Below are positions 1 to 64,000 of a stretch of 64,000 nucleotides of DNA, piece by piece. The notes below the pieces were generated by a model. That model had not been told where the DNA came from, made no database searches, and worked only from the letters and a program-made list of their open reading frames with translations. Origin of the DNA: Rhodothermales bacterium (GTDB taxonomy: Bacteria; Bacteroidota; Rhodothermia; Rhodothermales; UBA10348). Position numbers and translations under genes: made by a program. Location: NCBI GenBank assembly GCA_017643395.1, contig JAEPNP010000003.1, positions 124,001 to 188,000 of the forward strand, written 5' to 3'. Position 1 is the stretch's first letter. Each line of letters begins with the position of its first letter.

Positions 1-1006
1 CCAGTATCGCGGAGATCCAGAACAGGGTCACCGATTGCGCGACTACAGCCAGAATGGCGGCAATCACCAGTCCACCGAGGGAGATCAGGATAGTCGTGCG
101 TCCGCCCAGTTTGTCGTCCACAAAACCAAAGGCCCACGCCCCGAGTCCGGCGGCCACGTTCAGGGCGATGCCGAACATGAACATCTCCTCGGTCTCGAAG
201 CCAAAGGTGCCGGTTGCGTAGATGGCACCGAACGCGAAGATGGTGACGATGCCGTCGTTGTAGACCAGCCGCGCAAGCAGCAGCCAGAACAGGTTCTTCA
301 GCTTGCGCACATGCAGGAAGGTGGTCTTCAGCTCACGTGCTGCGTCCCGAAACAGCGTGCCCATCGGAGGACGGTCCGCCTTCACAGGATCAGACACAAA
401 GAGAAACATGGGAATGCTGAATACCGCAAACCACGCCGCGACGAGCAGATTGGTCGCACGAATGTGTTCACCGGCCTCCTTGTCCAGTCCGAACGGGGCC
501 ACCTCGGGCTGCACAAACACCAGAAAACCGATCAGGAGCGCCATGAGGCCCCCGAGGTAGCCCAGTGCCCAGCCGTTGCCGGAGACGCGGCCGATGCGGT
601 CCGGAGTGGCAAGGTCCGGCAGATAGGCGTTGTAGAACACGTTGCCCATCTCAAAAGCCACATTGGCGATCACAAACGCGCCGAGCGCAAAAACAATCTG
701 ACCCGGCAGCGGGAAGTAGAGCACCACCGTGCCGACTACGCAGGTGATGGTTGCTGCCAGGAGGTAGGGCTTGCGCAGTCCGCCCTTATCGGCCATCGCC
801 CCGAGAAACGGGGAGCAAACCGCAACTATGATGGCCGAAATCGCAACGCCGATTGACCAGAGCGATGTCCCGGTTTCAGGGTCGGGAGCAATCGCCTGCG
901 TGAAGTACGCCGCGTAGATAAACGTGACGATAAGCGTCGTGAATGCCGAATTGGCGAAGTCGTACAGCGACCAGCTGGCGATGGCCCGGCGATTGGAGGT
1001 GACCAC
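1..1006 (-). CDS. UMF1/Atg22-like MFS transporter, C-terminus cut by window edge
   Basis: Reading the minus strand from a GTG at 1006 gives about 335 residues of a polytopic membrane protein that run off the left edge. The N-terminus carries RRAIASWSLYDFANSAF, the hallmark of the UMF1 / vacuole-effluxer Atg22-like branch of the major facilitator superfamily. Several hydrophobic segments follow, with MFS-type loop motifs such as FLGAMADKGGLRK. The frame is closed upstream by the TAG that ends the class V PLP gene, so the start must lie below 1046; GTG at 1006 is the only reasonable choice. It lies 39 bp downstream of that gene on the same strand and may be co-transcribed. Substrate unknown. 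Confidence 0.85.
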   Translation of the reverse strand, partial: MVTSNRRAIASWSLYDFANSAFTTLIVTFIYAAYFTQAIAPDPETGTSLWSIGVAISAIIVAVCSPFLGAMADKGGLRKPYLLAATITCVVGTVVLYFPLPGQIVFALGAFVIANVAFEMGNVFYNAYLPDLATPDRIGRVSGNGWALGYLGGLMALLIGFLVFVQPEVAPFGLDKEAGEHIRATNLLVAAWFAVFSIPMFLFVSDPVKADRPPMGTLFRDAARELKTTFLHVRKLKNLFWLLLARLVYNDGIVTIFAFGAIYATGTFGFETEEMFMFGIALNVAAGLGAWAFGFVDDKLGGRTTILISLGGLVIAAILAVVAQSVTLFWISAIL

Positions 1007-1045
1007 GGGAGCGAAAGGGTTGGTGGCGCCCCAAGGTAGGTCCGG

Positions 1046-2218
1046 CTAGGCGACCTGTGCGACAACCTGCTCCACGAAGCGCTCTACCTCATCGTCCGTA
1101 TTGTAGTAGTGCACGGAAGCGCGCACCATTTCAGGCAGTCCGCGATGATCTGCGTCCAGTCGGGAGGACGATGGGATGGCCAGCGAGGTGTTGAACTTTC
1201 TGGTCAGCAAGCCACTCTTGATGCGAGCGGCCGGCACGGATTCGTGAGAGAACGTCACGATACCGCTCCGCTGCACACCCAGGTCGTGCACCCTCACACC
1301 GGGCAACGCCTGCAGGCGAGTCCTGAGATCGTCGGCCAGTCGCTGCACCCGCTCCGCGATGGCCGCAAGGCCGACATCCATCGCGTATCGGGCCGCCACG
1401 CCGAGGGCAATCTTCCCGGCAACGTTTCCTTCCCAGGTTTCAAACCGCCGGTGATCGCCGTGGGGTTCGTAGTGGCCCGCATCGACCCATTCTGCGGCGT
1501 GCAGGTCCAGGAATGGCGGTTCCAGATCCGGAATGAGTCCCCGGCGAACAAAGAGAAATCCCGTTCCGCGCGGACCACGCAAAAACTTTCGGCCCGTGGC
1601 GGAGAGCATATCGCACCCGAGCTCGTCCACATTCAGCGGCAATTGCCCTGCAGACTGGCACGCGTCAAGCAGGAACGGCACCCCGTGGCTCCGCGCCACG
1701 GCTCCGACATCGGCGGCCGGATTGATGAGGCCCCCGTTCGTCGGGATGTGCGTCAGTGCGATGACCCGAGTCCGCGACGTGATCAGGCCTTCGAGTGCGG
1801 CAACGTCCACCTGCCCGGACGAGTCATTCGGCGCCACGTCGATGTGAAGCCCCTGTCGCCGGGCCACCTGAAGCATGGCGATGTAGTTCGAGGCGTAGCT
1901 GGCCTGCGCGGTGAGGATGCGATCTCCCTCTCGAAAATCGATGCCGTAGAACGCTGCACCCCAGGCGCGCGTGGCATTCTCGACGATGGCAATCTCGTCT
2001 GCGGAAGCGCCGAGCAGATCGGCGACCGCCTGATGCGTGTCCGCGGTCGCGTCGGCTGCTGCGGCAGCGGACTCGTAGCCGCCGATGCGCGCCTCCAATT
2101 CCAGGTGGTCGAGTTGGGCCTGCAGTACCGGTCGGGGCATCAGTGCCGCGCCGGCATTGTTGAAATGGACTACGTGCTCGCACCCGGGGGTGTCCGCGCG
2201 CAGGGCAGCTACGTTCAT
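1046..2218 (-). CDS. Class V aminotransferase-fold PLP enzyme
   Basis: 390 residues of a fold-type I PLP-dependent enzyme of the class V (cysteine desulfurase / isopenicillin epimerase / EgtE-like) group. The PLP lysine is K211 in SATGRKFLRGPRGTGF, preceded by the pyridine-nitrogen aspartate D185 and Q188 in LLDACQSAG. N-terminal HFNNAGAALMP and the C-terminal small domain fit a full-length member (usual size about 380-400). There is no cysteine-bearing desulfurase loop that I can recognise, so a role in Fe-S assembly is not supported; the substrate is unknown. The ATG at 2218 overlaps the stop of the upstream glycosyltransferase-like gene by 4 bp (ATGA), so the two are probably translationally coupled. 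Confidence 0.85.
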   Translation of the reverse strand: MNVAALRADTPGCEHVVHFNNAGAALMPRPVLQAQLDHLELEARIGGYESAAAAADATADTHQAVADLLGASADEIAIVENATRAWGAAFYGIDFREGDRILTAQASYASNYIAMLQVARRQGLHIDVAPNDSSGQVDVAALEGLITSRTRVIALTHIPTNGGLINPAADVGAVARSHGVPFLLDACQSAGQLPLNVDELGCDMLSATGRKFLRGPRGTGFLFVRRGLIPDLEPPFLDLHAAEWVDAGHYEPHGDHRRFETWEGNVAGKIALGVAARYAMDVGLAAIAERVQRLADDLRTRLQALPGVRVHDLGVQRSGIVTFSHESVPAARIKSGLLTRKFNTSLAIPSSSRLDADHRGLPEMVRASVHYYNTDDEVERFVEQVVAQVA

Positions 2219-3516
2219 GCAGCGAGTTGTTCGATGAGGTCCACGACCCGGGTCGACGCGGCGCCATCGTCCCCGTGATTGAGATCGGGCAACGCTTGTG
2301 CCGCGCGTGTCTCGAGCGAGGTTCGGAAGTCGCTGTCTCTCAAAATGCTTCGGATCGCCAGTTCAAGGTCCTGCTCGTTACGAGCCAGACATACACCGTC
2401 AGCCTCCCCGTAAAAGGGGGTGAACGCAATCCCGGGATTGTCCAGAAGAATAACTGGAACGCCCAGGATCATCGCTTCCGTCGTGATCGTGGAGACGCGG
2501 TCAGGAACGATAACGAGGTCGGCGGCTCGGAACAAGGTTGCCTTTTCGCGCGCAAGGGTGGTGTACGAATAGTCCAGATGGGCCAACTCGATGCCAAAGC
2601 CGGCCAGCCATTTCTGAAACGAACTGAGCTCTCGACTTGTGGGGGGTCTGCCCGGATCTTGCCGGGATTCGCCCGGATGTGGTCGCATGGCCAGCAGCGC
2701 ATCCTTGCATGCCGACCCGAGGGCACGAGCGATCATCGCGTTGTTGCGAATGAGCGACTGGGCGTGGCCTGCGAATGTCAGGATCTGTCCGGTTGCGTAG
2801 GATCCAGTGACAAGGACCAGAGGCTGCCCCGCGGGAAGGCCCAGGGAAGCCCGAGCCTCGGCCCGGGAAGGACGCTGGGCCGGGAGGTACAGGTCGTCCC
2901 AGTGCGGACCCCCCGTAACGTGCAGGCGACTGTCGGGTAGGCCCCTCATGCGCATGAACTCGGCCCCTCGGGCCCCCAGCGCGGCGTAGTGCCACGGCAC
3001 CGGCGGAGGACTGACGTCCGGATGATCCGGATTGCCGTGGGACAATTCGATGACGGGGATACCGTGCTTCATTGCCACGGTCGCTATGGTCCTCTGGCCC
3101 GCGCTCAGGCAGGATCGCATGACTACCGCGCCGAGTTGGGTGTTGTCCAGCAGCCGCTGCATCATGCGCACCAGGCCAGCCTGGTTTTCTGCCATGTTCA
3201 GCACGCGATGGACCAGATCCCGACCTCCGCTGACCAGCAGATTGCCGCGGGTGGAATCAAACCCGTCGGCTACGCCGGGCTCGCCAATCCGCGCTGCAAG
3301 GGCATGTGCCACCTGCTCCTTGTATCGCGAGGCGGAGAGCAGGTCGTCCTTGGTCGCGAAGTCGGAGAACGCGCGGGACTGCACGCCGCGTGCTTGCAGG
3401 GCCTCACGCATGGGCGGCTGGTTCATGATCGCACCGTATCCACGGTGCACCGCCTGCTCTACGATCCCCAGATATTCTTCGTAGGCAAAGTCGAAAAACA
3501 GAACTTCAGGCTTCAA
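2215..3516 (-). CDS. GT-B-fold glycosyl/glycerophosphotransferase-like protein
   Basis: 433 residues. The middle and C-terminal halves look like a GT-B fold: VLVTGSYATGQ, a helix-rich segment, then DLVIVPDRVSTITTEAMILGVPVILLDNPG, the pattern of the nucleotide-sugar side of CDP-glycerol glycerophosphotransferase / UDP-GlcNAc epimerase-like proteins. The N-terminal ELSHGNPDHPD region resembles the inner-fold loop of such enzymes. No exact family can be named. The start is TTG at 3516, giving a 4-bp TTGA overlap with the stop of the 899-residue gene upstream. It is the middle gene of a coupled trio and probably acts in surface-glycan or glycolipid assembly (inference from neighbours). Confidence 0.65.
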   Translation of the reverse strand: MKPEVLFFDFAYEEYLGIVEQAVHRGYGAIMNQPPMREALQARGVQSRAFSDFATKDDLLSASRYKEQVAHALAARIGEPGVADGFDSTRGNLLVSGGRDLVHRVLNMAENQAGLVRMMQRLLDNTQLGAVVMRSCLSAGQRTIATVAMKHGIPVIELSHGNPDHPDVSPPPVPWHYAALGARGAEFMRMRGLPDSRLHVTGGPHWDDLYLPAQRPSRAEARASLGLPAGQPLVLVTGSYATGQILTFAGHAQSLIRNNAMIARALGSACKDALLAMRPHPGESRQDPGRPPTSRELSSFQKWLAGFGIELAHLDYSYTTLAREKATLFRAADLVIVPDRVSTITTEAMILGVPVILLDNPGIAFTPFYGEADGVCLARNEQDLELAIRSILRDSDFRTSLETRAAQALPDLNHGDDGAASTRVVDLIEQLAA

Positions 3517-6212
3517 GACTGCACCTCACTCGCGTTCAGAAAGGCCTGGGTGAACTCAGGTACGATTTCCCATTCCATGCACTCTGCCAGATTGACCCCG
3601 CCGACCGACAAGAGCTCTTCCCAAAGCGGATGGCGATGCCAATTCCTGGACAGGTTTCGGATTTCGGCAGTGGCGTCTTTCGGACTCAGCCGGGCAGATC
3701 GCTCATACCGGCTCAGGGCCTGCAGATAGGTGTCCGCAGGAACGTGCACCGTGGTCGCGCAGGCGTTGCACCGCATGCGACCAACTGGCTGGCCGGCGAT
3801 GGTCTGTTGCTGGAACGACAGGTTGGCGCGGCAGCCCGGGCATCGTCCGTCAACCTGGGCGTTTATCAACCGGGGCGAAACACGATCGATGGCGGTCATC
3901 GCCAATTCCATCACCTCCCGGTCAGGCCGCACGGCCTCGATCAGGGCTCGGATTTGCCGGATCTGTGAGTCAAGCGAGTACTGATCCTGGACAAACTGTC
4001 GGTAGGCTGTCGAATCGTACCGCGACTCTGTGATCATGGATACGGCATCGTCCACCGTGTCGAAAAGGACCTCCTCCGGCCACATTTGCGCCGCGAAAGG
4101 GAAGTGGTGAACCACGGGCTTGATGCCCTGGGCCATGCCCTCGGCGATCGTGTATCCGAAGCTCTCGTGCAGGCTGGCGGAGAGCACATACTGTTTGTCC
4201 TCCAGGAAGCCTGCCACATCCGAAATCCACCCGTGCATCACGACGTGGTCGGTGAGTCCGAGCCTCTCGATTTTGTGATTCCAGAACAGCTTGAGAGCCG
4301 GGTCCTGGAATTTTCCCGCCACGTGCAGACGATATCTGCTGTCACGGTCAACCAGCTTGCGCATGATCTCCAGCGCCATCTGCGGGTTCTTCCTGCCGTG
4401 CAGGTACCCGATCAGAGCGATCTCAAAGCCTGCTTCCCGCTCCTTGAATGCAAAGCGTTCCAGGTCCACGCCATTCGGAATGTGCCGAATGAGCGTGCGC
4501 TTCTCCAGGCCGGGAATTCGCGCCTGAAGGAGGTCAATCAGGTGCTCGGCCACCACGGTCAGGGCATCAACGTTCTCCCAGTGAACCTGCATGGGCATCT
4601 CGGTAAACGTCTCGTACCGGTGCAGCCTGCAGATGGTGGCCTTGTTTCTCAGCAAGTCCTGACGGGAGGCCCATACAAGTGGGTCGTTGCACCATTCGAA
4701 CCAGCACACATCCGCCCAGTCGGCTGCGGCCTGGATTTCGGAGGGCTTGCTGACGACAAATTTCCGGGCGTCAACATGCGGGACGAGCTCGCGAATGACG
4801 TCGGTGAGGAACTGATCGAGTCCTTCCGAAACGATGAACGCGACGCGCAAGTCGTCGACATTCGGGGAAGGCTCGAGCCCCGACCTCCGTGCCTCCTCAG
4901 GTCCGATCGATGCGATGAGCCGGTTGCGCAGGCGATCGGCTGCGGCCTCTTCTCCTACGGCAAGGGCAACTTGCGCAAGCAGGTGGAGGCACTCGGCGTG
5001 TGTGGGATTGTGCACCAGACCGCGGCACAGGGACTTGACGGCAGAGCCATAGGCCTCACATGACCATGCAATCTGGGCCTGGATAGCGTAATAGGCCGCG
5101 GGATCGGCCACGTCCTGCTCGCTTGTCTTGCGCAGCGCGGCTGCCGCGCCCTGGACGTCCCCGGCCTGCAGGAGCGAATTCGCCGCCTGTACCGCGTCCG
5201 TGGTTGAAAGTGTGGAAGTTCGAACCCCGGCAAGGCGCTGCCTGAGTGTCGCGGCTTCGAGGGGGAGGCGGTCCTGGTTGGTCAGCAGGAAGTCGAAGGC
5301 CTCCCGGCCTTCCTGGCTCGTGGGATCGGGCTGATGGCCTGAAAGGAGCGACTCCAGCACGCCCATGGCTTCCAGGCCACCTCCGTAGGCGGTCTGAAGC
5401 ACCTGGGCCCGCTGCCTCAGCAAGCCGAGCACGGTCGGCTCGTCCAGATCTTCGACCTGTTGCAGCAGCCTCGCACCGACTAGTTGCGCGACCAGGTTGA
5501 CGACCAGTCTTCCGGAGTCCATGTTGGACCCGTGAGACAGCGAGGCGGCGTGCTTTCTTCGGTAGTAGCCACCGCGGCGGGCTGTCCGGATCACGCCGCC
5601 CGGGTTCGAGGCGCACATCCGGCAGATCAGAACAAAGTCTTCCGAGGTTCTGAAGAGCGAACTGGCGAAGTGGGGCAGGGCATCGTGCCGTCTAAGGGCC
5701 GTGCCCGCCTGAAGCGCCTTCATCTCCCCACCGAACACCAGCTCTCTGAGTAGCTGTTGTCCGGTCATGCCATCCAGGCTCTGGCGGTCATACTGCACAC
5801 CCTGAACCACCTCGTCAACAACCAGGTGCAACTGCGGCATGGCCACCATGAGCACGCCGGGGTCCTCGAGAAGCGTGCTCGCCTCCCGAGCGAATTCCGG
5901 AAAGCCCATCAGGTAGTCGTCATCACCGCAAAGCGCGAAGAGCGGCGAGTCGAGTCGACTGACACCGAATGCCGCGGCCTGGGCCGGGCCTCCGTTTTCG
6001 GGACGGGCCACCATGCTGACGCCGGGGTGCGCCGTCAGGTCGCGAAGCTGCTCCTGCACTGCGGCCGAAGACGCATCGTCGGAGATCAACAGTGGCACGC
6101 CTTGCCAGCGTCCGGCGCGGATATCCCGCTGCAGGAACGTGGGACGTTCATACGTGTGCATGACCACCGTGAGGCGTGCCGATGTCTCTGGTCTCTGGGA
6201 GGGCGTTTGCAT
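3513..6212 (-). CDS. Multidomain glycosyltransferase: GT-A + helical repeats + GT-B + zinc ribbon
   Basis: 899 residues with four recognisable parts. Residues 14-215 are a family-2 GT-A domain (VVMHTYERPTF, LISDDASS, and the metal motif GDDD at 96-99). Residues about 330-440 are alanine-rich TPR-like helices. Residues about 460-780 are a family-4 GT-B domain (IGYLHGRKNPQ near 601, VMHGWISDVAGFL, and the nucleotide-sugar motif ESFGYTIAEG at 684-693). Residues 789-820 form a C4 zinc ribbon (C791, C794, C815, C818). Both catalytic halves keep their motifs, so it could add two sugars in succession to one acceptor. No signal peptide or membrane segment is present, so it is probably cytoplasmic. 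It is the first gene of the coupled three-gene unit. Confidence 0.8.
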   Translation of the reverse strand: MQTPSQRPETSARLTVVMHTYERPTFLQRDIRAGRWQGVPLLISDDASSAAVQEQLRDLTAHPGVSMVARPENGGPAQAAAFGVSRLDSPLFALCGDDDYLMGFPEFAREASTLLEDPGVLMVAMPQLHLVVDEVVQGVQYDRQSLDGMTGQQLLRELVFGGEMKALQAGTALRRHDALPHFASSLFRTSEDFVLICRMCASNPGGVIRTARRGGYYRRKHAASLSHGSNMDSGRLVVNLVAQLVGARLLQQVEDLDEPTVLGLLRQRAQVLQTAYGGGLEAMGVLESLLSGHQPDPTSQEGREAFDFLLTNQDRLPLEAATLRQRLAGVRTSTLSTTDAVQAANSLLQAGDVQGAAAALRKTSEQDVADPAAYYAIQAQIAWSCEAYGSAVKSLCRGLVHNPTHAECLHLLAQVALAVGEEAAADRLRNRLIASIGPEEARRSGLEPSPNVDDLRVAFIVSEGLDQFLTDVIRELVPHVDARKFVVSKPSEIQAAADWADVCWFEWCNDPLVWASRQDLLRNKATICRLHRYETFTEMPMQVHWENVDALTVVAEHLIDLLQARIPGLEKRTLIRHIPNGVDLERFAFKEREAGFEIALIGYLHGRKNPQMALEIMRKLVDRDSRYRLHVAGKFQDPALKLFWNHKIERLGLTDHVVMHGWISDVAGFLEDKQYVLSASLHESFGYTIAEGMAQGIKPVVHHFPFAAQMWPEEVLFDTVDDAVSMITESRYDSTAYRQFVQDQYSLDSQIRQIRALIEAVRPDREVMELAMTAIDRVSPRLINAQVDGRCPGCRANLSFQQQTIAGQPVGRMRCNACATTVHVPADTYLQALSRYERSARLSPKDATAEIRNLSRNWHRHPLWEELLSVGGVNLAECMEWEIVPEFTQAFLNASEVQS

Positions 6213-6257
6213 GGCGGATTACAGGCGTCTTTGCATAGCCGGCCCGGCCGGCGAACC

Positions 6258-6265
6258 TATCTTTG
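6258..6265 (+). promoter_or_regulatory. Bacteroidota-type -7 promoter box for tRNA-Arg
   Basis: TATCTTTG matches the TAnnTTTG -7 element of Bacteroidota primary-sigma promoters exactly and ends 7 bp before the first base of the tRNA. A TTTG at 6230-6233 could be the -33 element, but the 24-bp spacer is longer than the usual 19-21. Confidence 0.6.
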
Positions 6266-6272
6266 ACTCATC

Positions 6273-6345
6273 GCCCTCGTAGCTCAGGGGAGAGAGCATC
6301 GGTTTCCTAAACCGCAGGCCGCAGGTTCGAATCCTGCCGAGGGCA
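6273..6345 (+). tRNA. tRNA-Arg (anticodon CCT)
   Basis: A full cloverleaf folds by eye: acceptor GCCCTCG/CGAGGGC (7 of 7 pairs), D-stem GCTC/GAGC, anticodon loop TTCCTAA with anticodon CCT, five-base variable loop, T-stem GCAGG/CCTGC with TTCGAAT loop, and discriminator A at 6345. It reads AGG codons. The 3' CCA is not encoded (ACCC follows). The top pair of the anticodon stem (27-43) is a T/C mismatch, tolerated in many tRNAs. The next gene, on the opposite strand, stops only 5 bp away. Confidence 0.95.
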
Positions 6346-6349
6346 CCCG

Positions 6350-6985
6350 TCATCGCAGCAGCCCCCGAAGCCGCTCCCGGACCCGGCCACCCAGGCCGGC
6401 CTCCGCGATGGCTTCCATGAGCACGGGCTCAAGCAGATTGCCTGCGAGCACCTGCACAGGTGTGCCGGCCGATTCCGATCCCAGATCGCGCAGGACGACA
6501 TCGTTCATCTCGAATGTGCGGTCACCGGCATCACTGTGGAGGATGCCGCGGGTGCCGACCATGCGGAACTCCTGCACGAATACTCGCGGCAGGGCAGTGG
6601 TGTCTGCGTCGGCCAGGTAGTCGTCGACCCAACGCTTGACGTCAAGCAGATTGACGTTCCGGCCCCGCTGTTCGATGCGGATTTCGGCATCCCGAACCAG
6701 GACCTCCTGCACCACGATAAAGGAACCCATCAGGGTGGAGACATCCACGCGAGCCGTGATTTCGGGGACGTGCACCACGTGCGGCGCCTCATAGGGCTCC
6801 TGGGTCAACAGGGTGACGTCGCTCAGGCGGGCGGTGCCGTTGAACGGATTTACCGAGACCCCGCCGGTGGTGAACGGAGCACCTTCGGGAATCGGAATGC
6901 TGGTGGCTATGAGGCGCGGCGCAATCATCCAGACGGCGATTGCGACCGCAGCGGCGACAAGCAGGTATGCGAGGGGTTTCTTCAA
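6350..6985 (-). CDS. AsmA/DUF748-like membrane-anchored protein
   Basis: 211 residues. One N-terminal membrane segment (LAYLLVAAAVAIAVWMI) is followed by a periplasmic domain with VSVNPFNGTARLSDVTL and VHVPEITARVDVSTLMG, the beta-rich pattern of AsmA/DUF748-type proteins that line bridges between inner and outer membranes. It is far shorter than true AsmA (about 600 or more), so it is a mini-version. The start is TTG at 6985, one base after the stop of the small upstream gene, so the two form a unit. Function unknown; a role in envelope lipid handling would be inference from the family. Confidence 0.65.
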   Translation of the reverse strand: MKKPLAYLLVAAAVAIAVWMIAPRLIATSIPIPEGAPFTTGGVSVNPFNGTARLSDVTLLTQEPYEAPHVVHVPEITARVDVSTLMGSFIVVQEVLVRDAEIRIEQRGRNVNLLDVKRWVDDYLADADTTALPRVFVQEFRMVGTRGILHSDAGDRTFEMNDVVLRDLGSESAGTPVQVLAGNLLEPVLMEAIAEAGLGGRVRERLRGLLR

Positions 6986-6986
6986 G

Positions 6987-7190
6987 TCAGGCTGCCTTCC
7001 GGAACCAGGTCCGGGGTCTGGGTGCTGGAATCTCCTCCGGCATGTAAAACACGCGCGGCGGTGTGACCACCTTTGGACCCAGTTGACGTAGCGGCAGATC
7101 CTCCAGGAGAGTCCACGCCGGCATGTCGGGCAGATGCCGGGTCAATTGTGCCAGTGAGCGCCAAACCAGAGGGCCTTTGATCAGAAACAT
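6987..7190 (-). CDS. Small conserved-looking hypothetical protein (67 aa)
   Basis: A 67-residue basic, proline-rich protein from ATG at 7190, with PLVWRSLAQLTRHLP at the start and PPRVFYMPEEIPAP near the end. It has no signal peptide, membrane segment or cysteine. A longer overlapping frame (6982-7338) has unnatural composition and was not chosen. The one-base gap to the AsmA-like gene is the main support that it is real. Family not recognised. Confidence 0.5.
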   Translation of the reverse strand: MFLIKGPLVWRSLAQLTRHLPDMPAWTLLEDLPLRQLGPKVVTPPRVFYMPEEIPAPRPRTWFRKAA

Positions 7191-7310
7191 GGGAAATACC
7201 GGTCGATGGGGGAATATTCGACCGCGCGGAGAGGGGCCTTCGCAGCCTGGCCGGGCTCACGCCAACGTCGTGCCGAATCGACATCGCGGTGCCACCGCGC
7301 CGCCGGAGGA

Positions 7311-7350
7311 AAACAAAAAAAGGGCCGCCCCGACGCATCGGAGCGGCCCT
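7311..7350 (-). terminator. Rho-independent terminator of the desaturase gene
   Basis: On the minus strand, stem AGGGCCGC/GCGGCCCT with an inner TCGG/CCGA helix is followed directly by seven T, a G and three T. It lies 21 bp after the desaturase stop codon. Confidence 0.85.
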
Positions 7351-7370
7351 TGAATCAGGTACGCAGCCTG

Positions 7371-8639
7371 TCAGGCGAAGGCCGGCTCAAGAGAGAGCAC
7401 TTCCCGGGTCAACACCTGCCATTCATTCCAGTCGGCCTTCAGCTCGTCGCGCTTGGCCTTGAAGGATTCCCGGAGCCGGGCAATCTCTTCGCGGGAGGCC
7501 TGGGCCTTGGCCGCGCGGTAGGCGTTGGCGGCCAGTTTGACCTCTTTCACACGTTCGTTGAACGTGGCCGTGGCCTCGTCGATCTGGGCACGCATGCGCT
7601 CGATGTTCTCCTCACGGAGCGCCTGCAAACGCTCGAGATTCTCGTTCCCCACCAGCCGCGCGCTTTCGATGTTCTGCATCAGATGCTCGAGGCTCTCATG
7701 ACCGCGCGCCCTGAGCGCCTCCAGATTGGCCTGGGCCGTCTCGGTGAGGTGCTCCAGCATCAGGTTGCGGTCCGCCAGCACGAGCCGCTTCTTGATGGTC
7801 AGCTCATTGACCCGCTTGAGGTTGCTGGTAAGGCCCACCTTGGACAGCAGCCAGATGGCCAGTTTCGACGGGTCGAACTGCCACCAGCGCACACCATTGC
7901 GGTAGTCGCCGGCGAACGTGTGGTGGTAGTTGTGATAGCCCTCTCCGTAGGTGATCAGCGAGATAAAGAAGTTGTTCACCGCGCTGTGCTCCGTCGAGTA
8001 GGGCTTGGTGCCCCACATGTGTGCCGCCGAGTTGATGAACCATGTGGAATGATGGCCCAGGAACAGGCGCAGCAGGAAGGCAATCACGACGGCGCCCAAA
8101 ATGTCGCCGACTGCGATGCCGATGCCGAACGTGATGACAACGTTCACCACGATCGCCCAGATGCCGTAGTGCTCGTGCTGGGAACGCAGCAGTGGCTTGG
8201 CAAACAGGTCCTTGACGATGGACTCCTTCACCGGCTTCTGTTTCTCAAACAGCCACAGCATGTGGGCATACCAGAATCCGTGCTGAATGCCGTACGGATC
8301 CTCATCGCCGTCCACGTGCTTGTGATGCAGGCGGTGATCGAATGACCACTTGATGATGCTTCCCTGAATGGCGGCTGTACCGAAGAACAGCAGCACCCAT
8401 TCCACAATCGGATGGGCATCATACGTGCGATGGGAATACAGCCGGTGGTAACCCATCGTAATGCTCATCAGGGTCGCCGACAGCAGAACCAGCGTCGCAA
8501 CGATCAGGGCCAACGATGGCGTGAAGAAGATGAGGTACAGCGGGAGCGCGACGAGCAGGATGAGGTGGTATCCCAGCAGAAAGCCGGTGATGCCCCAGTC
8601 AATGTCGCGCTGGCGAAACCAGTCTCGGATGCGAGTCAT
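7371..8639 (-). CDS. Acyl-CoA / acyl-lipid delta-9 desaturase with C-terminal coiled coil
   Basis: 422 residues from ATG at 8639 (upstream in-frame codons look non-coding). It is a membrane di-iron desaturase: the three histidine boxes are HRLYSH (65-70), HRLHH (102-106) and HNYHH (236-240), with hydrophobic segments around 17-60, 80-95, 160-175 and 180-195. It would insert a cis double bond into saturated acyl chains and so tune membrane fluidity. Residues about 283-415 are an extra charged heptad-like helical region rich in E, R, A and L that ordinary desaturases of about 280-370 residues lack. A strong terminator follows. It is expressed separately from the symporter gene upstream. Confidence 0.9.
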   Translation of the reverse strand: MTRIRDWFRQRDIDWGITGFLLGYHLILLVALPLYLIFFTPSLALIVATLVLLSATLMSITMGYHRLYSHRTYDAHPIVEWVLLFFGTAAIQGSIIKWSFDHRLHHKHVDGDEDPYGIQHGFWYAHMLWLFEKQKPVKESIVKDLFAKPLLRSQHEHYGIWAIVVNVVITFGIGIAVGDILGAVVIAFLLRLFLGHHSTWFINSAAHMWGTKPYSTEHSAVNNFFISLITYGEGYHNYHHTFAGDYRNGVRWWQFDPSKLAIWLLSKVGLTSNLKRVNELTIKKRLVLADRNLMLEHLTETAQANLEALRARGHESLEHLMQNIESARLVGNENLERLQALREENIERMRAQIDEATATFNERVKEVKLAANAYRAAKAQASREEIARLRESFKAKRDELKADWNEWQVLTREVLSLEPAFA

Positions 8640-8777
8640 GTGGGAAGTGCGTATTCCGAAAGGGGGTCCCCTCCAAGGGGGGATGCGGGGCCAACTACAC
8701 GCTGATGCCAATGATCCGGCGGTCCGTCGGATTGCCCCGATGAGAGCTTTATCCGTTGCAGTACAACAACTTCCGGC

Positions 8778-8792
8778 ATTAACGGCGTTAAT
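8778..8792. promoter_or_regulatory. Palindrome, possible operator upstream of the desaturase
   Basis: ATTAACG-G-CGTTAAT is a perfect 7+7 inverted repeat, about 140 bp upstream of the desaturase start and overlapping the stop codon of the symporter gene. It has the size of a homodimeric regulator site, but nothing here links it to a specific regulator. Confidence 0.25.
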
Positions 8793-10290
8793 CGCGCCGT
8801 GCGGCGATGCGGGAGGCGATGACGCCGGCCAGCATGGCGGTGGCAAAGGACGGAGCCATCTCGCCCATCAGCGCAAAAGATTCACCCGCCGCACCGAAAG
8901 CCGGGACTGCAAACTTGAAGAACGGAATACTGAGAAAGCCAACCACCATGGACGCCAACACCCCTTCGGCCCGGTACCCCCGCCACGACAGCGTCAGGAT
9001 GATCACCGGGCAAAACGTGGAGGCGATGCCGGACCACCCAAAAATCACGAACCAGAACACGGTCCGGTCCGGGGAGAGCACGGATACCAGGAGCGCGATG
9101 GCCAGGGCGCCCAGCGCCATGCCCAGCGTGGCGGTGCGGGAAAGGCGGGTCATGGCCGCAGGCTCCAGCACGCGGCCTCGTAGCTGCTGCGTGTAGTCAC
9201 GCGTGATAGCGCTGGATGCCACGACGAGCAGCGAATCGATCGTGGACATAATCGCCGAGAGCACGGCCGCCACAAAAATGCCGACGATAATGGCCGGGAA
9301 GAGGTACTCCACGATCGCTGGCAGCACCCCCTCGGCCGCTCCACCGAGGATGCCCTCCACATCGTCCTCGGGACCCACGAGCAGGTAGCGGCCCAGAACG
9401 CCGGTAAGAACGGCCCCCGTATCGGTGATCAGCGTGTAGAAGATGGCTACCCATCTACCCTGCCGGAGGGCGTCCACAGATCCGAGCGACATAAACCGCA
9501 CGAAAACCTGAGGCGAACCGAGAAAACCGAGCCCGATCGCCAGATAGCTGACAATCAGGAGCGCACTGTCCAGCGAGGGGCCTCCCGGACCCCAGAGCGA
9601 TACCAGGCCGGGATCCACCGACGCCAGCGTGCCCAGCACGGAGCCGCCTTCGGGCACGGCCAGCCAGGCGGCAACCGGTACCAGGACCAGACCGATGGCC
9701 ATGAGGCTGCCCTGGAAGAGGTCCGACCACGCCACCGCCACGAAGCCCCCGAAAAACGTGTACAGCACGACGATGGCAAACCCGGTCAGTATGCCGGTGT
9801 AGTAGTTCCACGAGAGGAAGTCCTCGAAGGCCTTTCCGGTCGCGTCGATCTGCGCCGAAACGTAGATCGTGACGAAAACCGTCAATACCACGGCTGCACA
9901 AAGTCGAATCCGTCTGGTCAGTCTGCCGGCACGGGGACTGCCGTCGTCGAAGTGACTCACCAGGAAGTCGGGTACGGTAATGGACTCGTACCGGTCGGTG
10001 AGCTGCTTGAACGGCCGAGCCATGAGCAGCCAGGCCCCGGCAACCCCGAGCACCTCACCCAGGACGACCCACAGTCCGCTCAGGCCAACCATGGCCCCAA
10101 GTCCGGTCAGGCCCAGCAGCAGCCACGCGGACTCTCCGGTGGCCCGGGCGGAGAAGGCCACCACCCAGTAGCCGAGGCGTTTGCCTCCCACCAGATAGTC
10201 CTCCATGCCCTTGATGCGGGTGCGTGCAGCAATCCCGATTCCGAAGAGCACCGCGAAGTACGCGGCCAGTACCAGGTAGAGAGTGGTCAA
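8788..10290 (-). CDS. Sodium:solute symporter, PutP-like
   Basis: 500 residues with about 13 hydrophobic segments, the size of the solute:sodium symporter family. Motifs typical of the proline/PutP branch are SARATGESAWLLLGLTGLG near residue 47 and YTFFGGFVAVAWSDLFQG near 178; SAIMSTIDSLLVVASSAI near 345 is the conserved TM8-region stretch that helps form the sodium site. It probably imports proline or a similar compatible solute driven by sodium. The start is TTG at 10290; no better start precedes the first membrane segment. The substrate is inferred from family resemblance only. Confidence 0.85.
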   Translation of the reverse strand: MTTLYLVLAAYFAVLFGIGIAARTRIKGMEDYLVGGKRLGYWVVAFSARATGESAWLLLGLTGLGAMVGLSGLWVVLGEVLGVAGAWLLMARPFKQLTDRYESITVPDFLVSHFDDGSPRAGRLTRRIRLCAAVVLTVFVTIYVSAQIDATGKAFEDFLSWNYYTGILTGFAIVVLYTFFGGFVAVAWSDLFQGSLMAIGLVLVPVAAWLAVPEGGSVLGTLASVDPGLVSLWGPGGPSLDSALLIVSYLAIGLGFLGSPQVFVRFMSLGSVDALRQGRWVAIFYTLITDTGAVLTGVLGRYLLVGPEDDVEGILGGAAEGVLPAIVEYLFPAIIVGIFVAAVLSAIMSTIDSLLVVASSAITRDYTQQLRGRVLEPAAMTRLSRTATLGMALGALAIALLVSVLSPDRTVFWFVIFGWSGIASTFCPVIILTLSWRGYRAEGVLASMVVGFLSIPFFKFAVPAFGAAGESFALMGEMAPSFATAMLAGVIASRIAARRD

Positions 10291-10346
10291 GTGGGTCGGC
10301 GGCTATCCGGGGGGGAAGATAGCCGCCGACCACATCTTGACCCGGG

Positions 10347-10811
10347 TCAGTCAGTCAGGCCACACCAGAACTGGCCCAGTTGCTGGGCCAGGCGATGGGC
10401 CATGCCATTCGTGGGGCGCGTGAAAGCGCCATGCGTGGCAGAGGCCAGCAGCAGGTATCCGCAGGGAGCGGAGGAAGTGCTCGGGACCGGGACCAGCAGC
10501 GCAGACTCAAACAGGTCGCCTACGCGGTTGAGAGTGACCGGCTCGTCCGGCGAGCTCAGGTGGCCGATGATGGAGGACAGATATCGACCAATGGCCGCCA
10601 GTTGCGACCGCTCATGCTCGAGGGACGCCACAAAATGAAGCCTGGAGGAGCTCATGTACCAGGCTGAGGCGCCCAGAGAGTCCGGCACGAGGTCCAGGGC
10701 TTCCCGCAGCACAAAGTCCGCCGCGTTGCGCTGGCGAAAGTCCTGACAGTGCAGGCGACTGCCTGCTACCTCGGAATCAGCGTGTTCGACAAGTGCTTCG
10801 ACGGGGGGCAT
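10347..10811 (-). CDS. Hypothetical protein with a GAF-like fold
   Basis: 154 residues. The stretch from about 37 to 145 (ALDLVPDSLGASAWYM, SALLVPVPS, PCGYLLLAS, then FTRPTNGMAHRLAQQLG) has the strand/helix order and the LLxxP...GxLxL...F pattern of a small GAF sensor domain, with weak motif conservation. There are no output domains. It is divergently placed from the NarL-type response regulator and could feed a signal to it, but that is a guess. Confidence 0.5.
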   Translation of the reverse strand: MPPVEALVEHADSEVAGSRLHCQDFRQRNAADFVLREALDLVPDSLGASAWYMSSSRLHFVASLEHERSQLAAIGRYLSSIIGHLSSPDEPVTLNRVGDLFESALLVPVPSTSSAPCGYLLLASATHGAFTRPTNGMAHRLAQQLGQFWCGLTD

Positions 10812-10940
10812 GGGATCCCTGCTACTTCACATCGAACATCGGCCGGGTCCATCCGTCACCCAATAAGGTATTCCCCTGGTGACAGGACGGAGAAACCCCG
10901 GTCGCGGAAGCCGGTCGTCGATTCTGCTTCCCCGGCCCCG

Positions 10941-10948
10941 TATTTTTA
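10941..10948 (+). promoter_or_regulatory. Candidate -7 box for the response regulator
   Basis: TATTTTTA matches six or seven positions of TAnnTTTG and lies about 34 bp before the ATG of the response regulator in an otherwise GC-rich stretch. Confidence 0.4.
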
Positions 10949-10981
10949 CGTAGTGTCCGCCATCGATTTACAGCCTTGTCC

Positions 10982-11632
10982 ATGCAGTCGAACGTCACCC
11001 GCATCGTCCTTGCCGATGATCATGGCATGATGCGCGCCGGCCTTGCCGCGCTCATCAAATCCATGCCGGGCTTTGACGTAGTCGGGGAGGCCGAAAACGG
11101 ACTCGAGCTGCTGGAGGTCATTGCCGAAGCTGAGCCCGACATCGCCATTCTGGACATCTCCATGCCGAGCATGTCAGGCACGGATGCAGCTGCGCGCATC
11201 CGTCGGGACTACCCCAAGGTTCGCACCATCGCACTTTCGATGCATCGTACCGAGGACTGGGTGCTTCGTGCATTGCGTGCAGGCGTGCAGGCCTACGTGA
11301 CCAAGGACGCGGCCGCCGTCGAGTTGAAGGAGGCGCTCCGGGCCGTCAAGGAGGGCGACATGTTTCTGTCGTCGAAGATCTCCCGCCAGGTGATTTCCCG
11401 ATTGCTCTCGGAGGGCGAGGCCGGCAGCAAGTACGATCAGCTCTCGGACCGCCAGCGCGAAATACTCACGCTCATCGCCGACGGCAAGACCAACAACCAG
11501 ATTGCCGAGATCCTGCACCTGAGTCCGAAAACGGTGGAGTGGCACCGCGCACAGATCATGGAACGCCTGGGAATGAAAAGCCTGGCTGAACTGATCCGTT
11601 ATGTGGTGCGCATTGGGGTCGTCGATCCCTGA
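10982..11632 (+). CDS. NarL/FixJ-family response regulator
   Basis: 216 residues from ATG at 10982. N-terminal receiver domain with acidic pair D12/D13, phosphoacceptor D58 in AILDISMPSMSG and conserved K108 in AYVTKDA. C-terminal LuxR-type helix-turn-helix with LSDRQREILTLIADGKTNNQIAEILHL-type spacing and KTVEWHRAQIMERLGM as recognition region. All phosphorylation residues are intact. It has no sensor kinase beside it, so it is an orphan regulator. Transcribed alone and divergent from the GAF-like gene. Confidence 0.93.
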   Translation: MQSNVTRIVLADDHGMMRAGLAALIKSMPGFDVVGEAENGLELLEVIAEAEPDIAILDISMPSMSGTDAAARIRRDYPKVRTIALSMHRTEDWVLRALRAGVQAYVTKDAAAVELKEALRAVKEGDMFLSSKISRQVISRLLSEGEAGSKYDQLSDRQREILTLIADGKTNNQIAEILHLSPKTVEWHRAQIMERLGMKSLAELIRYVVRIGVVDP

Positions 11633-11668
11633 GCAACGCCCACGCCGGTCGCCAAACCGCGCCGCAAC

Positions 11669-11713
11669 AAAAAAGGGCTGAAGCACCGTCCCCTGAACAA
11701 TGCAGTCAGCCCT
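11669..11713 (-). terminator. Candidate terminator for the DUF4230 gene
   Basis: On the minus strand AGGGCTGA pairs with TCAGCCCT across a 24-base loop and runs straight into six T. The long loop lowers confidence. It is about 130 bp after the DUF4230 stop. Confidence 0.45.
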
Positions 11714-11841
11714 GGACTCCGGGACCGTTAGGCGCCAGCCCTCGGGGTCAGTCATAGAATCGACTGCCCAGGCCTTCTGCACACCAGGGATTAGTACCAG
11801 TCACACCCGGGGGAAACCCGGAAAACCGTGATGCAGGCCGG

Positions 11842-12498
11842 TCAATCGCCGACAATTACCAGCGGCCGGGGCTCAATACGGAAGACCGGGTTCTCCACCC
11901 CCGCAGCCCGAAGTGCGGGCGAAAGGATGCGCTCTACCGCCTGAATGCTGTTTTCGACTGGCCCGTCCGCGGTCACCAGGAACTCCTCCGCCAGCTCACG
12001 CATGGCCGGCTGCAGTCCCCTCAGCGCGGCGAGCGCCTGGGCCTGCCCACTGGACCGGTGCATGCGGGCCCATCCCACATCGATCTGTTGCTCGAGCAAT
12101 TCCAGATCCGGCTCCACGGCGAAGACCTCAAGCGGGGGAAGCCAGACGACTACCGTGTCCCCCTGAAGGCGGATGTCCTCCGCGGTAATCAGGCTTGCGT
12201 CAAAGCCGTACGCTGCCCGCCCGGGAGCCCTTACCGTCGCAGACGTGGTCCCCAGATCCAGATTGATGACTCCCGGGAGCAGTGTCTTGTCAGATTCTGA
12301 AATCACGGAGGTGGTGAACTCCACCGTGCCGGTGACCACGAAGGTCTCCGGCCGCTCCCGGAGGAACGTGTCGACGACCACAGTCCGCACTTCTGCTTCG
12401 GTCAGGCTTGGGCCTGCGAGGGTGAGCGTCAGCGTGATAATCACCGCGGCGATCGCCACGAAGACAATCGTGTAAAGGAGTAGACGGAACGAGCGCAT
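11842..12498 (-). CDS. DUF4230 domain protein, membrane-anchored
   Basis: 218 residues from ATG at 12498. A single N-terminal membrane helix (LLLYTIVFVAIAAVIITLT) is followed by an extracytoplasmic domain whose VTGTVEFTTSVIS, GRAAYGFDASLITAEDI and GDTVVVWLPPLEVFAVE segments have the order of DUF4230: an alternating strand domain with a characteristic hydrophobic LPP motif. Function of the family is unknown. Its start codon is only 39 bp from that of the divergent ThuA/dehydrogenase gene, so the two promoters must overlap. Confidence 0.75.
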   Translation of the reverse strand: MRSFRLLLYTIVFVAIAAVIITLTLTLAGPSLTEAEVRTVVVDTFLRERPETFVVTGTVEFTTSVISESDKTLLPGVINLDLGTTSATVRAPGRAAYGFDASLITAEDIRLQGDTVVVWLPPLEVFAVEPDLELLEQQIDVGWARMHRSSGQAQALAALRGLQPAMRELAEEFLVTADGPVENSIQAVERILSPALRAAGVENPVFRIEPRPLVIVGD

Positions 12499-12537
12499 GT
12501 GAATTAGATAGGGGGCCCCACGCCCATCTGCAATTCC

Positions 12538-14568
12538 ATGCGCTTCGCAGTTCTCGTTCTGGCCGTTCTCACCGTCGGCTGCTCGAATACACCACCCTCC
12601 GTGCTTGTCTTCCACGCCACGGCCGGCTGGGAGCACGCTTCCATTCCCGCAGGGCTGGCCGCCTTTGAGGAAATCGCCGCAGAGGAGGGGTGGATGTTGA
12701 CCGCCACCGAAGACGCCGCTGTGCTACAGACCCTGCCGGACTATGACGCAGTGGTCTTCCTTCTGACCACTCGGGATGTACTGGACAGGCCTGCCGAACT
12801 GGCTCTGCAGCGCTTCATTCAGGCGGGTGGCGGCTTTGTAGGGATCCACTCTGCTTCCGACACCGAGTTTGACTGGCCCTGGTACGGACGCCTCGTCGGC
12901 GCCTACTTCACGGGGCACCCGCCGGGCACGCAGGAAGCCGTGATCACCGTGGTGGACACCACCTTTGCAGCCACGGCGCACCTGCCGCAGACCTGGATGC
13001 ATACCGACGAGTGGTACGATCTGCGCACCACAAACCAGTTCGTAAACGTCGTGCTGACCGTTGACGAGTTCAGTTACAAGACCCCGGAGCAGCGCCCGGT
13101 ACTTCGCGAGAAGCCCATCGCCTGGTACCATGAGTTCGATGGCGGCCGCGCCTTCTACACGGCGCTGGGTCATACGGTCGAGTCCTACTCCGATCCCCTG
13201 TTTCGTACTCACCTCCGCGAAGCGGTGACCTGGGCTGCCGGCGAGCCGGGATCGCTGGACTACGCGCGCGAGACTGTGCGTCCCGAGCCGCAACGTTTTG
13301 AGCATACCATACTGGCGGACACGCTGCACGAGCCCATGGAGCTGGCCGCGCTGCCGGACGGCCGCGTGGTATTCGTCGAGCGCCCGGGGCAGGTCCATCT
13401 GGTCGATCCGGCAGCCGGCACGGACCTGGTGGTTGCCGAAATACCCGTCTACACTGGTCACGAAAACGGCCTGATCGGCATGGCTGCATCCCCCGATTTC
13501 GCCGAGTCAGGGCACCTCTTTCTCTTCCATTCGCCTCCGAACCAGTCGGCGAACCGCGTATCCCGTTTCACGCTCTCGGGCGATGGGCTCGCAGATCCGG
13601 TCACGATCATCGACATCCCCCACCAGCGCGAACAGTGCTGCCACAGCGGCGGCTCGCTGGCCTTCGGCCCTGACGGGCTGCTCTTTCTCTCAACGGGAGA
13701 CGATACCAACCCCTTCGAGTCGGACGGGTATGCGCCGACGGACGAGCGTCCCGGTCGGCAGAATTTTGACGCGCAGCGCACCTCCGCCAACTCGGACGAT
13801 CTGCGCGGCAAGATCCTGCGCATCCGGCCTCTGCCTGAGGGCGGCTACGAGGTGCCGGAAGGCAATCTCTTCCCGGCGGACGGGTCGCGCGGCCGTCCCG
13901 AGATCTATGCGATGGGCCTGCGCAACCCCTTCCGCATCAATGTGGACCAGCGCACCGGCTATCTCTACTGGGGAGACCTTGGTCCGGACGCTCCGGAGCC
14001 GGATTCCACGCGTGGACCGGCCGGCCATGATGAAATCAACCAGGCCCGCACGCCCGGGTTCTTCGGTTGGCCCTACTTCGTAGCCGACAACAAGCCGTAC
14101 GCGGCATACGATTTTGCCGATGGCGTAGCGGGCGAGTTCGCCGTCGGAGCCGCGCCGGCCAACGAGTCGCCGAACAGCACAGGCCGCACATTCCTGCCGC
14201 CGGCGCAGGGTGCCTGGCTGTGGTACCCCTACAGCCGCACCGACTTGTTTCCGCTGCTTGGGGAAGGGGGAAGAAGTGCGATGGCCGGACCGGTCTACTA
14301 TGCCGATCAGTCCACACCTCCCGGCCTGCCAACCTATTACAATGGTCGCCTGTTCATGCACGAGTGGATGCGCAACCGGGTGTACACTGTGGCCATCGAC
14401 GAATACGGATGGTACGGCCACATGGAGGTCTTCCTGGAGGACACCGAGCTCTCCCGGCCCATGGATCTCGCCTTCGGGCCGGATGGGCGCCTGTTCATGC
14501 TCGAATACGGCCAGCAGTGGGGATCGGAGAATCCGGACGCCCGCCTTCGCATGATTACGTTTCGCTGA
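12538..14568 (+). CDS. ThuA-like domain fused to PQQ-type glucose/sorbosone dehydrogenase
   Basis: 676 residues. Residues 1-16 are a signal sequence ending in TVGC, a borderline lipobox. Residues about 20-235 are a ThuA (trehalose-utilisation) domain of glutamine-amidotransferase-like fold (LVFHATAGWEHASIPAG, GGGFVGIHSASDTEF, AWYHEFDGGRAFYTALGHT). Residues about 255-676 are a six-bladed beta-propeller of the glucose/sorbosone dehydrogenase group (LAFGPDGLLFLSTGDDTNPF, MGLRNPFRI, HDEINQARTPGFFGWPYF). This pairing is known in Bacteroidota and Planctomycetota and points to periplasmic sugar oxidation. Start and divergent context as described for the DUF4230 gene. Its last 14 bp overlap the end of the M50 gene on the other strand. 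Confidence 0.88.
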   Translation: MRFAVLVLAVLTVGCSNTPPSVLVFHATAGWEHASIPAGLAAFEEIAAEEGWMLTATEDAAVLQTLPDYDAVVFLLTTRDVLDRPAELALQRFIQAGGGFVGIHSASDTEFDWPWYGRLVGAYFTGHPPGTQEAVITVVDTTFAATAHLPQTWMHTDEWYDLRTTNQFVNVVLTVDEFSYKTPEQRPVLREKPIAWYHEFDGGRAFYTALGHTVESYSDPLFRTHLREAVTWAAGEPGSLDYARETVRPEPQRFEHTILADTLHEPMELAALPDGRVVFVERPGQVHLVDPAAGTDLVVAEIPVYTGHENGLIGMAASPDFAESGHLFLFHSPPNQSANRVSRFTLSGDGLADPVTIIDIPHQREQCCHSGGSLAFGPDGLLFLSTGDDTNPFESDGYAPTDERPGRQNFDAQRTSANSDDLRGKILRIRPLPEGGYEVPEGNLFPADGSRGRPEIYAMGLRNPFRINVDQRTGYLYWGDLGPDAPEPDSTRGPAGHDEINQARTPGFFGWPYFVADNKPYAAYDFADGVAGEFAVGAAPANESPNSTGRTFLPPAQGAWLWYPYSRTDLFPLLGEGGRSAMAGPVYYADQSTPPGLPTYYNGRLFMHEWMRNRVYTVAIDEYGWYGHMEVFLEDTELSRPMDLAFGPDGRLFMLEYGQQWGSENPDARLRMITFR

Positions 14569-15547
14569 TCAGGAGGCGTTCCCACTCACGGGCGATGGAC
14601 TCCTGCCCCGACGCGCGGGCATGGTTCGCAGCCAGCTCGACGGCCGGGATCCGCAGCGCGCCTCCCATCGCGCTGGCCACGGAGAGAGCTTGCCTGAGCC
14701 GGTCCGTGTCTGTCTGACCCGTGGCCAGTCGGTGGCGAAGGTTGAAAGCAAGCGCGTGAAAGTGATAGACCGTTCCGTCGGCCGGGTGCAGCGACTGCGC
14801 CAGCAGATCAGCGCTCCAATTCTCCGGCCGCACGCCCGACAGCTCCTGCGTACCGACCGCCAGCAGCGCAGCCTCTCTGGCCCGGCCAGGGTGCGACGGC
14901 CTCAGCAGTCGCCAGAGGCGGGCGCCGTCATTCGGGATGCCCCCGGCCGTGACCGGGATCAGTGTCGCCGCGCCGGTCAGAGTGGATCCAAGGCCGAAGA
15001 GAGCAATCAGCGCCCGCACCACGGACTGTGTGCCGCCTGACACGGTCATGGACAGCGCCACCAACACGGCCGTCAGGCCAACGATCAGACTCGCCGCCGG
15101 TCCACCGGCCACAACCAGCGCCATTCTGCCAGCCAGGCCTTCCGTTTCCGGGCGATGCGGTACGCTTACGGCCAGACCGGCGAAGGTGGCGAGACTCCGG
15201 TTGAGCGAGAGGCCGCTCCGTCTTGCGAATACGATGGGGCCGGCGGCCAGCAGCACAAACCTGAAGCCCGCTGCAAGCCCGCCCGACACGTGTCCGAGTT
15301 CATGGACGAGGACGATCAGCCAGAGGACCACGAGACCGCCGACCATCAGCGCACCGGCCTGAGCCAGGGAGAGCCCATCGCCCGGAAAGAGCCGAAGCAG
15401 GGCCGGCACAACCGAGTCCGAGAGCAGCCACCAGGCCAGTCCTATGCCCGTCAGCGCGAAGACCAAGGGCAGGAGGGCGGTCGTAGTCCCGCTCGCTGCC
15501 CTCAGCTTCGGGAATTCCGCCGGCCGGGGAAAGCCGTCAGGCTCCAA
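14555..15547 (-). CDS. M50-family membrane metalloprotease (site-2-protease-like)
   Basis: 330 residues with about six membrane segments. The zinc motif HELGH is at 82-86 inside a hydrophobic stretch (VLWLIVLVHELGHVSGG), and the third-ligand region GGIPNDGARLW lies near 212-222, both as in M50/S2P proteases. The C-terminal third is soluble and helical. The predicted start is TTG at 15547, overlapping the 3' end of tonB by 11 bp, so tonB and this gene are probably coupled. Possible roles include signal-peptide or anti-sigma cleavage, but no substrate is evident. Confidence 0.75.
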   Translation of the reverse strand: MEPDGFPRPAEFPKLRAASGTTTALLPLVFALTGIGLAWWLLSDSVVPALLRLFPGDGLSLAQAGALMVGGLVVLWLIVLVHELGHVSGGLAAGFRFVLLAAGPIVFARRSGLSLNRSLATFAGLAVSVPHRPETEGLAGRMALVVAGGPAASLIVGLTAVLVALSMTVSGGTQSVVRALIALFGLGSTLTGAATLIPVTAGGIPNDGARLWRLLRPSHPGRAREAALLAVGTQELSGVRPENWSADLLAQSLHPADGTVYHFHALAFNLRHRLATGQTDTDRLRQALSVASAMGGALRIPAVELAANHARASGQESIAREWERLLISET

Positions 15548-16226
15548 AACTGATGGTCACGAGCGTGAGGGCCGCAACCGTCTGGCCGGATTCCCGCGCT
15601 GGCCGGAACTGCCATTGCTGGGCCGCGTCGATCGCGGCGTCCTCGAGCCCGTAGCCGAGCAAGGCGACCTGTTCGCGCTCGCGGTTGTCCCGACCTTTCA
15701 GGAGAAACCGGTCGACAATGCGCGCCGACTCCACGCGTCCGCGGCGATCCACCTTCACCTCGACGACCACCTCGGCGCGGACCTTTCGGCGCTGAGCTTC
15801 CCTGGGATATTCAGGCTCCACAATGCGGAAGGCGCGCGGGCCGGAATCGGGGCGTGCCGAGCCCCCAGAAACGGGAACGTCTGCGCCGTCCTCCTCGGCG
15901 ACATTGTCATCACCGAGATCGTTGATGGGCAGATTCTCGGTCAGTTCGATCTCCGGCTCGTCCAGCACCACGTCATCCGGCACGATGACCGGCGTGAGTG
16001 GTCTGGGAGGTGGCGGTCGGCGTGCCTGCTGCTGGGTCTGCTGGATATCCTCGACCTGGATGAGCTCCTGAGCGCGAGCGTCATACACGATGTCGGGCAC
16101 GTCTCCATTGGGTGCAGGCCAAAACCGGAACGCAGCGATCAGGAGCAGCAGACTGAGCACGAGGGTCGCACTGATGCGTACCCCGTAGGCTTCGCGTTCC
16201 TGCTCTATGAGTTCGAATCGGCTCAT
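15537..16226 (-). CDS. tonB: TonB energy-transducing protein
   Basis: 229 residues from ATG at 16226 (the in-frame extension upstream is arginine/proline noise). One membrane anchor (ISATLVLSLLLLIAAFRFW), a proline/acid-rich periplasmic spacer including RRPPPPRPLTPVIVPDD, and a C-terminal TonB domain (IVEPEYPREAQRRKVRAEV through AAIDAAQQWQFRPA). It would pass proton-motive force from ExbBD to TonB-dependent receptors such as the one encoded at 35347-38046. No exbBD genes are in the window. Overlaps the M50 gene at its 3' end. Confidence 0.9.
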   Translation of the reverse strand: MSRFELIEQEREAYGVRISATLVLSLLLLIAAFRFWPAPNGDVPDIVYDARAQELIQVEDIQQTQQQARRPPPPRPLTPVIVPDDVVLDEPEIELTENLPINDLGDDNVAEEDGADVPVSGGSARPDSGPRAFRIVEPEYPREAQRRKVRAEVVVEVKVDRRGRVESARIVDRFLLKGRDNREREQVALLGYGLEDAAIDAAQQWQFRPARESGQTVAALTLVTISFGA

Positions 16227-16570
16227 CGGGGGGTTGACACAGACAAGACTGCGAGGTTTCCGGCGATGTGGCCGAGGCGTGACAGGAGGCGGGCCGGCGG
16301 CTTGTGCAGGCCGGCGGCGCGTGCAGGCCGTCACCCGGGTCAGGGCTCGCGGCCGGGCGTGGCGGTCACTGGGGCTCGGCCGGGCAGCCCATGCCCGGGT
16401 GCCACGCCCCACCCCGAGAGCGATTGTGGAAAACTGCACGTGGAACACACGGAACTGTTGTGCGGGAACCCCGGTTGGTACGCGAAATGTGCCAATTGTC
16501 TGGCCGCAAGCCTAACCGAAGCCGAGGCGTGCTCCGCACCCCGCCCGCACCACATACCGCGAGCTGAGTA
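16227..16570. other. Intergenic region between tonB and carA; no gene seen
   Basis: A 344-bp GC-rich stretch carrying the divergent promoters of tonB and the carA unit. I see no convincing coding frame, tRNA or repeat. A TTGACA at 16233-16238 has no matching -10. Confidence 0.5.
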
Positions 16571-16603
16571 AACCTTCCCGAGGTTCCGGGAGGGTTTTTT
16601 TTT
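16571..16603 (+). terminator. Intrinsic terminator / attenuator in the carA leader
   Basis: CCTTCCCG pairs with CGGGAGGG (one G-T) across a six-base loop and is followed by nine T. It sits 48 bp before the carA ATG, pointing towards carA, with no plus-strand gene upstream for at least 1.9 kb, so it is better read as a leader attenuator than as the end of a gene. Confidence 0.7.
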
Positions 16604-16651
16604 GGCCGTTCGGTTCGGTTTGCCCAGACAACCCACCAGCAAGGCTGCTAG

Positions 16652-17779
16652 ATGCAAGACCTGAAACCCTGCAAACTCGCCCTGGCGGACGGAACGGTCG
16701 TCACCGGCGTGTCCATTGGACATGAGGGCGAAACCGGCGGAGAGTTGTGCTTCAACACCTCGATGTCGGGCTATCAGGAGATTCTGACCGATCCGTCCTA
16801 CCACGGACAGATCATGATGATGACCTATCCCCACATCGGGAATTACGGCGCCATGGACGCCGACATGGAGGCTTCCAGGCCCATGGTGGCCGGACTGGTC
16901 GTGCGCGCCTTTACGCACCGGTATTCCAACCAGGGCGCAGACGAATCGCTGGCCTCATTCATGCGGCGGCACAAATTGGTGGGCATCTCGGGCGTCGACA
17001 CCCGGACGCTGGTTCGTCACATTCGGGCCAAGGGCGTGATGAACGCCGTCATCAGTGCCGTGGATCTGGACCACGACAGCCTGGTCGAAAAGGCGCGAAA
17101 CTGGCCGTCCATGGAAGGCCTGGAGTTGGCCTCTCGCGTCACTGTTGGGGAGGCGTACGACTTCTCCACGTCAAATGGCCCGCGCATCGCCGTGTTTGAC
17201 TACGGCGTCAAGCAGAACATCCTGCGCTCCTTCCGTCACCGAGGCTGTGCCGTGCGGGTGTTTCCATCCGGCACTTCGCTGGAGACGGTGCTCGCGTGGA
17301 ATCCGGACGGTCTCTTCTTCAGCAATGGCCCCGGGGATCCGCGTGCCATGCCTGACCAGATAGACCTGGTCAAGGCCGCTGGTCAGTCCGGCCTGCCCAT
17401 GTTCGGGATCTGTCTTGGCCACCAACTCATGTCGCTATCGCAGGGACTGGAGGTCTACAAGATGTATGTGGGGCATCGGGGCGCGAATCACCCGGTCAAG
17501 AATCTGGAGACCGAAAAGGTGGAGGTCACGACCCAAAACCACGGGTTCGCGGTCTCGCCGGATTCGGTGCAGGAGGCCATCGCCACGCTGACACACCTCA
17601 ACCTGAACGACAAAACGGTCGAGGGTCTGTCCTACGCGACCATCAACGGGTTTTCGGTCCAGTACCATCCGGAGGCCTCGCCCGGTCCGCACGACTCGGA
17701 TTATCTGTTCGATCAGTTTGTGGACCTGATGCGTGTTCACCGCGGCGAACCCACCCAGAACGAAAACAAGCATGCGTAA
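16652..17779 (+). CDS. carA: Carbamoyl-phosphate synthase small (glutaminase) subunit
   Basis: 375 residues, normal length. The N-terminal CPSase small-chain domain (FNTSMSGYQEILTDPSY, GISGVDTRTLVRHIR) precedes a class I glutamine amidotransferase domain with nucleophile C254 in MFGICLGHQ and the His/Glu pair in YHPEASPGP. It releases ammonia from glutamine and channels it to CarB for carbamoyl phosphate, feeding pyrimidine and arginine synthesis. The gene overlaps the next (S9 peptidase) by 8 bp and heads a four-gene unit ending in carB. A leader terminator upstream suggests attenuation control. Confidence 0.97.
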   Translation: MQDLKPCKLALADGTVVTGVSIGHEGETGGELCFNTSMSGYQEILTDPSYHGQIMMMTYPHIGNYGAMDADMEASRPMVAGLVVRAFTHRYSNQGADESLASFMRRHKLVGISGVDTRTLVRHIRAKGVMNAVISAVDLDHDSLVEKARNWPSMEGLELASRVTVGEAYDFSTSNGPRIAVFDYGVKQNILRSFRHRGCAVRVFPSGTSLETVLAWNPDGLFFSNGPGDPRAMPDQIDLVKAAGQSGLPMFGICLGHQLMSLSQGLEVYKMYVGHRGANHPVKNLETEKVEVTTQNHGFAVSPDSVQEAIATLTHLNLNDKTVEGLSYATINGFSVQYHPEASPGPHDSDYLFDQFVDLMRVHRGEPTQNENKHA

Positions 17780-20165
17780 GCTCCTCCCGATCCTCATGCT
17801 GCTGGTCGTTGCGCCGGCGGCCGCGCAGACCTCGAGCCTGACGGTCCAGAAAATCATGCAGGACCCGGACACCTGGGTCGGGTCCCAGCCCAATCGGTTC
17901 CAGTGGAGTGAGGACGGGGACTGGCTGTACTTCCAGTGGAATCCGCAGGGGGCCTTCGCTTCGGACAGCCTGTTCAAGGTGCCGGCAGAGGGCGGCGAGC
18001 CCGTCCAGGTGACGCGCGACGAGCGTCTTGCAGTGCGTCCCACGTTCAGTGGATGGTCTCACGGCGAGCACACCTACGATGCCGACTTTGCCCGCAAGAT
18101 CTTCTCCGCGGGGGGAGACCTGTACATCCACCATCGTCGTGACAGCGATATGGTTCGCCTGACGGCCACGGGCGACGTAGAGTCCAGCGCACGGTTCACG
18201 CCGGACGGACAGGCTGTGGTCTACGTCCGGGACGGCAACGCCTACAGGATGGACCTCGGTTCGCCGCAGGTCACACAGCTCACCAATCTGCAGAGCGGCC
18301 GCGACCGGAATGACCGCCCTTCAGACGAGCAGGACCAGTGGCTGGAAGAGCAGCAGACGGACCTGTTCGACGTGATCCGGGAGCGTCAGGAAGCGCGCGA
18401 CGCCCGCGACGCGGCCCGCGAACTGGATGAGGAGGCCCACGATAACGGTCTGCCGCCCGTCTACCGCTACGGCGACTCCCGTGTGTTCGGTCTCCAGGTC
18501 GATCCGTCGGAGCGCTATGCCTCGTTTTCGGTCTTCTCCGGTGGCGGCAACAGCAAGCGTACCATCGTGCAGAACTACGTCACAGAGTCCGGCTACGCCG
18601 AGGATCTGAACGCGCGGGCCAAGGTGGGCGTGGATGAAACGCCCCGCACCGTGTTCGTGCAGGATCTGGATTCGGGCGATGTGATCGAGGTGGACCTGAC
18701 CCAGCTGCCCGGCGCCTACGACGTGAAGCCCATTCATCTGTTGGATGAGGGTGTCGAAGTGGATTCGAGCAAGGCGCGCGTGCTCCAGGCGGGATCGCTG
18801 AGCTGGAGTGGCGATGGTGCCTATGCAGTCCTTCAGGTCACCGCCGGCGACAACAAGGACCGGTGGATTGTCCGACTCGATCCGGCAACCGGAGACCTGA
18901 CCACGCTTGACCGCCAGACCGACGATGCGTGGATCGGCGGTCCGAACGTCGGATGGTTCAGTGGCGGCTCGCTGGGATGGTTGCCGGACAATCGCACCAT
19001 CTGGTTCCAGAGCGAGGAGTCGGGCTATTCCCACCTGTATTCCATCGACGTGGAGACCGGAGAGAAGCGGCAGTTGACCTCGGGCATGTTCGAGGTGACT
19101 TCGGTCTTCCTGACGCAGGACGGTTCGCAATTCCTGCTCGTCACCAGCGAGGCCAGCCCGCATTCCCGACACGTGTATCGCATGTCGACCGCAGGGGGAG
19201 AGCGCGAGCAGCTCACCATTGACGTCGGCCAGCAGCAGGTAGCGTTCCATCCGTCAGAGGACCGCGTCGCCATTCGCTACTCGACCAACACCCAGCCCTT
19301 CGATCTCTTTCTCCAGGAGTTCGGGCAGGACGCGGAGCGCATCACCCATTCTACCACCTCCGAGTGGGAGGCCTACGACTGGCGCCAGCCGGAGCTCGTG
19401 CACATCCCGGCTTCGGACGGCGCTCGCGTGCCCGGCCACCTGTTTGAGCCGGAAAACCCCAACGGGGGCGTAGTCATGTTCGTGCACGGTGCCGGCTACC
19501 TGCAGAACGTGCACAACTGGTGGAGCAGTTACTTCCGCGAGTACATGTTCCACAACCTGCTCACGGACCTTGGCTATACGGTGCTGCAGCTGGACTTCCG
19601 GGCCTCATCCGGCTACGGAAGGGACTGGCGCACGGCCATCTACCGGCACATGGGCGGCCGCGATCTGCAGGACTACGTGGATGCGTCCCGCTGGATGGAA
19701 TCCGAGCACGGATTCGATCCGGAGCGCGTGTTCATCTACGGCGGGTCCTACGGCGGCTTCATCACGCTCATGGCCCTGTTCACGGAGCCCGAGCACTTCG
19801 GCGGCGGAGCGGCGCTGCGCAGCGTGACCGACTGGGCGCACTACAACCACGGCTACACATCGAACATCCTGAACACACCGGTCAACGACTCGCTGGCCTT
19901 CGCCCGCTCCAGCCCGATCAATTTCGCCGATGGCCTCGAGGATCCGTTGTTGATGCCGCACGGCGTGATCGACACCAACGTGCAGTACCAGGACATCATC
20001 CGCCTGGCCCAGCGCCTGATCGAACTGGGCAAGGAAGACTGGGAGGTGGCCTCCTACCCGGTTGAGGGGCACGGTTTCACCGAGCCGAGCTCCTGGACGG
20101 ATGAGTATCGCCGCATCCTGAAGTTGATCGAGGAAACCGTCGGTCCAGATGCGTGCAACTGTTAG
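17772..20165 (+). CDS. S9-family prolyl oligopeptidase/dipeptidyl-peptidase, secreted
   Basis: 797 residues from ATG at 17772, which gives a clean signal peptide (LLPILMLLVVAPAAAQ). A WD-like beta-propeller spans about 25-540, followed by an alpha/beta-hydrolase domain with the full S9 triad: S659 in GGSYGG, D734 in GVIDTNVQ and H767 in VEGHGF. The VMFVHGAGY oxyanion region is present. It would cut short peptides in the periplasm. A charged insert around 190-235 (EEQQTDLFDVIRERQEARD) lies in the propeller. It overlaps carA by 8 bp and the next gene by 17 bp, so it is embedded in the carAB transcript although its role is not obviously linked to carbamoyl phosphate. Confidence 0.93.
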   Translation: MRKLLPILMLLVVAPAAAQTSSLTVQKIMQDPDTWVGSQPNRFQWSEDGDWLYFQWNPQGAFASDSLFKVPAEGGEPVQVTRDERLAVRPTFSGWSHGEHTYDADFARKIFSAGGDLYIHHRRDSDMVRLTATGDVESSARFTPDGQAVVYVRDGNAYRMDLGSPQVTQLTNLQSGRDRNDRPSDEQDQWLEEQQTDLFDVIRERQEARDARDAARELDEEAHDNGLPPVYRYGDSRVFGLQVDPSERYASFSVFSGGGNSKRTIVQNYVTESGYAEDLNARAKVGVDETPRTVFVQDLDSGDVIEVDLTQLPGAYDVKPIHLLDEGVEVDSSKARVLQAGSLSWSGDGAYAVLQVTAGDNKDRWIVRLDPATGDLTTLDRQTDDAWIGGPNVGWFSGGSLGWLPDNRTIWFQSEESGYSHLYSIDVETGEKRQLTSGMFEVTSVFLTQDGSQFLLVTSEASPHSRHVYRMSTAGGEREQLTIDVGQQQVAFHPSEDRVAIRYSTNTQPFDLFLQEFGQDAERITHSTTSEWEAYDWRQPELVHIPASDGARVPGHLFEPENPNGGVVMFVHGAGYLQNVHNWWSSYFREYMFHNLLTDLGYTVLQLDFRASSGYGRDWRTAIYRHMGGRDLQDYVDASRWMESEHGFDPERVFIYGGSYGGFITLMALFTEPEHFGGGAALRSVTDWAHYNHGYTSNILNTPVNDSLAFARSSPINFADGLEDPLLMPHGVIDTNVQYQDIIRLAQRLIELGKEDWEVASYPVEGHGFTEPSSWTDEYRRILKLIEETVGPDACNC

Positions 20166-20841
20166 CGTGGTGCTTTCCGGACTCATGGTCACTGCCTGCA
20201 CAACGACGCTGCCCGCTTCGGAGCACATCATGTTTTCGGCACCCTCCACCTCCGCGGACTCGACCGAGATTCGCCGCGTGACCGTGGCGGCGGGACGCAC
20301 GCTGTTTGCACCCCAAGTGCGGGAGGCCGTTGAATCGGCCGCGTCGGCCGAGGGGGAACGCTTCCTGGGCGGGTACAACCTGTCCCGCACGGGGGTGGCT
20401 GTCTCGCGGGATGTTCTGCGCACGCCTGATGTGCACGCATCCGTTCAGTTCGGAGTGCTTGCCCTGGGAGTGGATGTGACAGCCCGCCTTCTGCCGGGCA
20501 CTTACCTGACGCTGCAGGGCGGTTTCCCGGCAGACGGCACGGCCATCCTTCAGTCACCTATTCGCCTGCCTCTGCCTCGCCGGGCCTGGGTGGCTCCCGG
20601 GGTCTTCGTACGCTCGGAATTCTACGGATATGACATCCGGGAGGGCTGTTCGGGGTTCTGCCTGCCGGATCCGTTTGACCCTCACCGCACCCTGCACGCT
20701 CGCACGCTCGGCGGGCGCGCGGCCTTCTACTTCGAGGACGCCAAGCAGGGAATCCTGCGCATTGCCGTGGAAGCCGGCTACTCGCCAGAAATCGATGGAG
20801 TCCGTCTCCGTCTCGTATTTGCATCAACCGCTCGCAGATAG
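20149..20841 (+). CDS. Hypothetical lipoprotein between S9 peptidase and carB
   Basis: 230 residues. The N-terminus has a lipoprotein signal (VVLSGLMVTAC, lipid cysteine at 17). The rest is rich in strands, with VQFGVLALGVDVTARLLPG and RTLGGRAAFYFEDAKQGILRIAVEAGYSPEI suggesting alternating beta-strands of an outer-membrane or surface beta protein. Two cysteines lie close together in CSGFCLPDPF. Family not recognised. The ATG lies inside the end of the peptidase gene (17-bp overlap) and the stop abuts carB directly, so expression is tied to both. Confidence 0.7.
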   Translation: MRATVSVVLSGLMVTACTTTLPASEHIMFSAPSTSADSTEIRRVTVAAGRTLFAPQVREAVESAASAEGERFLGGYNLSRTGVAVSRDVLRTPDVHASVQFGVLALGVDVTARLLPGTYLTLQGGFPADGTAILQSPIRLPLPRRAWVAPGVFVRSEFYGYDIREGCSGFCLPDPFDPHRTLHARTLGGRAAFYFEDAKQGILRIAVEAGYSPEIDGVRLRLVFASTARR

Positions 20842-23670
20842 ATGCCCAAGCGCACCGACATCAACAAGATCCTCCTGATCGGCTCCGGCCCCATCGTGAT
20901 CGGGCAGGCCTGCGAATTCGACTACTCCGGCAGTCAGGCCGCACGCTCCCTGCGTGCGGAGGGCTACGAAGTGGTACTGGTCAATTCGAACCCGGCCACG
21001 ATCATGACGGACCCGGTCACGGCCGATGTGATCTATCTCCAGGAACTCACCCCGAAGTCCATCAAGGAGATCGTCGAGAAGGAGAAGCCCGATGCGGTCC
21101 TGCCGACGATGGGTGGGCAAACGGCCCTGAACCTCGCCGACAAGCTCCACCAGGAGGGCTACTGGGAGAAAGTGGGCGTGGAAGTCATCGGGGTCGACAT
21201 CGACGCAATCCACATCACCGAGGACCGTCAGCTCTTCCGGGACCTGATGGAGACCATCGGCATCGATCAGGCCCGCAGCCGCACGGCCAAGAGCCTGCTG
21301 GAGGCCAAGGAAATCACGCAGGAGCTGGGCGGGCTCCCGGTCGTGATCCGGCCGTCCTTCACGCTGGGAGGATCCGGCGGCGGCATTGTCTGGAGCCAGG
21401 ACGAGTTCAACCGCAAGATCATGCGTGGGCTCGAGCTCAGCCCCGTGCACCAGATCCTGATTGAGGAGTGCCTGTTCGGCTGGAAGGAGTATGAGCTGGA
21501 GCTCCTCCGGGACGCCAACGACAACGTCATCATCATCTGCTCCATCGAAAATGTGGATCCGATGGGCGTGCATACGGGCGATTCGGTCACGGTAGCCCCG
21601 CAGCAGACGCTCACGGACAAACAGTATCAGCAGATGCGGGACGCGGCCATCAAGGCCATGCGCTCCATCGGCACGTTTGCTGGCGGCTGCAACATCCAGT
21701 TCGCGTTCGATCCGGTGAGCGGTCGCATGATCGTGATCGAGATCAATCCGAGGGTCTCCCGGTCGTCGGCACTGGCGTCCAAGGCCACTGGATATCCCAT
21801 CGCCAAAGTGGCCGCCCGTTTGGCCATCGGCTACACGCTGGACGAGTTGCCGAATGACGTGACCGGCACCACGAGCGCATGCTTCGAGCCGGCCATCGAC
21901 TACGTGGTCACGAAGATCCCTCGCTTCAACTTCGACAAGTTCGAGGGCGTGGATGAGGAGTTGACCACGCAGATGAAGGCGGTCGGAGAGGTCATGTCCA
22001 TCGGTCGCACCTTCCCCGAGTCCCTGCAAAAGGCGTGGCAGAGCCTCGAGAACGGCTACGCCGGACTGGGCGCCGACCGCGACGAGACCTTTCGCGGCGA
22101 GATCCGTGACCGCCTGCGCAAACCCTATTGGGACCGCACGCTTCAGATCAGGAATGCCTTCAAGGCGGGCGCCTCTGTCGATGAGATCTCTGACGTCACT
22201 CGCGTGGATCCGTGGTTCCTCTACCAGATCCAGGACATGGTGCGGCTGGAGGAGGCCATTCGTGGGCATACGCTCGACCGCATCGACGCCGAGTTCATGC
22301 GCCACATCAAGGCGTACGGGTTCTCGGACGTGCAGATAGCCTATCTGGTGATGGACGAGGCTTCCGAGGACCAGGTGCGTGCGTACCGCAAGCGGTTGGG
22401 TGTGCTGCCCAGCTACCAGCTCGTGGACACCTGCGCCGGCGAGTTTCCGGCGCAAACGCCGTACTTCTACTCGACGTATGAGTCGTCGTCAGAGAGCGAG
22501 GTGTCGGACCGCGAGAAGGTGATCATCCTCGGGTCGGGCCCGAACCGCATCGGGCAGGGCATTGAGTTCGACTACTCGTGCGTGCACGGCGTGCTCGCGG
22601 CGAAGGAGGCCGGGTACGAGGCCATCATGATCAACTGTAACCCGGAGACCGTCTCCACGGACTTCGACGTGGCGGACAAGCTCTATTTCGAGCCTGTATT
22701 CTGGGAGCGCGTGCTGGACATCATCGAGCTGGAGAAGCCCGTCGGAGTGATCGTGCAATTGGGCGGGCAGACCGCGCTCAAGATTGCGGAGAAGCTCGAC
22801 GCCGAGGGCATCACCATCATCGGCACCAGCTACGACAACATGGACCTCGCCGAGCATCGAGGCCGGTTCTCGGACATGCTGAAGGAGCTGGAGATTCCGT
22901 ACCCGCCGTACGGCATTGCCCACACGGTGCACGAGGCCATCGAGAACGCAGAGCGCATCGGCTATCCGCTCCTGGTGCGGCCGAACTACGTGCTTGGCGG
23001 ACAGGGCATGCGCATCGCCATCAACAAGGAGGAGGTGGAGCTGTACGTCAACAAGATCTGGAAGCTGCTCCCGGACAATCCCATTCTGCTGGACCGTTTC
23101 CTCGAGGACGCCACCGAGCTGGATATCGATGTGGTGCGTGACGGCGACGAGACCTGGATTGCCGGAATCATGCAGCACATCGAGCCGGCGGGCGTGCACT
23201 CCGGGGATTCGACGGCCGTCTTGCCGCCGTACAGCCTGAGCGAGGAGGTGCTGACCACCGTGCGCCGCTACGCCGAGGAGATCGGAGACCGGCTGGACAT
23301 CCGGGGCCTGATGAACGTGCAGATGGTGGTCAAGGACAACTTTGTGTACGTCATTGAAGCCAACCCCCGCGCCTCACGCACCGTACCGTTTGTGGCCAAG
23401 GCCACCGGGGTGGCGGTTGCAAACGTGGCGACGCACGTGATGCTGGGCGCCAAACTCGCCGACTTCCGCGAGAAGGGGCTTCTTGAGTCCAAACTCGAGG
23501 GCTACGCCATCAAGGAGCCCGTTTTCAGCTGGGACAAATTCCCGGAGGTGCCCAAGGAACTGGGACCCGAGATGAAGTCCACCGGAGAGGCGATCGCGTT
23601 TATCGACGAGTTGACGGACGACCACTTTGCGCGGCCATTTGCGGTGAAGGATTTGTACCTCAGGCGGTAA
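20842..23670 (+). CDS. carB: Carbamoyl-phosphate synthase large subunit lacking the regulatory domain
   Basis: 942 residues. Two homologous ATP-grasp halves begin with [20 protein letters not shown] and [20 protein letters not shown], each followed by [13 protein letters not shown] or [13 protein letters not shown], and by [16 protein letters not shown] or [16 protein letters not shown]. The first half makes carboxyphosphate and the second phosphorylates carbamate. The protein stops soon after [15 protein letters not shown], so the C-terminal MGS-like allosteric domain of about 130 residues found in E. coli CarB (1073 aa) is absent. It starts directly after the lipoprotein stop. Complete catalytically; effector control by UMP or ornithine is not expected. 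Confidence 0.96.
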
Positions 23671-23673
23671 CGC

Positions 23674-26600
23674 TCAGCTCAGGTTTCGTGTACGGAATAC
23701 GCGGGGCGACGAGCGAAAACAGCTGCTGAACGCCCGGTTGAAAGACGAGACACTGTTGAAGCCGACCTCGAAGGCGATCTCCGAGAGGTTTCGGTTCGGA
23801 TGTTCGATCATGATCTGGGCGGCAAGGCGTGCCCGTTCCTGTCGAATCAGGGCGGCCGGCGTCAGCCCCATTTCCGCTACCGTTCGCCGGGCCAGCTGGC
23901 TGTAGGACAGGCCCACGAGTTCGGCAAGCTGGCTTGGTCCGAATTCGGAATCTCTCAGGTGTTTGTGCACGAGCCCCATCACCAGGTGCTGGTTCGAATC
24001 GCCCGCGGCACTTTCCTGGTGTTTCCTCGACCGGTCTCTGGCTCGCAGCAGTCCACTCAACCGAATGCCAAGCACCTCCGGGTCGGAATACCGACCCATG
24101 ACGGCATCCGCCCCGAGTTCCAGCACAGACTTGGCTTCGGTGGAATCTTCCCTGGAGACCAGGGCCACGATGATTGCTCCGGCCGATACGTCCTGGCCGA
24201 CCCGGTGAATCATGACCGCACCTACATGCCGGGCGGGGCAGACCACTGCGGAGACCGGGTGGAGCCTGGCAAGCTCTGAAGGCTTGCTGACCGGAGACAC
24301 ATCAAACGTGCTGGACAAGAGGGACGCCAGCTTGTCAACCCCCGGCTCCCCTGCGAGCACGAATGCAACAGGGTGTCGGGAGCCGGACTCCTCGGTGGCG
24401 GTACCGCCCACGACGGTCCCGGTGTTGTCCCCGTGTTCCGGCAAGAGAACAGTCACGCAGGATCCTATCGGGGCGAAGTCGACCCCGAGGCTTCCCCCGA
24501 GGCGTTCGATCATTTGCCGCGACGCGGCTAGACCCAGACCGACGCTGCTGGACGAACCGGGCAGTTCCAAGCGACCCAGCAGATGGGGGTCAAACAGATC
24601 CTCCGGCTCGAGATTCTCAAACGGTGGCCCATCATCGAACACGGTGATGAATGCCGATCCATTGCGCGCGCCGCTTTCAACCATGATCTGTCCGTTCGTC
24701 CGGCATCGCCGAATCGCAATATCCATGACCTGCTCCAGCACGTGTATCAATACGCTTCGGTTCGTCAGCGCGGTCAGGTCTGGATGATCGGTGTCGTTGT
24801 AGCGAGCAACGACCTTGCGCTCCGTCATCCTGCGGGAGTGTTTGTCCAGGATGGAAACCAGCAGCGGCGGGATAAGCACCGTCGAACGCTCGTGCAGCGC
24901 CTCTATCTCGGTGGAGTGCACCAGGCCCTGCAGTTCGGTGGCAAGGCGCTGCAGATCCGAGAATTCCTCCCGCGCTATTTCAACGGCACGGGTCTCCGTG
25001 TCGTGCTCAAGTGATCCGACTCCAATGCCAATGTGCAGCTTGAGCCGATCCGCCAGCCTGGACAGGAACCGTCGGCGCAAGCTGTCCGCCGCAATCAAGT
25101 GAGATGCCTGCTCGACGATGATCTCGTTGTCTCTCTGCGACCGAGTGACCGCGGAAGAGAGCTGTTTGGTGCGCTCCTTGACCTCGCGCTCCAGTCGCTG
25201 ATTGAGCAACCGTTGGCGTCGACTCCGAGTCCAGTACGCGACTACTCCTGCACCGAAGAGCGACAGGCCCAGCATGGTGCGGAAGAACCACGTTTCCCAC
25301 CAGAACGGTACTACGTCCACGGTCATGAGAGAGATCGGACCGCGTGCGCCGTCCAGCGTCTGCACTGCCCGCATGTGGAGGGTCGTGTGCCCTGGGCTGG
25401 AGAAGGCCACCGGAAGGGAAATCTCGTTCGATGTGGTCCAAGCATCCCGTCCATTCAGCGACCACTCAACCAGCACATTGTCCCTGGACTGAGTAGTCGG
25501 GACCACGACCCGGAAAGACGTTTCCCGCGCCCAGGTCGGGATCCTCAGCGGCAGGGGTTCTCCCGCGTGCCAGAGAACGCGGCCGCCCGCCTCGGCGGAA
25601 TCGAAATAGAGCTGCGGAGCCGGGGGGGCTTCCTCCATTCCGGTATCCACCACGGCAATGCCTGTGGCCATGGCATGCCACAGGTTTCCTTCCTGATCGA
25701 GAAAGCTTGTCGATGGCGCCCCCCCGTTGGATTCGAGTTCAGCAAGCCCCTGATCAGTTCCGACAACGAACGGGTGAATCCGTGGTGTTTCGTTTCTGAT
25801 CCATGCGTCAACCTCGCTGACGCGAAGCGCATAGATCCCGGAGTGAGAGCCAATCCAGACCCGACCCCCCTCTCCGGCATGCACCGAGTTCACAAAGGCG
25901 TCTGGAAGACCCTGCTCCGGCGTCAGCTGACTCCAGGCCTCCAGTGGTCCGGCGCATGGACCGACCAGCAGTCCATTGCCATATGAACCAATCCAGCACC
26001 TTCCGGACTTGTCGGCCAGAAACCCCCGTGCTTCCAGATTCCAGGAGTCCAGCGGGACCTGCTCCACGCAGGCATCAGGGGTGCATCGCAGCAGGCCCGA
26101 CCCGATCACCCATACCGCCGACTCTCCGGCCACTTCAAAGCGGTAACGGCCGGGCCGTTCAAGCTGCGCCAGTCGGGTACTGGACGAATCGGTCGTGACC
26201 TCGACCCAGGCGCCTGCCGGGTGCCTGGGAGTCTCCGCGCTTCGAATGGTCCAGATCGCGCCGTCGGGCGAGCGGCGAACCCGCCACAGTCGATTCGACG
26301 CTGAATGCAGGTCCCACTCCAGCGTGTTGGTATCCAACGAATACAATTCGCGGCCTGTGACCACATGCAAAACGTCGCCGCTCAGGTGTCCGTCGCCGAT
26401 GCGTTCGATCGGAGCCTCAACCTGAACTCCGTCGACATAGAGCTTCTTGTGTGCATTCACCCAGATCCGTCCCTGGCTGTCGGTAGCCAGAAAGTTGACC
26501 GACCCTGGAGAGGCTATCCATCGAGCCCTGGCTCTGGCCACCCTGATCAAACCCGAGGACTGTGTCCCGATCCACAGGCCGCCGGCTTCGTCTGGATCGA

Positions 26601-27123
26601 GATGCCACCACTCGGGTCGGGTAGGGTAGGCCAGCTCTCCCACCACAATGGAGTCGGCATCGACCCGCCCGCCCGTGGTTTGCATCCAGTCCCGGATCCG
26701 TTGCATTCTGCGTCCCTGGCCGATCGGATCAGATGGCGGAACGATGCGAAGCGTGTTGCCATGCTCCAGCAGTTCCAGGTCCCGGCGATTGAAGGGGTCC
26801 TGAACGAGCAGATGTCCGGATGGCGCGTAGATCGGTCCGACCACGCGTGCCGTGCCCAGAACGGCAGCGACCTCGGCATCAAATGACCGTGCCCATCGGC
26901 CGTCAAAACGGACGAGCCCTGAGTGGCTGGTGGCCCAGACCACTCCGGCCGAGTCCACCGCCACCCCGGTCAGGAAGTTCGAAGACAGCCCCCGGCCGCT
27001 CTCCAGGTGGTGGGTGACCACCCAGTCCGAGTTCAGTTCGAACCACGACTCCTGCGCGTTGACCTCCCTGGAGGAGGTTTCCAGTACTGCCAGCAGGAGC
27101 AGAAAGCTGGATACATACTTCAC
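23674..27123 (-). CDS. Hybrid one-protein two-component regulator with degenerate kinase and receiver
   Basis: 1149 residues from GTG at 27123, which gives a signal peptide (SSFLLLLAVLETSSREVNAQ). Order: periplasmic Reg_prop-type propeller repeats (about 30-540, e.g. GVVWATSHSGLVRFDGRW, GRVWIGSHSGIYAL), Y_Y_Y-like domain (545-610), membrane helix 617-631, dimerisation helix, GHKL ATPase-like domain (about 760-900), receiver-like domain (917-1030) and AraC-type DNA-binding domain (1041-1149). Key residues are lost: the H-box reads FLSRLADRLKLH (Asp where the phospho-His belongs), the N-box is EQVMDIA, the G1 box is DDGPPF, and the receiver has no Asp in SAVVCPARH. It probably signals without phosphotransfer. 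It converges on carB with a 3-bp gap. Confidence 0.88.
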   Translation of the reverse strand: MKYVSSFLLLLAVLETSSREVNAQESWFELNSDWVVTHHLESGRGLSSNFLTGVAVDSAGVVWATSHSGLVRFDGRWARSFDAEVAAVLGTARVVGPIYAPSGHLLVQDPFNRRDLELLEHGNTLRIVPPSDPIGQGRRMQRIRDWMQTTGGRVDADSIVVGELAYPTRPEWWHLDPDEAGGLWIGTQSSGLIRVARARARWIASPGSVNFLATDSQGRIWVNAHKKLYVDGVQVEAPIERIGDGHLSGDVLHVVTGRELYSLDTNTLEWDLHSASNRLWRVRRSPDGAIWTIRSAETPRHPAGAWVEVTTDSSSTRLAQLERPGRYRFEVAGESAVWVIGSGLLRCTPDACVEQVPLDSWNLEARGFLADKSGRCWIGSYGNGLLVGPCAGPLEAWSQLTPEQGLPDAFVNSVHAGEGGRVWIGSHSGIYALRVSEVDAWIRNETPRIHPFVVGTDQGLAELESNGGAPSTSFLDQEGNLWHAMATGIAVVDTGMEEAPPAPQLYFDSAEAGGRVLWHAGEPLPLRIPTWARETSFRVVVPTTQSRDNVLVEWSLNGRDAWTTSNEISLPVAFSSPGHTTLHMRAVQTLDGARGPISLMTVDVVPFWWETWFFRTMLGLSLFGAGVVAYWTRSRRQRLLNQRLEREVKERTKQLSSAVTRSQRDNEIIVEQASHLIAADSLRRRFLSRLADRLKLHIGIGVGSLEHDTETRAVEIAREEFSDLQRLATELQGLVHSTEIEALHERSTVLIPPLLVSILDKHSRRMTERKVVARYNDTDHPDLTALTNRSVLIHVLEQVMDIAIRRCRTNGQIMVESGARNGSAFITVFDDGPPFENLEPEDLFDPHLLGRLELPGSSSSVGLGLAASRQMIERLGGSLGVDFAPIGSCVTVLLPEHGDNTGTVVGGTATEESGSRHPVAFVLAGEPGVDKLASLLSSTFDVSPVSKPSELARLHPVSAVVCPARHVGAVMIHRVGQDVSAGAIIVALVSREDSTEAKSVLELGADAVMGRYSDPEVLGIRLSGLLRARDRSRKHQESAAGDSNQHLVMGLVHKHLRDSEFGPSQLAELVGLSYSQLARRTVAEMGLTPAALIRQERARLAAQIMIEHPNRNLSEIAFEVGFNSVSSFNRAFSSCFRSSPRVFRTRNLS

Positions 27124-27239
27124 ATCAAGAAATACAGTCCCCGGCCTGCAGAATGCAACGAATACTGATTCCGGCAAGTCGCCGGGGTTTCGGTCAGGCC
27201 GCTTGGGCGATGTAGTCTTCGCTCCAATCGGCCCAAAGT

Positions 27240-27306
27240 AGGCCGGATTGGGGAGTATCCGGCCTTGACAGGCTCCGGGACTCGGACCTCGCGGTCCGAG
27301 TCCCGG
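27240..27306. other. Two strong hairpins between the regulator and the PG-binding gene
   Basis: AGGCCGGAT/ATCCGGCCT (27240-27248 and 27257-27265, 8-base loop) and CCGGGACTCGGACC/GGTCCGAGTCCCGG (27275-27288 and 27293-27306, loop TCGC). Both are perfect. They lie after the peptidoglycan-binding frame and before the regulator on the minus strand, without T-runs, so they may be 3'-end structures or leader elements. Confidence 0.55.
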
Positions 27307-27316
27307 GCCGGCGATC

Positions 27317-27631
27317 CTAATAGTCGATGTTGAGTCGCCTGACGGTTTCAAGCGTCAGGCCACCCGTGACGAGGGAGTTGGCGCGCTGGTACGCCGTGAC
27401 TCCCCTGGTTGTCTGCGGGCCGTAGATCCCGTCAATGGGGCCGCCGTAGTAGCCTTCCTGTTTCAAGGCCGTCTGAAGCTGGCGAACCGTTGTGCGAGTG
27501 AAGTTGACCTCGCATAGCACCGGCAACCATTCGGCCCTTCCTTCGCTGATTACTTCCACCCGACTGACCTCTCCGTACTCGGCTGGAATCGGAATTCTGC
27601 GTTCACTGGCGGCGCGTACCAGACGGCGCAC
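27317..27631 (-). pseudogene. C-terminal part of the interrupted repeat lipoprotein (peptidoglycan-binding domain)
   Basis: This 104-residue frame (GTG at 27631) is in the same reading frame as the lipoprotein that ends at 27638, separated only by TAG and two codons. It continues the upstream repeat (RRIPIPAEYGEVSR) and then has WLPVLCE and a PG_binding_1 domain (TVRQLQTALKQEGYYGG, DGIYGPQTTRGVTAYQR). It has no signal peptide of its own, so on its own it would be stranded in the cytoplasm. The natural gene is 27317-28561 (about 414 residues). Either the TAG is a recent nonsense mutation, a sequencing error, or a readthrough site. Confidence 0.75.
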
Positions 27632-27637
27632 CTTGCG

Positions 27638-28561
27638 CTACTCATACTGTGCCGGGATTTCCCGGGTGATGACTTCCGGCTCGCGCACCATGACCTGCTT
27701 GCGCACAGATTCATACTCGGCCGGGATTTCCACGCGTCGGGTAGTTGCTGCGGTCACCAGGACCCGACGTGTGACTTCGCGATATTCGGCGGGCTCCTCA
27801 ATCAGGCACATGACCGTGCCGGTGTCAGTATCCACGGTCGTGATGAAGTTGCCACTGGCATCGCGCACCACATTCTGGGTAGAGTCCACAAGGGCGGCGC
27901 CGTATATGCGTCCTTCGCTTGGTTTCCACACCGTTCGGGCCGGGCGAACCAGAATGCGCTCAACCCGCTCTTCGTACTCGGCAGGCACTTCCTCCAGCCG
28001 GAAAGACGCTGGGCGAACCTCAATCTGCTCGGTCTGCCATTCGTAGACGGCCGGCTTGATCTCTACGACTTTTTCGCCGGCTTCCTTGATGAGGACACGC
28101 TGGGTGACCGTCTCATACTCGGCAGGGATGGTCTCTATGCGCTCACCGGCTTCACGGATGACCACCTGCTCGGTGACGGTGCGAAGCTCCGGCTCCACGT
28201 AGAGTCGTGAATAGCACATTCCAGGCTCTGCATCGGGGGGGAGCAGGTTGATTCCGCCGGCGGTTGCGGAAGGTCCGGACGGCGACTCCGCGGACGGAGG
28301 CTCGGCATCGGCTTGCGCCTGAACCTGCTGTTGAAGCCTCGAGAGCTGCTCCCGGGTCTCAAGCTGCGCAGAGGCCGCTGCATCCAGTTCCGCCCGAGCC
28401 TCGGCCAACTGGCGTTCCAGTGCGTCAGCACGGGCCTGCTGTTCGCTGGCTTCTGCTTCTGCAGTGACGACGGCGGATTGGGATGTGGTACAACCACCCA
28501 GGATGGCCGCGAAAGCAACGAATGTCGCTGCCAGGAGCAGCCGTGAGGGGTTCTGGTTCAT
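27638..28561 (-). CDS. PAEY-repeat lipoprotein, truncated by an in-frame TAG
   Basis: 307 residues from ATG at 28561. Lipoprotein signal ending LGGC (Cys 23 or so), then a coiled coil (ASEQQARADALERQLAEAR), then about seven degenerate 20-25-residue repeats beginning PAEY (for example IPAEYETVTQRVLIKEAGE, EPAEYREVTRRVLVTAATT). The last repeat is broken by TAG at 27638-27640, after which the same frame carries on into a peptidoglycan-binding domain. A paralogue with the same WLPxxCE plus peptidoglycan-binding end is at 47024-47626. It is probably an outer-membrane lipoprotein meant to tie to peptidoglycan; without its last domain that link would be lost. Confidence 0.8.
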   Translation of the reverse strand: MNQNPSRLLLAATFVAFAAILGGCTTSQSAVVTAEAEASEQQARADALERQLAEARAELDAAASAQLETREQLSRLQQQVQAQADAEPPSAESPSGPSATAGGINLLPPDAEPGMCYSRLYVEPELRTVTEQVVIREAGERIETIPAEYETVTQRVLIKEAGEKVVEIKPAVYEWQTEQIEVRPASFRLEEVPAEYEERVERILVRPARTVWKPSEGRIYGAALVDSTQNVVRDASGNFITTVDTDTGTVMCLIEEPAEYREVTRRVLVTAATTRRVEIPAEYESVRKQVMVREPEVITREIPAQYE

Positions 28562-28625
28562 GGGTAGAGCGAATGGTTGGGGGATGCATTGTGCCGTGCC
28601 GCTATCAGAGCTGCCGGCGTGGCGA

Positions 28626-28633
28626 AAAACATA
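28626..28633 (-). promoter_or_regulatory. Candidate -7 box of the PAEY lipoprotein gene
   Basis: TATGTTTT on the minus strand, about 65 bp upstream of the ATG, within the 13-base string CGAAAAACATAGA (plus strand) that also occurs in front of mtaB. It resembles TAnnTTTG in seven of eight positions. Confidence 0.4.
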
Positions 28634-28655
28634 GACCCCCGTTTTCCTGCCTTCT

Positions 28656-28690
28656 GCGCGTTCCTGCGCATGGGATGCGCAGGAATGCGC
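28656..28690. other. Long hairpin upstream of the PAEY lipoprotein
   Basis: Two 16-base arms (28656-28671 and 28675-28690) pair with one G-T and a three-base GGG loop. No T-run follows on either strand. It lies between the subtilase terminator and the putative lipoprotein promoter. Confidence 0.6.
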
Positions 28691-28727
28691 CAAATGGTGA
28701 AATCGCGCGCTCGTCGCCATGGCCTGC

Positions 28728-28770
28728 AAAAACAGGAGGGGCTCCCGATCGCGCGATCGGGAGCCCCTCC
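28728..28770 (-). terminator. Terminator of the subtilase gene, 36-bp perfect palindrome
   Basis: 28735-28770 is a perfect palindrome with 18-base arms (GGAGGGGCTCCCGATCGC and its complement). On the minus strand it is followed by TGTTTTTG. It is 49 bp after the subtilase stop. Confidence 0.8.
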
Positions 28771-28818
28771 GGAATCCTCGGAATGAATGCGGGAGCCGGC
28801 GGGCCCGCTACATCCGTT

Positions 28819-30174
28819 CTACTGTGATCCGCCCACCCATACCGACTTCGTTGTAGTCGCAGGTGGCGCGCCCACCACAAAGTCCTGGGCGTTCGCGAGC
28901 AAGTGCGCCAGCACCTCCTCCGTGGTCGCCGTCGGGTTCTGTGAGACGTAAAGGGCGGCAGCTCCTGCCACGTGCGGGGCCGCCATCGAGGTGCCCGACA
29001 TGGAGGTCGGCACCAGCGTGCCCGGAGCGAGAGACACAACGCCCTCACCGGGAGCAAGAATGTCGACCTTCGGCCCGTAGTTGGAGAAGGGAGAGAAGAG
29101 CCCCAGCGCGTTGTGGGAGCCCACCGTGATGGCGCCCGGTACCTTGGCCGGCGTCACGAAATCCGAGTTGTCGCCCTGGTTGCCCGCCGCGATGACAAAG
29201 ATCACGCCCGCATCCGTCGACGCCTCAATCGCGTGGTCCAGCGCAGTGAACTCGGGAGTGCCTACGTTCTCACCAAGCGACATGTTGACGATCATGGGCG
29301 AGGCCGGGTCGGCCAGCTTGCGCGCCGTCAATTCCTCGACCGCAGCGATGACCACGGACACGTCCGTCGTTCCGTCGTCGCCGAGGACCTTCATATTGTG
29401 GATGCGTGCCCCGGGGGCAACGCCTACCAGGCCGTCCGTATCGTCCATCGCGGCGATGATACCTGCCACGTGAGTGCCGTGTCCGTCATAGTCGGACGCA
29501 TCGTCAAAACCATCCCGCATATCCAGGGACTCGACCATGTTGAGGTCGTTGTCACCTGCCCCGGGCCGGGCCACGCCTGTATCCAATACGTAGACGTCCA
29601 CATCCACCATGCCGGTGTGGTCACCGGAGGCCGCCCAGCTGGTCTGACCACCGATGGCAGCGACGCTCCACGGCACGGTCTGGCCGGCGCTGCCTATCTC
29701 GGCATTCGGATCCGGCGTCGTGACCGAGAAATCGGGCTCGAACCAGGAGATCTCGTCATCCGCAGCCAGCTCCGCCAGGAAATCGTCGTACGCGCTCAGC
29801 CCCAGACTGTCGTCAATGGTGATGGCGTATCCGTCGAATACGTTCCCGTACTCATAGCGCTCCACCACGTGGTACCGCTCCAGCACCTTGTATCGTTCAA
29901 GCACGGAGAAGCGCTCAACTACCCCGTAGCGCTCAATCAGGCGCTGCTTGTTGATGGAGAACACCAGCTGCAGACTGGACTGATTGCCAAACTTGCCCGC
30001 AGCTCCGGGGCGCATGGCCTTCTCCATGAGATGGGAGTTGCGAAACTTGCCACTCTCCGAGATGTGGCGATCGACCAGGAGGTCGGATTCCTGCGGGTCC
30101 GTCAGGGAGTCGCCGCAGCCGGTCATCACAATCAGGACGGCCACGAGGCCAAGTAGGGGGAATCGACGGGACAT
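28819..30174 (-). CDS. Subtilisin-like (S8) serine protease, lipoprotein, with ERY hexapeptide repeats
   Basis: 451 residues. Lipoprotein signal with VMTGC (Cys 20). A pro-region (20-150) contains five tandem six-residue units at 79-108 (LIERYG, VVERFS, VLERYK, VLERYH, VVERYE) and an inhibitor-I9-like end (AITIDDSLGL, ISWFEPDF). The catalytic domain has the complete triad: D198 in VYVLDTGV, H232 in GHGTHVAG and S396 in SGTSMAAPH, plus oxyanion N332 in AAGNQG. The enzyme should be active outside the cytoplasm, lipid-anchored until processed. It is transcribed alone and closed by a strong palindrome terminator. Confidence 0.93.
   Translation of the reverse strand: MSRRFPLLGLVAVLIVMTGCGDSLTDPQESDLLVDRHISESGKFRNSHLMEKAMRPGAAGKFGNQSSLQLVFSINKQRLIERYGVVERFSVLERYKVLERYHVVERYEYGNVFDGYAITIDDSLGLSAYDDFLAELAADDEISWFEPDFSVTTPDPNAEIGSAGQTVPWSVAAIGGQTSWAASGDHTGMVDVDVYVLDTGVARPGAGDNDLNMVESLDMRDGFDDASDYDGHGTHVAGIIAAMDDTDGLVGVAPGARIHNMKVLGDDGTTDVSVVIAAVEELTARKLADPASPMIVNMSLGENVGTPEFTALDHAIEASTDAGVIFVIAAGNQGDNSDFVTPAKVPGAITVGSHNALGLFSPFSNYGPKVDILAPGEGVVSLAPGTLVPTSMSGTSMAAPHVAGAAALYVSQNPTATTEEVLAHLLANAQDFVVGAPPATTTKSVWVGGSQ
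29851..29940 (-). repeat. Five 18-bp coding repeats in the subtilase pro-region
   Basis: Five successive 18-base units encode xVERYx/xLERYx. The DNA copies differ at many third positions while the protein stays conserved, so the amino-acid pattern is under selection rather than being a fresh DNA expansion. Confidence 0.85.
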
Positions 30175-30396
30175 GTGGGGGAAGTAGGGTTAAAGTGCCG
30201 TTCGCGGGGTATCGGCAGTTTTCCCAGCTTCTTAAGCCCCGGCGGGATTTTTTCGGGCGATGGGCGGTGCTGCTTTCAGCAGCCGGTGGCCGCCCCGAGA
30301 GCCGTCCGCTCCGCCGTCCGAGCGCCCGAATCGCACGTCCGTGGTTACACATCGCCAGCCCCGTTCCTCCAACAGGAAACAAACAGGAAGAAAGTT

Positions 30397-30424
30397 GGTG
30401 CTATCAAAAAGATATCAGAGTGAC
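30397..30424 (+). promoter_or_regulatory. Candidate operator/promoter of the VapBC-type pair
   Basis: An AT-rich island, GCTATC-AAAAA-GATATC, an imperfect inverted repeat directly before the antitoxin ATG. Such a site fits autoregulation by antitoxin or complex, but this is inference. Confidence 0.35.
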
Positions 30425-30676
30425 ATGCGCGATGTTCTGATCCGCGGAATCCCGGAAGACACGCACGCCTGGCTGAAGACGGCGGCCGAGGACAACAACC
30501 GCAGCATGACCGCGGAAGTACTGGAAATCCTGCACAATGCCCGGCAACGCGCTGAGGCAGCCCGGGGACGACTGGCTCGCGTCGAGGCCTGGAGAAAGAA
30601 GTATTTGCCAGACGACGGTTGTGAGCTGGACGAGCTCGTCTCCATTGTCCGACAGGGCCGCACCCATGGTCATTGA
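30425..30676 (+). CDS. FitA/VapB-like antitoxin
   Basis: 83 residues from ATG at 30425. The N-terminus MRDVLIRGIPEDTHAWLKTAA is a ribbon-helix-helix fold of the FitA/VapB type (RGIPExxHxxLKxxA), with the NNRSMTAEVLEIL helix as the dimer element. The C-terminal half is charged and probably neutralises the toxin. It overlaps the PIN toxin gene by 11 bp. Confidence 0.9.
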   Translation: MRDVLIRGIPEDTHAWLKTAAEDNNRSMTAEVLEILHNARQRAEAARGRLARVEAWRKKYLPDDGCELDELVSIVRQGRTHGH

Positions 30677-31037
30677 TGCCAATGTGCTCGCGGCTTATTA
30701 CCTGGCTCGCGATCCGGCTCTCCGGGTACGGCTGGTCGGTCTCGAATGGTACGCCCCTCCGATCTGGCGGAGCGAGTTCATGAGCACACTTCGTTCCTGG
30801 ATGGTCAGGCGAAAGCTTTCCCTCGAGGCAGCGGTAGTTGCCCACGGCGAAGCCGAGGTCGAAATCATTCCGGCACCCTCACCTGACGCTGCCCATGTCT
30901 TTGCGCTGGCCGAGGCTTCTGGATGCAGCACGTATGACTGCGAATACTTGGCTGCGGCTCAGATGATGGATGTACCCCTGCTGACGTTGGACGCACAGGT
31001 CCTTCGAGCCTTCCCACAGGTGGCCCGGACCCCCTGA
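30666..31037 (+). CDS. PIN-domain toxin (VapC-like ribonuclease)
   Basis: 123 residues from ATG at 30666. PIN-domain acidic residues are visible: D4 in MVIDANVLAAYYL, E37 in WRSEFMS, D91 in STYDCEYLAAA and D109 in LLTLDA. Such enzymes cut RNA, often tRNA, with Mg2+. It is the second gene of a toxin-antitoxin pair, overlapping the antitoxin by 11 bp. All catalytic residues appear intact. Confidence 0.9.
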   Translation: MVIDANVLAAYYLARDPALRVRLVGLEWYAPPIWRSEFMSTLRSWMVRRKLSLEAAVVAHGEAEVEIIPAPSPDAAHVFALAEASGCSTYDCEYLAAAQMMDVPLLTLDAQVLRAFPQVARTP

Positions 31038-31141
31038 GCGGGCATTCAGCCCTCTTCTTGCTGCCAATCCCCCGAACGGCCGGAACTAGTAGCACGAGGA
31101 TGGGAGTTGTACTCCGCCCCACGGAGAAAACAGCTTTCCCA

Positions 31142-32683
31142 ATGAAAGGAACGTCCCTGATGCTGCTGCTGGTTCTGGCAGTGGCGCCGGCGTTTGCTCA
31201 GGACCCCGAGTCCTTTGAGCGTGACGTCACCGAATTCACGCTGGACAATGGACTGAAGTTCATCGTCGTGCAGCGTACGGAGGCACCGGTTGTGTCCTTC
31301 CACACCTACGCCGACGTCGGCGGTGTGGATGAGCTCAAAGGCATTACCGGCATTGCCCACATGTTCGAGCACATGGCCTTCAAAGGCACCACCGACATCG
31401 GAACCACCGATATCGACGCCGAAATGGCCGCCATTCGGCGAGTGGACGAGGTGTACGCCGAGTTGCGGGCAGAGCAGCACAAACGCGGTCTGGCGGACGC
31501 CGAGCGCCTCGCGGAGCTCGAAGCAGCTTTTGAGCAGGCCAAGAAAGACGCCCAGGCATTCGCCGCAGGCGACTTTGACGAGGCCATCACCCGGAACGGC
31601 GGTGTGGGTCTGAACGCCACCACCTCATCCGACGCTACGCGCTACTTCTACAGCTTGCCGGCCAACAAAATCGAGCTCTGGTTCTCGCTGGAGTCCGCCC
31701 GGTTCTTTGATCCGGTGCTCCGGGAGTTCTATGTGGAGCGGGATGTCGTCATGGAGGAGCGCCGCATGCGCACCGAGTCGAATCCCGTCGGCCGGCTCGT
31801 GGAGGAATGGCTGGCCACGGCCTTCAAGAGCCACCCCTATGGTGAGCCGGTGGTGGGCCACATGTCGGACCTTCAGTCCTTCACGCGTGAGGAGGCCCAG
31901 GACTTCTTTGAGAAGTACTACGGCGCGAGCAACCTGACCATCGCCATTGTCGGTTCGGTGGATGTCGATGAGGTCCGCAGCCTTGCCGAGACGTACTTCG
32001 GCCGCCTTCCGGACCGGCCCAAGCCGGATCCGGTGGAGACGGTGGAGCCGCCCCAGATTTCGGAGCGCACGGTGGTGATCACGGAGCAGAGCCAGCCTTT
32101 TGTGCTGGTTGGGTATCACAAGCCCAGTTTCCTGCACCCGGACGATGCGGCCTACAATGTGCTTTCCGACATCCTCGGTCGCGGACGGACCAGCCGCATC
32201 TACCGCCAGATGGTCGATCAGGACCAGATGGCGCTGCAGGCGGCATCGATCAACAACTTCCCGGGCAACAAGTACCCGAACCTGTTCGCGCTGTTTGCGG
32301 TGCCGAACCAGGGGCGTTCTGTGGAAGAAAACCTCGAGGCCATCAACGGCATCATTGAGGACGTGAAGTCCGGCGGGGTCACCGACGAGGAGTTGGCTCG
32401 CGCAAAAGCGAACGCCCGGGCTGACCTGGTGCAGCAGCTCCAGTCAAACAGCGGCATCGCCGGCCAGTTGGCTTTCTACCAGGCAGTGACCGGAGACTGG
32501 CGCCAGCTGTTCAGTCGCCTGGAGCAAATCGAAGCCGTCACCAACGAAGACATCATGCGGCTGGCGAACGAGACGTTTGTTTCGTCCAACCGCACGGTGG
32601 CGATGATCCGTACCGAACCGGCCGAAACAGCACAGACCGCATCGCCCGAAACCGATACCACCAGCCGCGGAGAGGGCCAGTAA
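31142..32683 (+). CDS. M16 peptidase, catalytically active subunit, periplasmic
   Basis: 513 residues from ATG at 31142, which gives a signal peptide (LMLLLVLAVAPAFA). The inverted zinc motif HMFEH is at 73-77, with the downstream glutamate region ERDVVMEERR supplying the third ligand. A helical insert of about 70 residues (EVYAELRAEQHKRGLADAE...) separates the two, unlike the shorter M16B enzymes. The C-terminal half carries the second M16 domain (LGRGRTSRIYRQMVDQDQ). Two bases separate it from the next M16 gene, with which it probably forms an active/inactive heterodimer. Confidence 0.93.
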   Translation: MKGTSLMLLLVLAVAPAFAQDPESFERDVTEFTLDNGLKFIVVQRTEAPVVSFHTYADVGGVDELKGITGIAHMFEHMAFKGTTDIGTTDIDAEMAAIRRVDEVYAELRAEQHKRGLADAERLAELEAAFEQAKKDAQAFAAGDFDEAITRNGGVGLNATTSSDATRYFYSLPANKIELWFSLESARFFDPVLREFYVERDVVMEERRMRTESNPVGRLVEEWLATAFKSHPYGEPVVGHMSDLQSFTREEAQDFFEKYYGASNLTIAIVGSVDVDEVRSLAETYFGRLPDRPKPDPVETVEPPQISERTVVITEQSQPFVLVGYHKPSFLHPDDAAYNVLSDILGRGRTSRIYRQMVDQDQMALQAASINNFPGNKYPNLFALFAVPNQGRSVEENLEAINGIIEDVKSGGVTDEELARAKANARADLVQQLQSNSGIAGQLAFYQAVTGDWRQLFSRLEQIEAVTNEDIMRLANETFVSSNRTVAMIRTEPAETAQTASPETDTTSRGEGQ

Positions 32684-32685
32684 TC

Positions 32686-34782
32686 ATGAAGCATCTTTTT
32701 TCGATTCTGCTCCTGGCGCTTCTGGTCCTGCCGGCCGCGGCCCAGAAGCATCACTCAGCCATCGACTATCCGGAGCTCCCGGATTTTGACACGCCGGAGG
32801 CCCAGCGGTTTGAACTGGACAACGGCATGGTGCTTTTCCTCATCGAGGATCGTGCGCTGCCGATGGTAAACGTTGTTGCCCGCGTGGGAACGGGCAGTGT
32901 GTATGAGCCGGGCGACAAGGTGGGACTCGCGTCCATCCTGGGTCAGGTCATGCGCTCGGGTGGCACGGAAACCGTTCCGGGCGATACGCTCAACGTCATC
33001 CTGGAGAACATCGCGGCCTCGGTGGAGACCTCCGTCGGCGCCACGTCCGGAGGCGGCAGCATGTTTGCGCTGACCGAGCATGCCGGCACCGTATTGCCGC
33101 TGTTTGCAGACGTGCTGATGAACCCGGCGCTGCCGCAGGACAAGATTGACCTGGCCAAAACGCAGATCAGCAGCGCGATCTCCCGCCGCAACGATGACCC
33201 CGGTCAGATTGCCAGTCGGGAGTTCAACGAGATTCTCTACGGATCCGAAAGCCCATGGGCGCGCGCGCCGGAGTACGCGACCGTCGACGCCATTTCGCGG
33301 GACGACCTCGTGGCGTTCCACGAAGCATGGTACCACCCCGGCAACGTGATGATCGGTGCGTGGGGAGACTTTGATGCCGAGGAGATGGCCGCTCGCATCG
33401 AAGCTGCGTTTGAAAGCTGGCAGCCGGTCCCGGGATTCCAGCGGCCACCGGCACCGGTGGCTCAGTCCCCGGATCAGGACGGCGTGTTTCTCGTGGACAA
33501 GGACGACGTCACGCAGTCAACCGTGTACCTCGGCCATCTCGGAGACATACGGGCGGATCATCCGGATCAGCCCGCGCTCACGATGATGAACCAGGTGCTT
33601 AGCGGCGGATTCTCGGGCCGCCTGATGCAGAGCGTTCGCGTGGAGCAGGGGCTGGCCTACGCCGTCGGCGGTGGGTACTCAGCCAACTTCGATCGTCCAG
33701 GCACCTTTTTCGCCCAGGTGATGACCAAGTCCGAGTCCACGGTGGACGCGGCCAACGCGGTGCTTGCCGAGATCGACAAGATGCGTGAAGCTCCGCCGGA
33801 AGAGGAGGAGGTCGCCCTGGCTCGCGACGGATACCTGAACCGCTTCGTGTTCAACTTTGACACGCGTGGCGAAGTGGTCAACCGAATGATGACGTACGAC
33901 TGGTACGGCTATCCGATGGACTTCCTGGAGATCCAGAAAAGCGGGCTCGAGGCGGTCACGCCGCAGGACATCCATCGCGTATCGCAGCAGTACCTGAAAC
34001 CCGAAGACATCCGCATCCTGGTTGTGGGCAAGGCGGAAGAATTCGGTGCGCCGCTCACCGAGCTCGGTCCGGTCACAGAGGTGGACATCAGCATCCCGAC
34101 TGGCGAGGAGCCGGTTGAGGAGGCGACGGAAGAGTCCGCCGAGGGTGGCGTCGCTCTGCTGATGGCAGCGCGGGAAGCCATGGGCGGCGATCCCGGTTTC
34201 GGCACCCTGGAGGCCATCCTGATGGACGGCTCGCAGAAGATCTCCACGCCGGACGGCCAGACGTTTGATCTGGGCCTGAAGATGATCATTGGCATGCCGG
34301 ACAACGTGCGCCTGGAGCAGCAGACGCCCATGGGCGGGCTTGTGCTCACCAAAATGGGTGACGAGTTCGGCTTCCCAGCCATGATTCCGGAGCAGATGCA
34401 GGGCCAGCTGCGGGACCAGATTCGGGTATCCATGTGGCAGTCGCCGGCCTATTTCCTGTCGCGCATCGACGCCCTGGAGGCCCAGCAGCTTGCCGATGGC
34501 GAACTGGACGGGCGCGCCGCCAAGGTGGTGCTTGTGTCCCCTCCGGACGGTGTCAATCAGTTCAGGCTGTACCTCGATGCCGGGACGAACCTGCCCATCG
34601 GAATTACCTATCAGCAAGGCCCCGTGGCAGTCAGCGAGGTGTACGGGGACTACCGGGACACCGGGGCGCTGCACCTGCCGTACTCCGTGAAGCAGTACCA
34701 GGGGGACCAGCTCGGCGGCGAGATTTCCTACAACTCGATTGAGGTGAATCCACCCGTGGACGCCTCGACCTTCCAGCAGTAG
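32686..34782 (+). CDS. M16-like inactive subunit with C-terminal beta domain
   Basis: 698 residues with signal peptide (LLLALLVLPAAAQ). Two M16 domains span about 35-455, but the HxxEH site is replaced (SILGQVMRSGG), so zinc binding and catalysis are lost. This is the usual beta partner, contributing the RSGGT and GGFSGRLMQSVRVEQGLAYAVGG elements. A linker of acidic repeats (EEPVEEATEESAEG) leads to a C-terminal domain of about 190 residues (480-698) with GMPDNVRLEQQTPMGG and TNLPIGITYQ, resembling LolA/outer-membrane lipoprotein-sorting folds. The fusion suggests an envelope-associated peptide-processing complex. A terminator follows. Confidence 0.88.
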   Translation: MKHLFSILLLALLVLPAAAQKHHSAIDYPELPDFDTPEAQRFELDNGMVLFLIEDRALPMVNVVARVGTGSVYEPGDKVGLASILGQVMRSGGTETVPGDTLNVILENIAASVETSVGATSGGGSMFALTEHAGTVLPLFADVLMNPALPQDKIDLAKTQISSAISRRNDDPGQIASREFNEILYGSESPWARAPEYATVDAISRDDLVAFHEAWYHPGNVMIGAWGDFDAEEMAARIEAAFESWQPVPGFQRPPAPVAQSPDQDGVFLVDKDDVTQSTVYLGHLGDIRADHPDQPALTMMNQVLSGGFSGRLMQSVRVEQGLAYAVGGGYSANFDRPGTFFAQVMTKSESTVDAANAVLAEIDKMREAPPEEEEVALARDGYLNRFVFNFDTRGEVVNRMMTYDWYGYPMDFLEIQKSGLEAVTPQDIHRVSQQYLKPEDIRILVVGKAEEFGAPLTELGPVTEVDISIPTGEEPVEEATEESAEGGVALLMAAREAMGGDPGFGTLEAILMDGSQKISTPDGQTFDLGLKMIIGMPDNVRLEQQTPMGGLVLTKMGDEFGFPAMIPEQMQGQLRDQIRVSMWQSPAYFLSRIDALEAQQLADGELDGRAAKVVLVSPPDGVNQFRLYLDAGTNLPIGITYQQGPVAVSEVYGDYRDTGALHLPYSVKQYQGDQLGGEISYNSIEVNPPVDASTFQQ

Positions 34783-34787
34783 GATAT

Positions 34788-34823
34788 CGGGCGGCTCGCA
34801 TTTGCGGGCCGCCCGGTTTTTTT
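34788..34823 (+). terminator. Terminator of the M16 pair
   Basis: CGGGCGGC pairs with GCCGCCCG (inner part CTCGCA/TGCGGG weaker), followed by seven T. It starts 5 bp after the second M16 stop. Confidence 0.9.
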
Positions 34824-34883
34824 GTTGGTGGCTGCCGGGCCATTGGGCAGAGGTCGCTCCGCCCGCGCCCGGGGGGAGCGTTG

Positions 34884-35115
34884 CGGGCGGGGGTCGCCGC
34901 TTCGCCGCGGGCCGGGATTCGCGCCGGGCGGGCGTCGCCGCGTCGCCGCGAGCGGGGATTCGGGCAGGGCGGCCGTCGCCGCTTCGCCACAGGCCGGGAT
35001 TGCGCCGGGCGGCCGTCGCCGCGTCGCCGCGGGCCGGGATTCGCGCCAGGCGGGGGTCGCCGCGTCGCTGCGGGCGGCTTTTCGCACCGGGCGGCCGTCG
35101 CCGCTTCGCCACAGG
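34884..35115. repeat. 41-bp GC-rich tandem repeat, about six copies
   Basis: The core GTCGCCGC recurs at 34893, 34934, 34975, 35015, 35056 and 35097, that is every 41 bp (once 40). The units diverge (for example CGCTTCGCC versus CGCGTCGCC), so this is an old array. The period is not a multiple of three and no start codon or domain fits, so it is treated as non-coding. It lies between the M16 terminator and the TonB-receptor operon end. Confidence 0.85.
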
Positions 35116-35265
35116 GCCTAAGTCGAAAACCACCCCTGGATTCCACGTTCTGAGCCTCTCAGAGGGTATCCGGGTGTAATCGACCCCCTCAATTCCACAT
35201 CGGCCCCGGTGACGACGGACCGCCGTGTGGAATCAGGGGCCGACATTCCATGTCCGCGCCACGCT

Positions 35266-35346
35266 CAGCGCCGCGCCCCAGCGCCGCGCCACGCCCCAGC
35301 GCCGCGCCACGCCCCAGCGCCGCGCCGCCCCAGCGCCGCGCCTCGC
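35266..35346. repeat. Second GC-rich tandem array abutting the receptor stop codon
   Basis: AGCGCCGCGCC recurs at 35267, 35280, 35298, 35316 and 35332 (18-bp unit with shortened copies, joined by ACGCCCC). It ends one base before the receptor stop at 35347. A separate pair, TCGGCCCC and GGGGCCGA, lies at about 35200-35243 and could form a stem. No gene is seen between 34824 and 35346. Confidence 0.75.
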
Positions 35347-38046
35347 CTAAAACCGCGCCTTCACCCCCAGCACAACCGTGCGACCAGGCAAATACCTCGG
35401 ATCCTGGCGCAGTTCGCTCCCGTCGTGCAGCAGCCGCCAGTCGAGCTCGTTGCGCCGGTCCAGCAGATTCTCCACCTCGGCGTAGGCCTCGAGGCTCGCA
35501 CGCGGTCGCCAGCTCAACGAGACGTCGAGGGACACTCGATCGGGCAAACTGTGGGCGTCGGGATCGCTCAGGTTCCACCTCCCAGCGGTCGCGAGTCTGC
35601 GATAGTAGTCGTAGTAGGCCTGCCTGAGACCCCATCGCATGCCGGACTCCCAGGTAAGCCGTGCGCCGGCGCCGACACGATTCCAGGAGGCGTTGTGCGC
35701 AAGCGCAAGCGTTCGCGGCACGGACCACGGCGCGCTCGTTGTGCGGCCGCCGAACAGCGCCGCCGAGGTCACGCGATCCCGGGAGAGGCGCAACGTCGCC
35801 CGCGTCAGGCCAAGCGGGTTCTCCAGCTCGTTGTCCACCACGATTCCGATGTGTCGCGCGTCCTGTCCGGCGAGGAAACGATGGCCGTCCGGGCGATTGT
35901 CCAGCGTGGGAGACCACAGATAGTTGGGCGTGCGCCCGCCGTCGACCCGTTTGGCATATGCCTCCACGCGCGTGCGCAATGCGCCGCGCTGCCATTGGGC
36001 AGCCGCCGCGACGTGCACGGCCCGCGGGGGACTGAGCACGCCAGGCACCGGGAGCCAGATGCGTGTGGACGGCACCACCTCGCCCGCATTGACCGTGCTG
36101 TAGTCAAACTGCAGCACAAACTGCCGATACAGGCCCGCCGACACTCCCGCGGTCAGGTCGGGAGAAAAACGCCAGCCCAGCCGCATGCGCGGCTCGGCGT
36201 ACACAGTGGTCCGAGTGGAGTGCCAGGTAAACCGGGCGCCGCCTTCGACTACCAGGCGCTCGCCCTCGAATCGGTCGCTGAGCCAGAAGGTCAACCGTCC
36301 CATCTGCTCCCGGGCCGCCTCATTGCGGTACCCCACCACAAAGGCGTAGAGCGTGTCGATCCCGCCACCGCGATCTATCAGAAACCCGCGCGTGGCTCCG
36401 GCCGACATATCCGCCGCTCCCAGCGCATAGGCACTGGTGGTGCCGATGGCCTCAAGTCCCATCGACACGAAATGCCGGCCCCTGGCCGCGTCCAGCCGCG
36501 CGTCCACCTGCCACTCATCCAGTCGGTTTGAGTTGCTCAGGTCGATGGGCAGGTCGCCCTCCGCCAGGTTTCCCGAGTCCACCTCGGCCGCAAACTGGTC
36601 CGCCCGGGGGTTGGCCAGACGGTACCCATGCTGGTACCGGTACCTGCTGAAGCGCATCGAGCCGCTGGCAAACGCCTGTGTGCCCAGCAACGCGCGCACG
36701 CCCACCGCACCGGTCGACGTTCGCCACTGATGACGCGCGACGGCGCTGAGGAATGGCTGGGCATCGGCAACGGCTCGTTCGACGCCGTCTGCGCGGCGAT
36801 CCCCGGACAGGCCCCGACGACCGTGATACGCGGTGCCATGCACGCGCAGCCCGGGTCGGGTCTCGACGCTCCACGCCGCGTTCAGGTCGGAAAACGATGC
36901 GGTAGGTGCCAGGTCTGAGAACGAGTACAGCTCGTTGACTCTCGACTCGTTCGCGTTGGCCAGTTCACCGGTAGGGGCAAACAGCAGGAACGGGTCCGTC
37001 GTGGACCAGTCTTCCAGCGTGCCAAGCACCGAGGAGGGCCGCGTGCGACTCAGATGGGACGTTCTCCCGGACGCACGAACACGACTGCGCCCCTCCGATA
37101 CGACCAGCGAACCTTCGGTGGCGTGGGAGTTGGCCTCCGCCACGAACCCAGGCACGCCGCCGAGGGTCTGCCCGAAGTCGACCACGCCGCCCAGCAGGCT
37201 GCCGGTCTCCGCTCCGAAGCCGGACTGATACACCCGGATCCGATCCACGGCCTGCGAAGAGAACGGTCCGAAGAGACCCACCAACTGCCGTGGGAAATAC
37301 ACAGGGTGGCCGTCCAGTCGCAGCTGGAGATCACCCGCAGCACTGCCGTGGATCTGCAGGCCACCGGTGAGGTCACTGACGGCCCCAGGCATGCGCACGC
37401 GGACCTCGCCGACCTGTCGGCGGGCATCGCGAGCAGTCGGGGGCGATGCGGATTGCTCGATGACAATCGGCGCCGCTTCAATGGGCGCGGTGCGCAGGGG
37501 AGCCACGATGCGTGTCGCCGAGCCGGAGACCACATCGACCGAATCCTCCCACGCGCCATAGCCAAGGTGACTGACGGAAATGCGGTAGCGGCCCGGGAGC
37601 AGGTCGGCCAGTACAAAGCGTCCGCCGGCGCCGGTCACGGCCCAGCGCGCCTCCGGGCCGACGCGGATGTGCGCCAGCGCCAGGGGATTGCCCGTATCGG
37701 CGTCCTCCACCTGACCGGTCACGACGCCGTACGCCGCCGGCAGCGCCAGGGAAGGACCGATTACGTAGGTCCCGGAGGCGCGGCGGAAGTATTCGAGACC
37801 CGTGCCGGACAGCAGGCAGGCCAGGTAGACCTCCACATCGCCAGTGGACACGCCGCAGGTCACGCGCACGCCGCGAACCCGATCGGGGTCGTAGGCGACG
37901 GCCGTGCCCGTGCGTTCGGCGAATGTGCGGAGTGCGTGGTCGAGATCAGCGCCTCGCACATCGACACTCCACGATTGGGCCGCGGCCGGCACTGCCATTA
38001 GCAGGCCGGCCGCAAGCAGCAGACTATGTTTCCAGCCCGAGATCAC
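35347..38046 (-). CDS. TonB-dependent receptor with N-terminal STN signalling domain
   Basis: 899 residues from GTG at 38046. This start makes an exact 4-bp GTGA overlap with the preceding gene and a clean signal peptide (SLLLAAGLLMAVPAAAQ); an ATG at 38070 would add eight residues. Order: STN domain (about 28-95, VDVRGADLDHALRTFAERTG), carboxypeptidase-like beta sandwich (about 105-180, VTGQVEDADTGNPLALAHI), plug (about 205-300, YFPRQLVGLFGPFSSQAVDRI) and a 22-strand-type barrel to a C-terminal LGVKARF. The STN domain is the part that talks to FecR anti-sigma factors, which fits the fecR-like gene five places upstream. Substrate unknown. Confidence 0.92.
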   Translation of the reverse strand: MISGWKHSLLLAAGLLMAVPAAAQSWSVDVRGADLDHALRTFAERTGTAVAYDPDRVRGVRVTCGVSTGDVEVYLACLLSGTGLEYFRRASGTYVIGPSLALPAAYGVVTGQVEDADTGNPLALAHIRVGPEARWAVTGAGGRFVLADLLPGRYRISVSHLGYGAWEDSVDVVSGSATRIVAPLRTAPIEAAPIVIEQSASPPTARDARRQVGEVRVRMPGAVSDLTGGLQIHGSAAGDLQLRLDGHPVYFPRQLVGLFGPFSSQAVDRIRVYQSGFGAETGSLLGGVVDFGQTLGGVPGFVAEANSHATEGSLVVSEGRSRVRASGRTSHLSRTRPSSVLGTLEDWSTTDPFLLFAPTGELANANESRVNELYSFSDLAPTASFSDLNAAWSVETRPGLRVHGTAYHGRRGLSGDRRADGVERAVADAQPFLSAVARHQWRTSTGAVGVRALLGTQAFASGSMRFSRYRYQHGYRLANPRADQFAAEVDSGNLAEGDLPIDLSNSNRLDEWQVDARLDAARGRHFVSMGLEAIGTTSAYALGAADMSAGATRGFLIDRGGGIDTLYAFVVGYRNEAAREQMGRLTFWLSDRFEGERLVVEGGARFTWHSTRTTVYAEPRMRLGWRFSPDLTAGVSAGLYRQFVLQFDYSTVNAGEVVPSTRIWLPVPGVLSPPRAVHVAAAAQWQRGALRTRVEAYAKRVDGGRTPNYLWSPTLDNRPDGHRFLAGQDARHIGIVVDNELENPLGLTRATLRLSRDRVTSAALFGGRTTSAPWSVPRTLALAHNASWNRVGAGARLTWESGMRWGLRQAYYDYYRRLATAGRWNLSDPDAHSLPDRVSLDVSLSWRPRASLEAYAEVENLLDRRNELDWRLLHDGSELRQDPRYLPGRTVVLGVKARF

Positions 38047-39851
38047 GGACGGAGCTGAATCCCGAGCCACCAGTCCGTTCGGCGGGTGTCGTACTGGTCG
38101 GACCAGCGCGGCGAGATCAGAAGGCGCACATCCACCTGGCTCGAGGGCCGGGCCGTGATGCCCAGGATGGCACCGGTTTCGATGACTGTCCGGAAGCTCG
38201 ACGGTTCTCGGAAGCTCTCGCCGAACCGGGAGGTCACGCGGGTGACTCCGTTTTCGGTGACCTCCCTGCGATGAATCATGGCGATGGTCTCATCGTCAAT
38301 CTCGACGTCCTGATGGGTGCGCGTCACGCCGGCCACCAATTGGAAGTGGGAGGACAGATCGTGCCAGAGAAGCACGGGTATCTGCAGGGAGGATCGGCGG
38401 GCCCGGTATTCCCATCGCACTTCCTTGTCCTCGATGAGCTCCTGGTCCATGGCGTTGGACTCCACGTAGTCGCCATCGGTCCAGAAGTTGGACCACGCCA
38501 TGCTCCACCGAGACGTGACGTCTTCCCGGGTATCGAGCGACTCGACGGATCGGGCACCGGCAGCGCCGATCAGCAGGCGGGCCTTGCTCGACACCTGCCA
38601 GTCCAGGCCCACGTGCAGTCGCTGCTCATTCCCATCGCCGGTGCCAGTGCCCAGTCGCTCGTCAAAGTTGCTGGACGCGTACCGGTGGTCGTATCGGTAG
38701 GACGTGTTCGGGCGATTGGAATAGTTCTCCGATTGGGTGGAGTCATCCACCAGCACGCGCCCGGAGAGATCCAGCGATTGCCACCGCCCGGTCCAACTCA
38801 CGGACAGCAGCCGGTTTTCGTCGATTTGCTTGCGCAAGAACAAGTTGCCGCGGGTGGCGCCGCCCTCGCGCTGAATGAGGGACTCATTGAGTGAGCCCGA
38901 GCTGTGCAAGGAAAACTCCTCGGAAGCGGGAAGGCCCCGCAAGTAGTGGAAGCGGGACGCGCCGTCCTGCCACTGCGTGCCCTTGCCCGAGAGATAGCCC
39001 AGCGAACCACCAACCACCACGCGCTCGGAAACCTGCCCGTGCGCGCCGACCGAGAAGTCCAGGTGGTCATACTCCTGATTCCTGGAATCCCACTGGGACG
39101 AGAAGTTGATCTCCTGAACGGTCGCCGGGCCCGGATTGTGGAAGTTGCCCACCTCGCCGTTTCGATCGAAGGAGGCCGACGCTATGCGCGCGCCCACGCG
39201 CCACGTGTCAGACAACTGGAGAGCCGCGAAGGCCGACGGGAAGTGACCGGTGGTGCGCATCTGGTCTGAGCCGCCCGCCACCTGGGTGACGGGATAGCCC
39301 TCGTCTACCGCCGCGTTCGCCATGTCGAGGCCGCGATACAGGTTGTTCGGTACGTCGTAGTACGCCTGCGCATCGGTCGCCAATTGGTAGGTGATGCCCA
39401 CCGTGAGATCGGGCGTGCGATTCGGCGCGGGGTTGGTGATGAACGCCAGGGACATCACTGGTTCAGCCGGCCGATAGGTCTGAATGTGGTAGCGTGGCCA
39501 GTAGCCCACAAAAGACGACAGCGCCGCGTCATAATTGACCCCGTACAGCGGATAGTAGTAGTCATGTCGGGCCGCCTCGCGCGTGCTGCGAAAGTCCACA
39601 TACGCATACGACGATGAATCCTGCTGCGCCAGGGAAGGCGTCAGGTGCAGGTTCAACAGAGGGTCATTGAGCAGGCCAGGCACGCCGGTGCCGAAGCCTT
39701 CCAGGCCGTAAGGGTTGACGAACGCCGGCTTGAAAAAGAAATCGACGTTCTCGAATGCCTTCTGCAGCGCGCGGTTATCCGTGTATTGCGCAGAGGCGGG
39801 CACGGCGGCGGCCAGCACGACCACCGCGAAAAGAGAGCAGACGTGTTTCAT
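38043..39851 (-). CDS. Outer-membrane beta-barrel protein of unknown family
   Basis: 602 residues from ATG at 39851 with a signal peptide (FAVVVLAAAVPASAQ). The mature part alternates polar and aromatic residues typical of barrel strands (DLTVGITYQLATDAQAYY, RVVVGGSLGYLSGKGTQW, WRVGARIASASF) and ends QYDTRRTDWWLGIQLRP with an aromatic-rich last strand. I do not recognise the family. It lies 7 bp after the DUF6174 lipoprotein and overlaps the TonB receptor by 4 bp, so it is probably the receptor's partner at the outer membrane. Confidence 0.72.
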   Translation of the reverse strand: MKHVCSLFAVVVLAAAVPASAQYTDNRALQKAFENVDFFFKPAFVNPYGLEGFGTGVPGLLNDPLLNLHLTPSLAQQDSSSYAYVDFRSTREAARHDYYYPLYGVNYDAALSSFVGYWPRYHIQTYRPAEPVMSLAFITNPAPNRTPDLTVGITYQLATDAQAYYDVPNNLYRGLDMANAAVDEGYPVTQVAGGSDQMRTTGHFPSAFAALQLSDTWRVGARIASASFDRNGEVGNFHNPGPATVQEINFSSQWDSRNQEYDHLDFSVGAHGQVSERVVVGGSLGYLSGKGTQWQDGASRFHYLRGLPASEEFSLHSSGSLNESLIQREGGATRGNLFLRKQIDENRLLSVSWTGRWQSLDLSGRVLVDDSTQSENYSNRPNTSYRYDHRYASSNFDERLGTGTGDGNEQRLHVGLDWQVSSKARLLIGAAGARSVESLDTREDVTSRWSMAWSNFWTDGDYVESNAMDQELIEDKEVRWEYRARRSSLQIPVLLWHDLSSHFQLVAGVTRTHQDVEIDDETIAMIHRREVTENGVTRVTSRFGESFREPSSFRTVIETGAILGITARPSSQVDVRLLISPRWSDQYDTRRTDWWLGIQLRP

Positions 39852-39858
39852 GGCAGAG

Positions 39859-40641
39859 TCAGGAATTGGTCGGTTCGACCACCAGGTAGATCCAGTAGTC
39901 TTCATCCGGAATGGGTGAGGGGACGGAGCCGGGATAGGGACTGGCGGAGATCATGGTGACGGTGACGCCAAATGCGCTGCCAGTGGGCGAGTCACCATCC
40001 AGGTTGCCGCGACGGACTAGTCGCAGTTCATCCACCACGTTGCCACTGATGGCGGACACATTGACCACGATCCGGCCCTCCCAAATACAGTCGGCATTGA
40101 TGGGACACCGGCTGTCCTCCACGATTTCGGAGAACACCAGCCGCACACCCGCTGCGGCCTGCGCCGCTTCACCAAAGTCGAGTCGGAAGACGTCGGTAGC
40201 CGGCGTCAGGTCCACACTCCGGACCTGGTACATGATCTCGTCATCCACCGCATCGGCGAGCCAGTCGATGGAGATCTCGGTCGGATAGCCCAGTTCGGGA
40301 TGGTACGTGACCGTGAGTTCGTCCGCTTCGCGAGTGGCCTCCTCGATGAGGTCAAAGAGCTCATCGACGGTCGGGATGTACTGCCACCAGGTCTCGTCCA
40401 CCACCCAGTAGTCTTCCTGCTGCTTGATGGCGGCCAGTGAATCGTCCCGGACAAAAATGTGCAGTTCACCGGAGCCCGCGCAGAAGCAGCCGCGAAACAG
40501 CTGCATGTCATAGTCGGCGGACGCGGAAGACTGCCAGCGAGCCCGGGCCTGCTGCAGGTCTGTCAGCTCCGTCACGGTGCCCGGACCAGTCAGCGTGCAG
40601 CCCGCAAGCAGCAATGCAGGGAGAAGAAGAAGGTGTTTCAT
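39859..40641 (-). CDS. DUF6174-like lipoprotein
   Basis: 260 residues with a lipoprotein signal (LLLPALLLAGC, Cys 15). The first half matches the DUF6174 pattern: RWQSSASADYDMQLFRGCFC, then a short strand with GELHIFVRDD and a later VDELFDLIEEATREADELTVTYHPELGYPTEISIDW. The second half has DSRCPINADCIWEGRIVVNV, a cysteine motif seen in many Bacteroidota lipoproteins. Four cysteines of the mature protein may form disulfides. It lies 5 bp after the serpin gene and is probably surface- or periplasm-exposed. Function unknown. Confidence 0.75.
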   Translation of the reverse strand: MKHLLLLPALLLAGCTLTGPGTVTELTDLQQARARWQSSASADYDMQLFRGCFCAGSGELHIFVRDDSLAAIKQQEDYWVVDETWWQYIPTVDELFDLIEEATREADELTVTYHPELGYPTEISIDWLADAVDDEIMYQVRSVDLTPATDVFRLDFGEAAQAAAGVRLVFSEIVEDSRCPINADCIWEGRIVVNVSAISGNVVDELRLVRRGNLDGDSPTGSAFGVTVTMISASPYPGSVPSPIPDEDYWIYLVVEPTNS

Positions 40642-40646
40642 GGCGA

Positions 40647-41852
40647 TTACAGCTGGGCGATGCGGCCCATGAACAGCACGGAGCCCGAAATCCGCTCCCG
40701 AATGAAGAGCAGGAAGGGGCGATCCAGCGTGACGCGGAGTGGTCCGCTGCCCGCAGACTCCACAATGATGACGGTGGTGACGGCGGCGGCCTCGGTACCC
40801 TCCTCATTCACGTCGAGCACGGCCTGGTGGATCACGTCGTCAATCCACGGTCCGCCTCCCTCAACGAGCCGCGTGAAGTCGGCCGAACCCGGGGCAAACG
40901 CAGCCTCCATGCCCATGCTTTTCAGCATGGGAACCAGGCTTTCCTTGTACTCCACCTTGAACCGCGGCATCGACAGTATGACGTCGGTGGGGGATAGCTC
41001 GGTGGTCCAGGCTGCCACATCATCCGCCTGCAGTTCCGCAAGCACATCGTCCGTGGTGAACCCGGGCTCGGGCAGCACGACGGTCATCGAATACAGCGAA
41101 TCACCGTATGGCAGATCCACAGCCGTGTAGTTGGCGTGTCGGAAGGCCGGCAGATCGGCCTGTTGGGCCATCATGGGGACCTGAGCGGTGGTGCCGTCCG
41201 CGTTGGCGAAGCTCGCCTCCCGCGTCTCATTGGGGTCGAATTCGTACAGCCACGTGCCCTTGAAATAGATGGCGTTGATCAGGTACATGACCACCGATCC
41301 GTCGATCTGCTCGATGACCTTGTCGATGAGGCCTTCGGTCTTTTCGTCGACCCAGCCGTTGATGCGATCCACCGTAGCAGGATCATTGAAGTCCGCCTCG
41401 GCCACTTCTGCCGCGAAGTATTCCCGGTTGGTATCCAGGAACTCCGAGCGAACGGGATAGCCGTTCCGATACCAGATGGAATTGGCGATGCGCAGGCGCA
41501 CCACCGGATCCAGCGTCTCCAGGAACGAGGCCAGATCGCGGTAGGAACTGTTGACCTCCTCCGGGTTCAGGGAGCCCTTGCGGAGCACCGACACCATCTC
41601 GTCGTAGGTCTGCCCGTTCGCGCCATTGGCCGTCATGCCCAGGGCAAACGACACCGACGTGGGGCTCATGAACACGTTTCCTTCCTCGCCCTGGACGAGC
41701 TCATTGAAGAGCTGCAGCCCGAACGCGTTGTCGGTACGCACCACCTCCTGCACGCGCGCGGGCAATTCGGCCGGCGGATCGACATGCGGTTCGTCCGTAA
41801 AAGAGCAGCCGGCCAACAGAATGACCGTCGCAAGCACAGCGAAAACTCTCAT
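40647..41852 (-). CDS. Serpin-family protease inhibitor, lipoprotein
   Basis: 401 residues. Lipoprotein signal (VLATVILLAGC) and then a full serpin fold: FMSPTSVSFALGMTANGANGQT near 60, LINAIYFKGTWLYEFDPNET near 190, MPRFKVEY near 295. The reactive-centre hinge NEEGTEAAAVTTVIIVESAG has Glu and small residues as in inhibitory serpins, followed by DRPFLLFIRERISGSVLFMGRI. It would trap a serine or cysteine protease by loop insertion. It overlaps the FecR gene by 4 bp, so it is under the same sigma/anti-sigma unit as the TonB receptor. A protein of this type beside a signal-transducing receptor is unusual. Confidence 0.93.
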   Translation of the reverse strand: MRVFAVLATVILLAGCSFTDEPHVDPPAELPARVQEVVRTDNAFGLQLFNELVQGEEGNVFMSPTSVSFALGMTANGANGQTYDEMVSVLRKGSLNPEEVNSSYRDLASFLETLDPVVRLRIANSIWYRNGYPVRSEFLDTNREYFAAEVAEADFNDPATVDRINGWVDEKTEGLIDKVIEQIDGSVVMYLINAIYFKGTWLYEFDPNETREASFANADGTTAQVPMMAQQADLPAFRHANYTAVDLPYGDSLYSMTVVLPEPGFTTDDVLAELQADDVAAWTTELSPTDVILSMPRFKVEYKESLVPMLKSMGMEAAFAPGSADFTRLVEGGGPWIDDVIHQAVLDVNEEGTEAAAVTTVIIVESAGSGPLRVTLDRPFLLFIRERISGSVLFMGRIAQL

Positions 41853-42784
41853 TGTGCGGGTTCTATGGTATATCCGCCCAGCACCGGGCGGTAGGTGAGA
41901 TTGAGTGCGAAGCAGATGGCGTCGAGCACATCCTCGAGTTCACCTGCCGAGGGAGCCACGTAGGTCGTGGGTCGATCCGAAACGGAAGCGGCCGCGCTGA
42001 GCGACACGTCAAATCGCCTCTCCAGAGAGGCCAGCGCGTCCCGCAGGGGGAGATCCACCAGCGCGATGCCGCCGGTGCGCCACCCCGACGCCTGTGCCGG
42101 TGTGAGTCGCTCTTCACGGGCGATGCGGTCCGCGGCGATGCGCACCGTTTCTCCCGGGACCAGCGTTTCCGCAGATCCGGAGGCTTCCACGCGCACGCCG
42201 CCTTCTTCCAGCGAGACCAGCGTTTCCGGCCGCTCGGCTGCGGGCCAGGCGCGCACGTTGAAGCGCGTACCCGTCACCACAACGCGGGCGTTGAAGGTCT
42301 CCACCGCAAAGGTGCGCTCGCCGTGCGCGACGCCGAAGAACGCCTCTCCCTGAAGCTGAACTTGCCGCTCGGAGCGGAGCAAGAACGGCTTCCAGGCGAT
42401 GCGACTTCCGGCGGCCAGTGTGACCCCCGTGCCGTCGGGAAGCGTCACCTGTTCGGTGGCGCCGGCGGCAACCGACACCGTGCGGGTGCGGAACTGGTCA
42501 GCGGTGGTTATGAGCAGTGCGAGCGTGGCAACGGCCAGGGCAGGACGAAGCCACGGGAGGGCAGTGCCGCTGGATGCCGTGCCGCGAGCCGCGGAGGCGC
42601 GCGAGCCGCGGAGGGCCGAGCGCCGGACCGCGCGAGCGCCGGAGCCCACAAGGGCGGAGTCCGCCGCCGTGCCCAGACCGGCCTCGCGCGCCGCACGCAC
42701 GGTGCGTTCCGCGAAGTACGGCCCGAAGCTTTCGGCGCGGTCCTCTCGGGCCGCATCGGCAATCAAACGATCCAGATCAGCCAT
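41849..42784 (-). CDS. FecR-type anti-sigma factor
   Basis: 311 residues. Cytoplasmic sigma-binding N-terminus, a single membrane helix (LRPALAVATLALLITT, about 75-92), then a FecR domain (VTLPDGTGVTLAAGSRIAW, GEAFFGVAHGERTFAVET, GTRFNVRAW) and a C-terminal STN-like/DUF4974 domain (VDLPLRDALASLERRFDVSL). It holds the sigma factor at the membrane until the receptor's STN domain signals. It overlaps sigma by 8 bp and the serpin by 4 bp. Confidence 0.94.
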   Translation of the reverse strand: MADLDRLIADAAREDRAESFGPYFAERTVRAAREAGLGTAADSALVGSGARAVRRSALRGSRASAARGTASSGTALPWLRPALAVATLALLITTADQFRTRTVSVAAGATEQVTLPDGTGVTLAAGSRIAWKPFLLRSERQVQLQGEAFFGVAHGERTFAVETFNARVVVTGTRFNVRAWPAAERPETLVSLEEGGVRVEASGSAETLVPGETVRIAADRIAREERLTPAQASGWRTGGIALVDLPLRDALASLERRFDVSLSAAASVSDRPTTYVAPSAGELEDVLDAICFALNLTYRPVLGGYTIEPAQ

Positions 42785-43397
42785 CGATCACCCCTCCGAG
42801 CATCTCGCGAAGACGCTTCTGGGCGCGGGACAGGCGAGACATGACCGTGCCCTCGGGGATGCCGAGGATGGCTGCCGTCTCGGCGGTAGAGTGCTCCTGC
42901 ACCAGTCGCAGAACCGCAACCGACCGGAAGTCGGCCGGCAGCGCGCGAATGGCGGAAGACACCAGGGTGCCCAACTCGGTGCGTTCCAGCGCCTTGTCCG
43001 CCGGCAGTTCCGGAGCCTCAAACCGATCCTCTGGCGGACCAAAGAACCATCGCCTCATGCGCTGGCGCCGTTTGATGGCGTTCAGCGAGAGGTTGATGGC
43101 TGATCTGGTGAGGTAGGTGGACACGTCGGCGTCGCCGCGGAAGTTGGCTGCGTTTCGGAAGAACCGGATGAAGACCTCCTGGCCGATGTCCTCCGCGTCC
43201 GGACCGCGACCGATCATGCCGATCACGGTGGCAGCGACCACACCTTCGTACTGGTCGACAAACGTCTTCCAGGCGTCGGCATCTCCCTGCCTGACCCGGT
43301 CCAACAGGGCGGCACCATCCGGATTCGCCCCTGAGGAGGCCATGCGAGCTTCTTCAGCCATGTTCGGTGAGTTAGACAACCGATCTTCCGCGCTCAT
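42777..43397 (-). CDS. ECF RNA polymerase sigma factor
   Basis: 206 residues from ATG at 43397 (an internal ATG at residue 12 or 19 is possible). Region 2 (FVDQYEGVVAATVIGM, DAEDIGQEVFIRFFRNA) binds core polymerase and the -10 element. Region 4 (IRALPADFRSVAVLRLVQEHSTAETAAILGIPEGTVMSRLSRAQKRLREML) binds -35. No region 1 or 3, as expected of ECF group IV. It leads the receptor-serpin unit and overlaps the anti-sigma gene by 8 bp. Confidence 0.94.
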   Translation of the reverse strand: MSAEDRLSNSPNMAEEARMASSGANPDGAALLDRVRQGDADAWKTFVDQYEGVVAATVIGMIGRGPDAEDIGQEVFIRFFRNAANFRGDADVSTYLTRSAINLSLNAIKRRQRMRRWFFGPPEDRFEAPELPADKALERTELGTLVSSAIRALPADFRSVAVLRLVQEHSTAETAAILGIPEGTVMSRLSRAQKRLREMLGGVIDG

Positions 43398-43410
43398 TCC
43401 CGCCGACGAC

Positions 43411-43443
43411 GAAAAAATCTGATGCGGGCCCGGAAAGTCCCGC
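43411..43443 (-). terminator. Weak terminator after mtaB
   Basis: On the minus strand GCGGG pairs with CCCGC (10-base loop) and is followed after six bases by six T. It overlaps the mtaB stop and would separate mtaB from the sigma-factor gene 45 bp away. Confidence 0.4.
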
Positions 43444-44747
43444 TAGAGCACCGTGAGGGCCGGAATTCCGGCCTCAACCACCCCGTCTTCAGCCAGACGG
43501 TCCAGGTAGGCCTGCTCAATGGCGCCCTCGGTGCCGGGAATCGAGGCCCGGCGCACCCGGACATAGTTGTCGGTGAAGCCGAGCTGGTGCATCTCGCCCT
43601 CGCGTTCCCACAGGACTGGACGGGAGGTGCCCACAAAACGCGCATTGAACGCCATGCGCTTCCGGGTGGACAGGAGCCGCAGCGTGCGGTTGCGCTGCGA
43701 GCGCACGCCCCGATTCACCACGTCGGTGCCAAAGCGCTCGACCGCCACCGTATCAGGCCGCTCTGAGTACGTGAAGACATGCAGGTAAGAGACGTCCAGG
43801 TCTTCCAGGAAAGCGGCCGTGTTGCGGAAGTGCGCATCGGTCTCGGCCGGAAAGCCTACGATCACGTCCACGCCGATGCAGGCGTGCGGCATGTCCCGCC
43901 GGATGCGGCCCACGCGGTCCGCATAGACCTGTCGCCGATAGCGCCGCCGCATGGCACCCAGAACCTCATCGTCGCCACTTTGCAGGGGAATGTGGAAGTG
44001 GGGCTGGAACGCGCGAGAGCCCGCGACAAACCCGATTATCTCATCCGTCAGCAGGTTCGGTTCGATGGAGGAGATTCGGTACCTGGCGACCCCATCGACT
44101 GTATCCAATGCGCGGAATAGGTCCAGCAGACTCTCGCCGGTATCCTGGCCGAACAGGCCAATGTTCACGCCGCTGAGCACGATCTCCGAGAACCCGTCCC
44201 GGGCAATGGATCGCGCCTGCGCCACGGCACCGGCGATGGTGTGGCTCCGGCTGGGACCGCGCGCCGCGGGGATGGTGCAGAATGAGCAGGAATAGTCACA
44301 GCCGTCCTGCACTTTCAGGAATGCGCGCGAGCGCTCGCCGGCGGCGTGGGAGGGACCGAAGTCGGTCGCCTCGTCGATGCAGGAGACGTGTACCTGCGTC
44401 TTCTCCTGTTTGACAAACGCGTCCGCGTACGCAAAGACCTGGGACTTTTCGGCGGTGCCCAGCACCAGATCCACGCCCTCGATCTCCGCGATTTCCTCAG
44501 GGCGAAGTTGCGCGTAGCACCCGGTGACGATGACGTAGGTGTCGGGATTCAGGCGCAGTGCGCGCCGGATGGCCTGGCGACACTTGCGCTCGGCCTCCTC
44601 GGTCACCGTGCAGGTATTGATCACCGCTACATCCGCTTCGCCGCCCCAGGGCACGGCGTCGAACCCGCGTTCCTCGAACGCCCGACTCATGGAGCCGGTG
44701 TCCGCATAGTTGAGCTTGCAGCCCAGGGTATGGAGGGAAACGCGCAT
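43443..44747 (-). CDS. mtaB: tRNA (N6-threonylcarbamoyladenosine-37-C2)-methylthiotransferase
   Basis: 434 residues from ATG at 44747. A radical-SAM methylthiotransferase with N-terminal UPF0004 cysteines (LGCKLNYADT, NTCTVTEEAERKC, VTGCYAQ), the radical-SAM cluster motif CDYSCSFC and a C-terminal TRAM-like part. The LGCKLNYADT start and CRQAIRR segment fit MtaB rather than MiaB or RimO. It converts t6A37 to ms2t6A37 in ANN-decoding tRNAs. It is divergent from psd. Confidence 0.93.
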   Translation of the reverse strand: MRVSLHTLGCKLNYADTGSMSRAFEERGFDAVPWGGEADVAVINTCTVTEEAERKCRQAIRRALRLNPDTYVIVTGCYAQLRPEEIAEIEGVDLVLGTAEKSQVFAYADAFVKQEKTQVHVSCIDEATDFGPSHAAGERSRAFLKVQDGCDYSCSFCTIPAARGPSRSHTIAGAVAQARSIARDGFSEIVLSGVNIGLFGQDTGESLLDLFRALDTVDGVARYRISSIEPNLLTDEIIGFVAGSRAFQPHFHIPLQSGDDEVLGAMRRRYRRQVYADRVGRIRRDMPHACIGVDVIVGFPAETDAHFRNTAAFLEDLDVSYLHVFTYSERPDTVAVERFGTDVVNRGVRSQRNRTLRLLSTRKRMAFNARFVGTSRPVLWEREGEMHQLGFTDNYVRVRRASIPGTEGAIEQAYLDRLAEDGVVEAGIPALTVL

Positions 44748-44777
44748 AGAGGCAGAATGAAGGCGCGCGTGCAACGA

Positions 44778-44785
44778 AAAACATA
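44778..44785 (-). promoter_or_regulatory. Candidate -7 box of mtaB
   Basis: TATGTTTT on the minus strand, about 31 bp upstream of the mtaB ATG, in the shared 13-base string CGAAAAACATAGA (plus strand). Confidence 0.45.
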
Positions 44786-44850
44786 GATTCGTGTTCAGGA
44801 TTGAGGCCTCAAGGCCCGCCCATCGATCCGTTCCACCACCGAATTCACGC

Positions 44851-45549
44851 ATGTTCGCACGGGAAGGCTACGCGCTGATTGCCGCATCGGCCGTGATTGG
44901 CGCCGCCCTGGTGCTGTTGTCGTTTCAGGTCGGTCAGCCCATCGCCGCTGTCGTGGGCACATTGGGCGTCCTGGTGTTCGCGTTCACACTCTGGTTCTTC
45001 CGCGATCCGAGTCGCACTCCCCCGGACGATGTGGAGGAGCTTCTCCTGGCACCCGCGGACGGCAAAGTGGTCGAGATCGTGCAGGAGGAAGACCGCCTCT
45101 ACCTGAAGGGCTCGGTCAAACGCATCTCCATCTTCCTTTCGCCGCTGAATGTGCACGTCAACCGCTCGCCTGCCACCGGCGTCATCGAGTTTGATGAGTA
45201 CGTGCCGGGCGAGTACCTGGTGGCCTGGCATCCCAAGGCCAGCGAGAAGAACGAGCGCTCACAATTGGGATTGATGCACGCCTCCGGCACCAAGGTGCTG
45301 TTCAAGCAGATTGCGGGTGCGGTGGCGCGCCGCATTGTGTACCACGTCGGCGTGGGGGACAGTCTGAAGGCCGGGGAGCGTTTTGGCATCGTCAAATTCG
45401 GCTCCCGCATGGATGTGATCGTGCCGCCGCACATTCCTGTGTTCGCCGAAGTGGGGGACCGGGTCGTGGCAGGGGAGACCATCCTGGGGCATCTGATTCC
45501 TCAGGGGGCGGAAGCCACCACGAACGCAGAAGCTGCGGAGGCCAGGTAG
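44851..45549 (+). CDS. psd: Phosphatidylserine decarboxylase proenzyme
   Basis: 232 residues from ATG at 44851; the upstream in-frame stretch is not coding-like. Two membrane segments at the N-terminus (ALIAASAVIGAALVLLSF, AAVVGTLGVLVFAFTLWFF), then the catalytic domain with NVHVNRSPATGVIE and the self-cleavage site G184-S185 in KFGSRMDV that yields the pyruvoyl group. It is the short type of Psd found in Bacteroidota. It makes phosphatidylethanolamine from phosphatidylserine, working with pssA, which starts on the next base. Confidence 0.94.
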   Translation: MFAREGYALIAASAVIGAALVLLSFQVGQPIAAVVGTLGVLVFAFTLWFFRDPSRTPPDDVEELLLAPADGKVVEIVQEEDRLYLKGSVKRISIFLSPLNVHVNRSPATGVIEFDEYVPGEYLVAWHPKASEKNERSQLGLMHASGTKVLFKQIAGAVARRIVYHVGVGDSLKAGERFGIVKFGSRMDVIVPPHIPVFAEVGDRVVAGETILGHLIPQGAEATTNAEAAEAR

Positions 45550-46398
45550 ATGTCTGGCGTAGGCAAGCAGCGGCGCATCCGGCAGCGGCTGGAAACCTAC
45601 CGCGCCAAGCGCGGCGGACGGGTCCGCCGGCGACTGCCCCCGACCACCGTGCCGTCCTTCTTCACGCTGATGAACCTGTTCAGCGGATTCCTGGCCATCA
45701 TCCAGGCGTCGGAAGGTCGGTTTGAGAACGCGGCGTGGCTGATTGTGCTGGCGGCGTTCTTCGATCTTCTGGACGGCATGATGGCGCGCCTGACCAACGG
45801 GTCGAGCCTGTTCGGTGTCGAGCTGGATTCGCTGTCGGACATTGTCTCCTTTGGCGTGGCACCGGCGTTTCTGGTGCATCAGTACGCCTTGGGCGAGTTC
45901 GGCCTGGTCGGCCTGGTGGTGTCGGCCCTGCCCGCCATCTGTGGTGCGGTGCGGCTGGCGCGCTTCAACGTCAACTTCGACGGAGAGAAGAAGCCCTTCT
46001 TCGAGGGCATGCCTATCCCGGGGCAGGCCATGTTCATTGTGGCCGTGCTGCTCAATGCCTCCTGGCTGGACTCGCTGCCGGGCATCGACACCACGCAGAT
46101 CACGTTCCTGGGGCCGATCATTGTACTGATGTCGGTGCTCATGATCTCGCCGATTCGGTTCGAGAGCATGCCCAAACCATCTGCGGAATTCCTGCGGGCG
46201 GAGCCGCGCAAGGGGCTGATTTACGTGGGCGCGCTGGTCCTGATGCTGATTGTCCCGCGCGAAGGCGTGCTGATCTGCCTGAGCACCTACGTGTTGGTCT
46301 CCATCTGGAGAACATTCTCTGAAGCCGGCCGCGCAGCACTGCGCTCATCGCCCGTAGAAAACGCGGAGAATGCCTCCGGGGACGGGAAGGCTTCCTGA
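45550..46398 (+). CDS. pssA: CDP-diacylglycerol-serine O-phosphatidyltransferase
   Basis: 282 residues with about eight membrane segments. The CDP-alcohol phosphatidyltransferase motif DGxxARxxxxxxxxGxxxDxxxD is complete (DGMMARLTNGSS, then FGVELDSLSD). It makes phosphatidylserine, the substrate of Psd. Its ATG directly follows the psd stop, so the two form an operon; purS follows 43 bp later. Confidence 0.93.
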   Translation: MSGVGKQRRIRQRLETYRAKRGGRVRRRLPPTTVPSFFTLMNLFSGFLAIIQASEGRFENAAWLIVLAAFFDLLDGMMARLTNGSSLFGVELDSLSDIVSFGVAPAFLVHQYALGEFGLVGLVVSALPAICGAVRLARFNVNFDGEKKPFFEGMPIPGQAMFIVAVLLNASWLDSLPGIDTTQITFLGPIIVLMSVLMISPIRFESMPKPSAEFLRAEPRKGLIYVGALVLMLIVPREGVLICLSTYVLVSIWRTFSEAGRAALRSSPVENAENASGDGKAS

Positions 46399-46441
46399 GG
46401 GACCGGGGTATATTGCGCCAGAGAAACCGCCTCGAGCCCTG

Positions 46442-46702
46442 ATGCCTTACCACGTATCCGTCGAAATCACCCTGCGCACCTCCATTCTGGACCCGCAGGG
46501 CAAGGCCACCCAGCATGCGCTGGATCAGCTGGGTTTCACCGGCATCGAGGACGTGCGCATTGGCAAGTTTGTCGAGTTGACGATCGATGCGGACAGTGCT
46601 GAGGCCGCCCGCGAGCGGGCCACCGAGGCATGCCGCAAGCTGCTGGCCAACGAGGTCATGGAGGACTTTACCGTGCGCGTAGAGGAGGCGCAGACCGCAT
46701 GA
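46442..46702 (+). CDS. purS: Phosphoribosylformylglycinamidine synthase subunit PurS
   Basis: 86 residues from ATG at 46442. It starts PYHVSVEITLRTSILDPQG and has KFVELTIDADSAEAARERA, both typical of PurS, the small structural subunit joining PurL and PurQ. Neither purL nor purQ is beside it. It overlaps clpS by 4 bp. Confidence 0.92.
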   Translation: MPYHVSVEITLRTSILDPQGKATQHALDQLGFTGIEDVRIGKFVELTIDADSAEAARERATEACRKLLANEVMEDFTVRVEEAQTA

Positions 46703-46977
46703 GTGAGCAGACGCAGACAGAAGTCCTGGTAGAGGAGGCGGTAGCCGTTGGCGCGCCGTGGCGTGTGATCCTTTTCAATGACGAGATCCACGCTTTTGAC
46801 GAGGTGGTGATGCAGGTGGTGAAGGCCACCGGTTACAGCGTGCGTCGCTCCACCGAGGTCACGCTCGAGGCGCACCATACCGGCAGCTCGTGCGCCTTTG
46901 TGGGCGACATCGAGGAGTGCCTGCGCGTGCAGCGCGTGTTGCGCGAGATCGGTCTGATGACCGAGATGCGGGGCTAA
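46699..46977 (+). CDS. clpS: ATP-dependent Clp protease adaptor ClpS
   Basis: 92 residues. The ClpS core is present: WRVILFNDEIHAFDEVVMQV with the N-degron pocket residues around FNDE, and AHHTGSSCAFVGDIEECLRV. It delivers N-end-rule substrates to ClpAP/ClpCP. The ATGA overlap with purS gives translational coupling between a purine-synthesis gene and a proteolysis adaptor. Confidence 0.92.
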   Translation: MSEQTQTEVLVEEAVAVGAPWRVILFNDEIHAFDEVVMQVVKATGYSVRRSTEVTLEAHHTGSSCAFVGDIEECLRVQRVLREIGLMTEMRG

Positions 46978-46984
46978 CTCCGAG

Positions 46985-47019
46985 CTCCGGGGCGCAGCGT
47001 TGCGCCAACGCCCCCGGAG
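46985..47019. terminator. Hairpin between clpS and the convergent lipoprotein gene
   Basis: CTCCGGGG (46985-46992) pairs with CCCCGGAG (47012-47019); an alternative inner stem GGCGCA/TGCGCC is also perfect. There is no T-run, so it is probably a shared 3'-end structure for both convergent genes. Confidence 0.5.
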
Positions 47020-47023
47020 AAAT

Positions 47024-47626
47024 CTATCGACTGGCGAACCCGGGCCCGCTGGCCTTGGCATCAATGCCCAGCGCCGTGAGTGTCGCGTGCGTGAATCCTT
47101 CGCCGTAGAGGCCCTGGTCCCGCTTGAAATACTCCAGGCCGGCCAGGGTAGAGGGGCCGGCGATGCCGTCCACGCTGCCCACGTCATATCCGAACTGGAT
47201 CAGCGATTCCTGCACCCGCATGATCAGGTGACGGTCCAGGCTGTCTTCGCAGACTGCCGGCAGCCACGCAAACCCTTCGCGTGCGGCGTCTAGCACTTCC
47301 GTGCTGACGTATTCAGCGGGGATGACCACGCCGTCCGCGCTGCGCTCGGGGCGCTTGAGGACCTGGATGACTTCCGGGGCCTCCATGTTCGGGGCTTTCA
47401 CGAAGCAGGTACCCGGGGCTTCCTCGGCCGGGGCATCGGCCTCGGGCTGCGACTGGGGAGCGGGCGCATCATCTGAAGGCATCACGCCCGTCCAGCCGAT
47501 GGGCGTACGGGAGCCTTTCTCGGCGCGGGCGCCGCCGTTCCAGGTGGAGGATCCGGCGCTGCCGGCGCAACCAGACAGAAGGAGGACGCCAGCGAGGAGG
47601 TAAGCGGTTGAGAAGCGTGTCGACAT
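47024..47626 (-). CDS. Lipoprotein with peptidoglycan-binding domain, paralogue of the PAEY protein
   Basis: 200 residues from ATG at 47626. Lipoprotein signal (LLAGVLLLSGC), a proline-rich linker, then CFVKAPNMEAPEVIQVLKR, one PAEY unit (VVIPAEYVSTEVLDAAREG), WLPAVCE and a PG_binding_1 domain (LIMRVQESLIQFGYDVGS, DGIAGPSTLAGLEYFKR). The order matches the end of the interrupted gene at 27317-28561, but with one repeat instead of about seven. It probably anchors the outer membrane to peptidoglycan. Confidence 0.85.
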   Translation of the reverse strand: MSTRFSTAYLLAGVLLLSGCAGSAGSSTWNGGARAEKGSRTPIGWTGVMPSDDAPAPQSQPEADAPAEEAPGTCFVKAPNMEAPEVIQVLKRPERSADGVVIPAEYVSTEVLDAAREGFAWLPAVCEDSLDRHLIMRVQESLIQFGYDVGSVDGIAGPSTLAGLEYFKRDQGLYGEGFTHATLTALGIDAKASGPGFASR

Positions 47627-47671
47627 GACTTGAGGAGGGGAAAAGCCTGTACGGGGGCGGAAAAAAGTGCT

Positions 47672-47692
47672 CCCGAAAAACACGCTTTCGGG
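47672..47692. promoter_or_regulatory. Hairpin/operator-like repeat between the lipoprotein and rlpA
   Basis: CCCGAAA-AACACGC-TTTCGGG is a perfect 7+7 inverted repeat in the divergent region, 46 bp upstream of the lipoprotein start. Possibly a regulator site or a leader hairpin. Confidence 0.3.
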
Positions 47693-47851
47693 CGCATTCA
47701 CCTACCGGACAAACGCTGTACCCATCGCGCAATCCGGGCGAAGACGCACTCCATGCGCCTCAGGAAGCCCCTTTCCGGTGTAGAAGCGGTCGCGGGCACG
47801 GTTCTGGCATCCGCCGTACGCGAGCATTTATCGCCTACAACCCCTCCTGAC

Positions 47852-48475
47852 ATGCACCGCAAGCTCTTCGCCCTCATTCTCGGATTCCTGGTCGTGCTCC
47901 CGCTGTCGGCCCAGAACTCGGAAACCGGCTACGCAAGCTGGTACAATCGCGGCTTCAACGGTCTGGCCACGGCCAGCGGCGAAGCCTATGACCATGAAGG
48001 CCTCACGGCCGCGCACCCCACTCTGCCGTTTGGCTCGATGATCCGGGTCACCCGTGTCGATGACGGCCGCTCGGTGCTGGTCCGTGTCAACGACCGCATG
48101 AAGTCCGGCCCTGGTCACGTCATCGATCTCTCGGGTGCCGCCGCGCGCGCCATCGGCATGATGGACTCGGGCGTGGCCCGCGTGCGCCTCGATCAGCAGG
48201 CCGGTCAGGCCGTCGCTACCGTTACGCCCGCCTCAGAGACCATCGCCCCGCAGCGCGGAAGCTACACGCTGCAACTGGGCGTTTTCTCGAACCGACCCGC
48301 CGCAGAAGCGGAAGCCGGAAAGCACGAAGCCGCCTGGATTCAGACGATCTCGAGTGCCAACGGGACCATGTACCGGGTCTACTACAGCGGATTCGACAAT
48401 GAGGAGGCCGCCCGTTCGGCCCAGCGTCGCCTCTCATCGCACGGGTTTGACAGCTTTCTCCGCACGCTTCAGTAG
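47852..48475 (+). CDS. rlpA: RlpA-like septal lytic transglycosylase with SPOR domain
   Basis: 207 residues from ATG at 47852 with signal peptide (FALILGFLVVLPLSAQ). Double-psi beta-barrel domain (GYASWYNRGFNGLATASGE, LPFGSMIRVTRVDDGRSV, VNDRMKSGPGHVIDLSGAAA) followed by a C-terminal SPOR domain (RGSYTLQLGVFSNRPAAEAE) that binds denuded glycan at the septum. There is no lipobox, so it is secreted rather than lipidated. A second SPOR protein follows 41 bp later. Confidence 0.92.
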   Translation: MHRKLFALILGFLVVLPLSAQNSETGYASWYNRGFNGLATASGEAYDHEGLTAAHPTLPFGSMIRVTRVDDGRSVLVRVNDRMKSGPGHVIDLSGAAARAIGMMDSGVARVRLDQQAGQAVATVTPASETIAPQRGSYTLQLGVFSNRPAAEAEAGKHEAAWIQTISSANGTMYRVYYSGFDNEEAARSAQRRLSSHGFDSFLRTLQ

Positions 48476-48516
48476 GCCCCTCGCTTAAGGTCGGCCGCTT
48501 TTGGCTGATCCCGGAA

Positions 48517-48855
48517 GTGAAAACCCCTCTTTCCGTGAGAAACCTCCTGTTCGTACTTGCTCTGCTGACCGTGCTCCCCGAGAGCCCGGCCTCCGCCGCG
48601 GTGTCCGTTCCCCTGACGGACGTCGTGGAGCCGATCGAGTACACCCTGCAGGTGGCCACCTACAGCTCCCGCACCCAGGCCGCGGATGTGCTGAGTGCGC
48701 TGCCTGATGCGTGGGTGGAGGAAGTCCGGAAGGACGGCAGCACGCTCTATCGCGTGAACTACAAACGATTCCGCGACCGCAACGCGGCGCTGCGGGCGCA
48801 GTGGGATCTGGAAGATTTAGGGTACAAGAGCTTCGTTCAGAGGCTCTATACATAA
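48517..48855 (+). CDS. Secreted SPOR-domain protein
   Basis: 112 residues from GTG at 48517 (a GTG at 48535 is an alternative). Signal peptide (LLFVLALLTVLPESPASA) plus a single SPOR domain (IEYTLQVATYSSRTQAADVL, YRVNYKRFRDRNAALRAQ). It probably binds septal peptidoglycan and may act with the RlpA protein just upstream. Confidence 0.85.
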   Translation: MKTPLSVRNLLFVLALLTVLPESPASAAVSVPLTDVVEPIEYTLQVATYSSRTQAADVLSALPDAWVEEVRKDGSTLYRVNYKRFRDRNAALRAQWDLEDLGYKSFVQRLYT

Positions 48856-48881
48856 AGGGAACACAAGCGTCCCCCCGGACT

Positions 48882-48915
48882 AGGGCGCTCTGCGACGGCA
48901 GGGCGCCCTTCTCTA
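48882..48915 (+). terminator. Terminator after the SPOR gene
   Basis: AGGGCGC (48882-48888) pairs with GCGCCCT (48903-48909), followed by TCTCTAATTCT. Confidence 0.55.
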
Positions 48916-48939
48916 ATTCTGGCGTTTTGGCCGATCGGC

Positions 48940-48974
48940 AAAAAAATCGGCCGACTACCAAGAAATTGGTAGTC
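48940..48974 (-). terminator. Minus-strand hairpin with T-run
   Basis: GACTACCAA-loop-TTGGTAGTC (48953-48961 and 48966-48974, perfect, four-base loop) is followed on the minus strand by GGCCGA and seven T. It would end transcription running leftwards from the DUF5916 gene, although that gene stops about 590 bp earlier. Confidence 0.6.
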
Positions 48975-49140
48975 ATCGCTTAAATCGCGTAGTCGCAGAA
49001 CCGATATAGGGTTCGTGCCCGGTACGCTGCCCAGCAGCAAGCCCGCGTACGCGTCTCACGACGCGGCACTACATATCCACCACATCTGCGCGGGCGTGGT
49101 GACAGGTCGCCTCCACGACAGGCGAACATCCTTGTCACCT

Positions 49141-49398
49141 ATGAAAGCCCGCACACTCACACTTCTGCACCCGGCGCCCCGGCTCATTCTGCCGCCCGCC
49201 ACGGAGGGTGCCGCCGCCCGTTCACTGGCCACGCTCTGCGCCATTTCTCCGCGCCGCGAGCTGTCCGCCATTTCCGAGGACCGCGTGCCCGGGCGCATCA
49301 ACTCCACCACGCCTGACGGTGCCGCGAACCGCGTACACGTCCGTCACACGCGCACCGGAGACCGGGTTGCCATCTCCCTTCGATTCCGGCAGCCATGA
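49141..49398 (+). CDS. Possible small protein (85 aa), weakly supported
   Basis: ATG at 49141 opens 85 residues of basic, proline-rich sequence (MKARTLTLLHPAPRLILPP at the start). It has no domain, signal peptide or family I know. The only support is a plus-strand terminator 40 bp after its stop. The region 48975-49140 contains nothing I can name. Confidence 0.25.
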   Translation: MKARTLTLLHPAPRLILPPATEGAAARSLATLCAISPRRELSAISEDRVPGRINSTTPDGAANRVHVRHTRTGDRVAISLRFRQP

Positions 49399-49438
49399 CC
49401 ACTTTTTGACTGATTGCTTTGGGGAGCATCAGACAAAT

Positions 49439-49482
49439 GCGGCTTGGTCTCTTGGGGGAGAGGCCGAGCCGCACTCATTTTC
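49439..49482 (+). terminator. Plus-strand terminator downstream of the small frame
   Basis: GCGGCTTGGTCTC (49439-49451) pairs with GAGGCCGAGCCGC (49460-49472) with two G-T pairs, then ACTCATTTTC. It implies some plus-strand transcript in 48975-49438. Confidence 0.65.
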
Positions 49483-49565
49483 GGGCGATGGGCTCTGTGG
49501 CGGGCCCGCGGCCTACGGCTCAGGGCTCAGGTGCCCGCTTTCCGCGCAGCGCACCCGCCCGCCGC

Positions 49566-52049
49566 TTACGGCAGGAAGATGTAGTTCAGCTTGATCAGGA
49601 AGGCGTTCGCCGGGAAGAAGTCGAACGTATCGGTGAGCTGCGAAAAGCTGCCGACGTCGTATGGCGAGGCGCTCAGGTTGTCCAGCGGGTCCAGGCGCAG
49701 GCTTTCGCCGCGTGACTGCGACCAGACCAGGTAGAGGGTCGAGCCGGGGCGGTATTCCCAGCGCAGCACCGTATTGGTCTGAAAGCGGGAGAGCGAAAAG
49801 TCGTGTCGCTTGGGATGATGATCGAACGCCGCCAGGTCGTCCTGTCCGGTCTGAAGCTGGAAACCGTCATACCGGCCGCGGGCGCCGAAAAGCTGACCGT
49901 AGAACTGCACGCTGAGTTTCGGCGTGAAGGTGACGTCGCTGCGCAGCGTCACGTCCATCGATCGCGTATCGCGGCTGCCGAAGACCGAAGCACGGACCGC
50001 ATCGCCCTCATTCAGGGCCAGGGCCGTGACTGCGCTGCCGGCTGGCAGGGCCATCCATTCGTCCTCCTCCAGGTTCGAGGGGTCGGTGGCGATGGTACCC
50101 ATCTCGAGGCCGGCAGCCGTGCGGCGGAAGGCCTCATTGGAGACCCAGGCCGTGCGATTGTCGGACCTGGAGGCGCCGATTTCGGCGGACAGGTTGAGGC
50201 GGCTGGACACGTTCCATTCGCCGTCGAGGCTGGTGCGGAAGTCGGCGCCGCCTTCGGAGTCGCGCTCCAGGTTGAAGGAGGGGCTCACCTGCCAGAGTTT
50301 GCGGGAGTCGGTGCGGAACGAGAGGCGTACCGAATGGGCCGCCGGGCGGGCATAAGGCAACAGGCCGCGAGTTTCGTAGAGGTCGTAGCCGCCGAGCACG
50401 TTGTCGGCCTCATAACGCACGTCGATGCGCTGGAAGCCCCTCGTCACCAGGTTGGAGCTGACATTGACGCCAGCGCCCTGGTTGATGCGCTCGGCATAGG
50501 ACCAGCTCTGCCAGGTGAAGGCGCGCACGCTGCCGCGCAGGAACGGACCAAACGGCTGGCCACCGTTCATCTGGTAGCTGGTGAACAGCGACCCGCGCAT
50601 GAAGTCATTTCTGCGCAATCGGCCTAGATCGTTCGGATTGAACGTGTCCGAGAAGAACCGGAAGCTCGAGCCCCAGGTGACCGTGCCGCTGATGCGGTCA
50701 AAGCCGAACGAACCTGCCACGCCGCGCTGATTGTCGCCGATGCCGGCACCGCCGCGGTCCGAGAAGGAGAAGAAGCCGTCGATGGCATACCGGTTGCCGC
50801 CCATTCGGATATCCCAATCCAGGCCGCCTGTGTAGGCGCGGATCTCATCCTCGCTGCGGTCGGTGGCTGTGACGATGCCGCCCACATAGGAGAAGCGCCC
50901 CAGCTCCTGGCGCGCCCGGGCCAGGGTGAACAAACGCGTCGGGTCATAGTCGGCACCTGTCGATGCGCCGAGCACACCGAAGGAGAGTCCGTTGTCCGTG
51001 CGACCGGTGATCTTGCTGGCGCCGATGATCGGCTCCCGCGCACCAATACGGCGGGTGTAGAGCAGGCTGCCGTCGAAGTCCAGCCGGAAGTTCATGATCT
51101 GCGCGCCCTCGACGAAGAAGGGCCGCTTCTCATCAAAGAAGGTCTCGAAGGCCGTCAGATTGAGCTGCGCCGGGTCGGCGTCCACCTGCCCGAAATCCGG
51201 ATTCACGGTGGCATCCAGCGTGATGTTGGAGGTCAGGCCGACCTTCAGGTCTACCCCCATGTCGATGTCGGAGCTGGAGGCGCGCTGTCCTGCCACATCG
51301 CCTTCATAGGTGTCGATGCGGGAGACGGAGTAGGGGAGAATCTGCACGTTCCGGGCTGGGTCAAGCCCCGAAATCCCCATCAGCCGGCCGTACCGGGCCA
51401 CATAGCCACTGCGGCGCTCCGTGCGGGGCACCATGGCCCACTCAATGGTTTCGCTGGTCCGCGGAATGTCGCGGCGGAAGTTGATGCCCCACGTGTCCGC
51501 GCCGCTGACGAAGCGCAGCATGGTAAGCGGGATGCGCATTTCTGCGGTCCAGCCTTCACTGTCGATGCGCACCGCGGATTGCCAGACCGCATTCCAGGTC
51601 TCGTCCGTGTCGCGCGTGGTGATGCCGTCAAACTGCACGCCCGCGGCGTTGACGCCGAAGGTGTAGGCCGTCTTGCGGTCGAAGTAGGAGTCGATCGACG
51701 CAAAGAACCAGTCCGCCTGGTTGGTATCGTCCCGGCGGCCCAGCGTCGCGGAGATCTCAGACGGCTCTGAGTCGAACAGGCGGGCGCCGATGATGATGGC
51801 ATCCGACGTGTACAGGACACGCACCTCCGTGGCCTGGGACGGTTTCTGGCCCTCGTTGGGCTCGAACTGGACAAAGTCGGTGGCCGGTGCGGCTGTCAAC
51901 CACGCCGCCTCATCGAGACGTCCGTCAACCCGGTGGCCGGAATCCGCTCGCTGCACCGGAAGTATCCGGTCATCATTGAGCGTGGGATCCGAAGCAGTCG
52001 CCGGGGGAGCGATCGTCAGAAGGAGAAAAAGCGGCAGGAATCGTTTCAT
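49566..52049 (-). CDS. DUF5916 outer-membrane protein with N-terminal CBM9-like domain
   Basis: 827 residues from ATG at 52049 with a signal peptide (FLPLFLLLTIAPPATA). Residues about 25-215 form a carbohydrate-binding family 9-like sandwich (RVDGRLDEAAWLTAAPATD, GWTAEMRIPLTMLRF). The rest is DUF5916, a beta-barrel-like region with FFDEKRPFFVEGAQIMN, LLYTRRIGAREP and a terminal aromatic FFPANAFLIKLNYIFLP. Such proteins are common in Bacteroidota and probably sit in the outer membrane; their role is unknown. It stands alone. Confidence 0.88.
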   Translation of the reverse strand: MKRFLPLFLLLTIAPPATASDPTLNDDRILPVQRADSGHRVDGRLDEAAWLTAAPATDFVQFEPNEGQKPSQATEVRVLYTSDAIIIGARLFDSEPSEISATLGRRDDTNQADWFFASIDSYFDRKTAYTFGVNAAGVQFDGITTRDTDETWNAVWQSAVRIDSEGWTAEMRIPLTMLRFVSGADTWGINFRRDIPRTSETIEWAMVPRTERRSGYVARYGRLMGISGLDPARNVQILPYSVSRIDTYEGDVAGQRASSSDIDMGVDLKVGLTSNITLDATVNPDFGQVDADPAQLNLTAFETFFDEKRPFFVEGAQIMNFRLDFDGSLLYTRRIGAREPIIGASKITGRTDNGLSFGVLGASTGADYDPTRLFTLARARQELGRFSYVGGIVTATDRSEDEIRAYTGGLDWDIRMGGNRYAIDGFFSFSDRGGAGIGDNQRGVAGSFGFDRISGTVTWGSSFRFFSDTFNPNDLGRLRRNDFMRGSLFTSYQMNGGQPFGPFLRGSVRAFTWQSWSYAERINQGAGVNVSSNLVTRGFQRIDVRYEADNVLGGYDLYETRGLLPYARPAAHSVRLSFRTDSRKLWQVSPSFNLERDSEGGADFRTSLDGEWNVSSRLNLSAEIGASRSDNRTAWVSNEAFRRTAAGLEMGTIATDPSNLEEDEWMALPAGSAVTALALNEGDAVRASVFGSRDTRSMDVTLRSDVTFTPKLSVQFYGQLFGARGRYDGFQLQTGQDDLAAFDHHPKRHDFSLSRFQTNTVLRWEYRPGSTLYLVWSQSRGESLRLDPLDNLSASPYDVGSFSQLTDTFDFFPANAFLIKLNYIFLP

Positions 52050-52199
52050 GTGGGAGACTTTTGAGCCGGTACAATCAGGGGAATGGGTAACGAAGGCAGA
52101 GGGTTGCCCGCCTGCCGTCGCGTTCAGCCGCTTGTCGCAAGAAGCATTCCCGCAGACGCGGAAGCGCTTCGCTGGATGCGCTCCAGTCACCAAGAAGTG

Positions 52200-52817
52200 A
52201 TGAAGGACGAATACAGAGAACCAGAATCAGAAGAAACGGCTGACCTGAAGGTCAAAGGGTCGCGGTTCATCGGCCGAATCATGCGCGTTTTGTCACAGGA
52301 TGAGGCGGATGAGAAGCTGCGCGCGCTGCGGAAAGCGGAATATGATGCCACGCATCACTGCAGCGCGTGGCGCATCGGCCCTGAGGGGGCGCTGACCCGG
52401 TTCAACGATGACGGTGAGCCCAACGGTTCGGCGGGCATGCCCATTTTGCGGCGCATCGAGGCGGCAGACCTGACGAACGCCATGGTCGTGGTGACCCGGT
52501 ACTACGGCGGCACCAAACTCGGCACCGGCGGCCTGGTCAGGGCCTACGGGGATACGGCCGGTCTGGTGGTCGATGCGGTCCGTGTGCGCACGTGCGTCAT
52601 CCGGCTGCCCGTGGCCGTGACGTTTGACTATGACGACACGTCACCGGCCATGCACACGGTGAATCAGTTCGATGCCGTGATTGCCCGGAGCGAGTACGGC
52701 GATCGGACCACGCTGTATCTGGAGGTGCGGCGCAGTGAAGCGGAGGCGTTTGAGGCCGCGTTTGTGGAGGCGCTGAGCGGGCGCGGGGAGGTTGTTGCGG
52801 GTCAGGTCGATCCCTGA
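52200..52817 (+). CDS. YigZ/IMPACT-family protein
   Basis: 205 residues from ATG at 52200. The IMPACT N-terminal domain is clear: KGSRFIGRIMRVLSQDEAD, FNDDGEPNGSAGMPIL and VVVTRYYGGTKLGTGGLVRAYGD, followed by a short C-terminal ferredoxin-like domain. The family is widespread and its bacterial role is not settled (translation-related has been proposed). Two divergent-strand bases separate nothing notable; it lies 150 bp from the DUF5916 start. Confidence 0.92.
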   Translation: MKDEYREPESEETADLKVKGSRFIGRIMRVLSQDEADEKLRALRKAEYDATHHCSAWRIGPEGALTRFNDDGEPNGSAGMPILRRIEAADLTNAMVVVTRYYGGTKLGTGGLVRAYGDTAGLVVDAVRVRTCVIRLPVAVTFDYDDTSPAMHTVNQFDAVIARSEYGDRTTLYLEVRRSEAEAFEAAFVEALSGRGEVVAGQVDP

Positions 52818-52850
52818 CGGGGGGATCAACTCGATCATAAGCCGGTTACG

Positions 52851-53123
52851 ATGATCATGACCGATCCCGTGAGAGAGTACCTGTCCGCCATCGGACGAAA
52901 AGGTGGTCGAAAGAGCCGGCGAGAACTGGACTCCGGGACGGCGCGCGACATGGTCCGTGTTCGGGAAGCTCGCAGAGCGTTCAGGCGGTTCCACGCCCAG
53001 TGCTTCTGGTCGTCGCCGCCGACTCTGAAGATCGGCCTGGCAGACGTGCACTGGGTCTGTCAACAGTTGAAGCGCCACGGCGGGAGAGACGCGTGGGAGG
53101 TCGCGACAAAGCTGTGCCGTTAA
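52851..53123 (+). CDS. Small partner of an AbiEii-type nucleotidyltransferase
   Basis: 90 residues, ATG at 52851 or 52857. The motif GRKGGRKSRRELDSG and VRVREARRAFRRFHAQCFWS mark a small basic family that I know to occur beside AbiEii-like genes. It is not the usual winged-helix AbiEi antitoxin. It overlaps the next gene by 10 bp. A neutralising role is inference from position. Confidence 0.7.
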   Translation: MIMTDPVREYLSAIGRKGGRKSRRELDSGTARDMVRVREARRAFRRFHAQCFWSSPPTLKIGLADVHWVCQQLKRHGGRDAWEVATKLCR

Positions 53124-53911
53124 CGAGACTGCAGCACGAGATTCTGGGCATCATTGGGCCCGTAAGGACACCGGAGAGCTATCTGGCGGGGGGGACAGTC
53201 CTCCACTTCTCGCCAAACTCGACGCGCTGCTCCCGTGACCTCGACCTTTTTCATGATGCCGTGGAGCACGTCGCCGAGGCCTTTGCCGAGGACAGCGAGT
53301 TGCTTACTGGAAACGGCTTCACGCTGAAGATCGTCATCACGCAGCCGGGCTTCATCCGCTCCATTGTCAGTCGAGCCGATAAGGCGACGCAGATCGACTG
53401 GGCGCGGGACTCGGCATGGCGGTTCATGCCGGTCTCCAAGAGCGAGTTGGGTGGGTACGTGCTCCACGATATCGACGTCGCGACGAACAAGGTTCTGGCG
53501 CTCGCTGGACGCGAAGAGGCGCGCGACTTCGTGGACATCCTGTACGTGATGGAAAATATCCTGGCCCTCGGTCCGCTCATTTGGGCGGCCGTAGCCAAGG
53601 ACCCGGGGTATTCGCCGCATTCCCTGCTCGAGCAGCTTCGCCGGCGGGGTCGCTATCGCCCTGAGGATTTCGAGCGGCTGGATCTTGTGAAGCCGTTTGA
53701 CCTGTCCAGCGCGAAGGGACGGTGGAGCGATGCACTTGATACCGCCCTCGACTTCCTCGATTCGAGACCCATGGACGAGGCCGGCTGTCTCTACTACAGG
53801 GAATCCGACGGAAGATTCGTCAGCCCAACATCAGGACCCCTGGCAGCGCAGGGTGTCGTGACGCACTTCGGCCGGGTCGGAGGCATCCTGCCGAGGCCGG
53901 CCTCGCCGTAA
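53114..53911 (+). CDS. Nucleotidyltransferase AbiEii/AbiGii-type toxin
   Basis: 265 residues from GTG at 53114. The DUF1814/AbiEii fold is evident: YLAGGTVLHF with the GG-T motif, the metal pair in RCSRDLDLFHD, and downstream HDIDVATNKVLALAGREEARDFVDILYV where the conserved K and RDFVD lie. Family members transfer nucleotides to targets such as tRNA and act as type IV-like toxins or phage defence. It overlaps the small upstream gene by 10 bp. The C-terminal tail after residue 215 is not conserved-looking. Confidence 0.82.
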   Translation: MPLTRLQHEILGIIGPVRTPESYLAGGTVLHFSPNSTRCSRDLDLFHDAVEHVAEAFAEDSELLTGNGFTLKIVITQPGFIRSIVSRADKATQIDWARDSAWRFMPVSKSELGGYVLHDIDVATNKVLALAGREEARDFVDILYVMENILALGPLIWAAVAKDPGYSPHSLLEQLRRRGRYRPEDFERLDLVKPFDLSSAKGRWSDALDTALDFLDSRPMDEAGCLYYRESDGRFVSPTSGPLAAQGVVTHFGRVGGILPRPASP

Positions 53912-53946
53912 CTGCGGGCGGAGATCGCCGGGGCCTGGGCCCGCCC

Positions 53947-54393
53947 TTACTTCCGGTCGCGCCCGTCCTCTAGGGCCGCCACAGCAAGCCGGTCCACGCG
54001 GTTGTTGAGCTCATCGTCCGCGTGGCCCTTCACCTTGACCCACGCGACATCGTGCTGCTCCACCAGCTGATCCAGCACCGCCCAGAGATCCCGGTTCTTG
54101 ACGGGCTGCTTACCGGCCGTTTTCCAGCCGCGCTTCTTCCAGTTCTCCAGCCATCCTTGCTTGAAGGCGTTCACGACGTAGCTGGAGTCCGAGTGCACGG
54201 CCACCGCGCAGCGCTCCTTCAGTGCGCGTAGCCCCTCCAAAACCGCCATCAGCTCCATGCGGTTGTTGGTGGTTTCCTTCTCGAAACCGGTGAGCACGCG
54301 CTCATGCTGCCCGAACATCAGCAGGGCCGCCCAGCCGCCCGGACCCGGGTTACCCGAGCAGGCACCGTCCGTGTATAGCGTCACTTTCTTCAC
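53947..54393 (-). CDS. rnhA: Ribonuclease HI
   Basis: 148 residues from GTG at 54393. Catalytic acids D9 (LYTDGACSGNPGPGG), E47 (NNRMELMA), D69 (HSDSSYVVNAF) and D134 (NNRVDRLA), with H124 in KVKGHADDE. It removes RNA from RNA-DNA hybrids. It is convergent with the AbiEii gene and divergent from obgE. Confidence 0.97.
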   Translation of the reverse strand: MKKVTLYTDGACSGNPGPGGWAALLMFGQHERVLTGFEKETTNNRMELMAVLEGLRALKERCAVAVHSDSSYVVNAFKQGWLENWKKRGWKTAGKQPVKNRDLWAVLDQLVEQHDVAWVKVKGHADDELNNRVDRLAVAALEDGRDRK

Positions 54394-54519
54394 GCGTGCG
54401 GCACCCCAGCGCTGAGGATTCGTTGCATTCGGCTGACTTGTGTTCTCTAGATGTCAGGGGCCGCCAACGTACAGGCCCCCGGCGGGGTCCGACCCGCGCC
54501 CACTCAACACTGCTCTCCC

Positions 54520-55530
54520 ATGAAGTTCGTCGACTACGTCACCATCACCGTGCGCTCCGGCAAGGGCGGCCCCGGCGCCATGTCCTTTCGGCGCGAAAAG
54601 TATGAGGCCATGGGCGGACCCAACGGCGGGGACGGCGGGGGAGGCGGATCGGTCACCGTGCGGGGTGACGCGCACCTCTACACGCTGCTGGACCTCAGGT
54701 ACAATCGGCATCACTTTGCCGAAAACGGCGCGCCCGGTGGCAGCGCCAACAAGACCGGGAAGAGTGGGGAGGACATCATCATTCGGGTACCGCTCGGCAC
54801 GATCCTCAAGGACACCGACACCGACGAGTATCTGGGGGAGATCACGAATGAGGGCGATGAGCTTGTGCTCGTCAAAGGCGGCCGCGGCGGTAAGGGGAAT
54901 ACGTTCTTCAAGTCCGCGACCAACCAGGCGCCCCGGCACTCCCAGCCCGGCGAACCTGGCGAGGAGCGCAACGTCACGCTTGAGCTCAAGCTCATGGCCG
55001 ATGTCGGGCTCGTGGGATTCCCCAATGCGGGCAAGTCCACGCTGGTGAGCTCGCTGTCTGCCGCCAAGCCCAAGATTGCCGACTATCCGTTCACCACGCT
55101 GGAACCCAGCCTGGGCGTGGTGCGCGTGGATGACTACGAGTCCTTTGTGATCGCGGACATCCCCGGCATCATAGAAGGTGCCCACGAGGGCCGCGGGCTC
55201 GGCATTCAGTTCCTGAAGCACATCGAACGCAATGCCGTGCTGCTGTTCGTCATTCCCATTGATGCGGAAGACCCCGGGGAGACGTACAACGTGCTGCTCG
55301 GTGAGCTGGAGGGCTTCAACGAAGACATGCTGCGCAAGCCGCGCATGATCGGCATCTCGAAGACGGATCTTTTGCCGAAGGACGAGCTGGATGACTACCT
55401 CAAAGAGGTGCGGGCCACCCTGCCGGAGGACATCCAGGTGCTGGCGTTCTCGGCCGTCGCGCGCCAGAGACTGGACACACTGACCCGTGCGCTGTGGACG
55501 CGCGTGGAGGATTCCCGGAGTCTGGTGTGA
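54520..55530 (+). CDS. obgE: GTPase Obg/CgtA
   Basis: 336 residues from ATG at 54520. The glycine-rich Obg fold (GKGGPGAMSFRREKYEAMGG, GGDGGGGGSV) is followed by the GTPase with G1 GFPNAGKST, G3 DIPGIIEGAHEG and G4 SKTD. It acts in large-subunit assembly and stress response. The usual C-terminal OCT domain is short or missing. It overlaps dprA by 4 bp (GTGA). Confidence 0.96.
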   Translation: MKFVDYVTITVRSGKGGPGAMSFRREKYEAMGGPNGGDGGGGGSVTVRGDAHLYTLLDLRYNRHHFAENGAPGGSANKTGKSGEDIIIRVPLGTILKDTDTDEYLGEITNEGDELVLVKGGRGGKGNTFFKSATNQAPRHSQPGEPGEERNVTLELKLMADVGLVGFPNAGKSTLVSSLSAAKPKIADYPFTTLEPSLGVVRVDDYESFVIADIPGIIEGAHEGRGLGIQFLKHIERNAVLLFVIPIDAEDPGETYNVLLGELEGFNEDMLRKPRMIGISKTDLLPKDELDDYLKEVRATLPEDIQVLAFSAVARQRLDTLTRALWTRVEDSRSLV

Positions 55531-56621
55531 GCCGCGAGGACGCCGAGGGTCCCGAACCGTTTGAGCACGGGTTCGTGCTGCGGCGAACGGACGAGGATCG
55601 GGAAGCCTTCGTTCGTCTTGCGCTGTCGGATGGGATCGGCACGGTGACCGTTCGGGCGCTGCTTCAGGAGTGCGGGGGCAGTGCTGCAGCGATACTGGAT
55701 ATTCCGGAAGCCCGGCTGCGCGGCCGGCTTCCGAAAGACCGGATCAGCGCGATCCTGGCTGCTCGAGATGTAGAGGTCCCCGACCGGCCGGTGCTGACGC
55801 CGGCGCATGACGACTATCCCGAGCGCCTTCGCCTGCTGACCGACGCCCCGCTCGCGCTGTGGTGGTGTGGCCGACCGCTGACGGAAAGACCGCGCGTGGC
55901 CATGGTCGGGAGCCGGAGGGTCAGCGAGTACGGCAGGCGCATGGCGGCCCGCATGGCCCGCGACCTGTCCGATGAAGGGATTGAAGTGGTGAGCGGAATG
56001 GCCACGGGAATCGACGGCGCGGCGCACCGCGGTGCTCTTGAAGGCCGCTCGGGCACGATGGCCGTTATGGCAACGGGCATCAACCGCGTGTTTCCGGCCG
56101 TACACAGGGCTCTGGCCCGCCAGATCGAGGCGGACGGTACGCTGCTCACGGAACGCCCGCCGGGTCGCGGTGCCGGGAGCGGCACCTTCCGCAATCGAAA
56201 CCGCATCATTTCCGGTATATCGGACGCGGTTGTGGTGGTGGAGGCCAACGACAAAGGCGGGGCGCTACTCACGGCCGCGCTCGCTGAGGACCAGCGGCGT
56301 CCGCTCTGGGCCGTTCCCGGGGACATGGACCGGAAGTCGGCGATGGGCAGCACCAAATTGCTGACCTCGCGGCACGCCACGCCAGCGTGGAGCGCTTGGG
56401 ACCTGATCAACGCGGTGACGGGGAGGGAGAAGCCCGCGCAGCCCAAGCAGCCCGGGCCGGCCGGAGCGCTGTTGCCGTACCTGGGTCCGGAGGGTAGGAC
56501 CGTGGATCAGATTTGCCGCGAGACCGGCAAGTCGGTGTCGGACATTCTGGTGCTGCTGCTGGATTTACAGCTTCGCGGGGTGGTGAAGGAGCTGCCGGGG
56601 AAGCGCTACGTGCCGGTGTGA
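55527..56621 (+). CDS. dprA: DNA-processing protein DprA
   Basis: 364 residues from GTG at 55527, making a GTGA overlap with the obgE stop. The Rossmann-like DNA-binding core has MVGSRRVSEYGRRMAARMA, GMATGIDGAAHRGALE, and RNRIISGISDAVVVVEA. A C-terminal winged helix (VDQICRETGKSVSDILVLLL) ends the protein. It loads RecA onto incoming single strands in natural transformation. Confidence 0.95.
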   Translation: MSREDAEGPEPFEHGFVLRRTDEDREAFVRLALSDGIGTVTVRALLQECGGSAAAILDIPEARLRGRLPKDRISAILAARDVEVPDRPVLTPAHDDYPERLRLLTDAPLALWWCGRPLTERPRVAMVGSRRVSEYGRRMAARMARDLSDEGIEVVSGMATGIDGAAHRGALEGRSGTMAVMATGINRVFPAVHRALARQIEADGTLLTERPPGRGAGSGTFRNRNRIISGISDAVVVVEANDKGGALLTAALAEDQRRPLWAVPGDMDRKSAMGSTKLLTSRHATPAWSAWDLINAVTGREKPAQPKQPGPAGALLPYLGPEGRTVDQICRETGKSVSDILVLLLDLQLRGVVKELPGKRYVPV

Positions 56622-56655
56622 GGATCGCCGCCCCACCCCACGCGTTCCCGCCGCC

Positions 56656-57744
56656 ATGACCGATCCCAATTACCCCGAGCGCATCGACACCGAGGTTACC
56701 CTGGAGGTGCCCCCAGGCTACCGCGAAGAGGGGCGGCTGGACCTGTACGTGACGCGCTTTCTGCAGAACGTCTCCCGGTCCAAGGCTCAGAAGGGCATCA
56801 AGGAAGGGCGTGTCACGGTCAACGGGAAGGTGATCAAGAAGGTGTCCCACCCCGTGCAGCCGGGAGACCGCATCGTGTGCACCCTGCTCAAGCCGCCTCC
56901 GCTTGAGATCGTGCCCGAGGCCATTCCGCTGGATGTGCCGTTTGAGGATGAGCACCTGCTGGTGGTCAACAAGCCGCCGGGCATGGTGGTGCACCCCGCG
57001 TTCGGGCACCGAACCGGCACTTTGGTTCACGCGCTGCTGCACCATCTGGGCGCGGGCACCGTGTCGTTTGAGGAGGAGGAAGAAGAGCCCGAAACGGACG
57101 ATGTGGGACTGTCCATGATGAACGCCGGACCCCGGTTCGACGGCGACGCGGCGCTTCGCCCGGGCATCGTGCACCGGCTGGACAAGGACACCAGCGGGCT
57201 CCTGGTGGTCGCGAAGAACGAGGGCGTGCACGCGGCGCTGGCCAAGCAATTCGAGCAGCGTACCACCCGCAGGCGCTATAAGGCCCTGGTGTGGGGCACG
57301 CCTGACCCCGAGGAAGGTCGCATCGAGGGCGCCCTGGCTCGACACCCGCGCGACCGCAAGAAGATGGCCGTTGTGCGGGAGGACCGAGGCAAGTTCGCCG
57401 CCACCAACTACCGGGTGGAGGAACGTTTCCAGTACGTCAGCCTGGTGTCATTCGTGCTGGAGACCGGTCGTACGCACCAGATCCGCGTGCACGCCAAGTC
57501 CCTGGGCCATCCAGTCCTGGGCGATGGGACCTACGGCGGCGCCGGCGTCGCGCGCGGCCCGGACACGGCCAGGCGACGGGCCTACTACCGGAATCTGTAT
57601 GACCTCTTGCCCCGGCAGGCGTTGCATGCCGAGACGCTCGGGTTCAGGCATCCCGTGAGTAGGGAAGAGATGGATCTGCAGTCTCCGATTCCCGCGGACA
57701 TGGCGGCGGCGATGGAGAAGCTGCGGAAGGGGGAGCCGGGTTGA
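56656..57744 (+). CDS. rluD: RluA/RluD-family 23S rRNA pseudouridine synthase
   Basis: 362 residues. S4 RNA-binding domain at the start (RLDLYVTRFLQNVSRSKAQ), then the catalytic core with the aspartate in HRLDKDTSGLLVVAKN and later LVSFVLETGRTHQIRVHAKSLG. An acidic insert of about 25 residues (FEEEEEEPETDD) lies between GRTGTLVHALLHHLG-type strand and the catalytic motif, where most relatives have a shorter loop. The exact uridine target is inferred from the RluD-like order. Confidence 0.88.
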   Translation: MTDPNYPERIDTEVTLEVPPGYREEGRLDLYVTRFLQNVSRSKAQKGIKEGRVTVNGKVIKKVSHPVQPGDRIVCTLLKPPPLEIVPEAIPLDVPFEDEHLLVVNKPPGMVVHPAFGHRTGTLVHALLHHLGAGTVSFEEEEEEPETDDVGLSMMNAGPRFDGDAALRPGIVHRLDKDTSGLLVVAKNEGVHAALAKQFEQRTTRRRYKALVWGTPDPEEGRIEGALARHPRDRKKMAVVREDRGKFAATNYRVEERFQYVSLVSFVLETGRTHQIRVHAKSLGHPVLGDGTYGGAGVARGPDTARRRAYYRNLYDLLPRQALHAETLGFRHPVSREEMDLQSPIPADMAAAMEKLRKGEPG

Positions 57745-58319
57745 ATTTCCGACTCGTGGAGCGGCACGCCCGCAGAATCCGGGAATTCGATCACTGGAAA
57801 CACCGGAAGTATGTGGCGGACGTCCCGTTTGCCTCCCCGTCGGAAGCGATCGCCAGGTTCATGGCCAGCGAGCAGTTCCACGATTGGTTGAGTGGACCCG
57901 AGCCAGAGACCCCGGAGGCAGCCGCGGCGCACGAGAAGCGCTTAGAAGGCCAGCGTTTGCAGTTTGAAGAGGGGCGCGCACAGAAGCCGCATCTGTACGC
58001 GGCCGAAGTCCATGAGACGCCACCGGTCCACGGGCCGCTCTTGATCTCTCAGCTGTCCGAGTCCTCGTATCGGGAGGTATCCGGTGTCGAGGCTACTCGG
58101 CTGTTTCGCGATCACCTTATGGCCCAGGGGCTTTTCGAACAGCCGGCCGAACTAGCCCCCCTCATCGATGAGTTGGCACAAGGGCACACCCTGTTCTGGT
58201 TGGTAAAGGATCCCGAAGACCCCGACTTGCGGCTGTCCTACCACATGTTCGATCACTTCGCCGAGCTGTTGGCGATCGGCGAACAGGTGATTCACCTGGT
58301 GATGGTGGCTCGAGACTAG
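57741..58319 (+). CDS. Hypothetical acidic protein (192 aa)
   Basis: 192 residues if read from TTG at 57741, which overlaps the rluD stop by 4 bp (TTGA); an ATG at residue 41 or so is an alternative. Helix-rich, with EAAAAHEKRLEGQRLQFEEG and a C-terminal YHMFDHFAELLAIGEQVIHLVM. No signal peptide and no known domain. The codon pattern fits neighbours. Function unknown. Confidence 0.55.
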   Translation: MNFRLVERHARRIREFDHWKHRKYVADVPFASPSEAIARFMASEQFHDWLSGPEPETPEAAAAHEKRLEGQRLQFEEGRAQKPHLYAAEVHETPPVHGPLLISQLSESSYREVSGVEATRLFRDHLMAQGLFEQPAELAPLIDELAQGHTLFWLVKDPEDPDLRLSYHMFDHFAELLAIGEQVIHLVMVARD

Positions 58320-58325
58320 GCGGTC

Positions 58326-58520
58326 CTAATCTGACTCACGATCGCCTTCGTCTCGGGGCGCCTTGCCGGAAAGCTTGCTTTCGACAAGTCGAGTTTCCTC
58401 GGGAGTAAGCTCCAGGAAGTCGGAGGCGTCGCCAACCTGCCAACCGGCCGCGCGAAGGCGTTCAGCCTTCTGCGCGAGCGGATTCTTGCGAGCGCCGGAG
58501 AAAACGTATTCGAGTTTCAT
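58326..58520 (-). CDS. Small protein resembling the N-terminus of an XRE-type regulator
   Basis: 64 residues from ATG at 58520. It contains AAGWQVGDASDFLELTPEE, a pattern that I know from the region just before the helix-turn-helix in small XRE-family antitoxin regulators, but the protein ends before any helix-turn-helix. It may be a free-standing family or a truncated regulator. Confidence 0.5.
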   Translation of the reverse strand: MKLEYVFSGARKNPLAQKAERLRAAGWQVGDASDFLELTPEETRLVESKLSGKAPRDEGDRESD

Positions 58521-58554
58521 AGTCGAGCAAACGACACTCAGTCAGGTTCCGTTC

Positions 58555-58749
58555 TCACACCGCATCCACCGGCGCCCCTTTCGACCGCCGCGAAAGAATG
58601 TCCACGTCTACCAGCGTACTCCCTCCGCATCGATTGCACGACATCACCGCATACTCCCGTCCGGCCATCTGCACATGGCTCGGCGCAAAAGTGAACCGGG
58701 AATTCTGACAAACAGGGCACCGGCTGCGGGCTGAGGCATACCGGAGCAT
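58555..58749 (-). CDS. Small zinc-ribbon protein
   Basis: 64 residues from ATG at 58749. Two CxxC pairs (RCPVCQN and SCNRCGG) are spaced about 25 residues apart, the arrangement of a small zinc ribbon. No other feature. A longer frame upstream adds another CxxC (CHNCKG) and cannot be excluded. Confidence 0.5.
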   Translation of the reverse strand: MLRYASARSRCPVCQNSRFTFAPSHVQMAGREYAVMSCNRCGGSTLVDVDILSRRSKGAPVDAV

Positions 58750-58934
58750 GGCGGCGAGGCGGGATCCACGTAGTTGCATGACGCAAGGACGCGCGGCCGC
58801 CCGACCTTTACAATTGTGACATGTGTGCGCAGGAGCAGAAAAATCTGCGCGCCCCCAACACACCCTGAATTCAAGGTCCCGGCATTGCAGCCGGAGGCCC
58901 CTGCGGCTACGTTCCGCGCCTACCCGTTCGCTTC

Positions 58935-59411
58935 GTGCACATCACCAACCTCCTATCGCCCAAGACCATCCGCGTCGGCCTGCAGGCCGGCAGCAAGGAG
59001 GACGTGATCTCGCGGGTGGTGGATCTGATTGCGGGCGATGGGCGGGTCACCGACATCGAAGACGTGCGTAGCGTGGTCCTGGACCGCGAGAGCACCATGT
59101 CCACCGGCGTGGGCAAGGGCCTGGGCCTGCCGCACGGCAAGACCGCCAGCATGAGGAACTCGATCGCCGCGCTGGCCATCACCCGCGAACCAGTGGATTT
59201 CGACGCCTTCGACGGCCAGCCGGTGCGCATTGTCTTCCTGCTTGTCGGCCCGCCGGAAGCTCAAGCTGTGCACATCCGTACACTGAGCCGGATATCGCGC
59301 CTCATGAGCCGGGACGACGTCCGCGAAGCGGTTCTGGCCGCCCGAACTGCCAAGGCGGTCTATGCCGTCATCGCAAAGGCCGAGGCGACGCTACTCAACG
59401 ACGCCCCATGA
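58935..59411 (+). CDS. ptsN: PTS EIIA domain protein (nitrogen-type, PtsN-like)
   Basis: 158 residues from GTG at 58935. A class-2 EIIA domain with phosphorylated H67 in GLGLPHGKT, and ITREPVDFDAFDGQPVRIVFLLVGP. No EIIB or EIIC is encoded nearby, so it is more likely a regulatory than a sugar-uptake protein. It overlaps hisS by 4 bp. Confidence 0.9.
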   Translation: MHITNLLSPKTIRVGLQAGSKEDVISRVVDLIAGDGRVTDIEDVRSVVLDRESTMSTGVGKGLGLPHGKTASMRNSIAALAITREPVDFDAFDGQPVRIVFLLVGPPEAQAVHIRTLSRISRLMSRDDVREAVLAARTAKAVYAVIAKAEATLLNDAP

Positions 59412-60706
59412 GCAAGGGATTTCGCTCCATCACCGGCACGTTCGACATACTGCCGGACGCCTACGAGAATGACGGCTCGGCCGTCGCCGGAAGCGCCGCG
59501 TGGCAGCACGTGGAGCAGGTGATCCGGGAGGAGCTCGGCCGGTTCGGTGCGCACGAGATTCGAACCCCGATCCTGGAGCCCACCGAGCTCATCGCCCGCG
59601 GCATCGGCGCCCTGACGGACATCGTCTCCAAGGAGATGTTCGCTTTCGAGCGTGGCGACACGCACTACGTCATGCGTCCCGAGGTTACCGCGCCCGTCAT
59701 GCGCGCGTACCTCCAGCACCACCTGGGCCAGAAAGGCGGCGCGCAGCGGCTCTACTACATCGGCCCTTGCTTCCGCGCCGAGCGCCCGCAGAAGGGCCGC
59801 TACCGCCAGTTCCACCAGTTCGGCGGGGAGATCATCGGCGCCGAAGGCCCGAGGGCGGACGTGGAAGCCATCCTGATGATGCTCTCCGTGTACGATGCGC
59901 TCGGCGTCACGGACCGCACGCTCCGCGTGAACACGCTCGGGGACAAGGACTCGCGCCCGCGCCACAAGGAAGCGCTCATCGCCTACCTGACGCCGTACAA
60001 CGACGACCTGTCGGAGACGTCGCGCGGCCGCCTGGAAACCAACCCGCTGCGCATCCTGGACACCAAGAGCCCCAAGGAGCGCGAAATCGTAGCCGGTGCG
60101 CCGCTCCTGACCGAGTTCATTTCGGACGATGCGCGCGCGCACTACCAGACGGTGCTCGAAACCCTCACCGACCTGGGCATCGCCTTCGTGGAAGACCCGC
60201 TCCTGGTGCGCGGCCTGGACTACTACACGCACACCGCATTCGAGCTCGAGAGCCCATCGCTCGGTGCCCAGTCTGCTCTAGCGGGCGGCGGCCGGTATGA
60301 CTACCTGGCGCAGGAAGTGGGCAGCAAGCAGCCCGTGCCGGCCGTGGGATTTGCCGCAGGCATGGAGCGCCTGTTCATGGCCATGGCCGCAGCTGGCGCC
60401 GAGGCCGTGGAAGCACCCAACCCGGACGTCTACCTGATCGGCCTCGGCGAGAAGGCCCAGCAATGGACCACCGGCGCTACCGTGCGTCTGCGCAGGGCCG
60501 GATTCTCTGCAGTGTCCGACCTGCTGGGCCGCTCCATGAAGGCCCAGATGAAGGACGCCAACCGCCGCGGCGCGCGCCTGGTCACCATTCTCGGAGATGA
60601 CGAACTGGAGCGCGGCGTCATCGTTGTGCGCAACATGGCGGAGGGCTCGCAGGATGAGGTGGCTCTCGACGATCTGACCGAGGCCGTGGGCCGCAACCTC
60701 CAGTAA
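59408..60706 (+). CDS. hisS: Histidyl-tRNA synthetase
   Basis: 432 residues, usual length. Class II motifs: motif 2 RAERPQKGRYRQFHQFGGEIIG, the histidine-specific RGLDYYTHTAFEL, and motif 3 AVGFAAGMERLFMAM. A C-terminal anticodon-binding domain follows (VYLIGLGEKAQQWTTGATV). It starts within the ptsN stop (ATGA) and precedes lgt by 2 bp, so three genes are co-expressed. Confidence 0.97.
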   Translation: MSKGFRSITGTFDILPDAYENDGSAVAGSAAWQHVEQVIREELGRFGAHEIRTPILEPTELIARGIGALTDIVSKEMFAFERGDTHYVMRPEVTAPVMRAYLQHHLGQKGGAQRLYYIGPCFRAERPQKGRYRQFHQFGGEIIGAEGPRADVEAILMMLSVYDALGVTDRTLRVNTLGDKDSRPRHKEALIAYLTPYNDDLSETSRGRLETNPLRILDTKSPKEREIVAGAPLLTEFISDDARAHYQTVLETLTDLGIAFVEDPLLVRGLDYYTHTAFELESPSLGAQSALAGGGRYDYLAQEVGSKQPVPAVGFAAGMERLFMAMAAAGAEAVEAPNPDVYLIGLGEKAQQWTTGATVRLRRAGFSAVSDLLGRSMKAQMKDANRRGARLVTILGDDELERGVIVVRNMAEGSQDEVALDDLTEAVGRNLQ

Positions 60707-60708
60707 GC

Positions 60709-61647
60709 ATGTACCCCCGACTGAGCGACATCTTCCAGGACTGGTTCGGGTTCGAATTCCCCATCCCGATCTACTCCTTCGGGTTCATGGTGGCCGCCGC
60801 CGTGATGCTGGCCGGCTGGCTGGGCCAGCGCGAACTGGACCGGCTCTACGAAAAGGGCCGCGCCAAAGGCATCAAGGTCCCCGCCGACAAGGCCGACAAG
60901 AAGAAAGGCCGCAAGGGCCGCATGGTGGAGGTGAGCCCCAGCTACCTGATGGGCACCATCACCGTGATCGTGGTGGTGGGCGGCTTTGCCGGCGCCAAGC
61001 TCTTCCACATCCTGGAGAACCTGGACCTGTTCTTCCGCGCGCCCGGCCGCATGATCTTCTCCTCCGGGGGATTCACGTTCTACGGCGGCCTGATCGCCGC
61101 CACGGTGCTCGTGGTCTGGTACCTGCGCAAGCAGGGGCAGAACGCCGCGCTGTTCGCGGACGCCGTGGCCCCGGGCGTGATGCTGGCCTACGGGGTGGGC
61201 CGCATTGGATGCCATCTCTCGGGCGATGGGGACTGGGGCATTGCCGCCAACGTCGCCGCCAAACCGGACTGGCTGCCCATGTGGCTGTGGGCGGAGGACT
61301 ATCCGAACAACCACCTGGGCATTGACCTCTCGGCCGCGCCGGTGTATCCGACGCCGATCTACGAGTTCACCATGGCGGCCATCCTGTTCCTGGTGCTGTT
61401 CTCGCTCCGGGACCACCCGTTCAAGGCGGGCTGGCTGTTTGGGCTGTACCTGGTGTTTGCCGGCATTGAGCGCTTCCTGATCGAAAAGATCCGCGTCAAC
61501 AACGAGTTTGAGCTGCTCGGTCTGACCGTGACCCAGGCCGAAGTCATTTCGGTGACGATGATCTTGCTGGGGGGCGTGCTGATGTATCGCACGTGGCAGC
61601 GCCGCGAGGAGCCCGAGACGCGAACCCTGAGCACGGCGGAGGCCTGA
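60709..61647 (+). CDS. lgt: Prolipoprotein diacylglyceryl transferase
   Basis: 312 residues with about seven membrane segments. The Lgt signature GRIGCHLSGDGDWG is present, with FTFYGGLIAA upstream. A lysine/arginine-rich loop of about 25 residues (YEKGRAKGIKVPADKADKK) is inserted between the first two membrane segments, longer than in E. coli. It attaches diacylglycerol to the lipobox cysteine of the many lipoproteins in this window. Confidence 0.95.
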   Translation: MYPRLSDIFQDWFGFEFPIPIYSFGFMVAAAVMLAGWLGQRELDRLYEKGRAKGIKVPADKADKKKGRKGRMVEVSPSYLMGTITVIVVVGGFAGAKLFHILENLDLFFRAPGRMIFSSGGFTFYGGLIAATVLVVWYLRKQGQNAALFADAVAPGVMLAYGVGRIGCHLSGDGDWGIAANVAAKPDWLPMWLWAEDYPNNHLGIDLSAAPVYPTPIYEFTMAAILFLVLFSLRDHPFKAGWLFGLYLVFAGIERFLIEKIRVNNEFELLGLTVTQAEVISVTMILLGGVLMYRTWQRREEPETRTLSTAEA

Positions 61648-61650
61648 CGG

Positions 61651-63015
61651 GTGGAGCTAGACGTACTGATCGGACAGGCCGTCCGGGAAATCAGAAAGTG
61701 GGAGCGCGGCTTCGGCGCGTATGATCGGCACCCGTCCACGCAGGTGGATGCTGATGAATTGCTGGGCGTGCTGAAGGAGTACACACAGCGCCTGCACGAC
61801 AACTACCCCTTCTTCCATCCGCGCTACGCCGCGCAGATGCTGAAGCCCCCGCACCCGGCTGCGATAGCCGGCTACGTGGCGGCCATGATGATCAACCCCA
61901 ACGCGCACGCGCTGGACGGCGGCCCGGCCACCTCCAGGATGGAGTTCGAGGTTATGGACCAGCTGGCGGCCATGTTCGGGTTCAAGCAGCCCACGCTGGG
62001 GCACCTGACCAGCAGCGGGACCATCGCCAACCTGGAGGCCCTGTTCGTAGCCCGGGAGCTGCATCCCGACAAGACCGTGGCCTTCAGCCAGGACGCGCAC
62101 TACACGCATGCCCGGATGTGCCACGTGCTGGGGGTGAAGACGCGCAAGGTGCCGACGGATGCTGTCGGGCGCATGGACGTGTTGGCGCTGAGGCGAGCGC
62201 TGCAGGACGGCAACGTGGGTACTGTCGTGGCCACGGCCGGCACCACCGGGCAGGGTCTGGTGGATCCGATTGAGGACATTGTGGCGGCCTGCAGCGAGTT
62301 CGGCGTGCGAGTGCACGTGGACGCGGCCTATGGCGGATTCTACTGCCTCTTGGCGGACTCAGAGCTCCTGGAGCCCGATACGCGGCGCCACTACAAGGCC
62401 ATCTCCGGCGCAGACTCCGTGGTGGTGGACCCCCACAAACACGGCCTGCAGCCCTACGGCTGCGGCGCGATCCTCTTTGCCGACCCCAAGGTGGGCAAGT
62501 TCTACAAGCACGACAGTCCGTACACCTACTTCACCAGTGACCAGCTGCACTTGGGAGAGATTTCGCTGGAGTGCTCGCGACCGGGGGCCGCTGCCGGGGC
62601 GTTCTGGATGACGCTGAAACTGTTACCGCTGACCCGGGATGGTCTGGGCGATGTGCTGGCGGCGTGCCGGCGGGCGGCGCTGGGCTGGTATGATGAGCTG
62701 CAGAAGAGCAGCCGGTTCGACCCGGTGGTGAAGCCGGAGCTGGACATTGTGACGTTCTTCCCGAGCGATGGGGTCGCGGCGGCGTCCGCGATTTCAGAGG
62801 CGAGTCAGGAAGTGTTTGAGCGGACGATGGCGGGGGAGGACCCGCTGTTCTTGAGTACGCTGCGGGTGCCTACGCGCCGGGTGCGGGTGAGCGGAAGGCC
62901 GGTGAAGCGGGATAAGGTGGAGACGGTGGTGTTGCGGGCGGTGTTGATGAAGCCTGAGATGGAGGGTGCATTCGATGAACGCTTACATGGCCTGAAGTAT
63001 CTGGCGGAAGTCTAA
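61651..63015 (+). CDS. Group II PLP-dependent decarboxylase-like enzyme
   Basis: 454 residues from GTG at 61651. PLP fold type I of the aromatic-amino-acid/glutamate decarboxylase group: the lysine lies in DPHKHGLQPYGCG, preceded by HVDAAYGGFY and TSSGTIANLEAL. The H-K order supports decarboxylase. The substrate (tyrosine, aspartate or other) cannot be told. It is 3 bp after lgt and overlaps the CHAT gene tail to tail by 4 bp. Confidence 0.88.
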   Translation: MELDVLIGQAVREIRKWERGFGAYDRHPSTQVDADELLGVLKEYTQRLHDNYPFFHPRYAAQMLKPPHPAAIAGYVAAMMINPNAHALDGGPATSRMEFEVMDQLAAMFGFKQPTLGHLTSSGTIANLEALFVARELHPDKTVAFSQDAHYTHARMCHVLGVKTRKVPTDAVGRMDVLALRRALQDGNVGTVVATAGTTGQGLVDPIEDIVAACSEFGVRVHVDAAYGGFYCLLADSELLEPDTRRHYKAISGADSVVVDPHKHGLQPYGCGAILFADPKVGKFYKHDSPYTYFTSDQLHLGEISLECSRPGAAAGAFWMTLKLLPLTRDGLGDVLAACRRAALGWYDELQKSSRFDPVVKPELDIVTFFPSDGVAAASAISEASQEVFERTMAGEDPLFLSTLRVPTRRVRVSGRPVKRDKVETVVLRAVLMKPEMEGAFDERLHGLKYLAEV

Positions 63016-64000
63016 CCCTCTCCAACAAGAATGAAGGCCGCCCAAAGACCCGGGCGTGCCGCTACGTTGGGGTCCTCCATCAGCTTCAACTTCGCGTTCC
63101 GAAGAGCATCTGCTTTTGGCTGCCCAGAGAGCATGTTTTCGTAGAAGTGTCCCATGGCGGCGGCGGTGTAGGCGTCGGAGGCATTCCAGAGAGACGCAAC
63201 AACGGACTTCGCTCCAGCAAACATGAAGGCCCGTCCGAGCCCAACTAGTCCATCCCCCGCATCCGTAGAGTTGACCCCCGTGCGGCAGGCACTAAGAACT
63301 ACCAATTCGGCGTTCAATTCGAGGCCCAGAACTTCACCGATGTGAAGGACGCCATCTTCGCCGTTTCCCTCGTTGAATAGCAGGCCTGAGAGGCTGGGCT
63401 GTTGGGGGTTCGCATAGCCGTGCGTCGCGAGGTGTAGGTACTGATAGTCAAAAAGGCGAGCGGACTTTATTGCCTGCTCAGAGGCCGCCCTATCCGAGAG
63501 GATGGTGCTGCTGGCGTCAAAAAGCATTCGGTTGGCATCGAAGAGCCTATCTATGGCTACTATCTCCTCTAGCGCTGCCGGAAGCGGCCCGAAATGGATA
63601 GGGTCATTGTCGGGCGGGTAACCGAGAAGATGCGGACTGACCAAGACTCCTTCGGAGAAACTCGGAGCGGCGGCAAAAAGTGAGTGCTCAGACCTGAACT
63701 CTGCGGCTCGGTTCGGCCTCTCCGAGACGGAGTACTTGTACCGGATTGTTTTCGAGGCGATCAAGAACTCGGACGCGGCACTTGCCGAATCTCTCAGGGC
63801 CTCGAACGGGACGTTCAGAAGCCTAGCATATCCTGCGATAGTCAGCCTGGGTGCTCCGAGGCTGGGCAGCAGAGGTCGAACCAGTCTGTCATACAGCTGG
63901 GACGCCATTCTTTGGCCGGCGAGCAAGTCCCCCAGCTCTAGGGTCGGACCGAACGAGTCGGCCTCATCGGCAATGGAAGACCAATTCCCTAGCGGAACAA
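63012..64000 (-). CDS. CHAT-domain protease, N-terminus beyond the window
   Basis: At least 329 residues, open to the right edge without a stop. A CHAT caspase-like domain is clear: catalytic His in YLHLATHGYANPQ, Cys in VVLSACRTG, and the last part FMFAGAKSVVASLWNAS and FYENMLSGQPKADALRNAK. In most relatives the missing N-terminal part holds TPR repeats, so a TPR-CHAT protein is likely. The internal TTG at 63926 is not the true start. CHAT proteases are often parts of defence or programmed-death systems; its partner, if any, lies outside the window. Confidence 0.9.
   Translation of the reverse strand, partial: VPLGNWSSIADEADSFGPTLELGDLLAGQRMASQLYDRLVRPLLPSLGAPRLTIAGYARLLNVPFEALRDSASAASEFLIASKTIRYKYSVSERPNRAAEFRSEHSLFAAAPSFSEGVLVSPHLLGYPPDNDPIHFGPLPAALEEIVAIDRLFDANRMLFDASSTILSDRAASEQAIKSARLFDYQYLHLATHGYANPQQPSLSGLLFNEGNGEDGVLHIGEVLGLELNAELVVLSACRTGVNSTDAGDGLVGLGRAFMFAGAKSVVASLWNASDAYTAAAMGHFYENMLSGQPKADALRNAKLKLMEDPNVAARPGLWAAFILVGEG

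Follow-up and report, generated by a model that had tools for sequence, protein, structure and literature searches.

What does a serpin gene do in a set of genes that is otherwise arranged like a FecI/FecR/FecA (FecIRA) signalling unit? Such a set occupies positions 35347-43397 of the window, by which we mean the whole 64,000-nucleotide stretch of Rhodothermales bacterium DNA that was analysed. The initial annotation had read it as a sigma factor/FecR/receptor unit that controls the serpin, with the receptor sensing a protease or importing a serpin/peptide complex. The first part of that reading was supported and the second was not. Our analysis favours, with a probability of roughly 0.7, an operon for FecI/FecR/FecA-type cell-surface signalling whose output is a set of surface lipoproteins that includes the serpin. 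The locus contains the following features:

43372..43401, minus strand: promoter-like element through which the ECF sigma factor presumably regulates its own operon
42777..43361, minus strand: ECF sigma factor (Pfam Sigma70_r2/r4; sigma70-ECF superfamily above cut-off)
41849..42784, minus strand: FecR-type anti-sigma factor (Pfam FecR 7e-14; FecR_C 2e-4, below cut-off)
40647..41852, minus strand: serpin with lipobox and inhibitory hinge (Pfam Serpin 1e-107)
39859..40641, minus strand: DUF6174 lipoprotein (PF19671, 1e-31) with an extra C-terminal SRCPxxxxCxWxG domain
38043..39851, minus strand: outer-membrane beta-barrel by predicted structure, family not assigned by Pfam
35347..38046, minus strand: TonB-dependent receptor with an N-terminal STN-type signalling domain and CarboxypepD_reg (Pfam and profile match)

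An ORF check of the window DNA confirmed all six genes on the minus strand, and the junctions matched the overlaps claimed for them (8, 4, -5, -7 and 4 bp). The sigma and FecR genes overlap by 8 bp and the FecR and serpin genes by 4 bp (ATGA), gaps of 5 bp and 7 bp follow between serpin and DUF6174 and between DUF6174 and barrel, and the barrel gene overlaps the receptor gene by 4 bp (GTGA), with the receptor starting at the proposed GTG at 38046, which overlaps the barrel stop. A conserved neighbour, mtaB, lies ~45 bp upstream of the earlier-annotated sigma start, 43397. At the other end, two GC-rich tandem-repeat arrays were seen between the convergent M16 peptidase and receptor genes, one with a 41-bp unit in 5.7 copies (34884-35118) and one with an 18-bp unit in 4.6 copies (35268-35347), and a strong terminator-like hairpin is found on the plus strand directly 3' of the M16 peptidase stop codon (34786-34817).

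The serpin gene is the only one in its genome, and its domain is complete (Pfam positions 3-368 of 370). The claim of a lipoprotein serpin with an inhibitory-type hinge was borne out, with a lipobox reading LAGC and a hinge reading EEGTEAAAVT, which contains the E-x-G-T-E-A-A-A pattern of inhibitory serpins. Its best solved relative is miropin of Tannerella forsythia (5ncs, 1e-80), which has the identical hinge. The two differ in the reactive loop, which is VEMVKTSS in miropin and TTVIIVESAG in the window. The latter contains no basic residue, suggesting that a trypsin-like protease is an unlikely target.

The signalling genes have the composition of a FecIRA unit. The sigma factor (Sigma70_r2, 1e-12) is of the ECF type and adjoins the FecR-type anti-sigma factor. 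As a single sequence, the receptor matched CarboxypepD_reg (4e-14), with Plug (0.012) and STN (0.02) each below the Pfam cut-off. A profile built from nine related receptors matched three solved structures: the PupB signalling domain (2a02, 1.7e-7), the FemA signalling region (8s34, 1e-6) and a TonB-linked receptor (9gbc, 1e-13). These matches identify a TonB-dependent receptor with an N-terminal signalling domain and indicate that its reading as a transducer is sound. A Pfam scan of the six genes and two flanking genes found no ABC transporter and no SusD family member, and hence no SusC/SusD pair.

Pfam assigned the barrel to no family, and its AlphaFold2 model (mean pLDDT 76, moderate to good confidence) is an outer-membrane beta-barrel that matches porins, FadL and CymA with Z of 15-22. 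The predicted structure of the DUF6174 protein resembles the LolA/RseB/MucB/LprG fold, to which nearly all of its listed matches belong, but too weakly to be assigned to it (Z no higher than 7.6; Foldseek E 0.007). A search of solved structures with DUF6174, the SRCP lipoprotein and the BP74_N lipoprotein returned nothing significant. Both DUF6174 and a serpin are present in 10 genomes of the first 60 relatives; the two are adjacent in 6, and a seventh genome, G005, is consistent with adjacency across contig ends. In family f4 the DUF6174-serpin pair occurs by itself, in reversed order and without the sigma gene. This isolated pair suggests that DUF6174 and the serpin may be directly linked in function.

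Comparison of the DNA upstream of the sigma genes revealed a conserved element, GGGAAT-N15-GTTGTCTAA in the window. Its consensus, GGAAT-N17-TGTCYAW, precedes the sigma gene at each of the 10 loci of the order whose upstream DNA is intact, with GGAAT and TGTC-A invariant, the spacing fixed and the spacer sequence variable. It is present also where mtaB is not adjacent (G036) or lies 485 bp away (G027). From this element, the sigma factor would be expected to drive its own operon. The ATG at 43397 falls within the -35-like box of the element, so this part of the initial annotation of the six genes is probably wrong. Translation of the sigma factor probably starts at ATG 43361, giving 194 aa, and either 43361 or 43343 is a more likely start than 43397.

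The exact degenerate pattern, a consensus derived after the fact, occurs once in the 4.5-Mb genome of the window, ahead of the six-gene operon. Scans with one mismatch (0.48 chance matches expected per 64 kb) and with two mismatches (3 matches in the same genome besides the operon) were uninformative, and a sigma-70 consensus scan of the region detected no promoter. The GGAAT/TGTC element is absent from the loci of families f16 and f20, and it was not found before orphan serpins or before the DUF6174-serpin pairs of f4. Four f20 loci (L152, L155, L158 and L159) contain repeated GTGTA(T) boxes just upstream of the sigma gene.

To examine recurrence, the neighbourhoods of serpins, receptors and DUF6174 genes were taken from the genomes of the class and annotated with purpose-built profiles. 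At least 16 genomes, 10 within the order and 6 outside it, have a serpin gene next to a sigma/FecR/receptor set, and the pairing of serpin and receptor is thus not confined to the genome of the window. The 10 genomes of the order fall into five families: the window genome, G010 and G005 (f1); G205 and G206 (f2); G054, G045 and G033 (f8); G036 (f11); and G219 (f13). Their locus runs mtaB-sigma-FecR-serpin, in some with DUF6174 and/or the barrel, and then the receptor, with mtaB as the upstream flank in f1, f2 and f8. The exact six-gene order, whose recurrence had been suggested as support for a system, was found again in G010 and, split across two contigs, in G005. The other loci are incomplete: the barrel is missing in G036 and G219, DUF6174 in G205 and G206, and both in the f8 genomes. 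Contig ends interrupt several order-level loci. The half that is missing from those of G033 and G205 (mtaB-promoter-sigma-FecR) was located on another contig, and for G206 and G219 the serpin-to-receptor half alone was seen.

In the 6 genomes outside the order, which belong to f16 and f20, the serpin directly adjoins the sigma/FecR/receptor set, in tandem in f16 and divergently in f20, and the receptors form a clade well separated from that of the window. In f20, two serpins of different paralogue clades adjoin related receptors. On the serpin tree, the FecIRA-linked label must change at least five times. The number of serpins expected by chance within 4 kb of a receptor-family gene in the class is ~0.24, a figure based on rough averages, ~1 receptor-family gene per genome and an assumption of independence; chance neighbourhood was rejected against the at least 16 seen. 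The receptor family itself occurs in 148 of 240 class genomes, mostly without an adjacent serpin.

A second pattern was observed in f12, f17, f18 and f19. These loci resemble that of the window in placing a serpin next to an ECF sigma gene; they differ in the serpin clade and in the type of anti-sigma factor, here an anti-sigma-like partner with a C-terminal barrel-like domain, and no FecR or TonB receptor was found beside them. Sigma genes adjoin serpins in Bacteroidota MAGs too; the loci of these two kinds are L082, L145, L147, L148 and L149, and also L020, L022 and L023.

Related loci without the serpin were also found. The congener G001 retains mtaB-sigma-FecR-DUF6174-barrel-receptor with the same promoter, and no serpin was found anywhere in its genome. 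G027 retains sigma, FecR, barrel and receptor alone, the receptor being a close relative without an adjoining serpin, and G032 retains sigma, FecR and a related receptor, its serpin being located elsewhere. A lone DUF6174 gene lies beside mtaB in three genomes (G003, G011 and G025) and beside an M16 peptidase gene in G002. At such loci (L070, L083, L084 and L085) no serpin, sigma or receptor was seen, as though DUF6174 had outlasted the rest of the locus. By these losses, the circuit is modular in composition and is not built around the serpin.

We investigated whether the element marks further genes in relatives. Genomes of the order otherwise contain about one copy of the pattern each. Where the system is present, 8 of 29 extra sites precede a signal-peptide or lipoprotein gene; of the control sites, taken from genomes that lack the system, 0 of 31 do so (p = 0.0017; one strict automatic rule). 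On visual inspection, roughly half of the 29 appear genuine. The genes behind the extra sites include a DUF4377 lipoprotein, a DUF1800 gene and a TonB receptor, and the extra copies stand ahead of surface lipoproteins and large secreted proteins. The links described here played no part in deriving the pattern. In G054, a SRCPxxxxCxWxG lipoprotein stands alone behind the same promoter; in the window, DUF6174 carries a related domain as a fusion. BP74_N lipoproteins, 49% identical, lie behind the promoter in G033 and G054 (L217:2797-3204 and L226:942-1343). Small lipoproteins with a GFYSWGFE sequence lie behind it in G036 and G206, and a relative adjoins a serpin in G134; this family, with a GxYxxGFE motif, is found at L144:5404-5784, L209:1439-1807 and L224:3777-4163. 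Neither the SRCP domain nor the GFYSWGFE lipoproteins matched any Pfam family. Judging from the extra copies before surface and secreted proteins, the sigma factor seems to control a regulon of surface proteins, the serpin among them. Together with the serpin-free locus of G001, the promoter before unrelated lipoproteins makes the serpin look like one output of the circuit rather than its dedicated subject.

In the mechanism that we propose, whose logic is that of FecIRA-type signalling (PMC9249621), an outside ligand would bind the TonB-dependent receptor, whose STN domain would contact FecR across the periplasm. FecR would then release the ECF sigma factor, which would transcribe its own operon from the element and raise the receptor, the barrel, the DUF6174 lipoprotein and the serpin on the cell envelope, where the serpin would capture attacking serine proteases through the suicide mechanism typical of serpins. 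Co-transcription, sigma binding to the element, FecR release, surface exposure and protease inhibition are steps that we infer from the genes and their arrangement. Co-regulation of the serpin with the circuit is well supported by comparative sequence evidence, and control by a FecIRA-type unit is the most likely explanation, since the arrangement recurs and a dedicated promoter-like element precedes the operon.

The locus could instead be a FecIRA unit of the ordinary kind, serving the uptake of iron, a glycan or some other small ligand, with the serpin as an incidental passenger. The breadth of the receptor family, mostly serpin-free, would fit such a unit, as would the serpin-free sets of G001, G027 and G032 and the fact that the matched signalling domains, of PupB and FemA, belong to siderophore receptors. 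However, serpin adjacency recurs far above chance, in five families within the order and in f16 and f20 outside it, serpins of different paralogue clades adjoin related receptors, and neither an ABC transporter nor a SusD partner is present among the scanned genes. We regard a passenger serpin as unlikely. Alternatively, the genes might be neighbours by inheritance only, the serpin having its own promoter or being reached by read-through from mtaB. The closeness of mtaB is in keeping with read-through, and shared descent explains part of the recurrence, but the element lies upstream of sigma in 10 loci, even without an adjoining mtaB or with mtaB at a distance, the genes overlap, and the association arose repeatedly and independently. 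Inheritance alone is therefore very improbable.

We also considered what the receptor might sense. In a protease-sensing loop, the ligand of the receptor would be a protease outside the cell, the peptides that it produces or a complex of serpin and protease, and binding would raise the serpin, a scheme that has the appeal of circuit logic. Against such a loop, G001 has the receptor and the promoter without a serpin, most receptor relatives, including those of G027 and G032, have none adjoining, the promoter precedes unrelated lipoproteins, and the sequence gives no pointer to a protein ligand. Protease sensing by the receptor is speculative, and we consider the loop quite improbable. Import of a serpin complex as the main function was rejected because G001 keeps the receptor without a serpin. 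A bolder form of the FecIRA-type reading, which we also consider improbable, would make this the first cell-surface-signalling circuit for antiprotease defence. The receptor would read a cue of extracellular proteolysis and raise an envelope serpin and its LolA-fold DUF6174 partner; relatives would add further small surface lipoproteins, which may be inhibitors too.

A full-text search of open-licence literature, which is weak evidence for absence, found no description of a serpin under ECF/FecR/TonB control, in agreement with the initial annotation, and the serpin-carrying FecIRA-type operon appears to be previously undescribed. On serpin induction, the literature searched offered a single two-component case, inducible by protease, and regulation by carbohydrates in Bifidobacterium. 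A unit that is conserved and has a promoter of its own makes the use and switching of serpins in free-living bacteria testable; the element predicts a regulon, and the receptor offers a handle on the inducing signal. If the FecIRA-type reading is true, it would extend such signalling from uptake to surface protection.

The nearest precedent is the serpin operon of Bifidobacterium breve, which has a protease-inducible two-component system (PMC8012564). In both, regulatory and serpin genes are neighbours, but the regulator of B. breve is a two-component system in a Gram-positive bacterium, whereas the window has an ECF sigma factor, FecR and a TonB receptor. The window shares its ECF sigma factor, FecR-type anti-sigma factor and TonB-dependent receptor with N-terminal signalling domain with FecI/FecR/FecA of E. 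coli and with PupI/PupR/PupB, FpvA and FemA of Pseudomonas (PMC9249621). It differs from them in an output that adds a serpin, a DUF6174 lipoprotein and a second barrel, in an operon without an ABC transporter. In E. coli, fecIR is driven by sigma-70 (PMC9249621), whereas here the sigma gene itself stands behind the conserved element.
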